This document shows, in pieces, positions 1 through 64,000 of a DNA stretch of 64,000 nucleotides. The DNA lies in the NCBI GenBank assembly GCA_029247265.1, contig JAQWLN010000165.1, positions 1 to 64,000 on the forward strand, read 5' to 3'. The notes beneath the pieces were generated by a model. The model did no database searches and had not been told where the DNA came from. It saw only the letters and a list, made by a program, of their open reading frames with translations. How positions within the stretch are numbered: the stretch's first letter is position 1; every line of letters starts with the position of its first letter. A program made the position numbers and the translations under genes. Origin of the DNA: Fuerstiella sp. Its GTDB lineage: Bacteria; Planctomycetota; Planctomycetia; Planctomycetales; Planctomycetaceae.

Positions 1-360
1 TCCTTCGTTGACCGGATCCCCGTATGACAGTTTAAGGTCCATCTGGCTGTACAGGTTTGCTTCCTCCAGATACGGCAGGATCCTGGCATGAACCGACCAT
101 TCGCCTCCCGGAGTCCCGCTGGAAACACCGAGACCGTCGGACACGAACGAAGGTGGAAAAACAGTAAACACATCCAGATAGTTGTGTAACGCCAGCCCGA
201 TCTGCTTGAGGTTATTCTTGCACTGAGTACGTCGAGCAGCCTCCCGGGCCTGCTGGACAGCTGGTAACAGCAGAGCAATCAGAATAGCGATAATCGCTAT
301 GACGACCAGCAGCTCAATAAGTGTAAACCCTGCCTTTTGATTACGTTGCGCGGATTTCAT
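1..360 (-). CDS. DUF1559 domain protein, pilin-like N-terminus (3' end outside window)
   Basis: Only the first 120 codons are inside the window, read leftwards from the ATG at 360. The start [20 protein letters not shown] is a type IV pilin/pseudopilin prepilin signal: the basic leader ends in G before F, followed by a hydrophobic helix with the conserved Glu. After it comes the [20 protein letters not shown] stretch typical of planctomycete DUF1559 proteins (known family pattern). The protein is therefore probably processed by a prepilin peptidase and surface-associated; its specific role is unknown. A second member lies at 60966-61931. Confidence 0.93.
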
Positions 361-478
361 TGCACGATCCCTTTCCTGAGGAATTCAGAGGTAAGCGCCC
401 CTTCAGCATGAAGGCGGCCGACTCCGAGCGTGGCTGGCTGTGCAATGAAGCAATCTGGCTGGCTTTGGCTGCGGTGTG

Positions 479-507
479 TTGACATTGAGATTCAATCTCA
501 TTATCCT
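479..507 (+). promoter_or_regulatory. Probable sigma-70 promoter with Fur-box-like palindrome
   Basis: TTGACA (479-484) is followed after 17 bases by TATCCT (502-507), a good -35 and a fair -10. Between them lies TGAGATT-C-AATCTCA (486-500), a perfect 7-1-7 inverted repeat with the same architecture as the Fur consensus TGATAAT-N-ATTATCA. Its position in the spacer suits repression by blocking RNA polymerase. The next genes are hemP, feoA and feoB, all iron-uptake genes, which supports Fur control. The operator assignment is inference; the palindrome and promoter spacing are seen directly. Confidence 0.7.
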
Positions 508-613
508 ACTCCCCATCTCGGCGGGATCAAGGTCCAGCCTTGGCCTAATTGGTCTTTTTCTAAAGACGCCGCAGACCGGCAGTCTCAACCTTGGTTCGCA
601 TTGGTGCTGATCC

Positions 614-793
614 GTGACCGTTGCCCGGAATGATCAATCAGACCGCAAACCGCCGGCACCCAAGCCAGCTCAACGCCCTGGTGAAGTCAGTTTTGAACAG
701 CTGTCTAAGGGGCAGAAGGAGGTCGTGATCGAACATGACGGTAAGCTCTATCGCCTGCGGCTGACTCGAAAGGGCGGTTTGATTCTGAACTAA
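614..793 (+). CDS. hemP: Hemin uptake protein HemP
   Basis: This 59-residue protein ends in EVVIEHDGKLYRLRLTRKGG followed by LILN, the signature of the small HemP family (Pfam HemP), found beside haem and iron uptake genes. The Pro/Lys-rich N-terminal third is variable, as usual. The GTG at 614 is the first start after an in-frame stop at 608; no strong ribosome-binding site is visible, so the start is uncertain. It lies about 110 bases after the Fur-box-like promoter and upstream of feoA and feoB. The molecular role of HemP is poorly defined in general; a role in haem or iron acquisition follows from family context. Confidence 0.82.
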   Translation: MTVARNDQSDRKPPAPKPAQRPGEVSFEQLSKGQKEVVIEHDGKLYRLRLTRKGGLILN

Positions 794-1117
794 CACTTTT
801 TCGGGGCTGTTTTGTTGTGACATGCCCATTTGATCAAAGCCCGCCTGAAGATGAAATTTCTTGTCCGGGCTGGATCTGCGCAGGCGTCGCCCGCCACGTC
901 AATTGAATCCTGGAAAGTACTAACGCGAAGTTTCCTGTTATGTGGGTGCATCGCACGAATGAATATGGCCGAACTTGCTTACCCTCCCCAAAACGCGGGC
1001 AGAACGGGAGTCACTCCTTGACGTCTGTTCTGCCAGGATTCTGCGTGCAGATTCCCGCTAATTGCCCATGGACAGCACCATAGGCTTAACCAGCTCATAC
1101 CCTCCAATGAACGTTCC
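794..1117. other. Spacer between hemP and feoA with an inverted repeat
   Basis: This 324-base stretch contains no convincing gene; a 63-codon open frame at 830-1021 has no recognisable features. GGCAGAAC (998-1005) and GTTCTGCC (1027-1034) form a perfect 8-base inverted repeat with a 21-base loop. It could be a transcript stem between hemP and feoA, but no T-run follows, so I do not call it a terminator. Confidence 0.5.
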
Positions 1118-1402
1118 ATGTCTCACATAACTCTGTCCCACGCCGGCCCCGGCACATTCCGCTGCGTTGAGATCACAGGGCAGGGAGAGCCGGTCGTTCG
1201 TCTGAAACGCATGGGGATTTGCGGTGGTCGACACCTAACGATCGTTCAATCCGGCGACCCTATGATTCTGCGGGTGGTAGGAGCACGCATTGGATTATCA
1301 CGTGAACTGGCTGCCAGCGTGATTGTGGACAGTGATCGCGTAAATGCGGATGACGTTATGAGTGCGGCAAACGCTCAGTGCGACGGAGATGACTGTGACT
1401 GA
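1118..1402 (+). CDS. feoA: FeoA family ferrous iron transport protein
   Basis: This 94-residue protein has the FeoA SH3-like fold signature: VVRLKRMGICGGRHLTIVQS, then dPMILRVVGARIGLSRELA, ending the strand that carries the conserved Gly-X-Arg-X-Gly/Leu pattern. FeoA is a small cytoplasmic partner of the FeoB ferrous iron permease. The C-terminus is Cys/Asp-rich (QCDGDDCD), which is unusual and could bind metal. The 3' end overlaps feoB, which implies translational coupling. The upstream spacer is long, but the gene probably belongs to the hemP-feoA-feoB iron unit. Confidence 0.9.
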   Translation: MSHITLSHAGPGTFRCVEITGQGEPVVRLKRMGICGGRHLTIVQSGDPMILRVVGARIGLSRELAASVIVDSDRVNADDVMSAANAQCDGDDCD

Positions 1403-3527
1403 GATCTGTCAGGAATCCGACGCATCCGCACGTTCGCCTCGTGCGGCGAATTCCGACGGGGCCATGGTTGCTTTGGTTGGCAACCCAAATACCGGCAAAA
1501 CGACGCTGTTCAACAAACTGACCGGCCTGCGTGCTAGGACCGCTAATTTTCCCGGAATTACTGTCGATCTGAGAAGCGGACGAGTGCAGCTGGAAAGTGG
1601 ATTTGCTGAGATCGTCGATCTTCCCGGACTCTACAGTCTGGAGGCAGTCAGCCCGGAAGAGAAGGTCACGGCAAAGGTCCTGGCGGGCGGACTTGAAGGG
1701 ACGCCGGCTCCGGACGTCGTCGTGCTTGTTCTGGACGCCACACATCTGGAACGCAATCTGGTTCTGGCCAGTGAAGTACTGGATCTTCAACTGCCGACAG
1801 TCGTGGCTCTGAATCAATTCGATGCAGCACGCAGTGCCGATATAAAGATTGATATATCGAAGCTGTCAGCCGCATTGAACAGCCCGGTCGTACCCGTGAG
1901 CGCTCGCACAGGCGAAGGCCTGGACACGCTCTGCCGAATTGTTGATGAGTCACTTTCCGAAAAACTGCCGATCCTTAACCAGGATCATCAGTCCTGTACC
2001 GCGGGGTGTACAGGCTGCACCTTCGCAGCCCGCTTTGACTGGGCCGAACGCGTGTCAGACGCGAACGTTCAGGCTCCCCCCACACACGGGCGACGGACGG
2101 ATGCGATCGACCGCGTATTGACGCGCCCGTTTGTTGGGGTCGCCGCATTCTTGAGTATCATGCTGGTTGTCTTTTACCTGATCTTTTCCCTGGCCAGTAT
2201 TCCGATGGACATGGTCGATGAAGCTTTCAGCGCCATAGGTGCCGCCGCTGATCGGTTGATCCCGGAAGCCCCATTGCCTGCCGGACTGTGGTTTGGCACT
2301 GTTTTTTTTCTGTCGATGATTCTGTTCACGGCAGGTTACGCGGCTGCCGGTATAAGCTGGAATCGCAGGAGCGGCGTAATGGCCATCGCCTTAGCCGCAG
2401 CAGTGTCACTGCTGCCTGTGGAAGACTTTCGGAGTCTGCTGATTGACGGAGTGATCGGCGGTGTCGGGGGAGTTGTCATTTTCCTGCCGCAGATCTGCAT
2501 TCTGTTCTTTTTTATCTCACTGCTGGAAGACAGCGGCTATATGGCGCGAGCCGCCTTTGTGATGGAACGGCTTATGCAGTTTGTGGGATTGCCAGGAAAA
2601 GCATTTGTACCGATGCTGTCGGCTCATGCATGTGCCATCCCGGGAATCATGGCCGCGCGAGTGATCGAAAACTGGCGTGATCGCCTGGTGACCATTCTGG
2701 TGCTGCCATTGCTGACCTGTTCTGCTCGCCTGCCGGTCTACACAATGATCGCTGCGCTGCTGTTCAGCGATTCACCGTCCAGCGCAGCGATGGTGTTCGT
2801 GGGTGCGTACGTTCTGGGAATTTCCGCAGCATTGTTTTCTGCGTGGTGTCTGAAGAAGACAATTCTGCAAGGCTCAGCAGTTCCGCTGGTTATCGAACTG
2901 CCCGCCTACCGTGTTCCCAGCCTGCGAAACGCAGTGGCTGCAGTCATCGATCGAGGCACGGTCTTTGTTCGCCAGGCCGGCACTGTGATCTTGATGATTT
3001 CCGTTATCCTGTGGGTTCTGGCGACGTATCCCAAACTGCCGGATGTGGACACGGGGGCTGCCACCTCTGGCGAAGTCACGGCTGAGCAGGCTGGCGCACA
3101 GGAAGCGCTGGCGTATTCGTTTGCGGGACGCGCAGGTCGACTGGTGGAACCAATCTTCCGTCCGCTCGGCTTTGACTGGAAGATCAACGTCGGCGTGCTG
3201 ACGTCATTTGCAGCCAGAGAAGTCGTGGTTTCGACTTTGGCCATCGTCTACGGAATCGGAGAAGAATCGGCTGATGACGAAGCCACGCTTGTCGAGACGC
3301 TGCAGCGTCAGACCAGGCCGGACGGAAGTCCTGTATTCACGAAAGCCACCGGCTTCAGCCTGCTGGCCTTTTTCGTGCTGGCGATGCAGTGTCTGCCTAC
3401 TCAGGCCGTAACCAAACGCGAGACCGGTTCATGGAAATGGGCCGTTTTCCAGCTCGTCTACATGTCAGCGATGGCCTATGTGGCCGCATTGGTTACATTT
3501 CAATCCTGTACGGCACTGGGATTGTGA
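1362..3527 (+). CDS. feoB: Ferrous iron transporter FeoB
   Basis: FeoB is a GTPase-linked inner-membrane Fe(II) permease. The N-terminal G domain shows G1 GNPNTGKTT (residues 40-48), G3 DLPG (86-89), G4-like NQFD (151-154) and G5 VSART. A Cys cluster, CTAGCTGC, sits between the G domain and the membrane part. Several hydrophobic segments follow, with the family's conserved SGYMARAAFVME-like and SAHACAIPG stretches. At 721 residues it is within the usual range. The ATG at 1362 overlaps feoA by 41 bases; an ATG at 1389 is an equally possible start with a shorter overlap. No feoC gene follows. Confidence 0.95.
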   Translation: MRQTLSATEMTVTEICQESDASARSPRAANSDGAMVALVGNPNTGKTTLFNKLTGLRARTANFPGITVDLRSGRVQLESGFAEIVDLPGLYSLEAVSPEEKVTAKVLAGGLEGTPAPDVVVLVLDATHLERNLVLASEVLDLQLPTVVALNQFDAARSADIKIDISKLSAALNSPVVPVSARTGEGLDTLCRIVDESLSEKLPILNQDHQSCTAGCTGCTFAARFDWAERVSDANVQAPPTHGRRTDAIDRVLTRPFVGVAAFLSIMLVVFYLIFSLASIPMDMVDEAFSAIGAAADRLIPEAPLPAGLWFGTVFFLSMILFTAGYAAAGISWNRRSGVMAIALAAAVSLLPVEDFRSLLIDGVIGGVGGVVIFLPQICILFFFISLLEDSGYMARAAFVMERLMQFVGLPGKAFVPMLSAHACAIPGIMAARVIENWRDRLVTILVLPLLTCSARLPVYTMIAALLFSDSPSSAAMVFVGAYVLGISAALFSAWCLKKTILQGSAVPLVIELPAYRVPSLRNAVAAVIDRGTVFVRQAGTVILMISVILWVLATYPKLPDVDTGAATSGEVTAEQAGAQEALAYSFAGRAGRLVEPIFRPLGFDWKINVGVLTSFAAREVVVSTLAIVYGIGEESADDEATLVETLQRQTRPDGSPVFTKATGFSLLAFFVLAMQCLPTQAVTKRETGSWKWAVFQLVYMSAMAYVAALVTFQSCTALGL

Positions 3528-3650
3528 CCGGAGCGTAATTCGCTCGAACGATTCGGCGGAGCAGGTGTCTCTGAAACAACCTGTGATTCACACACCACGC
3601 TCCGCGCACAGCAATTCGACTACTTGTCCAAAACAGATCAACGCTGCAAC

Positions 3651-5003
3651 ATGTCCAGAGACAAGCCCAAGGCTAAAAGAATTAAGCCGCAGACGCTTCG
3701 CGGGTTTCGTGACTTCCTGCCGGACCAGATGATGGCCCGTGAACACCTCATCGAAACCGCTCGGTCTGTCTATCGCAGCTACGGCTTCGCTCCCATTGAT
3801 ACGCCGGCACTGGAATATGCTGAGGTATTGCTGGGGAAAGGCGGCGAAGAATCAGACAAACAGGTCTTCCGATTTACGGACCAGGGCGATCGCGACGTGG
3901 CTATGCGGTTTGATCTGACCGTGCCGCTGGCGCGATACTCTGCTCAGCACATTCAGGAACTCGGTACACCGTTTCGCAGATATCACATCGGTCCGGTCTG
4001 GCGAGGGGAGCGGCCTGCTCGAGGTCGATATCGCGAGTTCATGCAGTGCGACTTTGACACCATAGGCAGCGACAGCAATGCCGCCGACATCGAAACGCTG
4101 ATGGTCATTAATGATCTGTTCGAACGAATTGGAATCGAACGGTTCACAATGCGAGTTAACAACCGCATGGTCCTGAATGGTTTGCTTGCGAAGAACGGTC
4201 TGGAAGATCAGGCGACGGGCATCCTTCGAGTGCTTGACAAGCTGGACAAGACCGGTCGAGACAAAGTTGTGGACGAAATGGTCGACAGAGTCGGCATCAG
4301 CAAAACGCAGGCGGACAGTGTGCTCGATATGGCTCAACTGCAGGGCAGTCCTGCGGATGTCATTTCGTCGCTGGAAACCATGCTTGCCGGCAATGAGGTC
4401 GGCGAGACGGGACTGGCCAACCTGCGCGAACTTTTTCAGACCGTCAGCGATTGTGGTCTGCCGGATGGACGCGTGGTGCTGGATGTATCGATAGCTCGAG
4501 GACTGGACTACTACACGGGAACGATCTACGAAACATTTCTGGGGGATCTGCCGGGGATTGGCAGCGTTTGCTCCAGCGGCCGCTACGATAATCTGGCAGC
4601 CAAGTTTACGTCGCAGAAACTTCCCGGTGTCGGAGCCAGCCTGGGTCTCGACCGCATGCTGGCCGCTCTGGAAGAGCTTGGCATGACAGGAACAGCCGCC
4701 ACACCGGCGCCGGTGCTGGTCACAATGTTTGAACGCAGCCGCGCCAGTGATTATATCGCTATGGCCCGTCGGCTTCGTGCGGCTGGAATCGGTGTCGAAG
4801 TCTTTCCGGAGGCCAGGGGCATTGGTAAACAGATGAAATATGCCAATCGGAAGGGGTTCAAAGTCGCCCTGATTGCCGGTGCTGACGAATTTAAAGCTGG
4901 AAACTGGCAGCTTAAGGGGCTGGCAGATGGTTCACAACAGGAAGTCGCCGACAATGATGTCGTCACGGTTGTGATGTCATTGCTGACCACGGCCGACGGC
5001 TAA
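3651..5003 (+). CDS. hisS: Histidyl-tRNA synthetase
   Basis: This class II aminoacyl-tRNA synthetase charges tRNA-His. The protein opens with RGFRDFLPDQMMAREHL, then motif 2 with YHIGPVWRGERPARGRYREF, the histidine-binding ARGLDYYTG loop and the GGRYD-like SSGRYDNLA segment, ending with a C-terminal anticodon-binding domain. From the ATG at 3651 it has 450 residues; a TTG at 3624 would add nine residues without a better ribosome-binding site. It follows feoB by about 120 bases and is probably transcribed separately from the iron genes. A short stem, GTTCT-GCCGC-AGAAC, lies just after the stop. Confidence 0.96.
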   Translation: MSRDKPKAKRIKPQTLRGFRDFLPDQMMAREHLIETARSVYRSYGFAPIDTPALEYAEVLLGKGGEESDKQVFRFTDQGDRDVAMRFDLTVPLARYSAQHIQELGTPFRRYHIGPVWRGERPARGRYREFMQCDFDTIGSDSNAADIETLMVINDLFERIGIERFTMRVNNRMVLNGLLAKNGLEDQATGILRVLDKLDKTGRDKVVDEMVDRVGISKTQADSVLDMAQLQGSPADVISSLETMLAGNEVGETGLANLRELFQTVSDCGLPDGRVVLDVSIARGLDYYTGTIYETFLGDLPGIGSVCSSGRYDNLAAKFTSQKLPGVGASLGLDRMLAALEELGMTGTAATPAPVLVTMFERSRASDYIAMARRLRAAGIGVEVFPEARGIGKQMKYANRKGFKVALIAGADEFKAGNWQLKGLADGSQQEVADNDVVTVVMSLLTTADG

Positions 5004-5095
5004 GGTTCTGCCGCAGAACAGTTGATGCGGCACAGCAGCTGGTTCGGGGCCTGCGATCTGATACTGACGTCTCTAACCTTTCGTACACAAGGGAA

Positions 5096-7297
5096 ATGGC
5101 AACAGACATGAAGAGACCACGCAGCGGTGGCGGCTGGAAAGCAATCAGATACAGCATGCGTCTGGCCAGTCGAGTCGGCTGGTGGAAGACATGGAAAGCG
5201 ATGCGGTCGAAGAATGCCTGCAGGACCTGCGCAGTTGGAATGGGCGGTCAGCGTGGCGGGATGGTGAACGAAGGCGGCCATTTTCCGGAAGTCTGCAAGA
5301 AATCCTTTCAGGCCATGGCGTCGGACCTGCAGGGCGCTATTCCGTCATCGTTCTGGCAGCGATATGACATTCACAAACTCCGCAGCATGACATCTCGTCA
5401 GCTGGAACACTGCGGGCGCATTGCCGAACCCGTGGTGCTGGAAAAAGGAGCTTCCAGTTATCGGCCGATCGGCTGGGATGAGGCCCTGCAGCGGGTGGCA
5501 GACGGCATGACGTCGGCCGGCCCCGATCGCAGTTTTTTCTACGCCAGCGGTCGGTCTTCCAACGAGGCCGGATTCCTGCTGCAGTTGATATCGCGTCTGT
5601 TCGGGACCAACTACGTCAATAACTGCAGCTACTATTGTCATCAGGCCAGTGGGGTGGGACTGGGTTCCAGCATCGGCACGGGGGCCGGTACCGTTCGTCT
5701 GGACGATCTGAATCACACAGACCTGTACATTCTGATCGGTGCTAACCCAGCCTCGAATCACCCGCGATTGATGAAAGCACTGATGGAAATCAGGCGCCGT
5801 GGCGGAAAGGTAATTGTGGTCAATCCGGTTAAGGAAATCGGATTGATGAACTTCAGGATTCCCAGCGACGCCCGGAGTCTGCTGTTCGGTTCTGAAATTG
5901 CCAGCAGCTATGTGCAACCACACGTTGGTGGAGACATCGCATGGCTGCTGGGAGTCGCGAAGGAAGTCCTTGACCGCGGCCAGCAGGATCAGGTATTTCT
6001 GGACCGCCACACAGAAGGGTTTGAGGAATTTCGCCGATTGACCCAAGCCACATCATGGGACGAAATCGTCTCCTGCAGCGGTGTGTCGCGTGAACAGATT
6101 CAGCTGATTGCGGAGCAGTACATTTCTGCCAAGAACGTGGTCATTGGCTGGTGCATGGGAATCACTCACCACCTGCATGGCACGAACAGCGTACAGATGA
6201 TTGCCAACGTGGCGTTGCTGCGAGGCATGGTGGGACGCCGCCGGGCCGGCGTGATGCCTATCCGAGGACACAGCAATGTACAGGGGCTGGGTTCCGTTGG
6301 CGTGACTCCGGCACTGAAGGCTGCGGCGCTGCAGAAGATGGAGGAACGACTGAAGATCAAAGCGCCCACGAGTCCCGGCTATGACACGATGGCCTGCATG
6401 AATGCGGCTCACCGCGGAGAGATGGGTTTTTCTCTGTGTCTGGGCGGGAACCTGTACGGCAGCAATCCGGATCTGCAGTACGCTGAGGAAGCGATGAGTC
6501 GTCTCAGGACACTCGTCTACATGTCGACTACGTTGAATACAGGTCATGCGTGGGGGCGAGCACAGGATACTCTGATCCTGCCGGTGCTGCCGCGTGACGA
6601 AGAGCCGCAGTCCACGACTCAGGAATCCATGTTCAGCTACGTGCGACTGAGCGATGGTGGCGCGGCTCGTTTCGCAGGGCCCCGCAGTGAGGTGTCGGTC
6701 CTCGCAGACGTTGGAAGGCGTGTCTTTGGGATGGACAGCCGCGTAGATTTCGAACACTTGAGAAGCCATGCAGCACTGCAGACACTCATCGGTGAACTGG
6801 TACCAGGCTACGAGGACATGACGGGCATCAAATCCGACAAACGGGAATTCCACGTCACGGGGCGGGCGATCGAGCAATACAATTTCCCAACGGAAAGCGG
6901 CAAAGCGAGGTTTCACTCGACACCATTACCGGAACGAAATTTTGCGCAGGATGAGTTTCGCCTGATGACCGTACGTTCTGAAGGCCAGTTCAACAGTGTT
7001 GTCTATGAAGAGGAAGATTTGTATCGCGGCCAGGATCGACGTGACGTCGTGTTAATGAATGCAGACGACATCCGACAACTGGGGCTGACGACAGATCAGC
7101 ACATCCGTGTCAAAAGCGACACCGGCGAATTGCGGATGCTGCTGGTTCGTGAATACGACGTTCGGGCAGGGAACGTGCTGATGTATTATCCGGAAGCCAA
7201 CGTGCTGGTGCCACACACTGTCGACCCGCTATCAAAGACACCGGGATTCAAAAGCACAAAGGTCACCATCCGCGCGGAACAGGCAGGTGCAGCGTGA
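5096..7297 (+). CDS. FdhF/YdeP-type molybdopterin oxidoreductase
   Basis: The 733-residue protein belongs to the DMSO-reductase superfamily and most resembles the YdeP/FdhF subfamily of unknown substrate. Near the N-terminus CRTC, then GGQRGGMVNE and FPEVCKKS, replace the usual four-Cys Fe-S motif, so a conventional four-Cys N-terminal cluster is unlikely. Later stretches such as YVNNCSYYCHQASG, IGANPASNHPR, PIRGHSNVQG and the C-terminal NADDIRQLGL barrel are family-like molybdopterin-binding segments. GGGA lies just before the ATG at 5096; an internal ATG at 5108 is also possible. No twin-Arg signal is visible, so it is probably cytoplasmic. The stop overlaps mobB, which matches a molybdenum cofactor requirement. 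Confidence 0.86.
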   Translation: MATDMKRPRSGGGWKAIRYSMRLASRVGWWKTWKAMRSKNACRTCAVGMGGQRGGMVNEGGHFPEVCKKSFQAMASDLQGAIPSSFWQRYDIHKLRSMTSRQLEHCGRIAEPVVLEKGASSYRPIGWDEALQRVADGMTSAGPDRSFFYASGRSSNEAGFLLQLISRLFGTNYVNNCSYYCHQASGVGLGSSIGTGAGTVRLDDLNHTDLYILIGANPASNHPRLMKALMEIRRRGGKVIVVNPVKEIGLMNFRIPSDARSLLFGSEIASSYVQPHVGGDIAWLLGVAKEVLDRGQQDQVFLDRHTEGFEEFRRLTQATSWDEIVSCSGVSREQIQLIAEQYISAKNVVIGWCMGITHHLHGTNSVQMIANVALLRGMVGRRRAGVMPIRGHSNVQGLGSVGVTPALKAAALQKMEERLKIKAPTSPGYDTMACMNAAHRGEMGFSLCLGGNLYGSNPDLQYAEEAMSRLRTLVYMSTTLNTGHAWGRAQDTLILPVLPRDEEPQSTTQESMFSYVRLSDGGAARFAGPRSEVSVLADVGRRVFGMDSRVDFEHLRSHAALQTLIGELVPGYEDMTGIKSDKREFHVTGRAIEQYNFPTESGKARFHSTPLPERNFAQDEFRLMTVRSEGQFNSVVYEEEDLYRGQDRRDVVLMNADDIRQLGLTTDQHIRVKSDTGELRMLLVREYDVRAGNVLMYYPEANVLVPHTVDPLSKTPGFKSTKVTIRAEQAGAA

Positions 7298-7827
7298 CTG
7301 ATGCCGACCGTCATGAAAGTCAACTCGCGATCCGAAAGGTGCCCCGAATTCACATCGTGGGACGCAAGAATTCCGGTAAAACAACATTAGTCTGTGAGCT
7401 CGTACGTGAGCTGACTCGCCAAGGCCACAAGGTGGCGACGATCAAACATACTCACCACGACCACGAACTCGATACACCGGGAAAAGACTCACACCAGCAC
7501 CGAGAGTCGGGCGCCGCTGGCGTCGGGATTCTGTCGTCACAGATGACCGCCGCGTTCGTTCCCGTACCACGTGATGAGGACGAGGACACACGCTACGCCC
7601 GGTTCAACATAATGTTCAACGACTGTGACCTGATTCTGGTCGAAGGCGATCTGAGCACGACGGCCACGAAGCTCGAAGTGTGGCGGAACAAGGTAAGCGA
7701 CGCTCCGTACGCCGCTTCAGATGCAAGTATCGCTGTTGTCGTGAGTGACGATGCAGTGGATTCGGTGCCGGTCGTCTGGCCGCGAAGTAATATCTCGGAA
7801 CTGGCGCGCCGAGTGGTTGCGATGTAG
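7294..7827 (+). CDS. mobB: Molybdopterin-guanine dinucleotide biosynthesis protein MobB
   Basis: MobB is a GTP-binding accessory protein that helps MobA attach GMP to molybdopterin for DMSO-reductase-type enzymes. The protein starts with RIHIVGRKNSGKTTL, a P-loop, followed by VATIKHTHHDHELDTPGKDS and HRESGA, which are MobB signatures. At 177 residues it is normal length. It starts at the GTG at 7294, overlapping the oxidoreductase stop by four bases, so translation is probably coupled. The pairing suggests that the upstream enzyme uses the bis-MGD cofactor; that is inference from context. Confidence 0.93.
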   Translation: MTDADRHESQLAIRKVPRIHIVGRKNSGKTTLVCELVRELTRQGHKVATIKHTHHDHELDTPGKDSHQHRESGAAGVGILSSQMTAAFVPVPRDEDEDTRYARFNIMFNDCDLILVEGDLSTTATKLEVWRNKVSDAPYAASDASIAVVVSDDAVDSVPVVWPRSNISELARRVVAM

Positions 7828-7908
7828 AGGCATTCCGATCGGCGGAACGCTGGCGGAGTTCGTGCGACCCGGTGGCTCGGCGGTATCCTCAACGGTCGCC
7901 GACTCGCA

Positions 7909-7954
7909 ACTTGTCTCGGCGCATGAAAAACGACTTCAAAGACAAGTGTTTTTT
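7909..7954 (+). terminator. Possible terminator after mobB
   Basis: ACTTGTC (7909-7915) and GACAAGT (7941-7947) are inverted repeats followed directly by GTTTTTT, in the gap between the convergent mobB and ferredoxin genes. A competing stem, CTTCAAA with TTTGAAG, overlaps it. The loop is long (25 bases), so the call is moderate. Confidence 0.42.
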
Positions 7955-7987
7955 GAAGCCGTGACTGGTCGGCGATTAGTGCCAGAC

Positions 7988-8290
7988 TTACGAGGCAGAC
8001 GGACACTGTCCGTCGGTTTCCGCCATGGAAGTCTTCTGTTCAGTAATCACGGGCCACTGCGAAGCCATTTCGGCATTCAGTTCCGTGTAACCCGCCCACT
8101 GCTCGGGAAGGTTGTCTTCATGGAAGATCGCTTCGACCGGGCATTCCGGTACACACGCTTCGCAGTCGATGCACTCTTCAGGATGAATCACCAGAATGGC
8201 TTCGCCTTCATAAAAGCACTCGACCGGACACACGACAACGCAGTCTGTGTACTTACAGTTGAAGCATGGTTCAGCCACGATGTGAGTCAT
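7988..8290 (-). CDS. fdxA: FdxA-type ferredoxin (7Fe or 2[4Fe-4S])
   Basis: This 100-residue electron carrier has two cluster motifs: [18 protein letters not shown] at the N-terminus and [17 protein letters not shown] after it, followed by the NLPEQW segment typical of FdxA proteins. In that family the first cluster is commonly [3Fe-4S] and the second [4Fe-4S]. The ATG at 8290 is preferred because GGAAAGGTAGAG lies just before it; a longer frame to 8326 lacks one. It is convergent with mobB. The redox partner is not visible here, though the nearby molybdoenzyme is a possible one. Confidence 0.93.
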
Positions 8291-8810
8291 TTCTCTACCT
8301 TTCCGAGGGATTATCAGATCCACCATCGACAGTGAAACGTCTGCTGGTGGTGCGAATTTCTGGCTTGGACCCGTGTTTCCATCGAAAACGACGAGTGGGA
8401 ACGTATCAGGGCAAATATGAATGGTGCAAGTCGCACTTGAATTTGAGGCGTTTTACGTGATTGATGTCGACAATTTCCATCTCAGCTTCCTTCACAAAAC
8501 CTCCATAGCCGAATTGAGACGGAGTCTCGATGGATATAGCGCGGGGAAGCGGCGACAAAGTCCTGTTCGGCTCGCGGGGAGTGGAGAAAGTTTGATGATA
8601 ATCAGTCATTTCAGAACGCAAAATACGGGCTGAACTAAGGATATGTTGCCCCCAGACGTCCCCTGCGACACAATATTAAGTGACGTCGGAGCTCTTTGGC
8701 GACTTTTGCCAGAATTGAGGCGGCGTTATCTCATAAATTGCATCTTTCAGCGTATGAAAGGATAGCCGCCATTCAGATGGGGGCACAAGACGGCGGTCGA
8801 GACAACCGTC
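8291..8810. other. Gene-poor spacer between divergent ferredoxin and sigma-factor genes
   Basis: The 520 bases should hold both promoters. Short open frames exist on both strands (for example 8406-8621) but show no family motif. I see no RNA gene, clear hairpin terminator or repeat. Confidence 0.4.
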
Positions 8811-9419
8811 GTGAGTCCTGCAAAATCGGATTCTGTACTGATGCCATTGACTGAAAAAGATCGCGAACTCATCAACAGTCTACTGTCGGGCACGCCCGGA
8901 TCGTGGAGTGCGTTCATTGATCGCTACTCGGGATTGATCGTCCAGGTCATTCGACATACGGCCCACGCCCACAGCCTGAAGTTGTCGGCGGAAGACGTCG
9001 ATGACCTGACAGCTGATGTCTTTGCCGCATTGCTGGAACGCAACATGGGCGCGATACGCGGGTTTCGAGGACGAAGTTCGTTCGCAACCTATCTCACCGT
9101 TGTGATTCGCCGTGTACTGCTTCGGAAATTAACTCAGAGACGATACCTCCAGGCGCTCGGGCACGTTCAGGCTCATCACTCCAGTATCGACGAGGCTTCA
9201 GAAACAGATGGCGTCCGTTGTGTTGACGCCAGGGACGAAGTCGATTCGTTAATGCGACGTCTTCCGGAATCATTTCGAACCGTATTGCGTCTGTTCTATC
9301 TGGACGGCAAAAGCTATCGTGAAATCAGCGCACGAGTAGGCAGGCCTATCAACTCGATTGGCCCCATGATAGCCCGTGCCCGCAACATGCTGAAAGATTC
9401 GTCGCGGCCCGCGTCGTAG
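8811..9419 (+). CDS. RNA polymerase sigma-70 family (ECF-like) factor
   Basis: The protein has a region-2-like part (SAFIDRYSGLIVQVIRHTA, then DLTADVFAALLERN and FRGRSSFATYLTVVIRRVL) and a region-4 helix-turn-helix (LPESFRTVLRLFYLDGKSYREI, then GRPINSIGPMIARARNML). It therefore probably directs RNA polymerase to a special promoter set. The 202 residues are normal for an ECF factor. The GTG at 8811 is the longest start; an ATG at 8841 (MPLTEKDREL) is also plausible. No anti-sigma gene is adjacent, which is common for planctomycete ECF factors. Confidence 0.9.
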   Translation: MSPAKSDSVLMPLTEKDRELINSLLSGTPGSWSAFIDRYSGLIVQVIRHTAHAHSLKLSAEDVDDLTADVFAALLERNMGAIRGFRGRSSFATYLTVVIRRVLLRKLTQRRYLQALGHVQAHHSSIDEASETDGVRCVDARDEVDSLMRRLPESFRTVLRLFYLDGKSYREISARVGRPINSIGPMIARARNMLKDSSRPAS

Positions 9420-9630
9420 CAGTCGAATTACACAGTGCGAGCATTAGGGGCTATGACTGTGCAGTCGAGGCGCGTCCAGCGACCACCGCTTTGGAGTTAT
9501 CGAGTTCAGAGATGCAGCCACCGGAACACTCACGATGCCGGGGTCGCTTTTCCCGGAGCGTTCTTTTGGTATCGTATAAATGAACGGAGGCTTCAACCTT
9601 TTCTCCATGGCATACAATTCGGGACATCGC

Positions 9631-10743
9631 ATGAGCCACGCTGAATCCAAGACGACCGATCTCAATCGAAGAGGCTTCCTGACAGCAGCTGCGGCACTAA
9701 CCGCGTCTGCTGCGGTTAGCGCCGGCGAGGACGACCAGTATGGCCCGAATGCTGCTCCCGTCCGCTACCCGGATCATCGAATCCTGACGATCGACGACCG
9801 TTTCAAGAAGCTGAAACTCGGGAACACTCCCGTTCAGCGACTGTATCACAGTAAGAACATGCTGTGGGCGGAAGGACCTGCATGGAACGGCGTCGGCAGG
9901 TATCTGGTGTGGAGCGACATTCCAAACAACGTGCAGCACCGCTGGCTTGAAGAAGACGGACACGTCAGTACCTTTCGCCACCCGTCCAACAACAGCAACG
10001 GCAATACGTTTGATTTTCGCGGACGTCAGATTTCGTTTGAACATCTGACGCGCAGCGTCGTCCGTTACGAATACGACGGCACTCGTACAGTGCTGGCCAA
10101 TTCGTTCAATGGCAAATCACTGAACGGGCCAAACGACGGAGTCGTTCACCCCAACGGAGACCTGTGGTTCAGCGATCCCGGCTACGGAGCTCTGATGGAC
10201 TACGAAGGTCGAAACGCCAACAACGGTTCGGTTCAGCCCTATCAAAAAGAAGCCATCTACCGCCTCGAAGCCAGCACAGGCAAGTTGTTCCAGGTGACGG
10301 ACGAGATTTTCAAACCCAACGGTGTTTGCTTCTCACCGGACTACACGAAGCTGTATGCGGCCGACACCGGAGCATCACACTACGACAACGCGAAGGAAGA
10401 AATTCGCGCATGGGACATCGTGGATGAGAAACGACTGGCCAACGGAAAACGATTCGCCTCGATGGATCTGGAGTTGAATGGTGAAACGGTCGCTGGCTTC
10501 GCCGACGGTATTCGCGCGGATACGGCGGGGAACATCTGGGCCAGCGCAGGCTGGGTCGGACAGGGTTACGACGGAGTTCACGTCTTCGGACATGAAGACG
10601 GTGCACGCATCGGGCAGGTCCTGCTGCCCGAAATCTGCAGCAACGTCTGTTTCGGCGGTAGCAAACGCAATCGACTGTTCATGACCGGAAGCCAGTCCCT
10701 GTATGCCATGTACACCAACATCAGTGGTGCTCATATCACTTAA
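9631..10743 (+). CDS. Tat-exported SMP-30/gluconolactonase-like protein
   Basis: The mature part matches the SMP-30/gluconolactonase beta-propeller family: AEGPAWNGVGRYLVWSDIP, then NGPNDGVVHPNGDLWFSDPG, KPNGVCFSPDYTKLYAADTG and FADGIRADTAGNIWAS. These hold the conserved acidic and Asn residues that bind the divalent metal. The N-terminus NRRGFLTAAAALTASAAVSA is a twin-Arg signal, so export is likely. The ATG at 9631 puts the RR pair close to the start; longer starts at 9580 and 9607 exist. The substrate is probably a sugar lactone, but this is not determined by sequence. It is convergent with csrA. Confidence 0.88.
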   Translation: MSHAESKTTDLNRRGFLTAAAALTASAAVSAGEDDQYGPNAAPVRYPDHRILTIDDRFKKLKLGNTPVQRLYHSKNMLWAEGPAWNGVGRYLVWSDIPNNVQHRWLEEDGHVSTFRHPSNNSNGNTFDFRGRQISFEHLTRSVVRYEYDGTRTVLANSFNGKSLNGPNDGVVHPNGDLWFSDPGYGALMDYEGRNANNGSVQPYQKEAIYRLEASTGKLFQVTDEIFKPNGVCFSPDYTKLYAADTGASHYDNAKEEIRAWDIVDEKRLANGKRFASMDLELNGETVAGFADGIRADTAGNIWASAGWVGQGYDGVHVFGHEDGARIGQVLLPEICSNVCFGGSKRNRLFMTGSQSLYAMYTNISGAHIT

Positions 10744-10770
10744 AGCACCGAACAGGTGGACTTCGCCTTT

Positions 10771-10995
10771 CTACACCAACTGCAACGTTGAGGCAAAAAC
10801 CGTGTCACTCGGCACGTTGTCCGAATTGAGTTCTACGTTTGCCGGATGGCGAGCATCAGGGCGGGTAATTTCAATGGCGCGGGGAGCGTCGATACCAAGC
10901 TGAACTCGGTTTGCACCGACACTCACGACCGTAATTGAAATATTGAACTCTGGTATCAATATCTTCTCTTGTAGTTTCCGTGACAGAACCAGCAT
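10771..10995 (-). CDS. csrA: Carbon storage regulator CsrA
   Basis: CsrA is a small RNA-binding protein that represses or stabilises target mRNAs by binding GGA motifs. The 74-residue protein begins MLVLSRKLQEKILI, continues with ITVVSVGANRVQLGIDAP and ends the core with the basic AIEITRPDA stretch, as in the family. The ATG at 10995 is preceded by AAAAAAGGAGGATTGAA, a very strong ribosome-binding site that itself contains two GGA triplets. That raises the possibility of autoregulation, as known for csrA elsewhere. It lies downstream of the metallopeptidase gene with about 140 bases between. Confidence 0.95.
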   Translation of the reverse strand: MLVLSRKLQEKILIPEFNISITVVSVGANRVQLGIDAPRAIEITRPDARHPANVELNSDNVPSDTVFASTLQLV

Positions 10996-11138
10996 TTCAA
11001 TCCTCCTTTTTTGCTGCGGCAACAGTTGCCGTTGACGGTAAACAGCAACTCGATGAATGAATGATCGCCGGAAAAACATGCTGCTCCGATCGCCCCGCAA
11101 CAGACGTAGCCAGCTTGGCAGAAGCGGGCTGTCTGACA

Positions 11139-11882
11139 TCAGGCAAACAGATGAAGCTGACCAACGAAGGCGTCGCGACCGGGGTAAATTTCTTTCGTGC
11201 CTTCTGGAATGTAGATAATGTCCAGGCGATGAAGTCGTACGACAAGATTCGAAATCGTCACCTGAGCAGCGTCGGCCAGATCGTACAGGTGTGACCAGTT
11301 GGTAACGTCGATGTTACGGACCGCTTCTCTCATGAGCCATGTCGGCATCAGCAGTGATGACTGATAGCGATCAACAGCACTTTTGACTTCAGGAGAATCC
11401 TGTCCCGCCGTCAGCTCACGGTAGAGTTCGAAATATCGGTCGTCATAAACGGCGCGATTCAGAACCTCTACCAGCACATTTCGATCGGCGGCCTGTCGCC
11501 GGACGACATTGTCCTGCATTTCGAATCCCGGCAGCAGCGGATGATGCAGACTGGTGCGATCGATGTCGATATCCCAGTGTCCGGCTTCATGTCCAATCGT
11601 GCTGCGTTCCAGACCGGGTTTGGCCTGAAACAGATCCATATGTCCGCTGTTCAGGACGATTCGTCGCTGCTCAGGAACCAGCCCGGCCAGAATCTGTTCG
11701 CCTTCGCGTTCCTCGATATCAACCCAGTCAAAGTCGAGCGCCAGAATCTGTTCCACGATATTTTCGACGGGAACCGGCAACAGAACGGGCGTCCCGACAA
11801 GTTGTTCATATTGCCGAATGCGCATTTCTGTAATCTCGTCGATTACAGACGTCTGCATGTTTTTCAGATCAAAACGACGCAT
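11139..11882 (-). CDS. ImmA/IrrE family metallopeptidase-like protein
   Basis: The 247-residue protein has a metallopeptidase motif IGHEAGHWDIDID (HExxH), with the preceding RRIVLNSG and a following helical domain, as in the ImmA/IrrE (COG2856) family. Family members often cleave or inactivate a partner XRE repressor. GGAGG lies eight bases before the ATG at 11882. The XRE gene directly upstream on the same strand fits such a pair. The C-terminal part contains a winged-helix-like stretch (DLADAAQVTISNLVVRLHRL) that could bind DNA. Activity on the XRE protein is inference. Confidence 0.85.
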   Translation of the reverse strand: MRRFDLKNMQTSVIDEITEMRIRQYEQLVGTPVLLPVPVENIVEQILALDFDWVDIEEREGEQILAGLVPEQRRIVLNSGHMDLFQAKPGLERSTIGHEAGHWDIDIDRTSLHHPLLPGFEMQDNVVRRQAADRNVLVEVLNRAVYDDRYFELYRELTAGQDSPEVKSAVDRYQSSLLMPTWLMREAVRNIDVTNWSHLYDLADAAQVTISNLVVRLHRLDIIYIPEGTKEIYPGRDAFVGQLHLFA

Positions 11883-12029
11883 GTCGATGGTCCTCCGAGA
11901 CCGTTAAGTCAGCACCTGTCCGTGGGCTGCGTTTCATGCAGTGCATGGCTGCTGTCTACATTCAACACAATTCAGGGCGCCACGCCACCATGTAGTCGAT
12001 GCGTCCCGGATCACCAGCCTTGCCGCGGG

Positions 12030-12395
12030 TCACTTTGCCTTCCGTCTGCGAGACGGCTTCGTGGCTGGAGCTGTATTCAGTCCCTCCAGCATTTCTTCCA
12101 GAGCACTGTCTGACAGTTTGAGTATGCGACGAAATATCCCGGGTTTTTCCAGAATACGTTCCCGAAAGGAATCGGGGATCCGACGGGCCAGCAGCAACAG
12201 CTCATCCGCATCAGCTCGCAGAGCCTTTGCGATTTTCTGCAGCGTCTCTTCGCGAGGCGTCTGCTCCGCATCCAGCCGGTCGTTTTCAACGCGGCTCAAA
12301 TACGTAAAGTTAATACCGACGCGCTCGGCCAATTCACGCTGAGTGAGGTTCCGCTGTTTGCGGATCTCCCGGATCCGTTGTCCCACAGTCGTCAT
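12030..12395 (-). CDS. XRE-family transcriptional regulator
   Basis: The 121-residue protein starts MTTVGQRIREIRKQRNLTQR, followed by ELAERVGINFTYLSRVENDR, a lambda-repressor-like helix-turn-helix. A leucine-rich helical tail (RADADELLLLARRI) may dimerise. GGGAG lies just upstream of the ATG at 12395; the longer frame to 12461 lacks good features. It is followed after about 150 bases by an ImmA/IrrE-like peptidase gene, an arrangement used by regulator/protease pairs in mobile elements and stress systems. No integrase or phage gene lies nearby. Confidence 0.92.
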   Translation of the reverse strand: MTTVGQRIREIRKQRNLTQRELAERVGINFTYLSRVENDRLDAEQTPREETLQKIAKALRADADELLLLARRIPDSFRERILEKPGIFRRILKLSDSALEEMLEGLNTAPATKPSRRRKAK

Positions 12396-12605
12396 CGTCT
12401 GCTCCCGGCTTGAATTGAAAAGACTCCAACGGTGACAGGCTGAAGCATACAAAATTGTCATTTACTGTCAACAGCAACTCAGACGTTTGGCCCTGCAGTT
12501 TCAAAGCTGCGTTCAGGCCACGAGCTTCTTCAGGATCTGTTGTGCCAGGACACGCATGAACACTGTTGCGTCTGAGCATTGTGAGCCATTGTCGAGCGGC
12601 GACAT

Positions 12606-13100
12606 CTATGGCACCAGGATATGCTTGCCGTTTTCAAACTGCCGATGACAGGCGTTGCAGTTGTTTAACATCGATTTGTACGCTGCTGTTGCTTTCGCAA
12701 AGTCCTTCCCTCGAGCCGCTCGGTAAAGTGCTGCACCGTCGATGCGGGAAGCCGTCGCGTGTCGTGCCCAGTCGGCGGCACCTTTTTCTGGCAGTCGGGC
12801 AAACAGCAGGTTGCAGCTTTCGGCCAGAATCAATGAGTCCGACTTAACAGCCTTCCAGCCCTTGTTGTCAGTTGGCGCGGCAGCCATCGAAACTTTCAGA
12901 CGGCGGTACGTAGGTTGAAACACGTATTCCATAAACTCATGCATGCTGTCTTCAACGACTTTTGGACCGTCGGCAGCATTGGGGGCGACAGGAGCAGCGT
13001 CCACGACGTAGCCGGCATGGACGCCGGAAAAGACGCCGGTCAACCAGACCGCCGCAGCCAGAAATGCGGAGAGGATGAGCACGGAAGAGGATGTCTTCAT
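12606..13100 (-). CDS. Exported cytochrome c'-like haem protein
   Basis: The 164-residue protein has an N-terminal hydrophobic segment (SSVLILSAFLAAAVWLTGVF), a helical middle part and a C-terminal CNACHRQF, the CxxCH haem-attachment motif placed close to the end. This layout is like cytochrome c' family proteins (four-helix haem proteins), and a periplasmic location is likely. The ATG at 13100 is chosen; the GTG at 13118 would add six residues. The start sits close to the purM stop (13125), so the two genes are probably co-transcribed. The biological partner is unknown. Confidence 0.72.
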   Translation of the reverse strand: MKTSSSVLILSAFLAAAVWLTGVFSGVHAGYVVDAAPVAPNAADGPKVVEDSMHEFMEYVFQPTYRRLKVSMAAAPTDNKGWKAVKSDSLILAESCNLLFARLPEKGAADWARHATASRIDGAALYRAARGKDFAKATAAYKSMLNNCNACHRQFENGKHILVP

Positions 13101-13124
13101 GTTGGTATTAGCTTTCACTGAGGG

Positions 13125-14186
13125 TCAGACGAGTGTGGCCTGGCTGGTGTTTTCGGAGGTGTTCGTGTCCACGACATCGCCCAGAATAACAGCCGGATAC
13201 TGGTCGGAAGAACAAGCGGCGCGGGTTTCATCTGCAAATTCAGAGGGTACAACGACAACCAGCCCGATACCCATATTGAAAACGCGAAACATTTCTTCAG
13301 CCGCAATATTCCCCAGTGACTGAAGCCAGGAAAACATTGGCGAAGGAGTCCACGAGGCCTGTTGAATACGAGCGTGAACTCCGGCGGGCAGAATTCGTTC
13401 CAGGTTTTCGCACAGACCGCCACCAGTAATGTGAGCAATGCCGTGGACAGCATCGTTGCCGACCCGTTCCTGCACGTTGTTCACAATGTCCGCGTAGATT
13501 CGAGTCGGCGTCATTAATGCCTCACCGACGCTGATCGAAAGCTCATCAATAGTGTCGTCGATTGAAAGTCCGGCGTGTTCAAAGACAGCTTTTCGAATCA
13601 GGCTGTATCCATTGCTGTGAAACCCGGATGACGGCACACCAATCAGGACGTCGCCAGCAGCGATTCGCTCTTTGCCACTGATCAACTCAGATCGGTCAGC
13701 AGCAGCGACACAGAATCCCGCCATGTCGAAATCGCCGTCAGCGTAGAGATCAGGCATGATGGCAGTCTCGCCGCCGAGCAGCGCTGCCCCGGACTGCACA
13801 CAACCATCACTGACACCTGTGACCAGTTGTTCCAGCAACACCGGATTATCTTTGCCCATGGCGATGTAGTCCAGAAACAGCAGCGGCGTGGCCCCAAGAC
13901 ACAGGCAGTCATTAACGCACATAGCCACGAGGTCGATACCAATGGAATCAAACTGCTGCATCATAATGGCCAGTTTGATCTTTGTGCCGACGCCGTCGGT
14001 ACCGGAAACCAGCACGGGATCCGTCCATTGCCGTTGGGCAGACAGCCGAAACAGGCCGGCAAATCCTCCGGGGAGTTCCATCACTCCCGGAGTGTGAGTC
14101 TTCTGCATCAGGCCCGGCAGTTTCTGCATGGCCTTTTCATACAGATCGAGGTCGACTCCGGCAGATTGATAGCTGAGTTCAGTCAT
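13125..14186 (-). CDS. purM: Phosphoribosylformylglycinamidine cyclo-ligase
   Basis: PurM (AIR synthetase) makes aminoimidazole ribotide in purine synthesis, using ATP. The 353-residue protein shows the family's VSGTDGVGTKIKLA, then DLVAMCVNDCLCLGATPLLF-like DYIAMG, GGETAIMPDLY, GVPSSGFHSNGYSLIRKA and HITGGGLCENLERILP. It is normal length and the ATG at 14186 is the natural start. The cytochrome-like gene begins 25 bases after its stop, on the same strand. No other pur gene is adjacent. Confidence 0.96.
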   Translation of the reverse strand: MTELSYQSAGVDLDLYEKAMQKLPGLMQKTHTPGVMELPGGFAGLFRLSAQRQWTDPVLVSGTDGVGTKIKLAIMMQQFDSIGIDLVAMCVNDCLCLGATPLLFLDYIAMGKDNPVLLEQLVTGVSDGCVQSGAALLGGETAIMPDLYADGDFDMAGFCVAAADRSELISGKERIAAGDVLIGVPSSGFHSNGYSLIRKAVFEHAGLSIDDTIDELSISVGEALMTPTRIYADIVNNVQERVGNDAVHGIAHITGGGLCENLERILPAGVHARIQQASWTPSPMFSWLQSLGNIAAEEMFRVFNMGIGLVVVVPSEFADETRAACSSDQYPAVILGDVVDTNTSENTSQATLV

Positions 14187-14602
14187 AATTCACTCGAAGA
14201 GCAACGCTTGTTGTTGGAAAACTGTGATTTGTGAGTCAGTTTGGGGACAAAACCCTTTCGTCTTCAACTTCAGTTTCGAAAGGCAGTCTGTTTGAGAACG
14301 AGGCACAACATCCGGAGTCTCTCATGTCAGAAAACCCTGGCCGCTGTTGTCGGTGACGGGCGGGAGATTACTGTTCCTGAAGACGGCGTGATCTCAGACC
14401 ATTTCGACCGTTGAAATGCTGCTCAACTGCCGATAAGAACGATTGTAGCTTCACACGACAGAATCACAGGTTTTACGAGCGGTAATCTGGCGGAATAAAC
14501 AAGGAACGGCTGGCACAACGAAACCTCCCGTTTATCTACAAACTTCATTGACGGCCGTCCAAATCGCACACCTTCGCTCTCGGTAAATCGGAAAGACGCA
14601 CG
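14187..14602. other. Spacer between divergent purM and ExeA-like genes
   Basis: The 416 bases hold no supported gene or repeat. They should contain both promoters, but I cannot point to clear -35/-10 boxes. Confidence 0.4.
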
Positions 14603-15355
14603 ATGTTTGGCCAAGCGATCGAAAAATCCTGGTTCTTCTCAAGTTCTGTCCATACCGAGGCGGTCAGCCGGCTGCTGTTTGTAGCGGAACAAGGTGAGGC
14701 GTTCGTTTTTCTGCAGGGTGAACATGGCTTTGGCAAGAGTACGCTGTTGAAACAGGTGCAGGCCGAATGTTCCCGATATGGCCACTCAACAGTACTGATT
14801 AATCTGGCCGCACTGGATCAGACCGCCTTTCTGTGGCATCTATGCGGCGGTCTGTCGATTGTTCCTCGGGCTGAGCAATCTCAGACTCAGCTGATGACGG
14901 CAGTTCGCGACGAACTGGTGGGCCGATCCCTGTGCAACCATCAAACAGTGATTCTGTTGGATGATTTCACTCGCACGGCAGAGGATGTGGCCCCGATTAT
15001 CGATTTCCTGTCGTCCATTAATCAGCAAACGGACGGTGCTGTTTCCGTCATCGCTGCGGCCGAATCAGTGACCTCACCCGAACTGCAGCGGCTCTCAGCA
15101 TTAAAGGTGCACCTGCGACGGTTGACGGACGCCGACTCGCACGCGTTTGCTCTGGAATTTCTTGGTTTTCTGGCAGTGCCAGAGGATGCTGTGGCCAACG
15201 ACGCCGTGGACGCGATCATCGCCAGATCAGAAGGTTCTGCGGCTCACCTGACTCGTTTGTGTCGCCTGGTCAGCGTTGCCGTGGAAGCCACCCCTGACCT
15301 TGTCATTGATGCAAACGTACTGACCATACTCACCGAAGAAACGCTGGTCGGCTGA
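14603..15355 (+). CDS. ExeA-like AAA ATPase
   Basis: The 250-residue protein has a Walker A GEHGFGKSTLLKQV (residues about 40-50) and Walker B VILLDDF, within the architecture of the ExeA/GspA and MshM-type AAA ATPases. In other bacteria these ATPases help assemble secretion or pilus complexes across peptidoglycan. Here no peptidoglycan-binding domain or membrane segment is attached and no GspB-like partner is adjacent, so it stands alone. The ending region resembles the family's lid domain (IIARSEGSAAHLTRLCRLVS). Its exact process is unknown. Confidence 0.8.
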   Translation: MFGQAIEKSWFFSSSVHTEAVSRLLFVAEQGEAFVFLQGEHGFGKSTLLKQVQAECSRYGHSTVLINLAALDQTAFLWHLCGGLSIVPRAEQSQTQLMTAVRDELVGRSLCNHQTVILLDDFTRTAEDVAPIIDFLSSINQQTDGAVSVIAAAESVTSPELQRLSALKVHLRRLTDADSHAFALEFLGFLAVPEDAVANDAVDAIIARSEGSAAHLTRLCRLVSVAVEATPDLVIDANVLTILTEETLVG

Positions 15356-15375
15356 CCCGTCCCTGGGCATGCGCA

Positions 15376-15666
15376 TCAAACCTCATTATCCGCAGGGTAA
15401 TCTTTGTCCAGGTGTGATTGCAGCTGCTCTTTGACGTGTTGTGGCAGATGTGCAAAGCCTTCGTGGTCCTCAAACCACTGGCCATCGGCCAACATCACAG
15501 TCACGGCTTCGGCTTCGTCGATGATATCGGGTTCGGCAAGGCGATGGTAAATCCACCCGCCTTTCTGGGTGTACCACAGTCGATCATTGATTCGCACGGC
15601 ATTGGTTGTCTCAAACCAGCGACCATCTTTGATTCGCAGACGCATTCTGAGAAATCCCCATTCCAT
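15376..15666 (-). CDS. Hypothetical small protein
   Basis: The 96-residue protein is acidic and aromatic-rich (DGRWFETTNAVRINDRLWYT, DGQWFEDHEGFAHLP). It carries two related DGxWFE segments that could be a small duplicated fold. I recognise no family. It starts four bases after the stop of the upstream CNNM gene, so it is probably in the same operon and translated with it. An internal ATG at 15645 is an alternative start. A role linked to the membrane proteins is only a contextual guess. Confidence 0.6.
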   Translation of the reverse strand: MEWGFLRMRLRIKDGRWFETTNAVRINDRLWYTQKGGWIYHRLAEPDIIDEAEAVTVMLADGQWFEDHEGFAHLPQHVKEQLQSHLDKDYPADNEV

Positions 15667-15669
15667 CTG

Positions 15670-16716
15670 TCATTGGTGCCGTGAATCCGACTGGGATCCG
15701 GGCGACAGCAGTGTTTCCAGTTCTGGTGACGCCGGCCGAATTACCCGGAACAACTCGGAAACGAGAGTCTGACGGCGCATGATGCCGACGACATCGCCAT
15801 TTTCCGTGATCGCAGCAAACGGCGAGTAATCAGTGAACAGTGCCGCCAGAACTTCCAGCCGCGGCGTTTTCGCGTCGAAGCTCGGCAGACTCTGTTTTAC
15901 CAGTCTCGGAGCAAGCTCAGAAGTCAGCATGTCCGCAATTCGCACAAAGGAAGACCATTGATATGGGCGACCGTCCGGGCGCATGAGTACATGAGACGAG
16001 TCAGCGTCTGACGCCACGGCTACAGCGTCATCAATTGACGCGGTTTCAGTAATGCCCTGAATCGCCGCAGCTGGAATCATCGATAATCCAACGGGCTGAT
16101 TGGCCACCTGCATGAGGTTTTCTGCCAGATTCCGCTGTAGTTCCGTTAATAGTCCCTCACGCTGCCCCGCCTCCAGAACGCCATACAGACGCGTTCGCCC
16201 GAAGACGACTTCCATCGGACGTTTGTCAGACTGACCGAAGTGCGATACGAACCGAGAAACGCGAATCAAAGGATAACTGATGGGCAGAAACAGGTAGTAA
16301 CAGATATTGAATCCCAATGATCCGGATCGCAGCAGCGACATGGGAGATCGGTAGTACAGACTTTTAGGAATCAGTTCCCCAAAAATAAAGATGACCGGCA
16401 TCAGCAGCAATGTGGCAATGATCTCAGAGCCACCACCACCTTCCTGCCACACGGCCTGGACCATCAGCCCGATCGCCAGCGTCGTCAGGTAGTTGGCCAC
16501 GTTGTTGCCAACAAGCGTTGTCGCGACAAAACGTTCGGGGTGAGCGACAAAGTAGAACAGACGTCCAGCCACCGTATCGCCGCGCTGCTTTTGCAGAGTC
16601 AGCTGCAGCGTACTGACACGGTAAAATCCGGTTTCTGATCCGCTGAAGAAGGCGGACAGCTTGAGCCCCACCAGGAACAACAGTACAGCACAAAACAGAA
16701 GCATGGAAATATTCAC
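15670..16716 (-). CDS. CNNM/CBS domain membrane protein (hemolysin-like)
   Basis: The 348-residue protein has an N-terminal DUF21 (CNNM) membrane domain with the FSGSETGFYRVS signature, then a FGELIPKSLYYR stretch, and a CBS-pair-like C-terminal half. The family includes magnesium/cobalt efflux and hemolysin-like proteins, so ion transport is the likely function. The GTG at 16716 overlaps the stop of the next gene upstream by four bases (GTGA), implying coupling. It is shorter than its neighbour and lacks a clear C-terminal CorC-like domain. It appears to be a diverged paralogue of the 433-residue protein. Confidence 0.83.
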   Translation of the reverse strand: MNISMLLFCAVLLFLVGLKLSAFFSGSETGFYRVSTLQLTLQKQRGDTVAGRLFYFVAHPERFVATTLVGNNVANYLTTLAIGLMVQAVWQEGGGGSEIIATLLLMPVIFIFGELIPKSLYYRSPMSLLRSGSLGFNICYYLFLPISYPLIRVSRFVSHFGQSDKRPMEVVFGRTRLYGVLEAGQREGLLTELQRNLAENLMQVANQPVGLSMIPAAAIQGITETASIDDAVAVASDADSSHVLMRPDGRPYQWSSFVRIADMLTSELAPRLVKQSLPSFDAKTPRLEVLAALFTDYSPFAAITENGDVVGIMRRQTLVSELFRVIRPASPELETLLSPGSQSDSRHQ

Positions 16717-18014
16717 GCCTCACCCTCCGTGATGTCCGGTGAATACTCTGCGGCGGCAATCAAGGCACGCAGCTGTCCGCGCGGTGTGACTTCGATGGCC
16801 GTGAAAATCCATCCTTCCCAGAGGACACGGTCTCCAACTTCCGGCATGCGTTCCAGTTCGTCGTGAAACAGGCCAGCCAGAGTATTCAGCGTGTCATCCT
16901 CGCCATCAAACGGAATGCGCAGGTGTCGACATAAATATCTTAGTGTGACCAGCCCTTCGGCATGATAACGATTTTTCCCGATTTCGATCAGTGGTTCACG
17001 CCGAAGGACACGACGCGTGCGTGAAGGTGCGGCGCTAAGCACAGTCTCCAGCAGATCCTCGTAGCTGACAGTCCCGACCATTTCTCCGTGTTCATGCACA
17101 ACGATCGCCATGTTGCAGTAGCGATTGCGTAATTCGGACAGTACGTAGGCCAGACTTGAACACCACGGCACATAGACAACCGGTTCCGCAAGCTCCTCGA
17201 ACGTCACGTCGGTACGTCCCGTGATGCGAGCCAGCGCCACGGCCCGCGTGAACATGTCAGAATCGGGATCCTTGATCAGCAGGTAATCAGTATTGGCGAT
17301 TGAGGCCACGCTGAGTGACTGCAAACTGTCGCCGGGTTCCACTGCGACGCTCAGATTGCGAGGTCGCATGACCTCTTCAACAGCCAGTTCATTCATATCC
17401 AGAACGTTGTGCAGAACCTGTTGTTCAATTTCCAGCAACTCTGTCGTAAACGTCGCGGAAGCATCAATGGCTTTTTCAAGATCTTCCGGCTGCAGGTGAG
17501 GTTCATGGCGAACATGCGGCCAGAACGATCGGCGCAGAATTCTGGCCGTTTTCCCTAGGGCCGGAATCACAGGATCCAGCACAGCCACTGCAGCGGCCAG
17601 CGGCCAGCTGGCCGCTGGCGCGATCAGTTGTCGAAAAACGACCGCCGTGCTTTTGGGAATCACCTCACCAAGGACAATCATTCCCATCAGATTCAGAATG
17701 CTCAGCACTCCCGCGACAAAAGCAAATCCACCGGTCGACAGTTTCTGCATGACCACGATGCCTACAGAGAAGTAGGCGAGATTGATCAGCAGGTTCCAGA
17801 ATAAAACGGCAGTCAGCAGTCGATCCGGATCGGCCATCAGCGCGGCCACCATTCGCTGACGCCCGTTTCCGATTGTGAAACTCCGAATCTGCTCGCGAGA
17901 AAGAAAGAAGAATGCGGTCTCGCTGGCAGAAAAGAAAGCGGAACACATCATCAGCGCCAGCATCAGGAAGGTCCCCGGCAGCCAGATATGAAGTGAATCC
18001 GCGAAGTCAGACAT
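16713..18014 (-). CDS. CNNM/CBS/CorC-like membrane protein (hemolysin family)
   Basis: The 433-residue protein has the DUF21 signature FSASETAFFFLSREQI, membrane segments, VLGEVIPKSTAVVF, CBS-type repeats after residue 190 and a C-terminal CorC_HlyC-like part (GEDDTLNTLAGLFHDELERM, then GDRVLWEGWIFTAIEV). This is the full domain order of the family linked to divalent-cation export. The ATG at 18014 is the natural start. It is translationally coupled to a second, shorter CNNM protein, suggesting a two-subunit membrane complex. Confidence 0.9.
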   Translation of the reverse strand: MSDFADSLHIWLPGTFLMLALMMCSAFFSASETAFFFLSREQIRSFTIGNGRQRMVAALMADPDRLLTAVLFWNLLINLAYFSVGIVVMQKLSTGGFAFVAGVLSILNLMGMIVLGEVIPKSTAVVFRQLIAPAASWPLAAAVAVLDPVIPALGKTARILRRSFWPHVRHEPHLQPEDLEKAIDASATFTTELLEIEQQVLHNVLDMNELAVEEVMRPRNLSVAVEPGDSLQSLSVASIANTDYLLIKDPDSDMFTRAVALARITGRTDVTFEELAEPVVYVPWCSSLAYVLSELRNRYCNMAIVVHEHGEMVGTVSYEDLLETVLSAAPSRTRRVLRREPLIEIGKNRYHAEGLVTLRYLCRHLRIPFDGEDDTLNTLAGLFHDELERMPEVGDRVLWEGWIFTAIEVTPRGQLRALIAAAEYSPDITEGEA

Positions 18015-18540
18015 CGATGAGCGGTTTGAGAATGTGGCCGAACAGCCAGAAGCAGAAACAGCGGAAGGTGTTCCGCTGACAACAGGATATCACACGCAGG
18101 CCTGCAGGAAACACTGAACTTCCCGTCGATCTATGATCCACAACGTTACAGCAGACCCACTCGATATAGCGGATGAAAGGCCCAGGCCCGGTGGTTTGCG
18201 GCAAATTCGGCTGGTGTTGGTCACTGTATTGGCGGGCCGCCCATAGAAGCAACGCCCAAACGTTGCAGACGGCACGGGCCAAAAAATCAGAATTGTTTAT
18301 CTAATCGGTACGACATGGCCGATGAATACTCACGTGTCTCAAACTGCGCTGCGTCATTTTCATACAGCAACGCGACAAGTCACACATCGTTGAACCATGG
18401 ATGGGCGGCGGCGACCGAATTTGGTCAGCCCGACCTGTTGTCAAATTTCGGTTATATAAGTCCAGAATTTCTGGCGAGCTGCGGGGACAGTTAATTCAAC
18501 GTCTCTCGGTTTCGAAAGGTAGCTCAGGAGGAGAGCTTTC
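18015..18540. other. Spacer between divergent CNNM operon and BON-domain gene
   Basis: The 526 bases contain no supported gene. A TATATAAG-like box is present near 18450, but no convincing -35 at proper spacing. The last 20 bases hold the stem-loop described separately. Confidence 0.4.
18521..18537 (+). promoter_or_regulatory. Hairpin presenting the BON gene ribosome-binding site
   Basis: AGCTC (18521-18525) and GAGCT (18533-18537) can pair around the loop AGGAGGA, which contains the full AGGAGG ribosome-binding site. The start ATG follows at 18541. The outer bases GAA and TTC could extend the stem with a bulge. Whether the hairpin controls translation is unknown. Confidence 0.4.
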
Positions 18541-19923
18541 ATGCGAAAGTACGGAAAATGGTTACTCGTGCTGGGCATTCTGGCAGCAAATCCTGCCTGG
18601 GTTAGTGCTCAGGGGGGGACAAATGGAGCCTCGCCCCGAACCGCATTGCAACAGCAGAATCAGCGAGTCGCTGAACACATTTCTGCAGCACTGCGACAGG
18701 CCCGCTTGAACGGCTACGATATCAACATCGTTGTCCGCGGCGACAGCGTCACGCTGGATGGTAAAGTGCGTGATGTGACACATAAAGCTCTGGCCACCAG
18801 AGTATGTGAGCAGGTACGAGGTATCAGCAGTGTTCGGAACAATCTGCGGTATGTGCCAAGCGGAGGAATTCAGCAGACAGCAGGCACGGTCCGCGACAAC
18901 GGTGTGCGTCGGGCGACTTACGAAACGGTTGATGGCGGCAACGCAATTCAACAGGTTCGTTTCCCAAAGCTAGGCAAACGCCGACCGTCGTCGAAGTCGA
19001 CCAAGTCTTCCGCCAGGCCACAGACGCGGCAAACACCACGACCGCCTCAGATTCAGTTTGAATCGAAAAAACAGCAACCGACACTGACTGTTCAGCAGCC
19101 AGGCCCGGTCGCTGCGACTCAGCCTGAACCGGCACCACCGTCGATTCCGGTGAAAGTCGACACTCCGGCTGTTCGGAAGTCGGTACCACCACCGTCGACA
19201 CCAGTGTCAACGGTCACTGCGACATACCCCCAGCAGCAGACACCAGTCGCGGCTCCTGTGACTTCGGCCACAGCGGCTGATCAGCAGAAATTGCCGGAGT
19301 CAGCAACAGCACTCAGGCCGTTGCAGATCCGTGAAGCTCAGTCGTCCAATCAGGACACGGCTCAACAAGTCGCCAATGCTCTGGAACGTGTCGGTCTGAC
19401 TGGATACGAAATTGAAATTCGGTTTGAGGACGGCGTTGCCACACTGGCTGGCGAAGTTGCGACGACAGAACAACTACAGGTTGCTCGGAACGCCGCATCA
19501 ACAGTCCAGGGAGTCAGCGAAGTTCAGAACCGACTGCAGGTCACAGGACCGATCGCTCAGACCAACTTCGCTCCACAAAGAGGACCGATGCCTCCAGTGT
19601 CGCAGGCCTCAATGGCCATGATGGGAGGAATGCAGCAGGCGATTCCGACCTCAATGGGTGCGGCGGGGGCATACTCGAATCCTCAACTGCCTAAACATGC
19701 GTGGCCGTCCTATGCTCAGTATCCGAACTCAGCAGCGGTCAGCTATCCGAAGCAGTACAGTGCGAGTGCCTGGCCGTACATCGGACCATTCTATCCGTAT
19801 CCTCAGGTTCCAATGGGCTGGCGAGAAGTATCCCTTGAATGGGACGACGGTCACTGGCAGCTCGACTTCGAAAAGAAAAAGGATGCCTGGTACTGGCTGT
19901 TCAAGCCAAAGAACTGGAAATAG
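18541..19923 (+). CDS. Exported protein with two BON domains
   Basis: The 460-residue protein has a signal peptide (MRKYGKWLLVLGILAANPAW, then VSAQ). It has two BON domains: one around residues 35-100 (VAEHISAALRQARLNGYDIN, then GDSVTLDGKVRDVTHKALA) and one around 275-340 (ALERVGLTGYEIEIRFEDGV, then ATLAGEVATTEQL). BON domains bind phospholipid or membranes. Between them lies a Pro/Gln/Ser-rich linker, and the C-terminus is Tyr/Pro/Trp-rich. It is probably an envelope protein. A hairpin terminator follows the stop. Confidence 0.86.
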   Translation: MRKYGKWLLVLGILAANPAWVSAQGGTNGASPRTALQQQNQRVAEHISAALRQARLNGYDINIVVRGDSVTLDGKVRDVTHKALATRVCEQVRGISSVRNNLRYVPSGGIQQTAGTVRDNGVRRATYETVDGGNAIQQVRFPKLGKRRPSSKSTKSSARPQTRQTPRPPQIQFESKKQQPTLTVQQPGPVAATQPEPAPPSIPVKVDTPAVRKSVPPPSTPVSTVTATYPQQQTPVAAPVTSATAADQQKLPESATALRPLQIREAQSSNQDTAQQVANALERVGLTGYEIEIRFEDGVATLAGEVATTEQLQVARNAASTVQGVSEVQNRLQVTGPIAQTNFAPQRGPMPPVSQASMAMMGGMQQAIPTSMGAAGAYSNPQLPKHAWPSYAQYPNSAAVSYPKQYSASAWPYIGPFYPYPQVPMGWREVSLEWDDGHWQLDFEKKKDAWYWLFKPKNWK

Positions 19924-19956
19924 CCTCGAACGCGACTGATGTCGAGGAAGAGCCAG

Positions 19957-19994
19957 AGGCGTTTCTTTCGGTCCGACCGGGAGAAACGCCTTTT
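19957..19994 (+). terminator. Rho-independent terminator after BON-domain gene
   Basis: AGGCGTTTCT (19957-19966) pairs with AGAAACGCCT (19982-19991), a perfect 10-base stem with a 15-base loop, and ends in TTTT. A smaller hairpin, CCTCGA with TCGAGG (19924-19947), precedes it. The layout suits ending of the BON gene transcript. Confidence 0.8.
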
Positions 19995-20288
19995 CGTGGC
20001 GCTGACAGGTAGTGGCAGAATGTGCCGCAGGCGAAAATACAGATAGCTGACGCTGCCTGATTGTGTCGTAGATCGACAGGCTGTGGTCTCACCTGACTGT
20101 AACGATCGATTCCTTCGTCAAAATCGAAACATTTTCACAAGTTACCTAACCGGAATGATCGATACATAGAAGGACAGGCTCTGGATTGTCAGGGCTCCCT
20201 TTTGCTTTAGTCCACTCGATCACATATCACGGACCAGGGCATTATCATCAACGGGCAGCTGCCCACTGTTTTGGCAGGAATGGAAGCA

Positions 20289-20873
20289 ATGCAGACGTTT
20301 GGCCGGCACATTCGACGCTGGGGCGTGCTCACGGCAATCTGCCTGGCGACGTTCGTCAACGGCGGATGTACAATGACCGGTGGCTTCATTGGAGTGATCT
20401 GGGAATACATGGTATTCTGGGAAACACTACCTGTCATGCCCATCAGCGCCTACCAGACCCAACGAGTCGAAGACCAGTTGTGGGAAGACGAACGGTACAA
20501 CCGTGTCCCGGTTCTGGATCCGATCGAAGGCGAGAATGCCCCCATCTTTTGCGTGGACCACCCCAGTGATGATCAGGTGATTCGCGCACTTCCGGACGAC
20601 GTATCCGGTGGCTTCGCATTCCTTCAGGAAACTCAGCGCAACAACGTTCGGATTGTCGTGGAACAGATCGTCGACCGCCTGGACGAGTGCAAAGTTTATC
20701 CGCTTGTCGGACCAGCTCGACTGCACCACTGTCACTACAAGTGTACCGTGTATTTCGACAAAACGATTCGGTCGTACTGGCCGATCCCCTTCACACATGT
20801 GGATCAGACGGAAGAAGTCGTCTACATCGACAAGGATCACCTGATCCGCTGTGCAGGACCTGCCTCAAACTGA
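20289..20873 (+). CDS. Putative lipoprotein or membrane-anchored hypothetical protein
   Basis: The protein, about 194 residues, begins MQTFGRHIRRWGVLTAICLA then TFVNGGC, a signal-like N-terminus ending in a Cys. The -3 residue Asn is a poor lipobox match, so lipidation is uncertain. The body contains no family motif I recognise; it has a Trp/Tyr-rich early segment and an acidic middle. The ATG at 20289 is preceded by AGGA ten bases back; the TTG at 20271 and ATG at 20280 are alternatives. It follows the BON gene by about 360 bases, with a terminator between. Confidence 0.6.
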   Translation: MQTFGRHIRRWGVLTAICLATFVNGGCTMTGGFIGVIWEYMVFWETLPVMPISAYQTQRVEDQLWEDERYNRVPVLDPIEGENAPIFCVDHPSDDQVIRALPDDVSGGFAFLQETQRNNVRIVVEQIVDRLDECKVYPLVGPARLHHCHYKCTVYFDKTIRSYWPIPFTHVDQTEEVVYIDKDHLIRCAGPASN

Positions 20874-21030
20874 AGCAACGCTGAATTGTCATCGCAGTTC
20901 CACCGGGTCTGTGAGCACAGCTGATTTCCAGACCGCAATGAGGCGTTCGAAGACGGACATCAGAATGATCCGCCAGCAGCCTTTGCTGCCAGTGTTCGTC
21001 GATATGCACCACAGCCATTCGCTGAACGTA

Positions 21031-22059
21031 CTATTTCCGGCCGAGCATCCGATCCAGCGAATCACTGGTCTGGTAAATTAACGCCTCGGGAAAGTGCAGA
21101 TATGGGTGAAAGTACTCGAACGTCAGATACTGGTCGTAGCCTGATTCGTCAAACGCTTCCAGCACTGCCGGCCAATTAGTCGTACCGTCAAGCAGCGGGC
21201 GAAAAGCTTCCAGCGAGTGATCGGTTCCCTTTTTGGTGAACTCCTTCAGGTGAACGTTTCTGATGCGGTCGCCGAGCATTGGAATCCAGTGTTCCGGGAA
21301 CTGGTATTCCATGATATTACCAGTGTCAAAGTGAACCTTTACGAATTCGCTGTTGAAGCTGTCCACAAAGTCAATCATCTCAAACGGTGACAGCAGGTAA
21401 CCGTTAAAGAAGATGTTTTCGATGTTCAGGTGAACATTCAGTTTTTCCGCCTGCGGCAGCAGCGTCGCAATGGCAGCTCGCGCACGTCTGTCGCAGACAT
21501 CGTTTGGTGTGGGGTCGTGATCTTCACGCCATGGCATGTGCACAGCACCGGGTACGACCAGCAGATTCTCTGTACCCAGATCATGCGCTGCCCTGGTCAT
21601 CAGCCCAGCCAGTTCCATGCCTCTCGCACGTTCTGCGGGATCGTTGCTGGTCAACGGATACGGCCAGAACAGGAACGAACACAATCCGCTGATCGCGATG
21701 CCAATATCTTCCGCCATCCGGCGAATAGCCTCAAACTCCCTAGTACCGGATTTGGGAGAAAGGTCGCTTTCCAGATCGTAGTTCAATTCAATGCCGTCAA
21801 ATCCCGCGTCTTTGGCCAGTTGCAGGCATTGCTGCAGTGACATGCGATCCGGGTAAGGAAAGGCCCATAGATTGATCGACTTCTTCATGTTGTATTTTTT
21901 CTGCGGCCGCGACTCCGTTGCCTGTGTCGTCGGGCTGGCAGACAGCGCGGCCGACGAAGTTCCTGCTGTAGCCATCGTTCCGGAACCGAACGCGGCGTAT
22001 GCCAGCATTTGCCGTCGGCCAAATGAGCAACTGCGATCAGAGGTGTTGTCCGGCTGCAT
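21031..22059 (-). CDS. Tat-exported sugar phosphate isomerase/epimerase-like protein
   Basis: The mature protein matches the xylose-isomerase-like TIM-barrel family: AKDAGFDGIELNYD, LVVPGAVHMPW, LNIENIFFNGYLL, VHFDTGNIMEY and HLKEFTKKGTDHSL, which contain the usual Glu, His and Asp metal ligands. The N-terminus SFGRRQMLAYAAFGSG is a twin-Arg signal, so it is probably exported. The ATG at 22059 has GGAG just upstream; the longer frame to 22098 adds nothing recognisable. The substrate is unknown. A second member lies at 36767-37732. Confidence 0.85.
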   Translation of the reverse strand: MQPDNTSDRSCSFGRRQMLAYAAFGSGTMATAGTSSAALSASPTTQATESRPQKKYNMKKSINLWAFPYPDRMSLQQCLQLAKDAGFDGIELNYDLESDLSPKSGTREFEAIRRMAEDIGIAISGLCSFLFWPYPLTSNDPAERARGMELAGLMTRAAHDLGTENLLVVPGAVHMPWREDHDPTPNDVCDRRARAAIATLLPQAEKLNVHLNIENIFFNGYLLSPFEMIDFVDSFNSEFVKVHFDTGNIMEYQFPEHWIPMLGDRIRNVHLKEFTKKGTDHSLEAFRPLLDGTTNWPAVLEAFDESGYDQYLTFEYFHPYLHFPEALIYQTSDSLDRMLGRK

Positions 22060-22332
22060 TCTGGAGCTCCGTTCTAAATGTGTTCGCATATGATTCAATT
22101 CACCACCGACTTCATGTTATACCGCTCTGACCAGGCATTGTCACATTCGCGGCCGGATACACTGGATCAGTGAATGATGCTGACAGGCGTCTCAATGGCT
22201 GCCAGCCGAACGACTGCCGATGAAACGCCCCGTTCGAAGCCAACAGCTGTATGTAGAAGTTACCGGATCTTTTACACTCACGACGATTTGCTGCATCTCC
22301 CGGAAAGAGACCACCACACTCGATACGGTCCA

Positions 22333-23331
22333 ATGCTTCGAACAATTACCTCAGTTTTCCTCATCACCGTGCTGAGCAATGGAGCCATCGCCGTGACTGA
22401 CGATGATCACGTTTCAAAATCGTCCGGCGCCGAATCCAGTGACGGCCCGAATGGCATCAAAACGCTCGGCGGCCTGCAGTTCTGGGGAGATCTGAAATTC
22501 TTTCACGGATGGCGCATTCAACAGAACGTATTGACCCGTCATCACCGACTGCTCGATCCACACAACAATCGCCACTGCAGCGGTTCAGCGGACGATTGTG
22601 AGGCCCGGCTGAGGGAAATCACGGCCAAACAGCAGCTGCCTGCAATGTCAGGCAAAGCAGTCCTGTTGATCCACGGAATCGGGCGGTCTTCCAAATCATT
22701 CGCTGCCATGGGTAGGACGCTGCAAGAGGACGGCTACACGGTTATCAGTTTCGACTACCCCAGTACTCGAGTCCCCATTCAGCAGTCTGCAGAATACCTT
22801 CACCGGGTGATTGAAACACTGGATGGTGTTGAGTCAATTGACATCGTCGTCCATTCAATGGGCGGACTCGTCCTTCGGTCGTACCTGCAAAAACACACTG
22901 ACACTCGTCTACATCGCGCCGTCATGCTGGGCGTTCCAAACAACGGATCTCAGCTGGCAGATTTCCTGAAGAACAATCCTCTATTCAGAATGATCCTGGG
23001 GCGCGCAGGACAGCAGTTGGTGACAGAATCAGATGGACTGATCGGCAGCCTGCCGGTGCCTGGATTTGAGTTCGGCGTCCTTGCCGGTGGCCGGGGAGAA
23101 ACCAAAGGCTACAACCCGCTGCTGCCGGGTGACAACGACAGCACGGTCACCGTGGCCAGCACTCGACTTCCCGGAGCTCGCGACTTCATCTGTTTACCCG
23201 TGATCCACACATTCCTGATGACGGATCCACAGGCCATCACAGCCACCCGTTGTTTTCTGGAACACGGCTGCTTCAGCCGGGATCGTCCGCCATCGCCAAT
23301 CCGAAACGACGAAATCTCGGTGATTGAGTAA
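22333..23331 (+). CDS. Exported alpha/beta-hydrolase lipase-like protein
   Basis: The 332-residue protein has a signal peptide (MLRTITSVFLITVLSNGAIA) and an alpha/beta-hydrolase core. The oxyanion segment is VLLIHGIGRSSKSF, and the nucleophile elbow HSMGGLVLRS has Ser in GxSxG. The latter half contains plausible acid and His residues (NDSTVTVAS and PVIHTFLM). It resembles PGAP1/LipA-like lipases and esterases. The ATG at 22333 is chosen because it puts the signal peptide at the start. It is convergent with the ABC transporter genes; the substrate is unknown. Confidence 0.82.
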   Translation: MLRTITSVFLITVLSNGAIAVTDDDHVSKSSGAESSDGPNGIKTLGGLQFWGDLKFFHGWRIQQNVLTRHHRLLDPHNNRHCSGSADDCEARLREITAKQQLPAMSGKAVLLIHGIGRSSKSFAAMGRTLQEDGYTVISFDYPSTRVPIQQSAEYLHRVIETLDGVESIDIVVHSMGGLVLRSYLQKHTDTRLHRAVMLGVPNNGSQLADFLKNNPLFRMILGRAGQQLVTESDGLIGSLPVPGFEFGVLAGGRGETKGYNPLLPGDNDSTVTVASTRLPGARDFICLPVIHTFLMTDPQAITATRCFLEHGCFSRDRPPSPIRNDEISVIE

Positions 23332-23373
23332 ACCCGTCGCGTCGCCCTGATCAATCCATTGGACAGAGAAACG

Positions 23374-24135
23374 TTAAGCGGCTTCTTCGTGTGCAACGGT
23401 GGCGATCCGGCCTTCGGCCAGCCGGACAATACGGTGAGCCTTCTGAGCAACAGCTTCGTCGTGCGTAACCATAACGATCGTCAGTTGATTTTCTTCGTTC
23501 AATTGGGTCAGCGTTTCCATGATCTCGCCGCCGGTGGCAGAATCGAGATTGCCCGTTGGTTCGTCAGCAAGCAAAATCTCCGGTCGAGCAATCAAGGCGC
23601 GAGCAATGGCGCCTCGCTGCATTTCCCCACCTGATAATTCAGACGGACGATGTTTGATGCGGTGCTCGAGCCCAACCTGCTGCAGAATGTCCATCGCCTG
23701 CTGCCGGATTTCCTTTCGCTTTTTCCAATAGCTGAGAAATGAATGCCGAATCATCAGCGGCGTCATTACGTTTTCCAGCAGCGTCAATTCAGGCAGCAGG
23801 TGATAAAACTGAAAGATGAAGCCAAACACATGGTTCCGCAACTGATCCCGCGATGACTGCTGCAGGTTGTCGATGCGTTTCCCCTCCAGCAGAACCTCAC
23901 CGACATCAGGAGAGTCCAGCAGCCCCATCACGTGAAGCAACGTGCTCTTACCCGATCCGCTTTGCCCTACGACAGAGATAAATTCGCCACGTTGAGCCGT
24001 CAAACCGGCCCCGTGCAGCACGGGAACCTTGTGCTGTCCCTTGACGTAGGACTTTTCGATCGCGAGTGCGGAAATCAGCGGCGTGGTCATTTTCAATGTC
24101 TCAACTGGCGACTGATGTTGGCTGGTGTTGCTCAT
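23374..24135 (-). CDS. lolD: LolD-type ABC transporter ATP-binding protein
   Basis: The protein (253 residues from 24135) has Walker A GQSGSGKSTLLHVMG, signature motif LSGGEMQRGAIARAL and Walker B ILLADEPTGNLD, then the D-loop and VTHDEAVA. This is the ATPase of the MacB/LolD/FtsE family. With the adjacent permease gene it forms a likely LolCDE-type exporter that would move lipoproteins or other substrates out of the inner membrane. The start is uncertain: ATG at 24135 or at 24090. Confidence 0.94.
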   Translation of the reverse strand: MSNTSQHQSPVETLKMTTPLISALAIEKSYVKGQHKVPVLHGAGLTAQRGEFISVVGQSGSGKSTLLHVMGLLDSPDVGEVLLEGKRIDNLQQSSRDQLRNHVFGFIFQFYHLLPELTLLENVMTPLMIRHSFLSYWKKRKEIRQQAMDILQQVGLEHRIKHRPSELSGGEMQRGAIARALIARPEILLADEPTGNLDSATGGEIMETLTQLNEENQLTIVMVTHDEAVAQKAHRIVRLAEGRIATVAHEEAA

Positions 24136-24218
24136 GAGCCTGGTACTCGGCAGAAAATCGCATGGGTACGGTCCGTAGAATGCGGCGGCCTCAGCGGAAA
24201 CCGCTGAACCACGAAATT

Positions 24219-25841
24219 TCATTCGTATCGCAATGCACGAACAGGGTGCAGCCGCGACGCACGCCGCGCCGGCAGGACGCTCGCCAGCACGGCGATGGCA
24301 ATGGCCCCCAGAGCCACCCACATCACCATCAGGGGATTGACCTGCGTCGGGATCTCAAAGAAATAGTAGATCTTCTCATCAAAGACCTTGCGACCCGTGA
24401 TCCAGCTCAGACCGTCCTCGATCTCATTAATGTAGTGCACGAACAACAGGCCAATGGCCACACCGGCAGCACTGCCAACGACGCCAAGTCCCAGTCCGTA
24501 CGAAAGAAAGATGCTCATCACACCTTTCGAACTTGCGCCCAATGATTTGAGAATGCCGATATCGCGCGTCTTCTCGACAACGATCATGAAGAAGATCGCC
24601 AGAATTCCGAACCCGGCCACGGCAATGATCATAAACAGCAGCACATTCAGAATAGCCGTTTCCACTTCAACGGCGGACAGCAGCAGCCCCTGTTTCGCTT
24701 CCCACGTGCTGACAGTAACCGTTCCAGGTGGAAATGCAGCTCGCAGCCGTTTGACCACTTCATCGGAATCGTCGTAGTTGTGCAGTTTGATCTGAATCGA
24801 CGTGATGGCATCCTCGCCATTCAGAATCATACCGCGATTGCGCTGCAACTCTTCCAGATTCATCAACACCAGCTGACCGTCATATTCGCTCATGCCGCTT
24901 CGAAACATGTCGACGACGGTTGCTGAGAAACTGATGGGTTCGGGCGGTGTGTCAGACTGGATTGTTGTGATCAGGATATCATCGCCGGGATTCACCATGT
25001 TGACTTTATGCAGCTTGCCCGTCTCAGGATCGCGCGCCTGAAAACTGGTAATCTGCTCGCCCAGGAACACTCGAGCACTAAGAGGTGCCGTCGGATCAGC
25101 GGCTGCCTCCGCCTGTGACGAACTTTGAAATGGCATATCAAAATCAGGTGGTGCCACCGGGGCCTCGTCCGTCGCAACCGCGTTTTCAGGGGTGTCACTG
25201 AATACGGGCGGCGCAACATCATCGTCCGAAGCTGGCCCTGACGCCGGCTGGCCCTCAAACTGGGGCGCCGGCACAGGGATACCAGTCAATGGCGTTTCTT
25301 CCTGAAGAAACAGCATCTGCTGCTGCTTCATCATTCTACGATAAGTCTTCGCGTGATCTGTCAGCTCCCATCCTGGATCCGTATCGGCCGGTCGCAACGG
25401 TCGACGAAGCACCTCGCCTTCGTCGATGATCGAGTTGTAACTGTCCAGATACGTCTTGAGGGGACCGACCTGGGCCTTGCCCCCTGGGTCAATGCCGACC
25501 AATTGAATCGACTGCGTAAACCGCTCACCACTGACAGGGTCGGAATACGTGATCATGGCCGGAACCTCCACAGTGGGGGTCATCGCCGCAATGAACTCAC
25601 CCGCAGCGCCCTGCACCGTGGCCATCTGTCGTTGGGAATCAAGAATCCCGCTCATACTGCGTGATTCCACCACAACATCTGCGAGAAAACCGTGAATTCG
25701 GTCTCGCATTTCGTTGGTGAATCCAGCCATCACGCTGTTGACCACAATCATGGTGGCCACGCCCAGCATCACACTGACGATGCTGGCCAAAGCGATGTAA
25801 CGCGTTCGCAAATAGCGCAAACACAGCAATATCTTATACAT
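24219..25841 (-). CDS. LolC/LolE-type ABC transporter permease
   Basis: The 540-residue protein has an N-terminal transmembrane segment (IALASIVSVMLGVATMIVVN), a large periplasmic MacB-like domain and a C-terminal FtsX domain with three further membrane segments (for example NVLLFMIIAVAGFGILAIFF, then VMWVALGAIAIAVLASVLPA). It is the membrane partner of the ATPase gene about 80 bases downstream. GGGAG precedes the ATG at 25841. An acidic, Pro-rich insertion (about residues 180-240, PPVFSDTPENAVATDEAPVA) in the periplasmic domain is unusual. Homologous LolC/E proteins carry lipoproteins. Confidence 0.88.
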   Translation of the reverse strand: MYKILLCLRYLRTRYIALASIVSVMLGVATMIVVNSVMAGFTNEMRDRIHGFLADVVVESRSMSGILDSQRQMATVQGAAGEFIAAMTPTVEVPAMITYSDPVSGERFTQSIQLVGIDPGGKAQVGPLKTYLDSYNSIIDEGEVLRRPLRPADTDPGWELTDHAKTYRRMMKQQQMLFLQEETPLTGIPVPAPQFEGQPASGPASDDDVAPPVFSDTPENAVATDEAPVAPPDFDMPFQSSSQAEAAADPTAPLSARVFLGEQITSFQARDPETGKLHKVNMVNPGDDILITTIQSDTPPEPISFSATVVDMFRSGMSEYDGQLVLMNLEELQRNRGMILNGEDAITSIQIKLHNYDDSDEVVKRLRAAFPPGTVTVSTWEAKQGLLLSAVEVETAILNVLLFMIIAVAGFGILAIFFMIVVEKTRDIGILKSLGASSKGVMSIFLSYGLGLGVVGSAAGVAIGLLFVHYINEIEDGLSWITGRKVFDEKIYYFFEIPTQVNPLMVMWVALGAIAIAVLASVLPARRASRLHPVRALRYE

Positions 25842-26097
25842 ACGTCGGCACTCCCTTGCCGTAAACAGCGATCCTGGTTGGTCCAGCGAACTCCCGCAAG
25901 CTCTTTTGAACGCGCGAAGTGTGGCAGATCCTGCCAATGCGAGCAATGGGAAGTCAGGATTGCCGGAAATGAAGGTTCAACGGCCAAACGGTGCCGTCGC
26001 AGCTGCGTTACCATTGCGTTTTCCCAATCCGATCACGAAGGACTCATACGACGACGGGCATCATTCAGCTCGACATGTGTGAACAGGAAGCGTCACC

Positions 26098-27141
26098 ATG
26101 AACCCATTGACCGCACCGGCGATCGATCCCACAAGCATTTTCGAAATCTTGCGAGGCGTCTACGGCTCACAGCTGCTGACTGCCGCAATCGCACATTTTG
26201 ATGTATTTGGAAGACTGGCCCGACAACCGCGATCCCGTGCTGAACTGCAACAGGATCTCGGACTGGAAGAACGCCCAGTGACTGTTCTGACGACAGCACT
26301 GCGTGCCATGGCGCTGCTGCAGATGACTCCGACCGGAAGTCTGGAACTCACACCCGTGGCAGCTGAACACCTGGTTCCCGGTGGCGAATTTGATGTGGGC
26401 AACTATGTCAGCCTCTCAGCGAATTCAACAGGCGTCCTGGAAATGGTGGCGCGTCTCAAGTCCAACGAACCCGCCGGACTCAGTGACGATGGCGACGGGG
26501 CTGCCTTCATCTATCGCGACGGCATGAAATCCGCGATGGAAGAATCCCAACTTGCAGAACACTTTACACTCGCTCTGGCTGGCCGTGCCAAAAACGTGGC
26601 TCCGGCACTGGCTGACGCCGTGCCGCTGCACAACGCAAAGACTCTGCTGGACGTTGGCGGGGGCACAGGAATCTACAGCATTGGATTTATACGGAAGAAC
26701 CCACAACTGAACGCAACTGTGCTGGATCGCCCGGAGGTCCTGAAGACGGCCGAATCGTTCGCCCGGCAATACGAAGTTTCTGACAACATTCGACTTCTGC
26801 CAGGCGACATGTTTTCCGGAAAGCTGCCCACTGCTGACGTCGTCTTGCTTTCAAATATCCTGCACGACTGGGACGTCCCGGAATGTCAGGAACTGGTGCG
26901 TCGCTGCGTTGAAGCATTGAATCCCGGTGGCCGCCTTATTATTCACGATGTACTGCTGAACGATGAACACGATGGCCCGTTGGCAATCGCACTGTATTCG
27001 GCCGCATTGTTCACGCTGACAGAAGGCCGAGCCTACAGCGCGGCCGAGTACGATTCGTGGATGCAGGATGCCGGTCTGACGACAACTTCACCAGTCCCGA
27101 CGTTAATTCACTGTTTCGCAATTGCCGGAACGAAGCGGTAA
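26098..27141 (+). CDS. Class I SAM-dependent O-methyltransferase (family 2-like)
   Basis: The 347-residue protein has an N-terminal winged-helix dimerisation domain (ELQQDLGLEERPVTVLTTAL) followed by a SAM-binding domain with LLDVGGGTGIYSIG, the DxGGGxG motif. HDWDVPECQELV and GGRLIIHDVLLND are family-like catalytic and binding segments; the HDWD stretch holds the typical general-base His. It therefore probably methylates a hydroxyl group of a small molecule, like acetylserotonin, phenolic or CrtF-type methyltransferases. GGAAG lies before the ATG. Its neighbours give no pathway. Confidence 0.88.
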   Translation: MNPLTAPAIDPTSIFEILRGVYGSQLLTAAIAHFDVFGRLARQPRSRAELQQDLGLEERPVTVLTTALRAMALLQMTPTGSLELTPVAAEHLVPGGEFDVGNYVSLSANSTGVLEMVARLKSNEPAGLSDDGDGAAFIYRDGMKSAMEESQLAEHFTLALAGRAKNVAPALADAVPLHNAKTLLDVGGGTGIYSIGFIRKNPQLNATVLDRPEVLKTAESFARQYEVSDNIRLLPGDMFSGKLPTADVVLLSNILHDWDVPECQELVRRCVEALNPGGRLIIHDVLLNDEHDGPLAIALYSAALFTLTEGRAYSAAEYDSWMQDAGLTTTSPVPTLIHCFAIAGTKR

Positions 27142-27187
27142 CTCGAAGAAAGCTCTGTCGTCGGGAATGTGCAGCGACATCGTGCAT

Positions 27188-28981
27188 TCACGGCGACGAA
27201 TTCGGGGACGGCTCCGGCGCCTGTGACGTCGGTGGCTGTTCAATCTGTTCCTTTGTGGGAATCGGATATCTTGTGTCGTTGGATCGATTTCGGGCGTAGT
27301 GATAGAACCACTGGAACAAGTTGGACTGGACTCCCTTGAACTCGTTTGCCGTGTAGTTCCAGATTTTCTTCGCTTCTTCCCTGTCGTCACTGGCAAGTAA
27401 TTCCTCCGCCGCTTGCATGCGTTCAGACAGAAATTTATGTGCATCCGAACTTTCGATCAGCATCTGTCGAAAGTGAGCGTGGTGGTTTTCGCACAGGATC
27501 GTCAGCCAGCGAACTTCGTCATCCGGCGATTCGATCGCTCGTCCCGTGGCAATCAAACCCTTCCAGCGTTCCAGCGTCGGCAGAGGATTTACGGAAAGAA
27601 TTCCGTCGGAAACGGGTTCATCAGTGTTGCTCCAGTTAATGACGTACTTCAGTCCGGCTTCGTCTTCCTGCTTAACCGCCTGTGCACACTCTGCCTTAAA
27701 CGGTGAATCGATTTCGGCATCACGGTCAGCCAGACGCTTGAGCGGTGTCTCCAGAATGAGTGGATGAATTCTGTCCGAAACCTCCTTGGCCTCACCAACA
27801 TACTTACCTTCGGGAAAGGATATCAGATATTTATCTGCCTGTTCCGCAGCGTCTCGCCGAGCGTACTCCACGTCCTCCGGCTGCCCCGCTGCGCTAACGC
27901 TCATAAGTTCCTGCCACGCGTCGTGGTATGAATCTTCACCGGGCGGTCTCAACAGCCACGCCGTGGCCCCTATCAAAACAGCCAGACAGGTCGCGAGAAA
28001 CCATGTTTGCTCGTGAAAAGGGACGTCCGCCTTCTTCTTTTTGTTCTTCTTCTTTTTGTTCTTCTTCTTTTTCTTCTTCGGAGAGTCGTCTTTCCTGTCC
28101 GACTTTTTTGACACGGGAGCGCCAACAACCGTATCCGCCATAGCCGCCCCCACGCCGGCAGTTACCTGGTCCCGAATCTCACCCAGTTCGGTATGAACGG
28201 CAAGCGCATCATGCGGACGGTCGTCAGGACTCTTCGCCAGCAATCGTTCGATCAATCTGTCCAGCCAGACCGGGCAGTCCGGAACTTTTTCGCAGACGTT
28301 GTATGGATCGTCGTTCAGATGCTGCATCAGCATGTCCATTGGATTGTCCGACTGAAACGGAGTCTCACCGACAACGACTTCGTACAACAGACAGCCGAGG
28401 GCATACAAATCGGTCTTGCCTGTAATCGGAAAGCCGGCCTGGATCTGTTCGGGAGCCATGTAGGCATACGTGCCGACGGTTTTTCCGGCAGCCGTCAGCG
28501 CCGTTGCTTCTGTGTCGCGCGCAATGCCAAAGTCACCGAGCTTAAGCCGTCCTTTTTTTGACAGAAACAGGTTTGCCGGCTTCAGATCCCGGTGAATGAT
28601 GCCAGCGTTATGAGCATGCTCAAGAGCACTGGAAACCTGTCGCCCGACGTGAACGGTCTGCTCCCACGATAGTCGCGTGCGTTTCTTCAACACTTCCAGC
28701 AGCGAACCGCCGTCGATGTATTCCATCGCATACCAGCGCTGATCACCATCGGTGCCACCACCGTAGTACTTCACGATATTAGGGTGGTCCAGCCGCCGCA
28801 GAATTTCGATTTCGCGTTCGAAACGTTTCAACAGCTTCGGGTCCGAGATCAGTCCCGGCGCAAGAACCTTGATGGCCACCTTCTTGTTGTTCTTGGGGTA
28901 CAGTGCCGAATACACGATCCCCATACCGCCGACACCGATTTGTTTGTCGAGAATAAATGGGCCCAATTGGCGAGCTGACAT
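27188..28981 (-). CDS. Receptor-like Ser/Thr protein kinase with poly-Lys linker
   Basis: The 597-residue protein has a full Hanks-type kinase domain: the G-loop GVGGMG at 16-21, VAIK (Lys 38), HRDLKPANLF, DFGIARD and MAPEQ. After residue 290 lies a Lys/Asn-rich stretch (KKKKKKNKKKKNKKKK), one transmembrane segment (TWFLATCLAVLIGATAWLLR) and an extracytoplasmic region with long helices. The start at 28981 (MSARQLGPFILD) is chosen because it begins the kinase fold. It is divergent from an FHA protein, which suggests a phosphorylation signalling pair. Confidence 0.93.
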   Translation of the reverse strand: MSARQLGPFILDKQIGVGGMGIVYSALYPKNNKKVAIKVLAPGLISDPKLLKRFEREIEILRRLDHPNIVKYYGGGTDGDQRWYAMEYIDGGSLLEVLKKRTRLSWEQTVHVGRQVSSALEHAHNAGIIHRDLKPANLFLSKKGRLKLGDFGIARDTEATALTAAGKTVGTYAYMAPEQIQAGFPITGKTDLYALGCLLYEVVVGETPFQSDNPMDMLMQHLNDDPYNVCEKVPDCPVWLDRLIERLLAKSPDDRPHDALAVHTELGEIRDQVTAGVGAAMADTVVGAPVSKKSDRKDDSPKKKKKKNKKKKNKKKKADVPFHEQTWFLATCLAVLIGATAWLLRPPGEDSYHDAWQELMSVSAAGQPEDVEYARRDAAEQADKYLISFPEGKYVGEAKEVSDRIHPLILETPLKRLADRDAEIDSPFKAECAQAVKQEDEAGLKYVINWSNTDEPVSDGILSVNPLPTLERWKGLIATGRAIESPDDEVRWLTILCENHHAHFRQMLIESSDAHKFLSERMQAAEELLASDDREEAKKIWNYTANEFKGVQSNLFQWFYHYARNRSNDTRYPIPTKEQIEQPPTSQAPEPSPNSSP

Positions 28982-29436
28982 GAATCGTGCCTGAACAAGA
29001 ACATTTTGAACTTCTGAGCCAAGTTTGACATACTCGCCACCCAGAAACAATCAGAACCACGAACGACGATCTCTATCCAGAACGTTCAGGTCCGCCGGGA
29101 CTCACCCGGGGCAGAATGGATACGATACCTTGTACGGCTCTGGCCGAAGATGAACACCTCTGTGTCCTAATCGAAGGGCAAACAATGACGGTCAAAGGCA
29201 CGTCGATGAGTTGAAGCCAGGCTCGGATTCAACCCACTGAATGAATCAACTGAGACTGCAGCCACGTTCAGAAGCTGCAGTCAGCGAACGTCCGATTGGA
29301 CCAATTACGCGGCCCATGCATCTTTTGCCCAGCCTGGCGGGGCCGATTCCCGTGCAAATTGTGTTCCCTCACGACTCGTCCTTGACTTTTCGATGGGTTC
29401 GTCCCGAGACTGTTAGTACCGCCATTTCCATTCTGA
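28982..29436. other. Spacer between divergent kinase and FHA genes
   Basis: The 455 bases hold no supported gene or repeat. They should contain both promoters; none is clear by eye. Confidence 0.35.
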
Positions 29437-29898
29437 ATGGCCATCATCACATCTTTCCTGATGACGCTGATGCTTGCTCAACTGATTCCAGTCAAATACG
29501 GTGCCCCGATTACCCTGACGAAACCAATCACGGTCGTTGGGCGTAGTACGCGACTGTGTGACCTGGCAGTCGACCACGGAAGTGTTTCGAAACTGCACTG
29601 TATCTTGGTGAAAACGGACGGGCTGATCTACATGCGGGACCTGGGCAGCACCAACGGAACGCGTGTCAACGGTCAGCGCGTGCTGAGAGGAGCCTTGTTG
29701 CCGGGCGACACGATCAGCTTTTCCGGAGCCGCATATGCTGTACACCTTGGCCCGGATCCGCAACTGTCTGCCTGCCGCGAAGTCAACGACGCTGCCACGC
29801 AAATGGTTCCAGTCGTCACCAGCAGCGATCCGGAACTGCCGGAAATAGACGACGATGTAAAACTGCTGTCCGATTCTGACCTGCTGGCGGCGGACTGA
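29437..29898 (+). CDS. FHA domain protein
   Basis: The 153-residue protein has one forkhead-associated domain: TVVGRSTRLCDLAVDHGSVS, KLHCILVKTDGLIYMRDLGS and TNGTRVNGQRVL, which include the Gly-Arg, Ser and Asn-Gly residues that contact phosphothreonine in the family. It therefore probably recognises phosphorylated protein. The C-terminus is acidic. Starts are uncertain (29437, 29461, 29470). It sits divergently beside the Ser/Thr kinase gene, its most likely partner by context. Confidence 0.83.
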   Translation: MAIITSFLMTLMLAQLIPVKYGAPITLTKPITVVGRSTRLCDLAVDHGSVSKLHCILVKTDGLIYMRDLGSTNGTRVNGQRVLRGALLPGDTISFSGAAYAVHLGPDPQLSACREVNDAATQMVPVVTSSDPELPEIDDDVKLLSDSDLLAAD

Positions 29899-29913
29899 CG
29901 CACATCATACGGA

Positions 29914-29936
29914 CGCTGCAGCTGAGCAGCGTTTGT
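29914..29936 (+). terminator. Weak terminator after FHA gene
   Basis: CGCTGC (29914-29919) and GCAGCG (29926-29931) form a six-base stem around AGCTGA, followed by TTTGT. The T-run is short, so confidence is limited. Confidence 0.4.
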
Positions 29937-30045
29937 ACCTGCATGCACCGCTGTGGTTCGATCGGCAGCTGCATTGCTCTGCCGTGCTGTGCTGTTTTGA
30001 GGACTGGCGCATACAAACACACACGCTTTTGCTTCGGACCAGACT

Positions 30046-30534
30046 CTACCGCTTCTTCGGATAATCAAAGTCCGCGAACGTCGCTGCCTCAATACGATGC
30101 CACTCAGACGCCTCCACAGTCAAAATCCCGCACGTCGGAACGTTTTCGATAGGCGCGTCGGAAAACCAGTTGGCGAGCTCGGTGATGGCAGGGTTGTGAG
30201 TCACCACCAGTGCTACCTGAATGCGGTCGTCCAAACCTGAGACGATAGCCAATACGTCCTGAGAACTGGCCGCGTACAACTCATCCTCAACAACGATGGC
30301 TGGTGACGAGTAGCCGACTTCGTGAGCAAGCAGTTGCGCCGTCGTCAGAGCTCTAACGGCCGGACTGCTGACGATCAAATCGGGAACCAATGATCGCGCC
30401 AATAGTCGCTGTCCCATGATCGGAGCATCTCTGGTTCCACGCTTGTTCAAAGGACGTTCGCTGTCCTCCAGCTCAGGGTGTTTCCAGCTGGACTTCGCGT
30501 GACGGACCAAAAATAATGTTTTCAGCATGGGCAT
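30046..30534 (-). CDS. sixA: SixA-type phosphohistidine phosphatase
   Basis: The 162-residue protein is a histidine phosphatase. It starts LFLVRHAKSSWKHPELEDSE, with the RHG-like RHA motif and the general-fold residues (RPLNKRGTRDAP, SSPAVRALTTAQLL and ALVVTHNPAI). In other bacteria SixA removes phosphate from histidine kinases or PTS proteins. The ATG at 30534 or 30528 is the start. It lies between the FHA and Hsp70 genes, convergent with the former. Its partner here is unknown. Confidence 0.9.
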   Translation of the reverse strand: MPMLKTLFLVRHAKSSWKHPELEDSERPLNKRGTRDAPIMGQRLLARSLVPDLIVSSPAVRALTTAQLLAHEVGYSSPAIVVEDELYAASSQDVLAIVSGLDDRIQVALVVTHNPAITELANWFSDAPIENVPTCGILTVEASEWHRIEAATFADFDYPKKR

Positions 30535-30558
30535 CGCCGACGAAAAAGGAAGCAGGCG

Positions 30559-33402
30559 TTACTGAATCCGCAGGCCGGTCGGTAGTGACTCGCCGAATAC
30601 CAAGCCAGCCTCGTCGCTTTCGAGTTCGCCACCCTCACGAATAAGCATTACGAAATGGTCGGGCGCTCCGGCTGACTGCATCTCTTTCACTACCGCTGAT
30701 CGGACGTCGTCCGAGATGTCTCGAAAGCGATCATCGGTTTTTCGCGACAATTGCATCAGTGCCAGTTGCGTGACGGAATCGCTGACATCCGCGACGTCGA
30801 TAATTGATTCAATCCAGCTTTCCGCCTCAGAAGTCGGCAGCACCGTGTTCAACGGTCCGTATACGGGCACTCGGGCACCGATTCTTCCGACCGCCCAGAT
30901 GAGCGCCGGGCGTATGTTTTCAAATGCCGGTCTGGGCAGAAAGTTCAGAGCAATGCGGCCAAGCTCCCTGCGAGTGGATCGGTCCAGCAATTCCATGGAA
31001 GCCAGCATCCGCCAGATTTCCGACTCCTCATGACTTCCGGAAGCATAGTCCGCCCCCTTGCCACGTCCCGATTTGACTTGCCGGTGTTTCTGCCGGATCA
31101 ATGCGATCACAGAAGACGTGAGTTCGTTCTGTGTGCCGCGATTAATTCCGCCGGCAATTCTGCGGCACAGGATTCTCCATTCCGTGCGAGTGTTCGGGCT
31201 GGCGTGAACCAGTTTTCCCCGAGTGACTTTCAGTGTCTGCTCAACGCGCCAGTCATCGGCAGCCATACCAAAGCCAGGCCGCAGTCCGAACCCCAGAAGA
31301 TTCAGCCACCGTGCTTCGTGGGCAGCGCTGCGTTTTCGCCCCGCTGCAGATTCAATCAGATTGCCCCAGATACTACGCAGCAGTGACGGCGGCCAGTCTG
31401 CACGGCTCAGGGAAATTTCCCGGGCAATCCGCTTCGGCAGTCCGTCCGGCTTTTCCGTGCCTTTCGTCGCGTAAACCGACGAAAGAATCCCGTCGACACT
31501 GTCCAGCGTTTCCTGATCAACAATTCCCGCCTGTTCCGCCGCACCGGTGTGCACTTCGCGATCGGTTTCCGTCGAAGACCGGACGTCAAACTGAAGTTGC
31601 CAGCGACGGTCACCATTGACCTGTCGGCACCACATTTCCAGCGTCCCGATTTCCGTCAGCCGCGCGGATAGTCGAGCGGTCACTACGTCCGTCTGGTCTT
31701 TTTTACGAGTCTGCAGCACGGTTCGAATCGGCGGCAGAGCGTACAGCTGCTCTTCGTTGATCTCATACAGTTCGCCAGACTGATCTGTTAATCGAGTCCC
31801 CGATACGAAAATCGGAAACTGCACGGGTTCCGATGTACGTATCTGAAAGTCCCGTTCTATTTCAACAGGCTCGCTGCTCGGTTCGCTGCCCGCCGGCACC
31901 AGACACAACGCCGACGTCTGTCCGTCGGAACCTTCGATCCCCACGTAATACGTCCGCGCCAGACCAGCGACGATTTTTACGCCAATGCCGCGCCGCACCA
32001 TACCGAACGACGCAGCACCATGAGCGACCGCCAGATCAAGGCGTTTGTTCTGCAGAATCTGTGGTGACCAGGATTCGTCTGAATCACTAAACCACGATGT
32101 CAGTACCGAAATCAGCCGGGTCTGCAGAATCGACGACGCAAAGAAACCTCCATTGAACAACACGACATCAGGCCGCGCGCAGTCCGCAACATCCCCTTCG
32201 GCGTCTGTGTCATCAGCGTGAGACTTCAGAAACGCAGCCAGATATTTGGTAATCGCGGGATCGGCCGCGTACGGCAGACCGAACTCCTGAAAACCGGATT
32301 GACGACTCTGAGGTTTCTCGCTGAACTCTGCATCAGGCAGAAAACCGTCGACAAGCAATTTAACAACTTCATCGCGACGGACGTTCACCTGCAGGCCACC
32401 ACCGATCAGTTTCGATCCTGTGCCGGGCAGAGCAATGGTGAATTCCTCGGGCGCGTTTTCCTGTAACAGAGTTTCCTTGACGTGGCGGCAGGTGGGAACC
32501 AGAACGCTCCACTGCCGAGGCTGAAGCTTGCCGTCCCCCATCAATTCTCGTTCAACATGGTAGGCCAGCGCCAAATCCAGATTATCGCCGCCCAGCATCA
32601 AGTGGTTGCCAACAGCGATTCGATGAAATCGAACCTTGCCGTCGTCGCCCGGACGAACGTGAATCAGCGTAAAGTCAGACGTGCCACCTCCAATGTCGCA
32701 GACAAGGATCTTCTGCCCGGGAACAACATGCTGCTCCCAGTCATCACGGTGGGCATGAACCCACGAATAGAACGCCGCCTGCGGTTCTTCGATCAGCACG
32801 ATGCGAGGAAGTCCGGCACTGCGGGCGGCAGCGACGGTCAATTCGCGAGCGACTTCGTCAAACGACGCTGGAATCGTGATTACAACGTCCTGCTGTGAAA
32901 GTGGCTCGTCAGGATGAAGGTGATCCCACGCTTCGCGAATATGCTGCAGATAGCGAGAACTGACGTCCACCGGCGACAGAGACTCAGCATCAGCCGCGCC
33001 GTGCCACGGCAACAATGCGGCCCGACGATCGACCCCCGCGTGGCACAACCACGACTTGGCCGATTCAATCATCCGGCCGGGGTTCGCCCGACCGAATTCC
33101 CGCGCAAACACACCGACACCGAATTTCGCATCCCTGCTGCTCCACGGCAATCGAAACGCGGACGCCGCCCCATCCGTTTCAGGGGGCTCATAGTGGAACG
33201 AAGGCAGCGTCGGGCGACTTTCCACTTCCCCCGGAGCGACCAGTTGAGCAATTGAAAACGTCTGAATCTGCCAGTCCTCCTGAAATGTATCGACAAAGCC
33301 AACGGCAGAATTCGTAGTGCCCAGGTCGATGCCGACGACAAACCGGCTGCGTTTGTTCTCTTCGTTCGGATGTGATTCTGCTGCGATATTCACAGTCTTC
33401 AC
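30559..33402 (-). CDS. Divergent Hsp70-family protein with large C-terminal extension
   Basis: The 947-residue protein has a Hsp70 ATPase domain with phosphate-1 VVGIDLGTTNSAVGFVD, IVLIEEPQAAFYSW, the phosphate-2 VCDIGGGTSDFTL and GGDNLDLAL. The substrate-binding part is not typical: about 300 additional C-terminal residues follow a beta-rich part, probably a DUF3731-like helical domain (family assignment from memory). No canonical EEVD-type tail is seen. The GTG at 33402 overlaps the preceding hsp70 gene by four bases, so translation is coupled. With that gene and DUF2760 it forms a putative chaperone set. Confidence 0.88.
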   Translation of the reverse strand: MKTVNIAAESHPNEENKRSRFVVGIDLGTTNSAVGFVDTFQEDWQIQTFSIAQLVAPGEVESRPTLPSFHYEPPETDGAASAFRLPWSSRDAKFGVGVFAREFGRANPGRMIESAKSWLCHAGVDRRAALLPWHGAADAESLSPVDVSSRYLQHIREAWDHLHPDEPLSQQDVVITIPASFDEVARELTVAAARSAGLPRIVLIEEPQAAFYSWVHAHRDDWEQHVVPGQKILVCDIGGGTSDFTLIHVRPGDDGKVRFHRIAVGNHLMLGGDNLDLALAYHVERELMGDGKLQPRQWSVLVPTCRHVKETLLQENAPEEFTIALPGTGSKLIGGGLQVNVRRDEVVKLLVDGFLPDAEFSEKPQSRQSGFQEFGLPYAADPAITKYLAAFLKSHADDTDAEGDVADCARPDVVLFNGGFFASSILQTRLISVLTSWFSDSDESWSPQILQNKRLDLAVAHGAASFGMVRRGIGVKIVAGLARTYYVGIEGSDGQTSALCLVPAGSEPSSEPVEIERDFQIRTSEPVQFPIFVSGTRLTDQSGELYEINEEQLYALPPIRTVLQTRKKDQTDVVTARLSARLTEIGTLEMWCRQVNGDRRWQLQFDVRSSTETDREVHTGAAEQAGIVDQETLDSVDGILSSVYATKGTEKPDGLPKRIAREISLSRADWPPSLLRSIWGNLIESAAGRKRSAAHEARWLNLLGFGLRPGFGMAADDWRVEQTLKVTRGKLVHASPNTRTEWRILCRRIAGGINRGTQNELTSSVIALIRQKHRQVKSGRGKGADYASGSHEESEIWRMLASMELLDRSTRRELGRIALNFLPRPAFENIRPALIWAVGRIGARVPVYGPLNTVLPTSEAESWIESIIDVADVSDSVTQLALMQLSRKTDDRFRDISDDVRSAVVKEMQSAGAPDHFVMLIREGGELESDEAGLVFGESLPTGLRIQ

Positions 33403-35195
33403 ACCTCCGCATCATCGCGAACGCTGAATTCCAGCTTCCAGCTTTCACCGCTGGCCGTATGCACGCAGGAAAGTTCGAAGATGCCCAATTCCGTGATCCG
33501 TGATTGAAAGCGAACTGGAACATATTCGTCGCCCGCGTCCACATCTGCATTCAGGGTCGCCTCCATCGAATCAGTTTCCACGAGTTCATCTGCCGACCAG
33601 CGCTTCAGTTTGTCACCCGGCACATCGTCTGCACGACTGGAGGAGCTGAAAATGCGGAACCTTGCCGACTCGCCGACGACCAGGCCGATCTCTTCAGACG
33701 GCACGTCTGCCTCGGTTCCTTCTTCCATACCGTGCGGCACGACACACAGAGCCGACATCGGCCGCGGAGCACCGGGGATTGCCAGACCTGCGGTTTCTAT
33801 GCCAACGTAATACGACCGTGGCGTCCCCCCGCGAATTCGAATACCGCCGCGCTGACTGGTCCATGCATAAAATGCGGCTCCACGACCGACGGCGTAGTCA
33901 AGATCGTGATCACCGGCCAGAATCTGTGGCGCGGCATCGCCGTACCAGTCAGCAAGACGGTCCAGCAATGCCTGCTGCAGCCGGTCTGATTTGAAGACTC
34001 CACCGTTGAACAGCAAATGAGTCGGGGCAGACGAATCAGCAGATTCTTCGTCTGTCTGTCGCTGCAGAAAGGACGCAAGATGACGAGTGATCGCAGTGTC
34101 CGCTTCGTACGGCAGGCCGATTTCCTGAAATCCGGACACTCTTTGTCGGGACGGCTGCTCTGAAACATCGCACTTTGTGAAAAAACCATCGACGAGCAAA
34201 CGTGCCACGTCTTCGCGATTCACTTCGACCGACACGCTACCACCAATCAGTCGACTGCCCCGTCCCGCGACAGAAATTGTCTGTGTCTCAGGACCATCTG
34301 CTGCCAGCAGAGTTTCTTTGGCCGCACGACAGGAGTGCCACAGCGACACAGACTGCCACGGATCCAGATCCGTCCCCTTTTCGCGGAACAATTCTGACAC
34401 GTGGTACGCCAGCGCCAGGTCCATGTTATCGCCACCGACAAGCAGGTGGTTTCCGACGGCCTGCCGCCGCAACTGCAGTTCACCGTCTTCTTCACCGGCA
34501 GCCACTAGGGTCAGGTCGGTGGTTCCGCCGCCGACGTCACACACCAGCAACCGGTCTCCGGCGGCCAGCGATTTTCGCCAGTCGTCTCCCGACGACGAAA
34601 GCCACGCATAGGTCGCCGCCTGAGGTTCCTCCAGCAATACCAATGAATCCGGAAGACCGGCTGCCAGCGCCGCCTCACGAGTCAGTTCACGTGCGCTGGC
34701 ATCAAACGAAGCAGGCACGGTCAGTACGACCTGCTGCTGTGCAATCGGCTCGTCAGGGAACGCCTGAGTCCAGGATGCTACCAAATGTTCCAGGTATCGC
34801 TGTGAGGCCGTCACTGGCGAAACCTGTGGCACATTGTCCGGTGCTTTCCATGGTAGAATGGGCTGATGACGGTCCACTCGACTGTGGCACAGCCAGGATT
34901 TGGCCGTGCCGACCGTGCGATCAGGATTCTCGGACGACTGCGATCGGGCGACTTCACCGACGGCGAATTCACAGTTTTCCGCCCAAGGCAAATCGAACTC
35001 GTGCGATTCGACTTCGCCCCTGCGAGCCACGTACAAAAACGACGGCAGCGAATCGCGACGCTCAACGGTTTGCGGAGCCACAAGTTGAGGAATCGGCAGC
35101 AGCTCCACCTGCGGGATTTCGGAATCCAGCGATGCGAATGCCAGCACACTGTTTGTGGTGCCGAGGTCAATTCCGATGGCGTACTTGGCAGGCAT
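33399..35195 (-). CDS. Divergent Hsp70-family protein
   Basis: The 598-residue protein has IGIDLGTTNSVLAFASLDSE, LVLLEEPQAATYAW, LLVCDVGGGTTDLTLVA and GGDNMDLALAYHVSELFR, all Hsp70 ATPase elements, and a shortened C-terminal beta-sandwich-like part. It lacks the usual helical lid and resembles the first 600 residues of the downstream 947-residue protein, so the two look like products of duplication. The ATG at 35195 is the start. The gap to DUF2760 upstream holds a 72-base palindromic repeat. No DnaJ or GrpE gene is adjacent. The clients are unknown. Confidence 0.92.
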   Translation of the reverse strand: MPAKYAIGIDLGTTNSVLAFASLDSEIPQVELLPIPQLVAPQTVERRDSLPSFLYVARRGEVESHEFDLPWAENCEFAVGEVARSQSSENPDRTVGTAKSWLCHSRVDRHQPILPWKAPDNVPQVSPVTASQRYLEHLVASWTQAFPDEPIAQQQVVLTVPASFDASARELTREAALAAGLPDSLVLLEEPQAATYAWLSSSGDDWRKSLAAGDRLLVCDVGGGTTDLTLVAAGEEDGELQLRRQAVGNHLLVGGDNMDLALAYHVSELFREKGTDLDPWQSVSLWHSCRAAKETLLAADGPETQTISVAGRGSRLIGGSVSVEVNREDVARLLVDGFFTKCDVSEQPSRQRVSGFQEIGLPYEADTAITRHLASFLQRQTDEESADSSAPTHLLFNGGVFKSDRLQQALLDRLADWYGDAAPQILAGDHDLDYAVGRGAAFYAWTSQRGGIRIRGGTPRSYYVGIETAGLAIPGAPRPMSALCVVPHGMEEGTEADVPSEEIGLVVGESARFRIFSSSSRADDVPGDKLKRWSADELVETDSMEATLNADVDAGDEYVPVRFQSRITELGIFELSCVHTASGESWKLEFSVRDDAEV

Positions 35196-35216
35196 TTTTT
35201 GTACAAGCGATTAAAA

Positions 35217-35288
35217 GGGTCGGGAGTCTTCTTCGGAGGAACAGTGTTTAACAGCGGTTCGTCTCGGGCGGAAAAAAACTCCCGACCC
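35217..35288. repeat. 72-base palindromic interspersed repeat, copy A
   Basis: The element starts GGGTCGGGAGT and ends ACTCCCGACCC, an 11-base perfect inverted repeat, with a less regular centre carrying GAAC and GTTC. A second copy of exactly the same length and similar sequence (about 52 of 72 bases by eye) is at 48944-49015, with slightly worse ends. This copy lies between the DUF2760 and hsp70 genes. It resembles a non-autonomous, REP-like or MITE-like repeat; no transposase is present. Confidence 0.8.
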
Positions 35289-35306
35289 TCCGACGATTTC
35301 ACGGCT

Positions 35307-35822
35307 TCAGCCCGCATCAATCTCAGCCGGAGCAATCACACCGACGGCTTGAGTACTGCCGTTCCACGTGGGCAATTCACAGCGGCCGGCTTGCCATCCG
35401 TGATGTGCCAGCGTTCCCGACGTCCGTCCGGATTCCGTTTCGCCAATCATTCGCAGCCTTCCGCCCGCCACACCATCGCTGATTTCCACGGCGCTGCCTT
35501 CCGACTGATCAACAACAGGGGAAATCGCGAACAGACGATCAAGGACCGTGCGACTGTCTCGATGAATGTCACGCACCGCTGCTCCGATTTGTGCGTCGGA
35601 ATACTCGTCGATCGGTTCCATTAGAAAGTCCACCAGCCGCGCCTCTCGCTGCAGCGAGGCCAGCAGCGTAACGGCATCATTACGAACAACGGGCGCCGGC
35701 TCTGGTTTGGCCGCAACCGGTTGTTCAGTAATAACTGGTGCCGCCGCGGAAACAAGGTCGGCCAGCTGCTGAGCCAACTCTCCGTTTGTCAGGACACGCC
35801 ATGCCAGACTTAACCGTCCCAT
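35307..35822 (-). CDS. DUF2760 domain protein
   Basis: The 171-residue protein has a variable, Ala/Pro-rich N-terminal part and the conserved LQREARLVDFLMEPIDEYSD, then AQIGAAVRDIHRDSRTVLD, a signature of DUF2760. It ends in a small beta-rich region (LAHHGWQAGRCELPTW). DUF2760 genes are known to sit beside divergent hsp70 genes, as here (about 110 bases upstream). Its molecular role is unknown; a chaperone-partner function is inference from context. Confidence 0.87.
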   Translation of the reverse strand: MGRLSLAWRVLTNGELAQQLADLVSAAAPVITEQPVAAKPEPAPVVRNDAVTLLASLQREARLVDFLMEPIDEYSDAQIGAAVRDIHRDSRTVLDRLFAISPVVDQSEGSAVEISDGVAGGRLRMIGETESGRTSGTLAHHGWQAGRCELPTWNGSTQAVGVIAPAEIDAG

Positions 35823-36456
35823 GTGTTATACCTTTCAGATCACGTCTGAATCGAAATCGAATTATGGAGCGGGATTGTGACATCCCGCTGGTATTTCTCA
35901 AGGATTGATGACTGACCTGTGGCAGACGGACGGGGCTCTCGTGAATGAGGGGCAGATGCGGGGAAACGCGGGCCCCTTTCCGATGGTCGGGAATGTGCCT
36001 CAATGCGACGTACGCTCAAACAGACAGAGAACGGGCGACGCGTCGGACCGTCCAAACGAATTCTGGTTGCCGATGCCAGGAGTTTTTCTGCCTGTCCATC
36101 GTTTCTTCATTGTGTTTTCGGCAGGGCAATTACAGGCACAGCTACCGCTGCTTAATGTGATTTCCCAGCAACAACGGATGGATGCGCCCCATACATGCGA
36201 CAACTGGCAGCCGTCGTCGGCAAATACTGCCAGCTGACGTCAATCGCGTGGAAAGACCCCGTCAATTGGCCCTCAATCGCGTCAGATTTTCGTCGACAAA
36301 TCACCTGGTTCTGCGTCTTATTGATATGGCACCTGAAGACGAAAAAACTTCGGAGCTGCCAACAATCGTGAATCGCAGGAACGCGATTCTTTCTGCAGTC
36401 GCATGGAGAGCAATCACTGCAATTCTGGAGGCCTGATGACGTAAAAGGATGGAGTC
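35823..36456. other. Spacer before the small lipoprotein gene
   Basis: The 634 bases contain short open frames (for example 35905-36237) without recognisable protein features. I see no RNA gene or long repeat. Promoters for DUF2760 and the lipoprotein gene must lie here. Confidence 0.35.
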
Positions 36457-36675
36457 ATGAGAAATCACACATGGAAACGAATCACTGGTACGATCGCAAC
36501 AATAGCTATGGCAACACCGCTCAGCGGATGCCATACGGTACACAGCGGAGCACCTCACCCGTTCACCACAATGTTTCGCAAAGATGCCGGCGTAAACCAT
36601 TTCGCCGCTCCCACTGAGCCGGCCTGGACCACTGCCGAGCCTGTCGCGAAAAACGACCTTCCGAACGGTTCGTGA
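36457..36675 (+). CDS. Small putative lipoprotein
   Basis: The 72-residue protein begins MRNHTWKRITGTIATIAMAT, then PLSGCHTVHSG. The basic N-terminus, hydrophobic stretch and LSGC lipobox predict a lipoprotein with Cys as the first mature residue. GGATGGAG lies just before the ATG, a strong ribosome-binding site that supports a real gene. The mature part, about 45 residues, is Pro/Ala-rich and unrecognised. It is convergent with the following isomerase gene. Confidence 0.65.
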   Translation: MRNHTWKRITGTIATIAMATPLSGCHTVHSGAPHPFTTMFRKDAGVNHFAAPTEPAWTTAEPVAKNDLPNGS

Positions 36676-36766
36676 GACACATCACTGGCGGAAGAAAAAA
36701 AGGTCGGATACCGTTCACACGAATCCACGCCCGTGTGAAATCGCCGGCGCTGCAGGCACATCCCCA

Positions 36767-37732
36767 TCAGCGAGCGCGTGCGTTCAACGTCCACTTGCGC
36801 AGCATATCCCGCAGCATCTGGAGTTCTGAAAACAACGTTTTCAGATCACCATGGCCGTGCTCAAATGCCCAGGGACCGCGGAAGCCGGCGTTCCAGGCGA
36901 TGTCGAAACAACGTTTCAGATCGTACTCTTCGTGTTCGCCACCGGGACCGATTTTCCGGGCTTTGAAGTCGCAGGTGGCGGCCAGCGGAAACGCTCGCGC
37001 AAGTGCCGCATAGCGGACGTCATTGCCTGACCAGTTTCCGGTATCGACGCCTGCCGAAACATTGTGACCGATCGCCTTCACCAGCGTTGGCACAGAATCG
37101 GGATCACCCTGCATCCATCCGAAGTTTTCGACCAGCATGGTGACGTCCCGCTCGGCCGCGTAATCGCACAATTCTCGATAACTGGCGACGTGGATAGCCA
37201 TATCAGGCCTCTGCATTTGTGGCAGCGGTCGAGCCCAGCGGCAGCCCAGACGTGAGGCGATGTCGATTGAGCGCTTGTACTCTGTCAGCGCTTTCTGACG
37301 GACGTCCTGTTGAGGACTGTTCATGTCAATGCCGCGTTGATTCATCTTTAAATTCGTCAGCACGCAGCCGAATCGGTCAGCAACCCTCCGCAGTCGTTCG
37401 CAGTATTTCTCGTCAACAGATGCGAAATCGGGAAACGACGACGTATTCAGGTCAATCACTCGAAGATCCAGTTCCTCGCGCATGATCTGCGGCAGTTGCA
37501 ACAATGTGAAACTGCCCTTTCTGATTGATGTAGTCAGATGAGCTGCGGCGGACGCAGTGACGATGCCAATGGCATCATCGAGCTCGGTCGAATCATTCGC
37601 ATGCGGCGCCGCTGCTGTGGTTGAAGGAGTAGCCGCGGCTGTTGCCCCGGCCAACGCAACACCGCCCAACCGCAAAGCCTCACGCCGATTCAACTTATCT
37701 GTGGCGTTCCGGTGTAAGCTCAACTGGTGCAT
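36767..37732 (-). CDS. Tat-exported sugar phosphate isomerase/epimerase-like protein
   Basis: The 321-residue protein has a twin-Arg-like N-terminus (LNRREALRLGGVALAGATAA) and a TIM-barrel core of the xylose-isomerase-like family: IDLNTSSFPDFASVDEKYCE, SIDIASRLGCRWARPLP, TMLVENFGWMQG, NVSAGVDTGNWSG and GPWAFEHGHGDLKTL. The metal-ligand residues (Glu, Asp, His) are in expected segments. It differs from the paralogue at 21031-22059 in most loops, so the substrates may differ. The ATG at 37732 is the natural start. Confidence 0.83.
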   Translation of the reverse strand: MHQLSLHRNATDKLNRREALRLGGVALAGATAAATPSTTAAAPHANDSTELDDAIGIVTASAAAHLTTSIRKGSFTLLQLPQIMREELDLRVIDLNTSSFPDFASVDEKYCERLRRVADRFGCVLTNLKMNQRGIDMNSPQQDVRQKALTEYKRSIDIASRLGCRWARPLPQMQRPDMAIHVASYRELCDYAAERDVTMLVENFGWMQGDPDSVPTLVKAIGHNVSAGVDTGNWSGNDVRYAALARAFPLAATCDFKARKIGPGGEHEEYDLKRCFDIAWNAGFRGPWAFEHGHGDLKTLFSELQMLRDMLRKWTLNARAR

Positions 37733-37793
37733 GGCGGAATCCCAACTGATATTCAGAGGCTGTGCGACATTGTGAAGAGATGGGTCACGCGAG

Positions 37794-38561
37794 CTATCTC
37801 AATTCCGAAACAATGATCTCGCGACGAACGCCTCGCAAGTCCATTTCGAATTCGATGTTTCGGATCGGCGGCCGAGCATAGAACCAGTGAATTCCAATGC
37901 TCGCCGAGGCAGGGATTCCAGAGACGATCACGTCTTCCACAAAATGGTGCACGGGGTGCGCACAGTACACGCGAATGCTGGACAGGAGTTGCTCATTCGC
38001 CTCCAGTCGCTCCAGACGCATCCGCATGATATCAACCACACATCGGGCTTTGTCCAGCATGGCGGCCTCGCTGGCTTCGCCAAATCGGACGATGTGCTGG
38101 TCACTCAATTCGCGATGCGGCAGTTCACCACCGCCAGCGACAACAAACGTCGGCTGCTCAAATTCACTCGGCTCCGTGTAGGAAAAACCGTACAGCAAAG
38201 TCTCGTTTGGCGGACTCACGACCGGCGCGACGTTTGTGCGAGCGACCGGGTTCTCACCGTCGACAAGCATGTCCCATTGCTGCAGCAGTGTTCGATACTC
38301 TGTGTTGAAGTCGATGAATCCGCTCATCGGATGCGGCTCCGGACATCTCAGTTCCACACCGCACAGACAAAAACGTTCCAACCCGCGTTGCTCGAGATAT
38401 TCTCTGACGTCAATCAGCCCCTGCCGCCAGGGCATTGGACGGTCGAGAGTCACGTGAATAATTTCGCGCCCCGCCCTCGCAATCACTCCGGACGAATAGG
38501 GATCAATCCCCTGAAGAAACACATAACCACCCCGAACGTTTGATTTCACTCTTGATGCCAT
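37794..38561 (-). CDS. RidA-like hypothetical protein
   Basis: The 255-residue protein shows weak similarity to the RidA/YjgF fold in its last 60 residues (SSIRVYCAHPVHHFVEDVIV, then FEMDLRGVRREIIVSEL), where RidA proteins have a conserved Arg and a beta sheet. The N-terminal part is unrecognised. RidA proteins deaminate reactive imines, but the key residues are not clear enough here to claim that activity. The ATG at 38561 is preceded by GGGAG, better than the first frame start at 38582. It lies close to the MnmE-like gene. Confidence 0.55.
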   Translation of the reverse strand: MASRVKSNVRGGYVFLQGIDPYSSGVIARAGREIIHVTLDRPMPWRQGLIDVREYLEQRGLERFCLCGVELRCPEPHPMSGFIDFNTEYRTLLQQWDMLVDGENPVARTNVAPVVSPPNETLLYGFSYTEPSEFEQPTFVVAGGGELPHRELSDQHIVRFGEASEAAMLDKARCVVDIMRMRLERLEANEQLLSSIRVYCAHPVHHFVEDVIVSGIPASASIGIHWFYARPPIRNIEFEMDLRGVRREIIVSELR

Positions 38562-38620
38562 TCTCAGCTCCCGGTGTTTCAACCTGTTTGACAGCCGGAC
38601 AGACGCGTCCCGTCAGCTTA

Positions 38621-39760
38621 TCACAACCACCTGGCGAGTACGTCGTGCAGAGACACACTCGACGGGTCGTCAGCATAATCAGCCAGCTCGGTGGCCAGCG
38701 CCTCCACGACGGGCAACCCCTGGGCATCGTCCGGCGACGAGGGCACCATCACTGTCGGCAACCACGTGATAACGTCCTCAATTCCGATTCCATCGATCGC
38801 CGAAGTTTCGATAATTTTCGTGGCGTCTGACATTTGCGGTAGCGGAGCAGGCCCCCCGTGTGACAAATCCGTCTTGTTCCAGAGAATCACAGACTGACAA
38901 TCGGCGGGGATGGCAGCCAATAACTCTGCGTCGGCATTCGTCCACCCCTTTTGTGAATCAACGACCAATAGGCAGGCGTCACAACTGGCGACAGACCCGC
39001 GAGCTGACTCAACGCCGATCGCTTCAATATCATTGCTGGCCCTGTCACGAATACCGGCGGTATCAATCAGCAGGAACGGCCACCCGTCCAACGTCAGCTC
39101 TGCTTCAACCAGATCTCGCGTCGTGCCCGGCTGATCAAAGACAATGGATCGTTCGTATCCGATGATCGCGTTCAGCAAACTTGACTTACCTGCGTTCGGC
39201 TGCCCGATCACGGCCGCACGCCAGGGCGTCGTCAGATGCGAGGCAAATGTCCGCCATCGCAGGAAATCAGCCAATACAGCAGCATTCGTCGCCGCATCCT
39301 CCTGGTCCGACAGTGTCGTCAGAAATCGACGCAGACCACCTGTGTACTGAGACAGCAGGAATGAGGCAGTTCTGCGAGTACGACATTTCAACAACTGTTC
39401 CAGAACAGCTGTTTCCAGTCGTCCTTCGGAGGTATCGTCGACTCGTTCCAACAGTAGCGAGTCCAAAGGCTGATCAACAACCGTCAGCTGTTGTGAAATA
39501 CGTGCCACGGCAGCATCGCCACCGTGACAATGGATCTCCCATTCGTGCTCACCGACCCGCACGACGACCACATCTTCACCGTCCCACATTCCATACAGAA
39601 TTCGACCGACAGCCGCATGCGACGGCAGCATTCCGTTGGCGGCCTGAAAGCAGGAATCGAAGCGACCAGACGTCTCCGCCCCCGCCATGTCCACTCGGAT
39701 CACGGCCACAGCTCCCCGGCCGGAAGCTGTCAATTGCGTGACCTTTACATCACCGTTCAT
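38621..39760 (-). CDS. MnmE-like GTPase lacking the catalytic C-terminal Cys
   Basis: The 379-residue protein has the MnmE/TrmE layout: an N-terminal domain with ASGRGAVAVIRV and VGEHEWEIHCHGG, then a G domain with G1 GQPNAGKSSLLNAI, GTTRDLVEAELTLDGW, DTAGIRD and NKTDL. It is about 70 residues shorter than normal MnmE and ends LHDVLARWL, without the final CIGK (Cys) motif that MnmE needs for tRNA modification. It is therefore either a divergent paralogue or a degraded gene. The ATG at 39760 is the natural start. An intact MnmE is not in this window. Confidence 0.8.
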   Translation of the reverse strand: MNGDVKVTQLTASGRGAVAVIRVDMAGAETSGRFDSCFQAANGMLPSHAAVGRILYGMWDGEDVVVVRVGEHEWEIHCHGGDAAVARISQQLTVVDQPLDSLLLERVDDTSEGRLETAVLEQLLKCRTRRTASFLLSQYTGGLRRFLTTLSDQEDAATNAAVLADFLRWRTFASHLTTPWRAAVIGQPNAGKSSLLNAIIGYERSIVFDQPGTTRDLVEAELTLDGWPFLLIDTAGIRDRASNDIEAIGVESARGSVASCDACLLVVDSQKGWTNADAELLAAIPADCQSVILWNKTDLSHGGPAPLPQMSDATKIIETSAIDGIGIEDVITWLPTVMVPSSPDDAQGLPVVEALATELADYADDPSSVSLHDVLARWL

Positions 39761-40162
39761 GCGTCAACAGTCCGACGTGTATTGGAAGGGACTTTCATGA
39801 ACCTGAGACGCGCAACGACCTGTCGCCAGGGCCAATCCCCCGGCAACACCCGGAACAAAGGCAAATCCGAAACCACAACGACACTGGCAAATCGTGCGTC
39901 CGCGCAGAGACAGACGGCCCAACGCGGGAGAAAAATATCTGGAAACGAAGCGAATTTCATTCCTGAAGAGCCTGTGCAGAATAGAACGATATCGGGGAAC
40001 AACGTAATGGTCGTCTCAAATGTCCGTTTGTTCAATGCAACAGGGACGCTGGATCGCGTAACATGGCAACAGAAGTGGTTTCTTGACGTTGCCGGCCGGA
40101 TTGCTCAAAGTAGGTGTATTCTGAGTCGAGCCGAACACACATTCTGAGAAACGAGCACACCG
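39761..40162. other. Spacer between divergent MnmE-like and SGNH genes
   Basis: The 402 bases have an open frame from 39797 (MNLRRATTCRQGQS) without recognisable features. No RNA gene, repeat or clear terminator is seen. Confidence 0.35.
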
Positions 40163-41443
40163 ATGTACCGAATCCTTTTTATTCTGCCACTGCTTATTTC
40201 CACGACATGGGCGGCCCCTCCGACGGTCAACCGCTGGGAAAAGAGCATCCAGTGGTTCGAACAGGTGATAAAGGACGGCGACTCGAAACCAGGATCCGTG
40301 CTGTTCATTGGCAGTTCCAGCATTCGCGCCTGGGATTTAGCAGAGTGGTTTCCCGAACACGCTGCGATTAATCACGGTTTCGGTGGTTCCGAAGTCTCTG
40401 ACTCGCTGCAGTTCTTCGACCGCATCGTCAAGCCGCTGAGGCCGTCAATGATTCTGATGTATGCCGGTGACAACGACATCGCCAAGGGCAAGACGGCTGA
40501 AATCGTCCATGCTGACTTTCAGAGTTTCGCCAAACGAGTCAAGACCGACCTGGCTGCGGGAACCAAACTGGCGTTCATTGCCATCAAGCCCAGCATCAAA
40601 CGATGGTCTCTGTCGGTCGAGATGGCCAAAGCCAATGCGTTGATCGCCAAAGACTGCATCGCAGATGATCAACTGGAGTACGTCGACATCTGGACTCCGA
40701 TGCTGGGAACAGACGGCAAACCGATGCCGGATCTGTTTGCCAAAGACGGGCTGCACCTGAGCAACAAGGGCTACACGCTGTGGACGGCCGCCGTCACAAA
40801 GCTGCTACCACCACCGGTCACTGCTGACGACGAGGCCCTGTCCGGCCGTACACTGCTGTTCCACACGAACTTCGAGGATCAGAAGATCGACCGTTTTGAA
40901 CCGACGGATGCGACGGCGTGGCAGTTGTCCGAACAGGACGGTAACCATTTCATTTCGCTGACAAAAAAACGCAGCAAGTACGAGCCACCCGTTCGGTCTC
41001 CCTACAACCGCACCCTGATCAAGGATTTAAACGTCGACAGTTTCGTTCTGGATGTAAAACTGCAATCCACGATTCCGGATTACAACCATCGCGATCTCTG
41101 CCTGTTCTTCGGATACCAGGACAATGCTCATCTGTACTACGTTCACCTTGGCAAGCGAACTGATGATCATGCCAATCAGATCTTCATCGTGAATGACGAA
41201 CCCAGAACGAAGATTTCCACAAAGACCACCGCGGGTATTCCGTGGAATGACGACTGGCATCACGCCAGGATTGTGCGCGATGCTGAGTCCGGATCGATTG
41301 AAGTGTTCTACGACGACATGCAGGTACCCGTCATGACGGCCACCGACACAACCTTCGGCGCAGGCCGAGTCGGCGTGGGTTCCTTCGACGACACCGGAAA
41401 CTTTGATGAAATCAAAGTCTTTGGTGCGAAGTCCGGCCGGTAG
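40163..41443 (+). CDS. Exported SGNH/GDSL hydrolase fused to a beta-sandwich domain
   Basis: The 426-residue protein starts with a signal peptide (MYRILFILPLLISTTWAAP). The SGNH hydrolase part (residues about 20-210) has block I GSSSIRAW with the catalytic Ser, block II Gly (NHGFGGSEV), block III Asn (GDND) and block V DGLHLSNKGY with Asp and His. A C-terminal domain of about 200 residues (LLFHTNFEDQKIDRFEP to VGVGSFDDTGNFDEIKVFG) looks like a concanavalin-like or DUF1080-like sandwich. The protein is therefore probably an exported esterase acting on polysaccharide; the substrate is unknown. Confidence 0.83.
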   Translation: MYRILFILPLLISTTWAAPPTVNRWEKSIQWFEQVIKDGDSKPGSVLFIGSSSIRAWDLAEWFPEHAAINHGFGGSEVSDSLQFFDRIVKPLRPSMILMYAGDNDIAKGKTAEIVHADFQSFAKRVKTDLAAGTKLAFIAIKPSIKRWSLSVEMAKANALIAKDCIADDQLEYVDIWTPMLGTDGKPMPDLFAKDGLHLSNKGYTLWTAAVTKLLPPPVTADDEALSGRTLLFHTNFEDQKIDRFEPTDATAWQLSEQDGNHFISLTKKRSKYEPPVRSPYNRTLIKDLNVDSFVLDVKLQSTIPDYNHRDLCLFFGYQDNAHLYYVHLGKRTDDHANQIFIVNDEPRTKISTKTTAGIPWNDDWHHARIVRDAESGSIEVFYDDMQVPVMTATDTTFGAGRVGVGSFDDTGNFDEIKVFGAKSGR

Positions 41444-41583
41444 TCCAGGCCATCGCCGCGTTATCAATTCTCAACTGCAATCATGATACATGACTGAGTT
41501 CCATACGGTTTCGGAACCTGGACGATGTACTACAATGGCGTAATTGGTAGTGTTTTTTCATTCTATCGTCTGAAGTTAAAACT

Positions 41584-42390
41584 ATGGATTTCCTGCAACT
41601 GGCCGGAAAAAACATTCTGGTTGTGGGAGTTGCCAATCGCAAGAGTGTGGCGTGGCTCACAGCAAAACTGCTGCGGGAAGCAGGAGCAAACGTGCTGTTC
41701 TCCGTCCGCTCAGAGGAACGCGCCGCGACGGTCGGAAAGCTGGCACCGGATGCGCCGATTTTCATCTGCGACGTCGAGCATCAGGGTCAAATCGACGACC
41801 TACAGCAACAGGTGTCCGGGCAGGTAAGTTGCCTTCATGGTATCGTTCATTCCGTGGCGTACGCAGACTATTCTGCAGGCTGGCTGCCGTTTCATGAAAC
41901 GCCCCGAGCGGCTTTCCTGCAGGCGCTGGATATTTCGTGTTACTCGCTGGTCGCGCTGTCAAATGCATTCAAAGATCTGCTGGATCCGGAATCGGGCAGC
42001 GTGGTTTCGATCTCAATCTCCACGACCAGAATGGCCGCTGAAAATTACGGATACATGGCACCAGTAAAAGCGGCGATGGATTCTTCAATCTGTTTTCTGG
42101 CGAAGTCGTTCTCGAAATTTTCGAACGTTCGCTTCAACGCCGTCTGCCCTGGGCTGCTGAAAACATCTGCCTCCGCCGGAATTCCCGGCTACGTGGACAG
42201 TTATCTGTTTGCAGAAAAAGCCACACTGCGGAAGAAAGCCGTCCAGACGGACGAGGTGGCTTCAGCTGTTGCCTTCATGCTGAGTCCCAGGTCTTCAGGC
42301 ATTAATTCTCAGGGCATCGTGATCGATGCCGGCATGGGTACGAACTACTTTGACGACGAGCTGGTCCATGACAACGATGGATCCGTCTGA
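41584..42390 (+). CDS. fabI: Enoyl-[acyl-carrier-protein] reductase FabI
   Basis: FabI performs the last reduction step of fatty-acid elongation with NAD(P)H. The 268-residue short-chain dehydrogenase starts [20 protein letters not shown] and has IHSVAYADY and [13 protein letters not shown]. That last segment carries the Tyr-x6-Lys of the FabI active site. It also has [13 protein letters not shown] and the Rossmann GVANRKS motif. It is normal length. Its stop overlaps the start region of the next gene by about 20 bases. It is the only fatty-acid synthesis gene in the window. Confidence 0.94.
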
Positions 42391-43759
42391 CACCGTCACG
42401 GAACATGAGGCTGAGGGTCCTGGTCAACAGGAATCCGGGTGGCTGCTTGCGCTGGTGTTCGTCGGCATCACGCTGCGGCTGCTGGTGCTTTTGCTTTTCA
42501 TCGACGATCTGAATACGGACCCGGATGTGTATGTGGGTATCGCTCAGACGATCGTCGACGGCAACGGGATCTGCGTACCGGGAAGTGATCAACCGACGGC
42601 CTTTCGTCCGCCGTTGTACCCACTGTTGCTGGCGGGATTGAATATGACCGGCCTGAAGCTGACCTGGGCTGCGGGACTGATCAATCTACTGTCCGGCGCA
42701 GTCATAATCATGGCCACCTGGTGGATGGCGCAGATCGCTGGTCTCGAGCGAAGATGGACGGTCGTAGCCGCAGCAGCTGCGGCGCTGGACCCTCTGCTGC
42801 TCAGATACGCTGCGTTACCGATGACGGAAAGCATCAGTGCCGCACTGCTGACGGTTGCCATGCTGCAGATTCTCAAACTGTCCACTTCCACCGCACCTCC
42901 GCGCATACAAACGGCGATCGTAGCGGGCTGTTGTTTCGGTCTGGCGGGACTCTGCCGTCCCGTGGGACTTATTACGTGTGTTGCAGTAACGCTGGCCCTG
43001 TTGCTGGCTGCCATCAAACAGGTGCGAAACAGCGCATCCGCGGCGTACGACACCCATTCAGTCCCTGCTATTCGTCGGGCGTGTGTCGCTGTTCTTCCGG
43101 CGGCCATTGCCGGCATCGTGTTGGTGCCATGGGTTGTTCGCAACGCCATTCAGTTTGGCCATTTTATTCCCGCGACGACACACGGCGGCTACACGTTGCT
43201 GCTGGGAAACAATCCGGTCTTTTACCATGAAGTCGTGACCGCTCCAGGACAACCGGCATGGCAGGGCGAGAGTCTCACTCACTGGCAGCAGGAAGTCAAA
43301 GCTGACATCCTCGCAGACGCTATCGAGCCCGCAGATGACGTGGCCGTCGACACATGGAACTATAATCGGGCTGTACGGAATATCGGCCAGCAGCCCGCTG
43401 CCTTTCTGCAGTCGTGTTTATTGCGATGGAAACGATTCTGGGCTCTGAGACAGTCTGTCACCGACCCACAGTCGTCCGGGATTACAGCAACGGTCGTGGC
43501 AGTTTGGTACGGCGTATTGTGGCTGGGACTGGGCAGAAGTCTTTTCTGTATGGACATCCGTGGCTCTGGTCATATACAGCTGCTGTGGTTGGCGATATTA
43601 TCTTTCCTGCTGCTGCACACGTTTTACTGGACGAACGCGAGGATGCGGGCGCCACTGACCGGGGTCATCATTGTCCTGTCTGCGGTCGGATGGCAAGCGA
43701 TCCTTCATCGTTCACCCAGAGAGATTAAAGGCACGGTTCAAAACGCAGGTTCGAATTAA
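42368..43759 (+). CDS. ArnT-like membrane glycosyltransferase (family 39 type)
   Basis: The 463-residue protein has many hydrophobic segments and an early acidic [15 protein letters not shown] region with the paired acidic residue (here Asp-Pro-Asp) typical of GT39/ArnT-like transferases. [14 protein letters not shown] follows, another family-like motif. It probably transfers a lipid-linked sugar at the outer face of the inner membrane, but donor and acceptor are unknown. The ATG at 42368 overlaps fabI; a second one at 42377 is possible. Its position next to fabI may be chance. Confidence 0.78.
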
Positions 43760-43844
43760 CATTCGAAACAAAGCGTGTGTTTCTTCTTGTTACTGCAGTG
43801 CTGACAGCACAACGGACTGCCGTTAATTCGAAAGACTTTTATCA

Positions 43845-45290
43845 ATGATCTGTATTTCTCTCACACCCTCCTCACGAACTCTCGCGCCGGCCGATCTGCT
43901 GAACGCCTCGCGCAAGTGCGATTTGATCGAGCTGTGTCTGGACAGTTTCCTGAAGACGCCCGACATCGCCTCCCTGCTGAAGCTGTGTGACAAGCCGGTC
44001 GTGGTGTCCTGCCGACGTCGCAAGGACGGCGGCAACTGGACCGGCACGGAAGACGAACGCATGCAATTGCTGCGCAATACGATTGTGGCCGAGCCGGAGT
44101 ACGTGGAGCTGGAGCTGGATATTGCTGAAAAAATCCCACGGTTTGGCAAGACCAAACGAGTGATCAGTCACACAAGCCTGAATCGTCCTCTTACAAAAGT
44201 CGACGACATTTTCGAAAAGTGCTACAAGGCCAAGGCCGACGTGGTGAAATTCACGTGGCCGACGGATGACCTGGATGCTGCGTGGCCACTACTAGCGGCC
44301 GTGACTCAGGCCCGGGAACTGCCTGTAATTGGACAGGGAATTGGCGAATCGGGGCTAACGTTTTCGCTGCTTGGTCGAAAGTATGGCTCACCCTGGATCT
44401 ACGCGGCTCTGGAACGCGGCATGGAAGCCTATGAGGGTCAGCCGACCGTGTGGCAATTGGAAGAAGAGTACTGCATTCGAGACATTGACAAGAAAACGCG
44501 GTTCGTCGGCGTCGTTGGAATGGGTGCGGCGGAAAACACCACTGTACGAGTTCTGAATGCAGCGTTCCAGGAGCTCGACAAGCCCATTCGCTGCCTGCCT
44601 TTATTGCCGGGCAACATGGAAAAACTGCAGAAGCGGCTGGGAGTGATGAAGATTAACGCCCTGCTGGTGGATCCACTCTATTCCGGTGATCTCACTGCGA
44701 TGTGCACGCCCAGCGACGAGTTGTCACAGCAATCCGGGTACATGGACGTCGTCCTTGAGGGCAAGAAGGGCTGGGTCGGCCGAACGACACTGATGGAAGG
44801 CGTCGATAAGATGACGTCGGCGTTGAAGGATGACAAATGGACGGAAGGTCGAGCAACGACCGTCTTTGGTTGTGGGCCAATTGCGCTGGCTGCAGCGCAC
44901 TATCTGTCGGGTAGAAATGCGGCTGTCAGCATTGCGGCGCCATCGAATAATTCCGCCATGTCCGCGGCCAAGAAAGCATCCGTAAGGCATATCCCCTGGG
45001 CAGCCATTCACCAGACAGCGACAGATGTCGTCGTCCTTGCGGGATCAGACATCAAATGCGGTACCGGGCGCGGCGAACTGAATCCGTCGCTGATCCGGGA
45101 AAGAATGGTGGTCATCGACCTGACTGCCTACCCCGGGGAATCTCCATTCGCCGAAGAAGCACATGTTCGGGGAGCTGCCTACATCAGTCCGTCGGGAATA
45201 TTCGCCAGACAGTTGCAACTGCAATTCAAAATGCTGACAGGCATGGATCTGCCACCAAACGCCTTCAAGAAAGGGCTGGCACCGGCTTAG
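43845..45290 (+). CDS. aroDE: Fused AroD-AroE protein with degenerate shikimate dehydrogenase domain
   Basis: The first ~210 residues are a type I 3-dehydroquinate dehydratase: LIELCLDS, VVVSCRRRKDGGNW, RVISHTSL and KADVVKFTW, with the expected His and Schiff-base Lys. The rest is a shikimate-dehydrogenase-like domain with FGCGPIALAAAHYL (NADP fold) and a late QLQLQFKMLTG. The catalytic NVTxPxK is replaced by LLVDPLY (Lys to Tyr) and GxNTD by GRTTL (Asp to Leu). The dehydrogenase part is probably inactive. The 481 residues are normal for the fusion. Confidence 0.88.
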   Translation: MICISLTPSSRTLAPADLLNASRKCDLIELCLDSFLKTPDIASLLKLCDKPVVVSCRRRKDGGNWTGTEDERMQLLRNTIVAEPEYVELELDIAEKIPRFGKTKRVISHTSLNRPLTKVDDIFEKCYKAKADVVKFTWPTDDLDAAWPLLAAVTQARELPVIGQGIGESGLTFSLLGRKYGSPWIYAALERGMEAYEGQPTVWQLEEEYCIRDIDKKTRFVGVVGMGAAENTTVRVLNAAFQELDKPIRCLPLLPGNMEKLQKRLGVMKINALLVDPLYSGDLTAMCTPSDELSQQSGYMDVVLEGKKGWVGRTTLMEGVDKMTSALKDDKWTEGRATTVFGCGPIALAAAHYLSGRNAAVSIAAPSNNSAMSAAKKASVRHIPWAAIHQTATDVVVLAGSDIKCGTGRGELNPSLIRERMVVIDLTAYPGESPFAEEAHVRGAAYISPSGIFARQLQLQFKMLTGMDLPPNAFKKGLAPA

Positions 45291-45337
45291 CCCGGTGTCA
45301 TCCCGACATGGGTTTGTGGCGCGTCCCACGGGTACCA

Positions 45338-45405
45338 CGGGTACCACTGGCTTGGCCAGTGCCTTAAGAAACTCACAGCCACACGGGCGGAGCCAGTGGT
45401 ACTCG
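45338..45405. repeat. Inverted repeat with inner hairpin after aroDE
   Basis: CGGGTACCACTGGC (45338-45351) and GCCAGTGGTACTCG (45392-45405) are inverted with one mismatch (11 bases perfect). Inside, CACTGGC and GCCAGTG (45345-45361) form a 7-base hairpin with a TTG loop. Upstream, ACGGGTACC is directly repeated. No other copy is seen here. It may be a transcript structure or a mobile small repeat. Confidence 0.6.
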
Positions 45406-45524
45406 GCACATCACGACGGTACCGACAGAACACAAACCAGAGGGCGCTTTAGCAGGCGTCGATGCCACATCCGGCAACGGTAGGTACCTCACAAAAGATT
45501 GACCACCGGATCGCCCGTTCATCG

Positions 45525-47246
45525 ATGCCAGACTTGCCCATCATCGACGCTCCAGTTCAACCTAAGAGCCGCTGGCGAGCGACCGTGGCCACATGGTTCA
45601 GATGCGTGGCCGTTGCATTCCTTGCCATGCTGTTGCGTACTGGTGAGGCACGCCATACTGGTGAGGCACGCCATACTGGTGAGAAATCAGCGGACTCGAC
45701 CATCGTCGTTGACACGAACCTGATTTCTGATGTTGTGGCAGATGTCATGCCCATGGATGGCGGTCTGTGGCAGTTGCGTGACGCCAGCGAAGACTCCACA
45801 GGATTCGCCGCGTTAACACTGCCGAATGCGGCCCACGTCATCGGTTATCGAGGCTCCAGCAACGTCCTGTTGATTCTGAATGAACAGCTCCAGGTCGTAA
45901 ACGCAAAGCTCCTCAGCAGCGATGATACTCCGGAACACGTGGACGCCATTCTGCGGGACGGGTTCTTCTTTCCGCAATTCAACGGCTGGACGCTTGGCGA
46001 TCCTGGCAGCTTCACCGACGTCGACGCGACCAGCGGTGCTACCCTCACAGGCCTCGCAATTGCGGAAGCGATTGCAGTGCGTCTCGGCAGCGAAAAACCG
46101 TCGTTGCGATTTCCAGACGCCCTGAATACAGAAGACCTGAAAACAGTGTTCGACACGTCGACCGACATAACCGTCCTTCCGATCGACGGCACAGAAGCAA
46201 AAGTCGTCGACAGCAATGGCATCGAAATCGGACGCCTTATTCGCACGGGGCCCTTGGTCGATTCGCTTACCGGATATCAAGGGCCGAGCGAAGTAATCAT
46301 GGCCCTCGACGCTGACGGTCGCACTCAGAAGCTGGCTCTGCGGCGGACGTATGACAACAAACCGTACGTCGACTACCTGAACGATGAGCCGTGGTTCTGG
46401 AACACATTCCAGAGGAAACAACTTGGGGAACTGGCAGCACTTGACCTTGAAGGGGAGCAGGTAGAAGGTGTTTCCGGCGCCACAATGACAAGCATGGCGG
46501 TTGCCGAGACCATCGTCGCCGCGGCTCGTCAGTACGAACAGCGACAGTTTGCCGCAGCGATCGAAGTTCAGCGTCGCAGAATTCACTGGAGCCGGCACGA
46601 CACCGGCACAGCATTCGTTCTGATCGGAGCCGTTGTAATCGGAACGACTCGCCTGCGAGGATCTCGACGGATTCAGATCTGCTGGAACGTATTCCTTACC
46701 GGATATTTCGGTCTGGTCACGGGAAATCTGATCTCTCTGGCCGTCGTTACGGGCTGGGCAGCAAAGGGTTTCGCATGGCGACTGGCTCCGGGACTGGCCG
46801 CCGTGATCATCATCAGTTTCATTCTTCCAGTGACGACCAAACGTAATCTGTACTGCAGTCACATTTGCCCTCACGGAGCCGCTCAGCAACTGTTGAGACG
46901 TGGAGTCCGGTGGACGAACGGCGTCCGGTGGCTGCGACGAATGAAGTGGCTGCCCGGGATGACGCTGGCGACCGCTGTCGTTGTAACAATGCCGGACCAT
47001 AACTGGAATCTGGCCGCATGGGAGCCCTTCAATGCCTACATCTGGTACGTCGCCGGCGCCGGCAGCATCGCACTGGCCGTGGCATCCCTGGCACTTTCTA
47101 CCGCGGTGCCAATGGCTTATTGCCGCTATGCCTGCGGCACAGGCAGACTTCTGGAGTACCTGCGTCATTCCGCCCGATCCGACCGTTTTCTGCTGGCAGA
47201 CGGTGTGTTGCTGGCTCTATTGCTGCTGTCTGCGATTGTGCGGTGA
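45525..47246 (+). CDS. NosR-like membrane protein with FMN-binding and Fe-S domains
   Basis: The 573-residue protein begins with a hydrophobic segment (AVAFLAMLLR). It then has two FMN-binding domains marked by SGATLTG and SGATMTS, whose Thr normally carries covalent FMN in this fold. Membrane helices follow, then CSHICPHGAAQQLLRR and CRYACGTGRLLEYL, Cys motifs of polyferredoxin-type Fe-S proteins. This is the NosR/RnfG-like layout for electron transfer across the membrane. No nosZ or nos gene is adjacent. The start region carries a tandem repeat of 18 bases (45638-45683). The ATG at 45525 is chosen. Confidence 0.78.
   Translation: MPDLPIIDAPVQPKSRWRATVATWFRCVAVAFLAMLLRTGEARHTGEARHTGEKSADSTIVVDTNLISDVVADVMPMDGGLWQLRDASEDSTGFAALTLPNAAHVIGYRGSSNVLLILNEQLQVVNAKLLSSDDTPEHVDAILRDGFFFPQFNGWTLGDPGSFTDVDATSGATLTGLAIAEAIAVRLGSEKPSLRFPDALNTEDLKTVFDTSTDITVLPIDGTEAKVVDSNGIEIGRLIRTGPLVDSLTGYQGPSEVIMALDADGRTQKLALRRTYDNKPYVDYLNDEPWFWNTFQRKQLGELAALDLEGEQVEGVSGATMTSMAVAETIVAAARQYEQRQFAAAIEVQRRRIHWSRHDTGTAFVLIGAVVIGTTRLRGSRRIQICWNVFLTGYFGLVTGNLISLAVVTGWAAKGFAWRLAPGLAAVIIISFILPVTTKRNLYCSHICPHGAAQQLLRRGVRWTNGVRWLRRMKWLPGMTLATAVVVTMPDHNWNLAAWEPFNAYIWYVAGAGSIALAVASLALSTAVPMAYCRYACGTGRLLEYLRHSARSDRFLLADGVLLALLLLSAIVR
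45638..45683 (+). repeat. 18-base tandem repeat inside NosR-like gene
   Basis: TACTGGTGAGGCACGCCA is present at 45638-45655 and 45656-45673, with a partial third unit to 45683. It encodes repeated (R/H)TGEARH units just after the hydrophobic segment, and keeps the frame. Confidence 0.85.
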
Positions 47247-47516
47247 TCTGTCAGCGAAATCGTGTTCAAGCGGCGAATTCATTTCACGAATCGCTCTTCA
47301 AATCCGCAATTGCAAACTGAAGCAACGTGTGCAGACTGACGGTCAATCCAGCTGCTGCGGATCCGGACAATGACGTTGTTTCGTCCCGCTTCCGGGACAT
47401 TCGCCTGACCGCCTCGAACCGCAATTGACGTGGGTGTGTCACTTCGGGAAGGTGACATTGTTCCAAAAAATCGACGCCACGCGCGATCCGAGTGTGCAGG
47501 AATATCCTGTCACCCA

Positions 47517-48941
47517 ATGAATCGTCGACTCCATCCATCCATCCAACCGTCAGGCTCATCGTTGTCCGTTTCGACCTTACCTCCTCCTCAGCAACATCGC
47601 ACAGAACGTTCGAGAAAGACGAAGCGGCGCACCGGGATTCACCCTGCCTGGTTAATGCTGACAATCGCTGCCGCCGCGACATTCATGTCGGCCCCCGGGC
47701 AGTCGTTTTCCGTCGCCGCATTTGTCGACCCGATGCTGGGCGATCTGGGAATCGACCGGACGAATTATTCAATCGCGTACATGACCGCAACATTGATTGG
47801 CGGATGCATGCTGCCATTTATCGGCCGGTTGGTGGACCGCTTTGGTGCTCGGCTCGTCCTGCCCATCGTGGCAACGTCGCTGGGTCTGGCATGCAACTGG
47901 ATGTCAAACCTGACTGGTGCCGTAGGCCTGTACGTTGGGTTCACCATGATCCGCTGTCTGGGCCAGGGATCTTTGACCCTGATCGCCAACTGGATCGTCG
48001 GCGAATGGTTTCACACGTATCGGGGCCGAGCGGCCGGAACCTGCGCTGTCGGCGGCACGGCCTCCGTATTGATCATTCCGCAGCTGAACAATTTTCTGAT
48101 CGAATCGTGCGGCTGGCGCGACACATGGATGATCCTTGGTGCAACGGTCATCGTGACACTTGTTTTGCCTGCAGCTCTGTTCCTGCGTGACCGCCCGGAA
48201 CCACTGGGGCTGCTGCCCGACGGCCTGTTTCCGGACGACGACCACGACGGTAGCTCGCCTTCGGCGAGCTGTGACGATGAACCAGAGCTCTTTGATGCGG
48301 GTTCGAAAATCCGAACAACCACGGCGAATCAGGCCCCCATCAACGACACCGACGACGAATCATTCACCGTTGGAGAAGCGCTCCGCTGTTCGGCCTTCTG
48401 GAAAATCGCCAGCGTGGTAGCAACGGTGTCGCTGGTGGGAACGGGCCTGATGTTTCATCAGGTCTCCATTGTCGCTGAACACGGCGTTTCCCGGTCATTG
48501 GCGCTTGGCAGTCTGGGCGTACAGGCAGGAGCGGCGACAGTGTCGGCGCTGCTTGCCGGATACCTGATTGATCGGGTTCAGGCCAGATATGTGCTGGTCT
48601 GTTCTATGGCACTGGAGATCTGCGCGATACTACTGCTGATTTTTCTGCCGGCCGCAGGCTGGATTACCGCCTATTCGGCATTGCTTGGACTTCATGGGGG
48701 AATTATTCGCAGTGCCGGCTGCATCGTCTGGATAAATTTCTTCGGCCGCAGACATCAGGGAGCCATTCAGGGAACGTCGATGTCCATCATGGTGCTGGCC
48801 GCCGCGCTGGGACCGGTGCCTCCGGCTTTGGCTCATGATCTACTTGGCAGCTACGAACCTGCTTTGTGGCTGTTCCTTGCACTTCCAGCAGTCTCCGGCA
48901 TAGCCGTCCTGTCCGCGAAGCCACCGACGAAGAACAGATGA
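47517..48941 (+). CDS. MFS transporter (OFA/monocarboxylate-like)
   Basis: The protein (474 residues from 47517) has around twelve hydrophobic segments, with the family motif GRLVDRFGARLVLPI between helices 2 and 3. A central acidic loop (FPDDDHDGSSPSASCDDEPE) is followed by a second half beginning CSAFWKIASVVATVSLVGTG. The pattern resembles OFA/MCT-type carriers of organic acids. The cytoplasmic N-terminus is basic. The substrate cannot be told from sequence. It is followed by the second palindromic repeat and an alpha/beta-hydrolase gene. Confidence 0.86.
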   Translation: MNRRLHPSIQPSGSSLSVSTLPPPQQHRTERSRKTKRRTGIHPAWLMLTIAAAATFMSAPGQSFSVAAFVDPMLGDLGIDRTNYSIAYMTATLIGGCMLPFIGRLVDRFGARLVLPIVATSLGLACNWMSNLTGAVGLYVGFTMIRCLGQGSLTLIANWIVGEWFHTYRGRAAGTCAVGGTASVLIIPQLNNFLIESCGWRDTWMILGATVIVTLVLPAALFLRDRPEPLGLLPDGLFPDDDHDGSSPSASCDDEPELFDAGSKIRTTTANQAPINDTDDESFTVGEALRCSAFWKIASVVATVSLVGTGLMFHQVSIVAEHGVSRSLALGSLGVQAGAATVSALLAGYLIDRVQARYVLVCSMALEICAILLLIFLPAAGWITAYSALLGLHGGIIRSAGCIVWINFFGRRHQGAIQGTSMSIMVLAAALGPVPPALAHDLLGSYEPALWLFLALPAVSGIAVLSAKPPTKNR

Positions 48942-48943
48942 GA

Positions 48944-49015
48944 GGATCGGGAGTCTTTTTCGGGCGAACATTGTATGATGGGAATTCGTTTTCGGTCGAA
49001 CAAAATTCCCGCCCC
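48944..49015. repeat. 72-base palindromic interspersed repeat, copy B
   Basis: The element has the same length and similar ends as copy A at 35217-35288, with GGATCGGGAGT at the left and AATTCCCGCCCC at the right. The internal CGAA and TTCG also pair. It lies just after the MFS gene stop, ahead of the hydrolase gene, and so could form a transcript stem. The ends contain more mismatches than copy A. Confidence 0.78.
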
Positions 49016-49041
49016 TTTACTGTTTCCGGACGGACAGCCAG

Positions 49042-50250
49042 ATGCCCGTAAGAAACCAGTTTCGCCATCAGTCGTACCCGACCGTCCTGTCGCCCCCCCC
49101 GACGTTTCACAAGCTTCTTGTGGCAGACGCCAACCGCGTGGATTTTTCTCAATTGCATACCCGAATGGGCGTGCGTGAGGTCGTTCTGGTTCACGGGACG
49201 TTTATGGGCAACGACCCATTCGGCGTTTCTGCCGTACTGCGATCATTCGCCGGAACGGCCGGCCCGCTGAAGGCGCCATTACTGACGCTGGCCGACGTAC
49301 TGACGGAAAAAATGAAACCGGTGGTCGATGACCTGGCTCACGATGTGGGCAATTACACACAGGATTACTGCGACGCCTTTCAGCAGTTAGTCGGCGACGA
49401 CCCGATCGTACGCCTGCTGCAGCCAACATGGACGGGACAGAATCATCATCTGGCGCGAGCGGACCTTGCCGTCAGACTGCTTTGTTTTCTGGACGACCTG
49501 CAGCCGACGGAGAATGAAACGGTTCTGTTCTGGGGACATTCACACGCCGGTAATGCGTTTGCAATCCTCAGCAACCTGCTCGCCAACGACCGGACTGCTG
49601 TCGCCGCATTCTTTGCAGCGGCCGGTCGTCAGGACGAAGAGCACTGGGCCCGCGCCAGACACATTCTTGACTCGGGAGCGTCGCCACACCCATGGGCAAA
49701 GTCCGCCATCATTGTCGCCTTCGGCACTCCCGTTCGATATGGATGGGATACCAACGGTTACCAAAGGCTGGTGCATGTTCTGCATCACAAAAGAGACGAT
49801 GGTGGTAACGACCATCGCGCGCAGCCAATGTTCCCCGCTCATAGTCTGACGGATACGCTGACGGCAAAGTACGGCGACTGGGTACAGGCATTTGGTATTG
49901 CCGGTACCGATGTTCCTCCACCGACGTCCGTGCAGGAGAATCGAGCTGTCGGCACCATTCTGGAGGCAGGATTGACCACACCGGAACACGGACTCGATAC
50001 TCGGTTTATCGTGCCACCTAAACTTCGTGACACGTGTGCTCGCTGGAAGACGGGAACTCGTTGCCACAGCGATGGCCGGAATCTACTGGTCGAATACGAG
50101 CCCAGCGGGCGGAAAACGCCATTGGGGTCGCCGATTGAAGAGGCATTACTGGGTCACGGTGTTGCAACGACGCAGGACTGGCTGCCGGCTCATCTGGCAC
50201 TCGTTTTAAGAACGCTGAACGAGAGCGACCAGCCACCTGTCACTCAGTGA
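49042..50250 (+). CDS. Alpha/beta-hydrolase-like protein
   Basis: The 402-residue protein has VVLVHGTFMGNDPFG, an oxyanion-type start of the alpha/beta-hydrolase fold, and FWGHSHAGNAFA with Ser in GxSxG. Candidate acid and His residues occur later (PAHSLTDTLT), but the triad is not certain. There is no signal peptide, so it is probably cytoplasmic. The start at 49042 is the longest; an internal ATG exists at MGVREVVLVHG. The family is otherwise unrecognised. Confidence 0.7.
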   Translation: MPVRNQFRHQSYPTVLSPPPTFHKLLVADANRVDFSQLHTRMGVREVVLVHGTFMGNDPFGVSAVLRSFAGTAGPLKAPLLTLADVLTEKMKPVVDDLAHDVGNYTQDYCDAFQQLVGDDPIVRLLQPTWTGQNHHLARADLAVRLLCFLDDLQPTENETVLFWGHSHAGNAFAILSNLLANDRTAVAAFFAAAGRQDEEHWARARHILDSGASPHPWAKSAIIVAFGTPVRYGWDTNGYQRLVHVLHHKRDDGGNDHRAQPMFPAHSLTDTLTAKYGDWVQAFGIAGTDVPPPTSVQENRAVGTILEAGLTTPEHGLDTRFIVPPKLRDTCARWKTGTRCHSDGRNLLVEYEPSGRKTPLGSPIEEALLGHGVATTQDWLPAHLALVLRTLNESDQPPVTQ

Positions 50251-50253
50251 CCA

Positions 50254-50288
50254 CGTGCTGTCCGCTGGCATTCACATCGCACAGCACG
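50254..50288. terminator. Possible bidirectional terminator
   Basis: CGTGCTGT (50254-50261) and ACAGCACG (50281-50288) are an 8-base inverted repeat between the convergent hydrolase and sulfatase genes. There is no T-run, so its function is not certain. Confidence 0.4.
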
Positions 50289-50306
50289 GACGGCTGCGAA
50301 CACGGT

Positions 50307-51725
50307 CTACTTGCCAGGATAGTACCGGTGCTGACCGCGACGAGCCGATTCGAGCGATGGTTGCGTATCCTGATCAATACCTGGGTCACCCTGCGAGACC
50401 ATCCACATTCCGAGTGCCTCAGCAAGACGCTGTTTGCGTTCGACCTGTCCGGCATCGCCCGCCAGATTTTGCATTTCGTAACGATCTTTCGCCGTATGAT
50501 ACAGCTGCTCGGCCGGGCGCAGCATGTAGCGTTTCACCAATTGGTATGTGGCAGGGTTCTGCTGAGTATCCCAGGTCCATGTGCCCCAGTATGGATTATT
50601 CAAAGCGCCGGTGCCGCGCGTTCCCATCAGGTGCTTTTCAATATACAGCTCGCCCGGCGTCAGGTTTCTGATGTATCGATATTCGCCGTCCGTGATTGTT
50701 CGAATCGGATACGCCGGGCCTTCCGGCAGATTGTTGTGCATACCGTAGACGTAGTCTCGATGCTGATCGCTGCGGCCTTCCAGCACCGCCCGAAAACTTG
50801 CCCCGTCAAACGGCTCAGACGCCGGGTTGCCGCCACCCAGGTCCACCAGCGTCGGCAGCACATCGCAGTACTGCACCAGTGCGTCGGTGCGTTTTCCGGG
50901 AGTCACTTTTCCTGGCCAGCGTGCGATCAGGGCGGTGTGCAGCCCTGTGTCCCAATTCGTCCACTTGCAGCCGGGAAACTGCGAACCCTGCTCGGACGTA
51001 AACAGCACAAGCGTGTCATCTGCCTTACCGGTCCTGTCGAGCGAGTGCAGAAGCTGTCCAACCTGACCATCCATGTAGGTAATCTCAGCAAGATAACGAC
51101 CAAAGTCCTGTCGGGTGCGCTGGGTGTCTGCGATATTTGGCGGCAGATTAATTCTCTTCGGTGGATACGCGGAAGCATCTCCCATGACCCACGGAACATG
51201 CGGTTCGACCAGAGCGACCACCAGACAAAACGGGGTTGCGTCGCGAGAAATAAATTCTTCCACCTGTGCGACATCGTATGGCTGAGTCGGATTGCGAACA
51301 CAGTTGGGATCAAATCCCTTCACCTTTTCGAAGGGGAAGACTTTTTCCGGCTTCACGTGCACTTTGCCCGCAATGCCAACTCGGTAACCGTGTTGACGTA
51401 AACGATGTGGCATACTTTTGACGGAATCGCGGCTTGCCGAATGATTCCAGGCGCAACCATTCTGCATCGGATACTGACCGGTAAACAGCTCCGCCCGGCA
51501 CGGCTGACACATTGCAGAGCTCAGATACGCCCGGTTGAATGTCAGCCCCTGAGCAGCCAGCGCATCAATATTGGGCGTCTTCGCATTCTGTCCTCCGTAC
51601 AGAGGCAGATCATTAAACGTACAGTCATCTGCCATGATGATCAGTACGTTGGGCTGATCCGCCGCCTGAAGGCTGGCAGCAGACAGGAACATGACGACAA
51701 TGACAGAAAAAATTCGAGACATCAT
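50307..51725 (-). CDS. Exported sulfatase (formylglycine type)
   Basis: The protein (472 residues) has a signal peptide (MSRIFSVIVVMFLSAASLQA) and a sulfatase domain: NVLIIMADDCTFNDLPLYGG with the metal-binding Asp pair, CQPCRAELFTG with CxPxR, whose Cys is the site of formylglycine formation, and GIAGKVHVKPEKVFPF. The C-terminal region includes NLAGDAG and ends with a Tyr/Lys tail. Such enzymes remove sulfate from exported or algal polysaccharides. No anaerobic maturase gene is adjacent. The start is at 51725 or 51722. Confidence 0.93.
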   Translation of the reverse strand: MMSRIFSVIVVMFLSAASLQAADQPNVLIIMADDCTFNDLPLYGGQNAKTPNIDALAAQGLTFNRAYLSSAMCQPCRAELFTGQYPMQNGCAWNHSASRDSVKSMPHRLRQHGYRVGIAGKVHVKPEKVFPFEKVKGFDPNCVRNPTQPYDVAQVEEFISRDATPFCLVVALVEPHVPWVMGDASAYPPKRINLPPNIADTQRTRQDFGRYLAEITYMDGQVGQLLHSLDRTGKADDTLVLFTSEQGSQFPGCKWTNWDTGLHTALIARWPGKVTPGKRTDALVQYCDVLPTLVDLGGGNPASEPFDGASFRAVLEGRSDQHRDYVYGMHNNLPEGPAYPIRTITDGEYRYIRNLTPGELYIEKHLMGTRGTGALNNPYWGTWTWDTQQNPATYQLVKRYMLRPAEQLYHTAKDRYEMQNLAGDAGQVERKQRLAEALGMWMVSQGDPGIDQDTQPSLESARRGQHRYYPGK

Positions 51726-51909
51726 GAAATCACTCAAAAGCGAGTTATCGGAAGAACCACAAAACGCGGCATGCAATGAAACTGGAATCGGCGGCACAGC
51801 TTTTCACTGGTCATATCAGTTGACTCAACGGCCTCAGCTTTTCACGGCACAACAGTCTAACATCGCACGCGCTATTCGATAAGCTATACGGAACTGAAGG
51901 ACGGTTCCG

Positions 51910-54900
51910 ATGGGCTGGCAGCTGAACAATTCACCGGATTGGTCTCAACATCGGGCATGGCTGGTGTTGCTGCTGGTTCTGTTAATGAGTACCGGACCGA
52001 AAGTATGCGCTGCAGCTGAGACCGCCAAACAGGCGACTGCCCCTTCCGTACACTTTGAGGAGTCGGTGCTCCCGCTACTGAAAAAACACTGCTATGAGTG
52101 CCACAGCCATGAAGCGGAAGCGGCCGAAGGCGGTTTGGTCCTGGACAGTCGCTCCGGCTGGAAGGTTGGCGGAGATTCGGGGCCAGCAGTTGTTCCTGGC
52201 CGGCCGAACAAAAGTCTGCTGCTGACTGCCGTCGCCTATTCAAACACCGACTTACAGATGCCACCTGACGGCAGACTTCCTCAACGCGACATCGAAACCC
52301 TGAACAAGTGGATTGCGGACGGAGCCTCTGATCCTCGAATCGAGGAGCACGCCCCAAATGAAACCGGCAACACTTCCGATGTCCTGGCAAGAAAACTCTG
52401 GTCACTGCAACCGGTAAAGCCCGTTGTCGTTCCGGATGTCGGTGCTGATGGCTGGATTCGCAACGACATTGATCGCTTCATTCTGGCAAGACTGCGTCAG
52501 CGCGACATAAGTCCGAACAGTGCTGCGGTCCGGTATGCCCTGTTGCGGCGAGCGACGTTCGACTTAACTGGCCTGCCGCCGACTCTGGATGAGATCGATG
52601 CGTTCGTCGGGAACACCGATTCGAACGCATGGGAACACGTCATCGAACGTTTGTTAGAGTCTCCGCATTACGGCGAACGCTGGGGACGACACTGGCTGGA
52701 CCTGGCTCGATACAGCGATTCCAACGGAGGCGACATCAACTACGCACATGCGAATGCATGGCGGTATCGTGACTATGTCATCCGTTCGTTCAATGACGAC
52801 AAACCGTACGACGTGTTCATCCGCGAACAATTGGCCGGAGATCTGATCACAGAGGATGAAGCGCGGAAACGACGACGACAACTGCTGACGGCAACGGGCT
52901 TTCTGGTGCTCGGCCCGAAAATGCTGGCGGAAGTCGACACGGACAAACTGCTCATTGATATCGTCGACGAACAGCTGGATGTCACTGGTCTGACATTTCT
53001 GGGAATGACCTTCGGTTGCGCCCGCTGCCACGACCACAAATTCGATCCGATTACGGCCGAAGACTACTACGCGATGGCTGGAATTTTTCGAAGCACGCAG
53101 GTGATCGACGTGCTCCGTCCTGACAACGGAGTGTCCGAATGGCTTGAGATCGATGTCACGCCTGCCGCGACTCAGACAGCCATCGCGGAATCGATCCAAA
53201 AAAAGGAACACCTGCACCAGCAGCTTGCCGATCTGGGCGAGTCGACTTCCGCCACCGCCGCATCAACGAATGCAGCCGCACAGGCTATTGTCGCAACCAA
53301 CCTGCCGTCACTGTCATCGACAACATGGGCCGTATGGACACGAATCCAAAGGCCGCAGGTCCTGGGTGCTGTCATTTCGGCAACGTACGATGGTGCGAAT
53401 CAGGGACACAGTCTGGGATTTGACCGGGGACACACACCACGCATTGTCTGGAATCACGGCTCCGGACCTCACACAATCATTCAGGCGTCGGAACCGATCT
53501 CCGTCGGCGAATGGCATCACCTGGCTCTGACGTTTAACGCGGACACCGAGATACTGCAGTTGTTCGTAAACGGCAACGTCGCAGCCACGGCAACAGAAGT
53601 AGCGATGTCAGCATTCACGACGATCAGCGTCGGTCGCCGCGAAGCATCACATCAGTGGCAATTCATCGGCGACGTGGACGAAGTGCAAGTCTATGACTCG
53701 GCGCTCACCCATACACAGATTCGGCATCTGGCCATGCGAGACGCGGCTCGGTCATCCCCCAGGCACACCAGGGCGAAGCCTCCGTTAAAGTCGGTTCTTC
53801 ACTGGAACTTTGGAACCAAAACACGGAAGGCAAATAACTCTCCCATCGGCCGATTGATTGGCATGACGTTGCACAGGAGCCTGATCAAAGACGGTGCCAT
53901 CGGTGCCGGATTCTCCTTCAACGGTATCAGTGAAGACACAAAACCGAATGAGAAACAAGCACGTAGAATCGCAGAACTCAGGTCACAGCTTGAGCAACTG
54001 GAAGCTACGTCACCAAGGACGACGCATGTCATGGCCGTCGCGGCCACAACTCCGGTCAATCTGCCCGTACACATTCGCGGCAGTCATCTGAAACTGGCAC
54101 AGAGTCCAGTTGAACGCAGCACACCCCAGGCGTTCAGAAATGCGTTGCAGCCGGTCGTCGTGCCAGAACAACAGAACGGAAGACTGCAACTGGCCAACTG
54201 GATTGCCAGTCCGCTGAACCCGCTCACGGCACGAGTGATGGTGAACCGTATCTGGCAGCATCACATCGGCACGGGGCTGGTCCGTACACCGTCAAATTTC
54301 GGCTTACGAGGTGAACAGCCTTCGCACCCGAAACTGCTGGACTGGCTGGCGCATGAATTCGTGGCCAGCAACTGGTCAATCAAGCATCTGCACAAACTGA
54401 TCATGAATTCTGCCACATACCGCGCCAGCAGCCAGTTCAATGCCTCGTCCGCACGGCATGATCCGGACAACCGACTGTGCAGCAAATACACGATTCAGCG
54501 CCTGGAAGCGGAAGCCATCCGAGATGCGTTGCTGGCTGTTTCCGGTCGACTGGATCGAACGTTCGGCGGGACAATGTTTGCGTCCGCGAACAAGAAACGA
54601 GTGACGATGGCCCCGGACGATTCAGTTTACAATAGTTTCCGACGGTCCATCTATCTTCCGTCTATTCGAGTCCGCAGCTATGAGATGTTTTCAATATTCG
54701 ACGTACCCGACAGCGGCCAGCATGTTGCTCAACGAACACAGACGATGGTTGCTCAGCAGGCATTATTTCTGATGAATAATCCAATGGTTCTGGCACAGGC
54801 GCAGAAACTGGCAGAACGCGTCTCACAGCACGCAGGAGATTTCGATCTGCGGGTGGACTGGCTTCACCGGACCATATACGGACGCCCTGCACGCAGTGCC

Positions 54901-55047
54901 GAAGTGTCAGTCCTGGCCAGCACATTCGCAGATCTGACGGACAGTGTTGGCTCTCAGCAAAAGACTGACGGCAGCGACAGGACTTCGGCATGGCGTCACA
55001 TCATTCACACGATGATGTGCACCAACGAATTCATCCACATCCGGTAG
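51910..55047 (+). CDS. PSCyt1/DUF1549/DUF1553 protein with LamG-like insert
   Basis: The 1045-residue protein has a signal peptide (AWLVLLLVLLMSTGPKVCAA) and a PSCyt1-type N-terminus with CYECHSHE, a haem CxxCH motif. DUF1549-like segments follow (GRHWLDLARYSDSNGGDINY, TFLGMTFGCARCHDHKFDPI), then a concanavalin/LamG-like insert (around residues 460-600) and a DUF1553 region (NRIWQHHIGTGLVRTPSNFG, WSIKHLHKLIMNSATYRASS). Planctomycetes have many such proteins of unknown function. Often a DUF1501 gene follows; here none does. It is divergent from the sulfatase. Confidence 0.92.
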   Translation: MGWQLNNSPDWSQHRAWLVLLLVLLMSTGPKVCAAAETAKQATAPSVHFEESVLPLLKKHCYECHSHEAEAAEGGLVLDSRSGWKVGGDSGPAVVPGRPNKSLLLTAVAYSNTDLQMPPDGRLPQRDIETLNKWIADGASDPRIEEHAPNETGNTSDVLARKLWSLQPVKPVVVPDVGADGWIRNDIDRFILARLRQRDISPNSAAVRYALLRRATFDLTGLPPTLDEIDAFVGNTDSNAWEHVIERLLESPHYGERWGRHWLDLARYSDSNGGDINYAHANAWRYRDYVIRSFNDDKPYDVFIREQLAGDLITEDEARKRRRQLLTATGFLVLGPKMLAEVDTDKLLIDIVDEQLDVTGLTFLGMTFGCARCHDHKFDPITAEDYYAMAGIFRSTQVIDVLRPDNGVSEWLEIDVTPAATQTAIAESIQKKEHLHQQLADLGESTSATAASTNAAAQAIVATNLPSLSSTTWAVWTRIQRPQVLGAVISATYDGANQGHSLGFDRGHTPRIVWNHGSGPHTIIQASEPISVGEWHHLALTFNADTEILQLFVNGNVAATATEVAMSAFTTISVGRREASHQWQFIGDVDEVQVYDSALTHTQIRHLAMRDAARSSPRHTRAKPPLKSVLHWNFGTKTRKANNSPIGRLIGMTLHRSLIKDGAIGAGFSFNGISEDTKPNEKQARRIAELRSQLEQLEATSPRTTHVMAVAATTPVNLPVHIRGSHLKLAQSPVERSTPQAFRNALQPVVVPEQQNGRLQLANWIASPLNPLTARVMVNRIWQHHIGTGLVRTPSNFGLRGEQPSHPKLLDWLAHEFVASNWSIKHLHKLIMNSATYRASSQFNASSARHDPDNRLCSKYTIQRLEAEAIRDALLAVSGRLDRTFGGTMFASANKKRVTMAPDDSVYNSFRRSIYLPSIRVRSYEMFSIFDVPDSGQHVAQRTQTMVAQQALFLMNNPMVLAQAQKLAERVSQHAGDFDLRVDWLHRTIYGRPARSAEVSVLASTFADLTDSVGSQQKTDGSDRTSAWRHIIHTMMCTNEFIHIR

Positions 55048-55113
55048 AAACTGCCGTCGCGCAAGAAAAAACCTGTGAGTCCGGCAAACGAAACCACAGG
55101 CGATCAAATGGAG

Positions 55114-55200
55114 CGGAGAGGGGGGGATTCGAACCCCCGGTCCAGTTACCCGGACACAACATTTCCAGTGTTGCACAATCGGCCACTCTGCCACCTCTCC
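55114..55200 (-). tRNA. trnS: tRNA-Ser (GGA anticodon)
   Basis: Read leftwards from 55200, GGAGAGGTGG starts the acceptor stem, which pairs with CCTCTCC at 55121-55115. The anticodon stem-loop is CAACA-CTGGAAA-TGTTG, giving anticodon GGA. A long variable arm (GTCCGGGTAACTGGAC) and the TTCGAATC T-loop are typical of tRNA-Ser. CCA is not encoded. The 87-base length is normal. Confidence 0.96.
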
Positions 55201-55573
55201 GGCTGCTTCTTCAGTGAGCAGTTGTGATCCAGCACACATCCGGGCAGTTGTACGACCGCTTATTTGTAGCGAATGTTCGCATGGAATTTCTCGTTTTTGG
55301 CCAGTTTTCCCGTCGAAAACTATATTTCGTCGCCGTATCGTGTGCACCATCCGTTCAATTCGCAGTGCCAGTTGCCTGCGGTTCGCTTCTGCGACTTTTG
55401 GCGCCGGTCATTGAAGGGCAGACGGGCAAACGCATTCGTGACGTGTCCAAACCGTTTCCTGCTGATCGCACGGCGTTCCATCGTTGAGCTGTCCCGCACA
55501 GCTTGCCGCTCAAAACCGACTCGCTACTATGGCAACCAATTTAAATTTTTCACCAGTCCGTGGAGACTTCGAG
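55201..55573. other. Spacer after tRNA-Ser
   Basis: The 373 bases contain only short overlapping frames without protein features. The tRNA promoter is probably here; no clear elements are visible. Confidence 0.35.
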
Positions 55574-56677
55574 ATGAGGTCCGTTCGTCTGTTACCCGGT
55601 TTATTGCTTCTACTGTTGAGCACAGCAAGCGTGGGAAACTGCTTTGCTGACGCATCCGACGCGAATTCAAAGCAAAAGACAGGAAGTGCTGCTGCCGGCA
55701 GGACATCTCAAACCGGATCTAGTTCTGCAACAACAGTCCGACCTGGTCGAATTTCGGAACCCCGGTCACGTACGTTTCGTTTCGAGTACAAAGCCAGAGC
55801 TGTCGGCTTGCCGGATGGAGCCCGTGTCCGCACCTGGTTTCCGCTGCCACGATCAAGTGATCATCAGAAAGTGGAAATGCTTAATCAGAAATTGCCAGCG
55901 GAGGGCAGCATCGCCACGGAATCTGCATATGGAAACACCATCCTGTACTGTGAATCAAACGCCGCGACTGCCGACAGTCTTGCCTATTCAGTCTCGTTTC
56001 TCATTCACCGTCAGGAAGTGCGAGCAATCGACGACAACCGTGCCCCTGCGGCACTGACCGATAAACAGCGACAGCAGTTCCTGTCTGCAAACACAAAGGT
56101 ACCACTGAACGGCAGGCAGCTTGACCTGCTGAGTGATCTGAAATTCACGGGCGACTCCCTGAATATTGCACGGACCCTGTACGACCGCGTGGACGAACAT
56201 GTTCGTTATGACAAGTCTGCGCCGGGTTATGGCCACGGCGATGTGTTGTGGGTCTGCGACAGTCGATTCGGCAACTGCACAGACTTCCACAGCCTGTTTA
56301 TTTCCTGGGCAAGGGCCAAGAATATCCCGGCGCGATTTGAAATCGGGTTTCCGCTGCCGACCGAACATGGCAAGGGCATGATTGGCGGTTACCATTGCTG
56401 GGCATTGTTCCACCACGACAGCAAGGGCTGGATTCCTGTCGATATCTCAGAAGCGGACAAGCACCCGGAAATGAAGGAATACTATTTCGGCAACCTGAGT
56501 GAGAACCGGGTCAGCTTCACAACCGGACGCGATATCGTTCTGGTGCCACCACAGGATGGAGCCCCGTTGAATTTTTTCGTCTATCCGTATGTCGAAGTGA
56601 ACGGTAATCCATGGCCCAAAGATCACATGGTGCTGGAGTTTTCATACGAAGATGTTGTCGACGCTCCGTTGGAGTAA
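55574..56677 (+). CDS. Exported transglutaminase-like protein
   Basis: The 367-residue protein has a signal peptide (MRSVRLLPGLLLLLLSTASV). The transglutaminase core carries FGNCTDFHSLFISWARAK (active Cys), GGYHCWALFHH (His) and WIPVDISEADKHP (Asp), the papain-like triad in family order. The N-terminal part (FRFEYKARAVGLPDGARVRT) resembles the usual beta domain that precedes it. It could be a protease or cross-linking enzyme in the envelope. GGAG lies before the ATG at 55574. Confidence 0.88.
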   Translation: MRSVRLLPGLLLLLLSTASVGNCFADASDANSKQKTGSAAAGRTSQTGSSSATTVRPGRISEPRSRTFRFEYKARAVGLPDGARVRTWFPLPRSSDHQKVEMLNQKLPAEGSIATESAYGNTILYCESNAATADSLAYSVSFLIHRQEVRAIDDNRAPAALTDKQRQQFLSANTKVPLNGRQLDLLSDLKFTGDSLNIARTLYDRVDEHVRYDKSAPGYGHGDVLWVCDSRFGNCTDFHSLFISWARAKNIPARFEIGFPLPTEHGKGMIGGYHCWALFHHDSKGWIPVDISEADKHPEMKEYYFGNLSENRVSFTTGRDIVLVPPQDGAPLNFFVYPYVEVNGNPWPKDHMVLEFSYEDVVDAPLE

Positions 56678-56877
56678 TTCCCTCGTCGCTGATTGAGCGT
56701 GCGAACACAATTCGGCGCTTCAGGTCACACACAAGGACTTCGCGATCACGACTCAAGCCTCGGTTCGAATTTTTCCTCGATGGCGACCGCCGCCACCTGA
56801 ATTTGCAATCTTCTCACACGTAAACAAACGGGGATATCAGGTGTCAGTCCGGCATCAGATCCCATGGGAACACGATC

Positions 56878-58533
56878 ATGAAATATGTTGGAATCGTATT
56901 GCTGCTATCACAGTGCGTTACTGGACGCGCAGACGTGCGGCCCAACATTCTGGTGATCATGGCGGATGATCTGGGGTTTTCGGACCTGCGCTGTTATGGC
57001 TCGGACATCGACACGCCGAACCTTGATGCTCTCGCGAAAAACGGATTGAGATTCACACAGTTTCACAACGCGTCCCGTTGCTGTCCCACGCGAGCGGCGT
57101 TGCTGACCGGAAGATATCCGCATGAAGTCGGCCTGCGATCCAACGGCGCGTCGTTGTCAAAGGACGTGCCAACCCTGGCCGAAATTCTGCGCGACAACGG
57201 GTATCACACGGGAATGACGGGCAAGTGGCATCTGACTCATGCAGCGGCGCTGGCGGGTGACGGAGTAAATTCTGCGGAACATCTGGCAGTGCTGAATAAT
57301 CAAACGCGAGTCAGTCTGTTTGGTGAACGAGCCACCTATCCAGCAGCCCGTGGATTTGATCGTCATTACGGCGTGATCTGGGGCATCGTCAACTTCTTCC
57401 ACCCGTTCGCCCTGGTAAACGGCTTTGAACCTGTTTACGACCTGTCAAAGGACTTCTATCTGACAGACGCACTGAATTCTAAAACGGCAGACTACATTCG
57501 CGACTTCGCGAAAGATGACAAGCCATTTTTCATCTATCTGGCTCATGCAGCACCACACTGGCCGCTGCATGCTCGTGAAGAAGATCGAGCGAAATACAAA
57601 GGACGATATGACCGTGGTTGGCAGGCGATGCGGCAGCAGCGATATGCTCGCCAGGTAAAAATGGGGCTGATCGATACAGCGATTTATCCTCTGCCCGATA
57701 TCGATTTAGGCCGCCGCAAAACTTGGAAAAACATGCCGGCCAAACAGCGGCAGCGCGATTCAGCCAAAATGGAGACACACGCGGCCATGATTGATCGCTT
57801 GGACCAGGGCCTGGGCGACGTCATCACGGCGTTGAAACAGACGGGCCAGTTCGAAAACACGCTGATTGTATTTCTGGCCGACAACGGAGCTTCTCCAGAG
57901 GAGCCCGTACGTCCCGGTTATGATCGCCCGTCAGAGACACCGGACGGGCGAACGATTCGTTATACCGGAAAATTCTCTCCGGAAGAACTTGGCCGCGACG
58001 ACACGTGGACGGGACTGGGACCAGCTCTGGCGAATGCATGCAACACACCGTTTCGATTCTGGAAAAAGGAATCGTACCATGGCGGTTGTGCATCTCCATT
58101 TATCGTTCACTGGCCGGCAGGAAAGGTCGGCCAGTCAGCAGGTCCGTCAAGCGATGGACGAGCAACAGCTGACGGACGAATCACTGACCAGGTGTCGCAC
58201 GTCGTCGATTTGCTACCGACCTTTCTGGACGCAGCAGGTATCGATGCAGCTTCATGCATGTCGCGAGGAAAATCTCTATTGCCGATCATGGAAGGAAAAA
58301 CCCGTGAAGGCCACGCCGGATTATTCTTTGAACATTCCGGCGGTGCAGCTCACCGTTCAGGTGACTGGAAAATCGTGCGACTCAAACCCAATCGTCCATG
58401 GGCACTGTACGACCTGTCACGCGACCGTACGGAAACGAAGGACCTGGCACAGCAGCATTCGGAACGTGTGAATTCGATGTCGGCTGCATGGGGCGACTGG
58501 TGGAAGGACGTCACCGGCGAAAACCCGCGGTAG
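56878..58533 (+). CDS. Exported arylsulfatase-like sulfatase
   Basis: The 551-residue protein has a short signal peptide (MKYVGIVLLLSQCVTGRADV) and a sulfatase domain: NILVIMADDLGFSDLRCYGS with the metal-binding Asp pair, RCCPTRAALLTG with CxPxR where Cys becomes formylglycine, TGKWHLTHA with Lys and His, and LADNGASPEEPV with metal-binding Asp and Asn. This fits type I arylsulfatase. It lies four kilobases or more from the other sulfatase, separated by unrelated genes. The substrate is unknown. Confidence 0.94.
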   Translation: MKYVGIVLLLSQCVTGRADVRPNILVIMADDLGFSDLRCYGSDIDTPNLDALAKNGLRFTQFHNASRCCPTRAALLTGRYPHEVGLRSNGASLSKDVPTLAEILRDNGYHTGMTGKWHLTHAAALAGDGVNSAEHLAVLNNQTRVSLFGERATYPAARGFDRHYGVIWGIVNFFHPFALVNGFEPVYDLSKDFYLTDALNSKTADYIRDFAKDDKPFFIYLAHAAPHWPLHAREEDRAKYKGRYDRGWQAMRQQRYARQVKMGLIDTAIYPLPDIDLGRRKTWKNMPAKQRQRDSAKMETHAAMIDRLDQGLGDVITALKQTGQFENTLIVFLADNGASPEEPVRPGYDRPSETPDGRTIRYTGKFSPEELGRDDTWTGLGPALANACNTPFRFWKKESYHGGCASPFIVHWPAGKVGQSAGPSSDGRATADGRITDQVSHVVDLLPTFLDAAGIDAASCMSRGKSLLPIMEGKTREGHAGLFFEHSGGAAHRSGDWKIVRLKPNRPWALYDLSRDRTETKDLAQQHSERVNSMSAAWGDWWKDVTGENPR

Positions 58534-58902
58534 ACCTCACCAGATTAGCCTGAGCGCTGATGCCAAACGTTGACCATTCTGAAACCTGATGTGCCGTCGA
58601 CCAGTGTATGACAGCGAGAGAAGTCCGCTGACTGCTACAACCCGTACACTTTCCGGTGGGCTGCCGGCGCACAACATCATCGCACGCTCAACACTCATCT
58701 TAACGGCAGAATCTGCCGAATTGGGTTAGATAAGAAGTTTGTTCACGTGGTGCAAATTGCGTGTCCGCAGCTTCCGCGTTGTGCCGGCTGTATAGGTTTC
58801 CCGCGACACAACACCTGAACGGATTCTGAACAGTATACCCGTGCTGCATCCATTGATGTTCCAGCCACAGAATCACCTCGCCGGAAAGTTCAGGTCGACA
58901 CC
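58534..58902. other. Spacer after sulfatase
   Basis: The 369 bases contain no supported gene, repeat or clear terminator. Confidence 0.35.
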
Positions 58903-59559
58903 ATGCCTCAACTCCTGAGACACATCAAGCCCTCGGGCAAAAAACGTGAGTTGGCTCCACCCCGGATCCACCGTATCGACCCCACCCATAACAACGCCGG
59001 CAAAGTGAACGGCATCCCTGCTCGTGGGAAAGTGCCCCGAAGTTCCACCGCCGACAGTCTCCATCAACTGCGTGGCATTCGGGACGAAGTTGAGGAACTG
59101 CTGCTTCTGGGCAGCGCCAGCGACTGCCTGCGCTCCGTCGGACGAACTGATGATGAGTCGCGGAAGAAGTATAAGGCCGAAGCCAAAAAAGTAGTCGTCC
59201 GACTGCGAAAACTTCTTGGCGTAAAGATGGAGGCAATGACACCTAATTCCGAAGCGGAACGGATGCGTGCTGCAAAAGCCGACGATCTCAGCCCACGTCA
59301 ATCAGCGAAACCGCTGACGAAACGCCGAGCGGGCACCTCTCGAATCCAGATTCGTCTGACGAAAGCACTGGTCCGAATTCTCACGGCCTTCAGCGAAGCA
59401 GGCCAGAAACCGAGCGGCCTTGTGGAGCGGGTACTCTGGAAGGATCAAGACATCCAGGACGCCGCCAGAATTCTGGGCGTTGACCGTCTGACACCGCAGA
59501 GCTCTCATCGCCCATCCCCTGTGCCAACACGCGAAAAGTCCGCGGCGACCAATGTGTAA
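58903..59559 (+). CDS. Hypothetical basic protein
   Basis: The 218-residue protein is highly charged and basic. The middle has a helical stretch (LHQLRGIRDEVEELLLLGSA) and the C-terminal third has IQIRLTKALVRILTAFSEAG with a following helix, which might be a small DNA-binding fold, though I cannot name the family. An antisense frame at 58873-59301 is less convincing. The ATG at 58903 is the longest start. It stands alone in a gene-poor region. Confidence 0.45.
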   Translation: MPQLLRHIKPSGKKRELAPPRIHRIDPTHNNAGKVNGIPARGKVPRSSTADSLHQLRGIRDEVEELLLLGSASDCLRSVGRTDDESRKKYKAEAKKVVVRLRKLLGVKMEAMTPNSEAERMRAAKADDLSPRQSAKPLTKRRAGTSRIQIRLTKALVRILTAFSEAGQKPSGLVERVLWKDQDIQDAARILGVDRLTPQSSHRPSPVPTREKSAATNV

Positions 59560-59685
59560 GCTGTCCGGAGAATCCACGCGACTCCGGCCTCAAATGTGTT
59601 CAGAGTGACGATTTCCGACGACTCAATTCCATTTCACTGAGGCGGCTTCTTTTTCGGGATACGCTGCCGTCGATCGTATGATTCG

Positions 59686-59980
59686 ATGTATGGCACCAAA
59701 GTCGGCAAGCACACGATCCGCACTTTGCAATTCTCTCCGGACGGTCAAACACTGGCAGCCGTTGTGAGCTGGAAAGGCGTCGTCCTGTTGCACGGGCAAG
59801 AAACGGCTGCGAATGAAACGGGGATGCGTTGCAGTCTTCAACGACGGAGAATGGCTGCTTGGCCAACTCCCCCACTGGCTCACCATCACTCTCTTCGCCC
59901 TGTTCTACGGCGTGCTGAAGTGGGTGTATCGGAACCGGGTGGAACCAAACCCACAAGAGACAGCCGACTTAGCGGTGTAG
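59686..59980 (+). pseudogene. Frameshifted WD40-like/membrane-tail relic
   Basis: In one frame, from 59686, the translation gives KHTIRTLQFSPDGQTLAAVV, a WD40-repeat-like strand set. From about 59813-59828 a different frame continues with a sensible tail: VAVFNDGEWLLGQLPHWLTI, a hydrophobic TLFALFYGVLKWVY and a stop at 59978. Each half looks like a protein on its own and they are shifted by one base, so this is probably a broken gene or the end of one. Without a homologue I cannot tell whether the shift is real. Confidence 0.35.
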
Positions 59981-60207
59981 CGTAGAACACCCTGACATAT
60001 CGCGAGCCAAGACGCTGACGGCGGGCCCTTTCCGGTGGTCCCCGCTTATCGGCTGAGGCTATCAGACCTACGGGTGGTAAAGAAAACAGCCCTCAAATTA
60101 AGCGGCGATGACGCTCGGCGTCTGAATCCACGGCAACACTCAAGAGTGGAAATTCAGAGATTCCGTGAAGCGACGAGTGGCAACAACCACGGCATTCACT
60201 CGATGAG

Positions 60208-60251
60208 CCAAAAGGGTTACACCGGGTTACACCCGTTTACACCGCTTTTGG
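60208..60251. repeat. Three 10-base tandem repeats flanked by inverted CCAAAAG/CTTTTGG
   Basis: GGGTTACACC, GGGTTACACC and CGTTTACACC occur consecutively at 60214-60243. CCAAAAG (60208-60214) and CTTTTGG (60245-60251) flank them. The arrangement is compact and iteron-like, but no replication or integrase gene is near. It lies about 60 bases before the tRNA-Leu terminator. Confidence 0.6.
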
Positions 60252-60302
60252 TTAATTTCGGCACTATTCTGAACAGTTCACATCGCGACTGTCGCAGGCA
60301 TT

Positions 60303-60340
60303 AAAAAAGCCGAAAGCCCAGTAAAAACAAGGCTCTCGGC
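60303..60340 (-). terminator. Rho-independent terminator of tRNA-Leu
   Basis: On the minus strand, GCCGAGAGCC pairs with GGCTTTCGGC (9 of 10 bases) around a 12-base loop and is followed by TTTTTT at 60308-60303. It lies just downstream of the tRNA-Leu gene in its direction. Confidence 0.85.
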
Positions 60341-60342
60341 GA

Positions 60343-60428
60343 TACCGGAGGTGGGACTCGAACCCACACGGGAAATTAATCCCACGGGATTTTGAATCCC
60401 GCGTGTCTGCCAATTCCACCACTCCGGC
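60343..60428 (-). tRNA. trnL: tRNA-Leu (CAA anticodon)
   Basis: Read leftwards from 60428, GCCGGAG starts the acceptor stem and pairs with CTCCGGT near 60350-60344. The anticodon stem-loop is CGGGA-TTCAAAA-TCCCG, giving anticodon CAA. A long variable arm (TGGGATTAATTTCCCG) and the GGTTCGAGTCC T-arm are typical of tRNA-Leu. CCA is not encoded. A strong terminator follows. Confidence 0.96.
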
Positions 60429-60965
60429 GAAGGGGCAGAAGTATAGTCCAGCCACAACGTTCCGCAACGCTGCTGTTAAGGTTCCTGACACCTCGAGTTC
60501 GAATCGACGTTGTCTGTCGCTGCCAGATCCGCGATGCGGCATTTCCGGAAAAATCAGCAGCACTGTGTGCCTGCTAAGATAGCCACCGTGCCCACAAATC
60601 AGCAACCACTCCAACCAGGCCTCGGCTACGGTTCTTCAAAAACACTGTCGTTTTGACGGTTCAACACCGGAATTGCGGAAAAATTGAATGTGTTTGGTGG
60701 AATTTGGACGATACGTCGACGTGATTTTCGTTAAGCCAGACACTTCTGCACTACAGTTATCGGTAGCCTTGGTTTGAAGCGTTCGTCAATTTGTGGCCGC
60801 AATTGGTGGTCGTATGTAATTGGCGGTCGTGTGTAATTGGCGGTCGTGTGTTGATACTGACGACACTCACGGCCTGCTGCATGTGCGGTCCACGAACTCT
60901 TGTGAACTGGTATCGTCGTTGACACGGCAATTGATTCAATGATGTATCGTTGAGGAATTCTGCAC
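60429..60965. other. Spacer upstream of DUF1559 gene
   Basis: The 537 bases contain the tandem repeat at 60801-60851, annotated separately. I see no gene in the rest; the promoter of the DUF1559 gene should lie near its 3' end. Confidence 0.4.
60801..60851. repeat. Three 17-base tandem repeats
   Basis: AATTGGTGGTCGTATGT (60801-60817) is followed by two copies of AATTGGCGGTCGTGTGT (60818-60834 and 60835-60851). The first differs by two bases. The array lies 115 bases before the DUF1559 start and may be a variable or regulatory repeat. Confidence 0.8.
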
Positions 60966-61931
60966 ATGTTGATCCCAAAACGTTCTCCCGCCAAACAGGG
61001 CTTTACGTTGATCGAACTGCTGGTTGTTATCGCCATCATTGCGGTACTGGTCTCCCTTCTGATGCCGGCCGTACAGCAGGCCAGAGAAGCAGCTCGACGA
61101 ACTCAGTGCAAGAACAACATCAAACAGATGGGACTTGCGATGCACAATTATCACGACGTGCACCGTTCGTTTCCTCCGGGGTGGGTCGATCAGAATGGCG
61201 GCAGCGCAGCCAACTGGGGTTGGTGCGTCTATATCATGCCGATGATTGACCAGGGCAACCTGTACACTCTTCTGGAAGTGGGGCGGGAAAGTCTCGGGAG
61301 GTCACTGGACAACCCCGTCAAATTTCGACTGATGACAAAACCGTTGCCGGGATTTCGCTGTCCGTCCGATACAGCTCCTGACCTCAATCTCCAGAACACA
61401 CTGAGATCTGCAACCGGCGTCGAATATGCTGCGGCGATCTCAAACTATATTGGAGCGAATGGGGGCGGCGAGTGGCGTCAGACAGAAATTGACGGAACAT
61501 TCGGACACAATAGTCGCATCAAGGTTCGTGATTTTACTGACGGCACCAGCAACACACTGATGATTGGTGAGCGAGCCTGGGTGTTGCAGAATCCTGTGAC
61601 CGGCCAGGTCTCCTGCAAGGCTGGTTCCATCTACGGAGTCAGTTCAGATGGAACAGGGTATCGTCAGCGACACGCGATGGCGAAAGGACTGTTCGGAATC
61701 AATCAAACCGGTCCGGACACGGTTTCGATGCCCGTCCTGTCACCTCCGCTGGATCAATGTACGCGTTCTTTCAACAGTCGACATATCGGTGGAGCGCAGT
61801 TTTTGCTGGCAGACGGTTCCGTTCGCTTTGTCAGTGAGAACATTGAACGTGATCAGACCGGTATGAACGGCAACTTCCTGTTTCAGAACCTGCTGAACAA
61901 AGCTGACGGGAACGTGATCGGCGAATACTGA
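60966..61931 (+). CDS. DUF1559 domain protein with pilin-like N-terminus
   Basis: The 321-residue protein has a prepilin signal ([18 protein letters not shown]), then [20 protein letters not shown] and NYHDVHRSFPPGWV, as in DUF1559. It ends with the family motif HIGGAQFLLADGSVRFVSEN, the typical His-Gly-Gly and Asp-Gly-Ser-Val block. It is probably surface-bound after prepilin processing. The start MLIPKRSPAK is the natural one. It matches the truncated protein at 1-360 in layout. Confidence 0.95.
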   Translation: MLIPKRSPAKQGFTLIELLVVIAIIAVLVSLLMPAVQQAREAARRTQCKNNIKQMGLAMHNYHDVHRSFPPGWVDQNGGSAANWGWCVYIMPMIDQGNLYTLLEVGRESLGRSLDNPVKFRLMTKPLPGFRCPSDTAPDLNLQNTLRSATGVEYAAAISNYIGANGGGEWRQTEIDGTFGHNSRIKVRDFTDGTSNTLMIGERAWVLQNPVTGQVSCKAGSIYGVSSDGTGYRQRHAMAKGLFGINQTGPDTVSMPVLSPPLDQCTRSFNSRHIGGAQFLLADGSVRFVSENIERDQTGMNGNFLFQNLLNKADGNVIGEY

Positions 61932-62001
61932 TTCGGTTGACGTTGCGGCAAACGTAGACGGTGGTTGAACTGTCACATCGGTGCCACCTTGCCGACTCAG
62001 G

Positions 62002-63108
62002 CTAGATCTGATTCAACAAGGCCTGTGCCTGAACTCGAATATCGGCGGCAGCGTGTTTTTCGGCAATCTGGCCGAGAACCGCTTTCAGCTCCGTCTGACG
62101 ATCGACATTAATCTTTGCCCAAAGCGTTTCAATGGCACGGATACAGTTGCGCAGAATGATGGGTTGTTCGAACTGTCGACGCTGCAACAGCAGCTGCTGT
62201 TCTTCCGGAGTCATTTTTGAGAACTCATCCCTGTCAGGGTCCGTCGTTCCATCCGTGATCAAGGCCAGAAGAACAGGTACGCCGTCAACCTGACCGTTGC
62301 GTGCCAGCGCCACCGCAGCATTGGCACGAGTCATCGGATCACCGTCGAGTAACATCACCTTCAGTTGTTCCACCGCCGCCTGGCCGCTGACGAGCCCCAG
62401 CACAAATGCCGCAAGGTGACGTACGGCAGGCTCCGGATCCTGTGCTGCCTGCTTCAATTGCTCAGTAACCAACTCGTCTTCAATTGTCGGCGTGCTGAGC
62501 GGAGCATCGAGCGCAGGAACTTCGTCACCTGTGCCGGCCTGTGCCTCAAATTTTCGCCCGGCGATCATGGCCAGCGACATCATGCTGCTTTTCCTGACCT
62601 CGATGTTCTTGTCGGACGCCACGGCCTTCGCGAGCATCGGCAGCACGATGTCGTCCGCCTCAAGCGCCCCAAGTGTTCGCGCCAGAAACTCCTGATTTTT
62701 CACTTCCTTGTCATCGGTTGATTTTGAATCCATCGACTCCTGCAGCAGTTTCGACAGAGCAACAGCGACTTCGGGCTGTCTGGCCAGCAACACTTCGTCC
62801 GTACCCGGAGCAATCTGCTGATTGCGGAGCACCTGAGCCAGTCCGAGAGCGGCTCGCCAACGCCGATTTTCATTCGTGCTGCCAAGTTCTGCCACGAGCT
62901 GATGCCAATCCGTCTCAGAATCGGCCAGTTTGCCAAACAGGGCCCAGACTCCTATGACCGCCGCAACGATCAGTGCAGGAATCAGAAACAGCTGGATGAT
63001 GTAGCCAGCGGAAGGCGGCTGCACGGGTGGCAGCTCTTCCGGCAACGCCCCGGCAGGAAATGCAACCGTATCCGGATTGTGTTCGGTCGTCGAATTCGAG
63101 TCAGTCAT
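62002..63108 (-). CDS. HEAT-repeat-like membrane-anchored protein
   Basis: The 368-residue protein has a Pro-rich N-terminus and one transmembrane segment (IIQLFLIPALIVAAVIGVWA), followed by helical repeats resembling HEAT repeats (RRWRAALGLAQVL, PAVRHLAAFVLGLVSGQAAV, PMTRANAAVALARNG). These form a scaffold for protein contacts in other proteins; a partner is unknown. The orientation suggests a cytoplasmic N-terminus. The ATG at 63108 is the natural start. It may be co-transcribed with the upstream aminotransferase gene. Confidence 0.8.
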   Translation of the reverse strand: MTDSNSTTEHNPDTVAFPAGALPEELPPVQPPSAGYIIQLFLIPALIVAAVIGVWALFGKLADSETDWHQLVAELGSTNENRRWRAALGLAQVLRNQQIAPGTDEVLLARQPEVAVALSKLLQESMDSKSTDDKEVKNQEFLARTLGALEADDIVLPMLAKAVASDKNIEVRKSSMMSLAMIAGRKFEAQAGTGDEVPALDAPLSTPTIEDELVTEQLKQAAQDPEPAVRHLAAFVLGLVSGQAAVEQLKVMLLDGDPMTRANAAVALARNGQVDGVPVLLALITDGTTDPDRDEFSKMTPEEQQLLLQRRQFEQPIILRNCIRAIETLWAKINVDRQTELKAVLGQIAEKHAAADIRVQAQALLNQI

Positions 63109-63298
63109 GATAATCTTCCGTTGGTTTCAGTGCGGAAATTCTAGAATGGCTGATTATGCATTTCAGGTTGATCACCTGCCGGGAGACCATTTTCCCAACG
63201 TTGACTCGATGATTCACCGAATTCCCACATACCAATTCGTACGTTCTGCGTGTCAATGGGACCTAGCTTACCGTCGTCGACGCCGAATCTGCTGTTGA

Positions 63299-64000
63299 TC
63301 ACGTAAGCCTTGTGAAGCCACCATGTTTTACAGGTCCCCCAATGCGGTTAGCGATGTCACCTGACGCAACGGCCGTGGCCAGTTCGGCAAACACTTCATC
63401 CAACGCTGTCAGATAGGCGGTCACGTGTCGTGGTTCATGGGCCAGTGTGGCATTGAACGCGCCCCCGGCAAGGAAACCCTTCTTCAGCATTTGCGCAGTC
63501 ATCAGCGTTGTCAGGGCTGCAGCTTCCGGATGATCGAACACCAGCAGCGACGCCTCAGGGCGACCTGGCAGCTTTACGGGCAGCCCGTGTTTTCGGCCCA
63601 GTTTCTCCCAGCCCTCGATGACCTGCGCACCGATTTTTGCGAGGTGCGCGGGGGCATCCAGTCGCATCAGCTTTCGCACACATGCCACCGCTGCAGCCGG
63701 ACCGACACCTTCTGTCCAGAACGTGCTGGAAATAAACGACGTCTGCGCGGCCTGCATCGTTTCCAATGTCCCAATGACCGCACCAATGGGAAAACCGTTG
63801 CCCAGCGCCTTGGCGAACACAGCAACGTCCGGATCCACACCAAACCGGCGATGGGCACCACCAGGGCACAGACGCCAGCCGATAGAGATTTCGTCAAAGA
63901 TCAACCTGGCACTCAGGCGATCACATCGTTGACGGACGCCTTCCAGAAAACCGGGGGCCGGATCGGTGTGTCGCGTTGGTTCCATCACCACGGCCGCAAG
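63299..64000 (-). CDS. Class III aminotransferase (5' end outside window)
   Basis: Only the C-terminal ~233 residues are inside the window. They include LIFDEISIGWRLCPGG with Asp that binds PLP, VFAKALGNGFPIGAVIG with the Schiff-base Lys, and SSTFWTEGVGPAAAVAC, a pattern of class III aminotransferases such as glutamate-1-semialdehyde aminomutase. The amine donor and substrate cannot be decided from this half. It reads leftwards and its stop is at 63299-63301. Confidence 0.88.
   Translation of the reverse strand, partial: LAAVVMEPTRHTDPAPGFLEGVRQRCDRLSARLIFDEISIGWRLCPGGAHRRFGVDPDVAVFAKALGNGFPIGAVIGTLETMQAAQTSFISSTFWTEGVGPAAAVACVRKLMRLDAPAHLAKIGAQVIEGWEKLGRKHGLPVKLPGRPEASLLVFDHPEAAALTTLMTAQMLKKGFLAGGAFNATLAHEPRHVTAYLTALDEVFAELATAVASGDIANRIGGPVKHGGFTRLT

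Follow-up and report, generated by a model that had tools for sequence, protein, structure and literature searches.

A conserved DUF2760-Hsp70-Hsp70 gene set as a candidate J-protein-independent chaperone machine

Among described Hsp70 systems, the closest comparisons to the locus analysed here are the DnaK-DnaJ-GrpE machine, the HscC-DjlB/DjlC and HscA-HscB systems and the Hsp70-Hsp110 (Sse1) pair. J-protein contacts in DnaK-type Hsp70s include R167, Q378, L391 and P419, according to PMC8215388, and D393, according to PMC7289447. PMC8215388, a review, also links HscC and the J-proteins DjlB and DjlC to transmembrane clients and to a function located at the membrane. The window (the whole 64,000-nucleotide stretch of Fuerstiella sp. 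DNA that was analysed) carries a DUF2760 gene, here called D, followed by genes for a short and a long Hsp70, called A and B:

35307..35822, minus strand: D, DUF2760 gene (ORF, 171 aa)
35742..35819, minus strand: D residues 2-27, N-terminal helices (model and hydropathy)
35316..35681, minus strand: D residues 48-169, DUF2760 domain (Pfam)
33399..35195, minus strand: A, short Hsp70 gene, NBD and SBD-beta, no lid (ORF, 598 aa)
33816..33848, minus strand: A residues 450-460, interdomain linker (alignment to host DnaK and to E. coli DnaK, HscA and HscC)
33402..33815, minus strand: A residues 461-598, SBD-beta-like, C-terminal end of the protein (alignment)
33399..33402, minus strand: 4-base A/B overlap, GTGA, with the A stop and B start (ORFs and sequence)
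30559..33402, minus strand: B, long Hsp70 gene (ORF, 947 aa, GTG start)
31978..33345, minus strand: B residues 20-475, nucleotide-binding domain (model, fold match and alignment)
31588..31941, minus strand: B residues about 488-605, SBD-beta (model strands; fold match to DnaK and BiP)
30565..31329, minus strand: B residues 692-946, DUF3731 (Pfam, E = 1.5e-72; model)

The open reading frames, Pfam matches and the GTGA at 33399-33402 confirm the arrangement described in an earlier note on this DNA, two Hsp70 genes overlapping by 4 bases alongside a DUF2760 gene. Loci from many phyla show the same D-A-B order, which is thus not a product of chance. The set also lacks DnaJ, GrpE and a classical lid, as the note had stated: Pfam found no DnaJ or GrpE family in the D, A and B proteins, A stops after SBD-beta (by alignment), and B has DUF3731 at that point. 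Outside the locus, the host genome has a single complete J-domain match, a 31-residue fragment of a second, and one GrpE; its other Hsp70 matches comprise a canonical DnaK, two more Hsp70s and a weak one. When the neighbours of D-A-B loci were clustered, no gene family among the 25 most recurrent clusters was present in more than 6 loci, on which ground a fourth conserved gene of the set was rejected, and no J-protein family was prominent among these clusters.

Both A (67.9 bits) and B (65.4 bits) match the Pfam HSP70 profile above its cut-off of 20.6, carry the ATPase residues and have a nucleotide-binding domain followed by a beta-sandwich SBD (by alignment for A), as members of the Hsp70 superfamily do; the helical lid (SBD-alpha) of that superfamily is absent from both. 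They thus share with DnaK the ATPase core, SBD-beta and invariant catalytic residues, but differ from the DnaK-DnaJ-GrpE machine in the absence of a J-protein and GrpE from the set, in the replacement of dock and linker residues and in the want of a canonical lid. All eight ATPase positions checked, which in E. coli numbering are D8, T11, K70, P143, E171, D194, T199 and D201, are conserved in 64/64 A and 62/62 B proteins, the exception being a single B row with gaps at D8 and T11. For the J-domain dock and linker we checked R167, N170, T173, Q378, L391, D393 and P419, of which N170 and T173 are positions that we take to be J contacts. All seven are kept in E. coli DnaK, HscA and HscC and in host DnaK, whereas 115 of the 126 A and B rows have lost every one of them and the other 11 retain a single one, counts to be read with the poor alignment of the loop around P419 and with the fact that L391 makes contact through its backbone, so that its replacement is weak evidence when taken by itself. 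At several of these positions the replacing residue is itself invariant in A and B, and in the linker of A the motif IRIRGG replaces the hydrophobic linker of DnaK. R167 is kept in 3/64 A and 6/62 B proteins, and D477 is non-discriminating, being absent from HscA and HscC too. Other Hsp70s have lost dock residues as well: YegD retains none of the seven, and two more Hsp70s in the host genome retain four and two.

In a tree of 35 Hsp70 rows, with E. coli HscA and HscC represented by one sequence each, DnaK, HscA, HscC and two host Hsp70s group together (100/98), and A and B lie opposite them, separated by a long branch from canonical Hsp70s. In this tree A and B form an Hsp70 lineage apart from DnaK, HscA and HscC, and the branch uniting them has moderate support (84/91). 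Their best NCBIfam scores are to HscA (NF003520; 87.6 bits for B and 79.8 for A), far under its cut-off of 620; neither protein matches a DnaK or HscA model of NCBIfam above cut-off, and the families listed included no HscC model. The set differs from HscA-HscB in this separate branching and in having no HscB. HscC-DjlB/DjlC of E. coli, built on another specialised bacterial Hsp70, would be the nearest parallel in mode of operation should D prove to be a membrane cofactor, but HscC works with a J-domain protein, no J-domain was found in DUF2760, and HscC keeps 7/7 dock and linker positions. As in Hsp70-Hsp110, A and B could form a pair of Hsp70-type ATPases, and a fold search with B returned Sse1 among its matches; unlike in that pair, the extension of B is DUF3731. 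The non-Hsp70 parts of the set belong to Pfam families DUF3731 (PF12531) and DUF2760 (PF10816), names that carry no function.

The AlphaFold2 model of B (pLDDT 87.1, pTM 0.87) matches the NBD and SBD-beta of DnaK and BiP in a fold search. After SBD-beta the model places an all-helical DUF3731 domain and its lead-in where the lid would be. This domain, which Pfam labels 'DNA-K related protein' and lists as a domain of unknown function, is rich in invariant charged residues. Searched by sequence, it has no relative in the PDB (best E 0.86); HEAT repeats were matched in 1 of 24 DUF3731 members (E 0.022), a match on which we do not rely, and profile self-comparison returned the full-length match alone. 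The earlier note had held that a known, unrelated domain in the extension would count against its reading; what lies there is DUF3731, which, being known by name alone, does not count against it. The note had also proposed that the extension possibly acts as the co-chaperone or substrate domain; DUF2760 is the better co-chaperone candidate, as it stays with B when A is missing and is membrane-anchored by hydropathy in many lineages.

D matches DUF2760 (E 2.1e-37), the sole family matched, and its AlphaFold2 model has a pLDDT of 91.0 and a pTM of 0.69. Residues 2-27 occupy the place of two predicted transmembrane helices in Thermodesulfobacteriota relatives, and the top 19-residue hydropathy in the D of the window (1.07) is too low for a transmembrane call. 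By hydropathy, two such helices are predicted in 26/26 Thermodesulfobacteriota D proteins and in 43 of 110 D proteins overall, and this two-helix anchor was found in 0/47 from Planctomycetota. In 35 of 39 cases the C-side carries more positive charge than the loop. D thus appears by hydropathy to be membrane-anchored in many lineages, with its domain predicted by charge to be cytoplasmic. The D model has no fold match with E below 0.001 in the PDB or in BFVD (viral), and GrpE is absent from the best 50 of its 69 PDB matches. Among the best 25 of 43 families matched by 64 DUF2760 members there was no J-domain or GrpE; the letters HPD occur in 3/110 D proteins, near the N-terminus.

Across 294 Planctomycetota genomes, D is present in 33, DUF3731 in 30 and both in 29 (Fisher p 1.2e-34, not corrected for kinship), and an A/B-type Hsp70 was found in 34/34 carriers of D or DUF3731 and in 0/23 named non-carriers. 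In a search of 79 genomes of many phyla, selected by presence of D, DUF3731 was found in 75 and an A/B-type Hsp70 in 77. The association of DUF2760 with these Hsp70s on which the earlier note had staked its reading is therefore conserved, and loci with the set are labelled with 14 phyla. The genes need not be neighbours: D and DUF3731 are sometimes megabases apart in genomes with both, with D at 4.52, A at 0.58 and B at 1.73 Mb in one single-contig genome (G283) and B about 2.95 Mb from D-A in another (G024). Searching 72,556 plasmid records with a D query (from locus L061) and a B query returned the identical 11 records, in one of which the Hsp70 is A. The D, A and B genes are co-inherited, judging from these sequence comparisons, and the set is real and widespread. 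Distance matrices from 52 loci gave nearly equal correlations for D-A (r 0.49, partial 0.17) and D-B (r 0.48, partial 0.13) and so do not single out a partner for D; no D-A or D-B fusion was found.

On the B tree, the loci that have D and B without A call for 6 changes, and well-supported branches force at least 4 of these. A seems to have been lost repeatedly, leaving D and B adjacent, which would make it dispensable to the core. D and B look like that core, and are the minimal set seen. A division of labour between A and B, which the earlier note had suggested from their near-duplicate cores, is conceivable.

Because the ATP engine is kept but the J-protein docking site is lost, A and B probably run on a partner other than the usual J-protein, one anchored in the membrane in many lineages. 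Our preferred reading, to which we give roughly even chances, is that D-A-B is a dedicated Hsp70 machine that works independently of J-proteins and has D for its cofactor, at the membrane in many lineages. In such a machine, D would replace the J-protein as cofactor and targeting factor and would tether B (and A) to the cytoplasmic membrane on its inner side; Planctomycetota D proteins may be cytosolic, or peripheral on the membrane via their N-terminal helices. ATP binding and hydrolysis would open and close SBD-beta, with the helical DUF3731 domain of B in the position of the lid and perhaps acting on A in trans within an A-B pair, and A would widen or tune the client range and could be lost. 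More tentatively, the set might represent a fourth, widespread prokaryotic Hsp70 machine without a J-domain switch, in which DUF2760 is a structurally new class of cofactor, often membrane-anchored, and DUF3731 a substitute for the lid, or an effector arm, that acts on B in cis and on A in trans. If true, this would show another way of triggering an Hsp70 that has an intact ATPase and no J dock, and two orphan Pfam families would gain a role open to testing.

A different role for D would be that of a dedicated client or pathway effector, with A and B folding, inserting or remodelling the DUF2760 protein. The precedent is HscA, an Hsp70 dedicated to Fe-S assembly on IscU (PMC8215388). That D almost always accompanies B, that by hydropathy it sits in the membrane in many lineages and that no other family recurs beside the set in more than 6 loci would suit such a client. 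Its domain, however, is short and confidently modelled, with no match pointing to an enzyme or channel; two Hsp70s would be extravagant for one small client, and the set would be left without any cofactor gene, so that we regard this role as unlikely.

If A and B instead used the housekeeping DnaJ and GrpE, which the host encodes elsewhere, or another distant J-protein, D would be a membrane or localisation tag only. A J-protein may well sit outside the operon, as E. coli djlC adjoins hscC on the opposite strand, R167 persists in 9/126 A and B rows, and a J-protein with a matching, altered interface is conceivable. The complete loss of dock and linker residues in most rows, the invariance of several replacements and the lack of a prominent J-protein family among the neighbour clusters make this quite unlikely. 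It is also conceivable that A and B, as ATPases of the actin/Hsp70 superfamily, are not chaperones but serve in regulation or as scaffolds; DUF3731 would then be an arm that binds proteins, and D a receptor in the membrane. The many invariant charged residues of DUF3731, the long branch to canonical Hsp70s and a match to MreB/Mbl (28.1 bits for B, against a cut-off of 27; 22.2, below it, for A) are in keeping with this, but the MreB match falls on the shared ATPase core and both proteins have an SBD-beta, as the model shows for B and the alignment for A, and we find the idea very doubtful.

Literature searches under DUF2760, DUF3731, PF12531 and PF10816 returned no paper, nor was the three-gene set found under these names; 'DnaK-related protein' appears in table or list entries only, in the accessible portions of the papers. 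The earlier view of the locus as an uncharacterised chaperone system thus stands in that the set is conserved and no described function was found for it, and is made more precise in that the extension is DUF3731, an already named domain. VC1373-VC1375 of V. cholerae may be a D-A-B operon, and Barriot et al. 2020, cited in the review PMC8215388, may describe these Hsp70s. Heat-shock control was rejected, as the window contains no CIRCE-like site within 3 mismatches of the consensus, and promoter and terminator scans gave no more than chance. A defence system was likewise rejected, the sole PADLOC match being B at E 0.008. Patterns built from the D of the window found no relative on viral contigs, and 14 phage records match A, none covering 80% of it; the ten matches listed have 27-29% identity, and three of these are annotated (DnaK or HscA). 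A mobile or phage-borne element was rejected too. There are plasmid copies, in the 11 records, 7 of them on replicons above 1 Mb. One relative, on a Thiodictyon plasmid, adjoins annotated anti-phage genes, a single case.

The operon lies on the minus strand, its three ORFs positioned where the earlier note had placed a DUF2760 gene and two Hsp70 genes:

35307-35822, minus strand: gene D, ORF (171 aa), Pfam DUF2760
33399-35195, minus strand: gene A, ORF for the short Hsp70 (598 aa), Pfam HSP70
30559-33402, minus strand: gene B, ORF for the long Hsp70 (947 aa), Pfam HSP70 and DUF3731

A Pfam match confirms the claimed identity of the DUF2760 gene, and the two Hsp70 genes do overlap by four bases (GTGA in the window sequence). 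The extension of B is, by its Pfam match, a domain known by name, since Pfam lists it as DUF3731, without a function; both DUF families are thus already in Pfam. Scores of the NCBIfam HscA and DnaK models were far under their cut-offs for the proteins of the operon, and the D-A-B genes on a Bradyrhizobium plasmid are annotated as 'DUF2760 domain-containing protein' and 'Hsp70 family protein'. No paper on DUF2760 or DUF3731 by name or accession was found in the open-access literature (print may differ), and the papers found to use the term 'DnaK-related protein' have it only as table or list mentions. Two of these mentions concern Vibrio cholerae: a screen for biofilm repression lists VC1374 together with VC1373-1375 (PMC9201469), and a riboflavin and iron transcriptome lists VC1373 (PMC5816637); VC1373-VC1375 is possibly a D-A-B set. 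A review names three prokaryotic Hsp70 types (PMC8215388).

Among 294 Planctomycetota genomes, drawn evenly and including genome G000, DUF3731 was found above cut-off in 30 and DUF2760 in 33, with 29 encoding both (Fisher p 1.2e-34, kinship ignored); matches under the cut-off in G179, G170 and G285 were left out of the carrier count. Four genomes had D only: in G253 the B core is cut by the contig end, G065 and G277 carry partial Hsp70s, probably B, at contig ends, and the assembly of G214 is 67% complete. The single DUF3731-only genome, G282, is 54% complete. The A profile (64 rows), which at E 1e-60 detects A and B alike, matched 34 of 34 carriers (G004 by a fragment only) and 0 of 23 named non-carriers, including two genomes congeneric with carrier G024. 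Scanning species genomes with the DUF2760 alignment gave at least 471 relatives among at least 587 pattern matches; of the best 80, which were kept, 79 lay in searchable genomes. DUF3731 was present in 75 of these 79 (46/49 and 29/30) and an A/B-type Hsp70 in 77 (48/49 and 29/30), so that the co-occurrence of DUF2760 with these Hsp70s, proposed as a check in the earlier note, holds. G323 and G355 lack both, G332 lacks DUF3731 and has an Hsp70 fragment only, and G338 lacks DUF3731, its B core reaching the contig end. Fourteen phylum labels occur among the loci; some of them are metagenome-bin labels and may be wrong.

Gene order was counted at 120 loci (window included, L101 excluded; some genomes have two loci, and many loci are cut by contig ends). 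Co-oriented orders were DAB (51), DA (31), DB (9), AB (2) and AD (1, which may reflect a mechanical ORF start upstream of D), and the others were a mixed-strand ADB (1), D alone (17) and B alone (8). The genes are also retained when scattered: on the one contig of G283, D, A and B lie at about 4.52, 0.58 and 1.73 Mb, on that of G024, B lies about 2.95 Mb from D-A, and in G216 the three are on three contigs. Their co-inheritance is therefore not mere linkage. D adjoins B, with A not found in the searched assembly, in 5 of the 79 genomes (G304, G308, G318, G362 and G367) and in Planctomycetota G235 and G290; in G334, A is truncated. On the tree of 62 B proteins the A-less state takes six changes, at least four of them forced by well-supported branches, and shuffled labels gave as few changes in 119 of 500 cases, so the A-less rows are scattered. 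This scatter fits repeated loss of A, the number of which assembly gaps could inflate. The combination of A and D without B was confined to assemblies whose incompleteness is known or likely (for Thiodictyon, a plasmid record alone), and D plus B looks like the core of the set. Mutually similar genes, which we take from reading to be tryptophanyl-tRNA-synthetase-like, follow A in loci L103, L106 and L127, lying between A and B in the latter two.

In a FastTree of 129 rows, A formed one clade (99) and the separation of A from B took one change, with a long-branch warning. A 35-row tree with E. coli DnaK, HscA, HscC and YegD and the host Hsp70s set A and B apart with support of 84/91 (100/98 on the other side) on long branches, and did not resolve a B clade. 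Nine positions (E. coli DnaK numbering: D8, T11, K70, P143, R151, E171, D194, T199 and D201) do not vary across the 64 A and the 62 B rows, apart from a gap at D8 and T11 in one B row. Seven dock and linker positions (R167, N170, T173, Q378, L391, D393 and P419) are identical in E. coli DnaK, HscA, HscC and host DnaK; N170 and T173 are presumably J-domain contacts. Published accounts give R167, Q378, L391 (via its backbone) and P419 as J-domain contacts (PMC8215388) and D393 as part of the R167 network (PMC7289447). None of the seven is kept in 115 of 126 A and B rows, and one in the other 11: R167 in 3 of 64 A and 6 of 62 B, T173 in one B and P419 in one B, with N170, Q378, L391 and D393 in no row. 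D477 and D481 were not counted because D477, which differs in A and B, also differs in HscA and HscC, and D481 likewise in HscC and host DnaK. Loss of dock residues is not unique to A and B, because YegD keeps none of the seven and host Hsp70s L185 and L186 keep four and two. Of note, several of the replacing residues are in turn conserved from phylum to phylum; the N170 position is E, and the Q378 position Y or F, in 126 of 126 rows. Other host contigs (L184, L185 and L186) encode a canonical DnaK as well as two further Hsp70s without R167 and Q378, which may depart from the usual use of a J-domain.

The predicted structure of B (pLDDT 87.1, pTM 0.87) runs from the nucleotide-binding domain through the beta part of the substrate-binding domain and a poorly modelled stretch (607-625) to helices reaching near the end. 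Ranked by E-value, ATP-bound DnaK (4jn4, 1.8e-20) comes first among the PDB matches of this model; the model superposes better on BiP chains (6eoc, TM-score by target 0.72, 5.8 Å), which at about 520 residues are too short for a full lid. In D, which is modelled with confidence (pLDDT 91.0, pTM 0.69), a pair of helices at the N-terminus is followed by a loop, three more helices and a small part made of strands; fold searches gave no match, the lowest E being 0.87 in PDB and 0.35 in BFVD. A simple hydropathy rule rather than a trained predictor (Kyte-Doolittle windows above 1.6) places two hydrophobic segments ahead of the DUF2760 core in 26 of 26 Thermodesulfobacteriota D, 8 of 12 Myxococcota-labelled D and 3 of 3 Nitrospirota D. 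Overall, 43 of 110 D have two segments; in four of these 43, where no core was located, segments were counted over the full length. Planctomycetota D have two in 0 of 47 and one in 14 of 47, and the hydropathy maximum of the window's D is 1.07. Such a segment was found within the first 60 residues of 0 of 87 A and 0 of 72 B ORFs (L101 counted in). Among the 39 two-segment D with a located core, the C-terminal side exceeds the loop in positive charge in 35 and the N-terminal side does so in 31; this charge pattern suggests a cytoplasmic DUF2760 domain.

Taken from sequence, the evidence fits an Hsp70 pair driven by its own cofactor in place of a J-protein. In neighbour clustering of the loci, D was the sole other gene recurrent with the A/B pair, and it stays together with B. 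We infer that D would bind B and act on the former J dock, and that DUF3731, placed after the beta part of the substrate-binding domain where a lid would be, would serve as the lid. The chief rival reading makes D a client of the Hsp70s. With its membrane anchor in many lineages, D is reminiscent of HscC with its J-proteins, a system that a review connects with transmembrane clients (PMC8215388).

Plasmids also carry these genes: among 72,556 plasmid records, the B and D queries each found 11, the same 11. L182 (5390-10799), from a Bradyrhizobium plasmid typed as conjugative, holds a complete D-A-B set between conjugation genes (trb and tra). On the Thiodictyon plasmid (L183, 1-9839) the Hsp70 is A with no B adjoining, and the DUF2760-Hsp70 pair lies near annotated anti-phage genes (a DUF1156 protein and a phospholipase D-like protein) and a Uma2 endonuclease gene.

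In the window, a histidine-phosphatase-family gene (PF00300; 30046-30534, minus strand), SixA-like by our reading, starts 24 bases 3' of B on the same strand and is perhaps co-transcribed with it; no gene resembling it turned up beside the other loci. Close to the operon are also a Ser/Thr protein kinase with a lysine-rich linker (27188-29050, minus strand) and, on the opposite strand, an FHA-domain protein (29437-29898, plus strand). Relatives of the kinase, which belongs to a common family, lie near five other loci. The gene at 38621-39760 (minus strand) encodes what we take, from its translation, to be a GTPase of the MnmE/TrmE kind.
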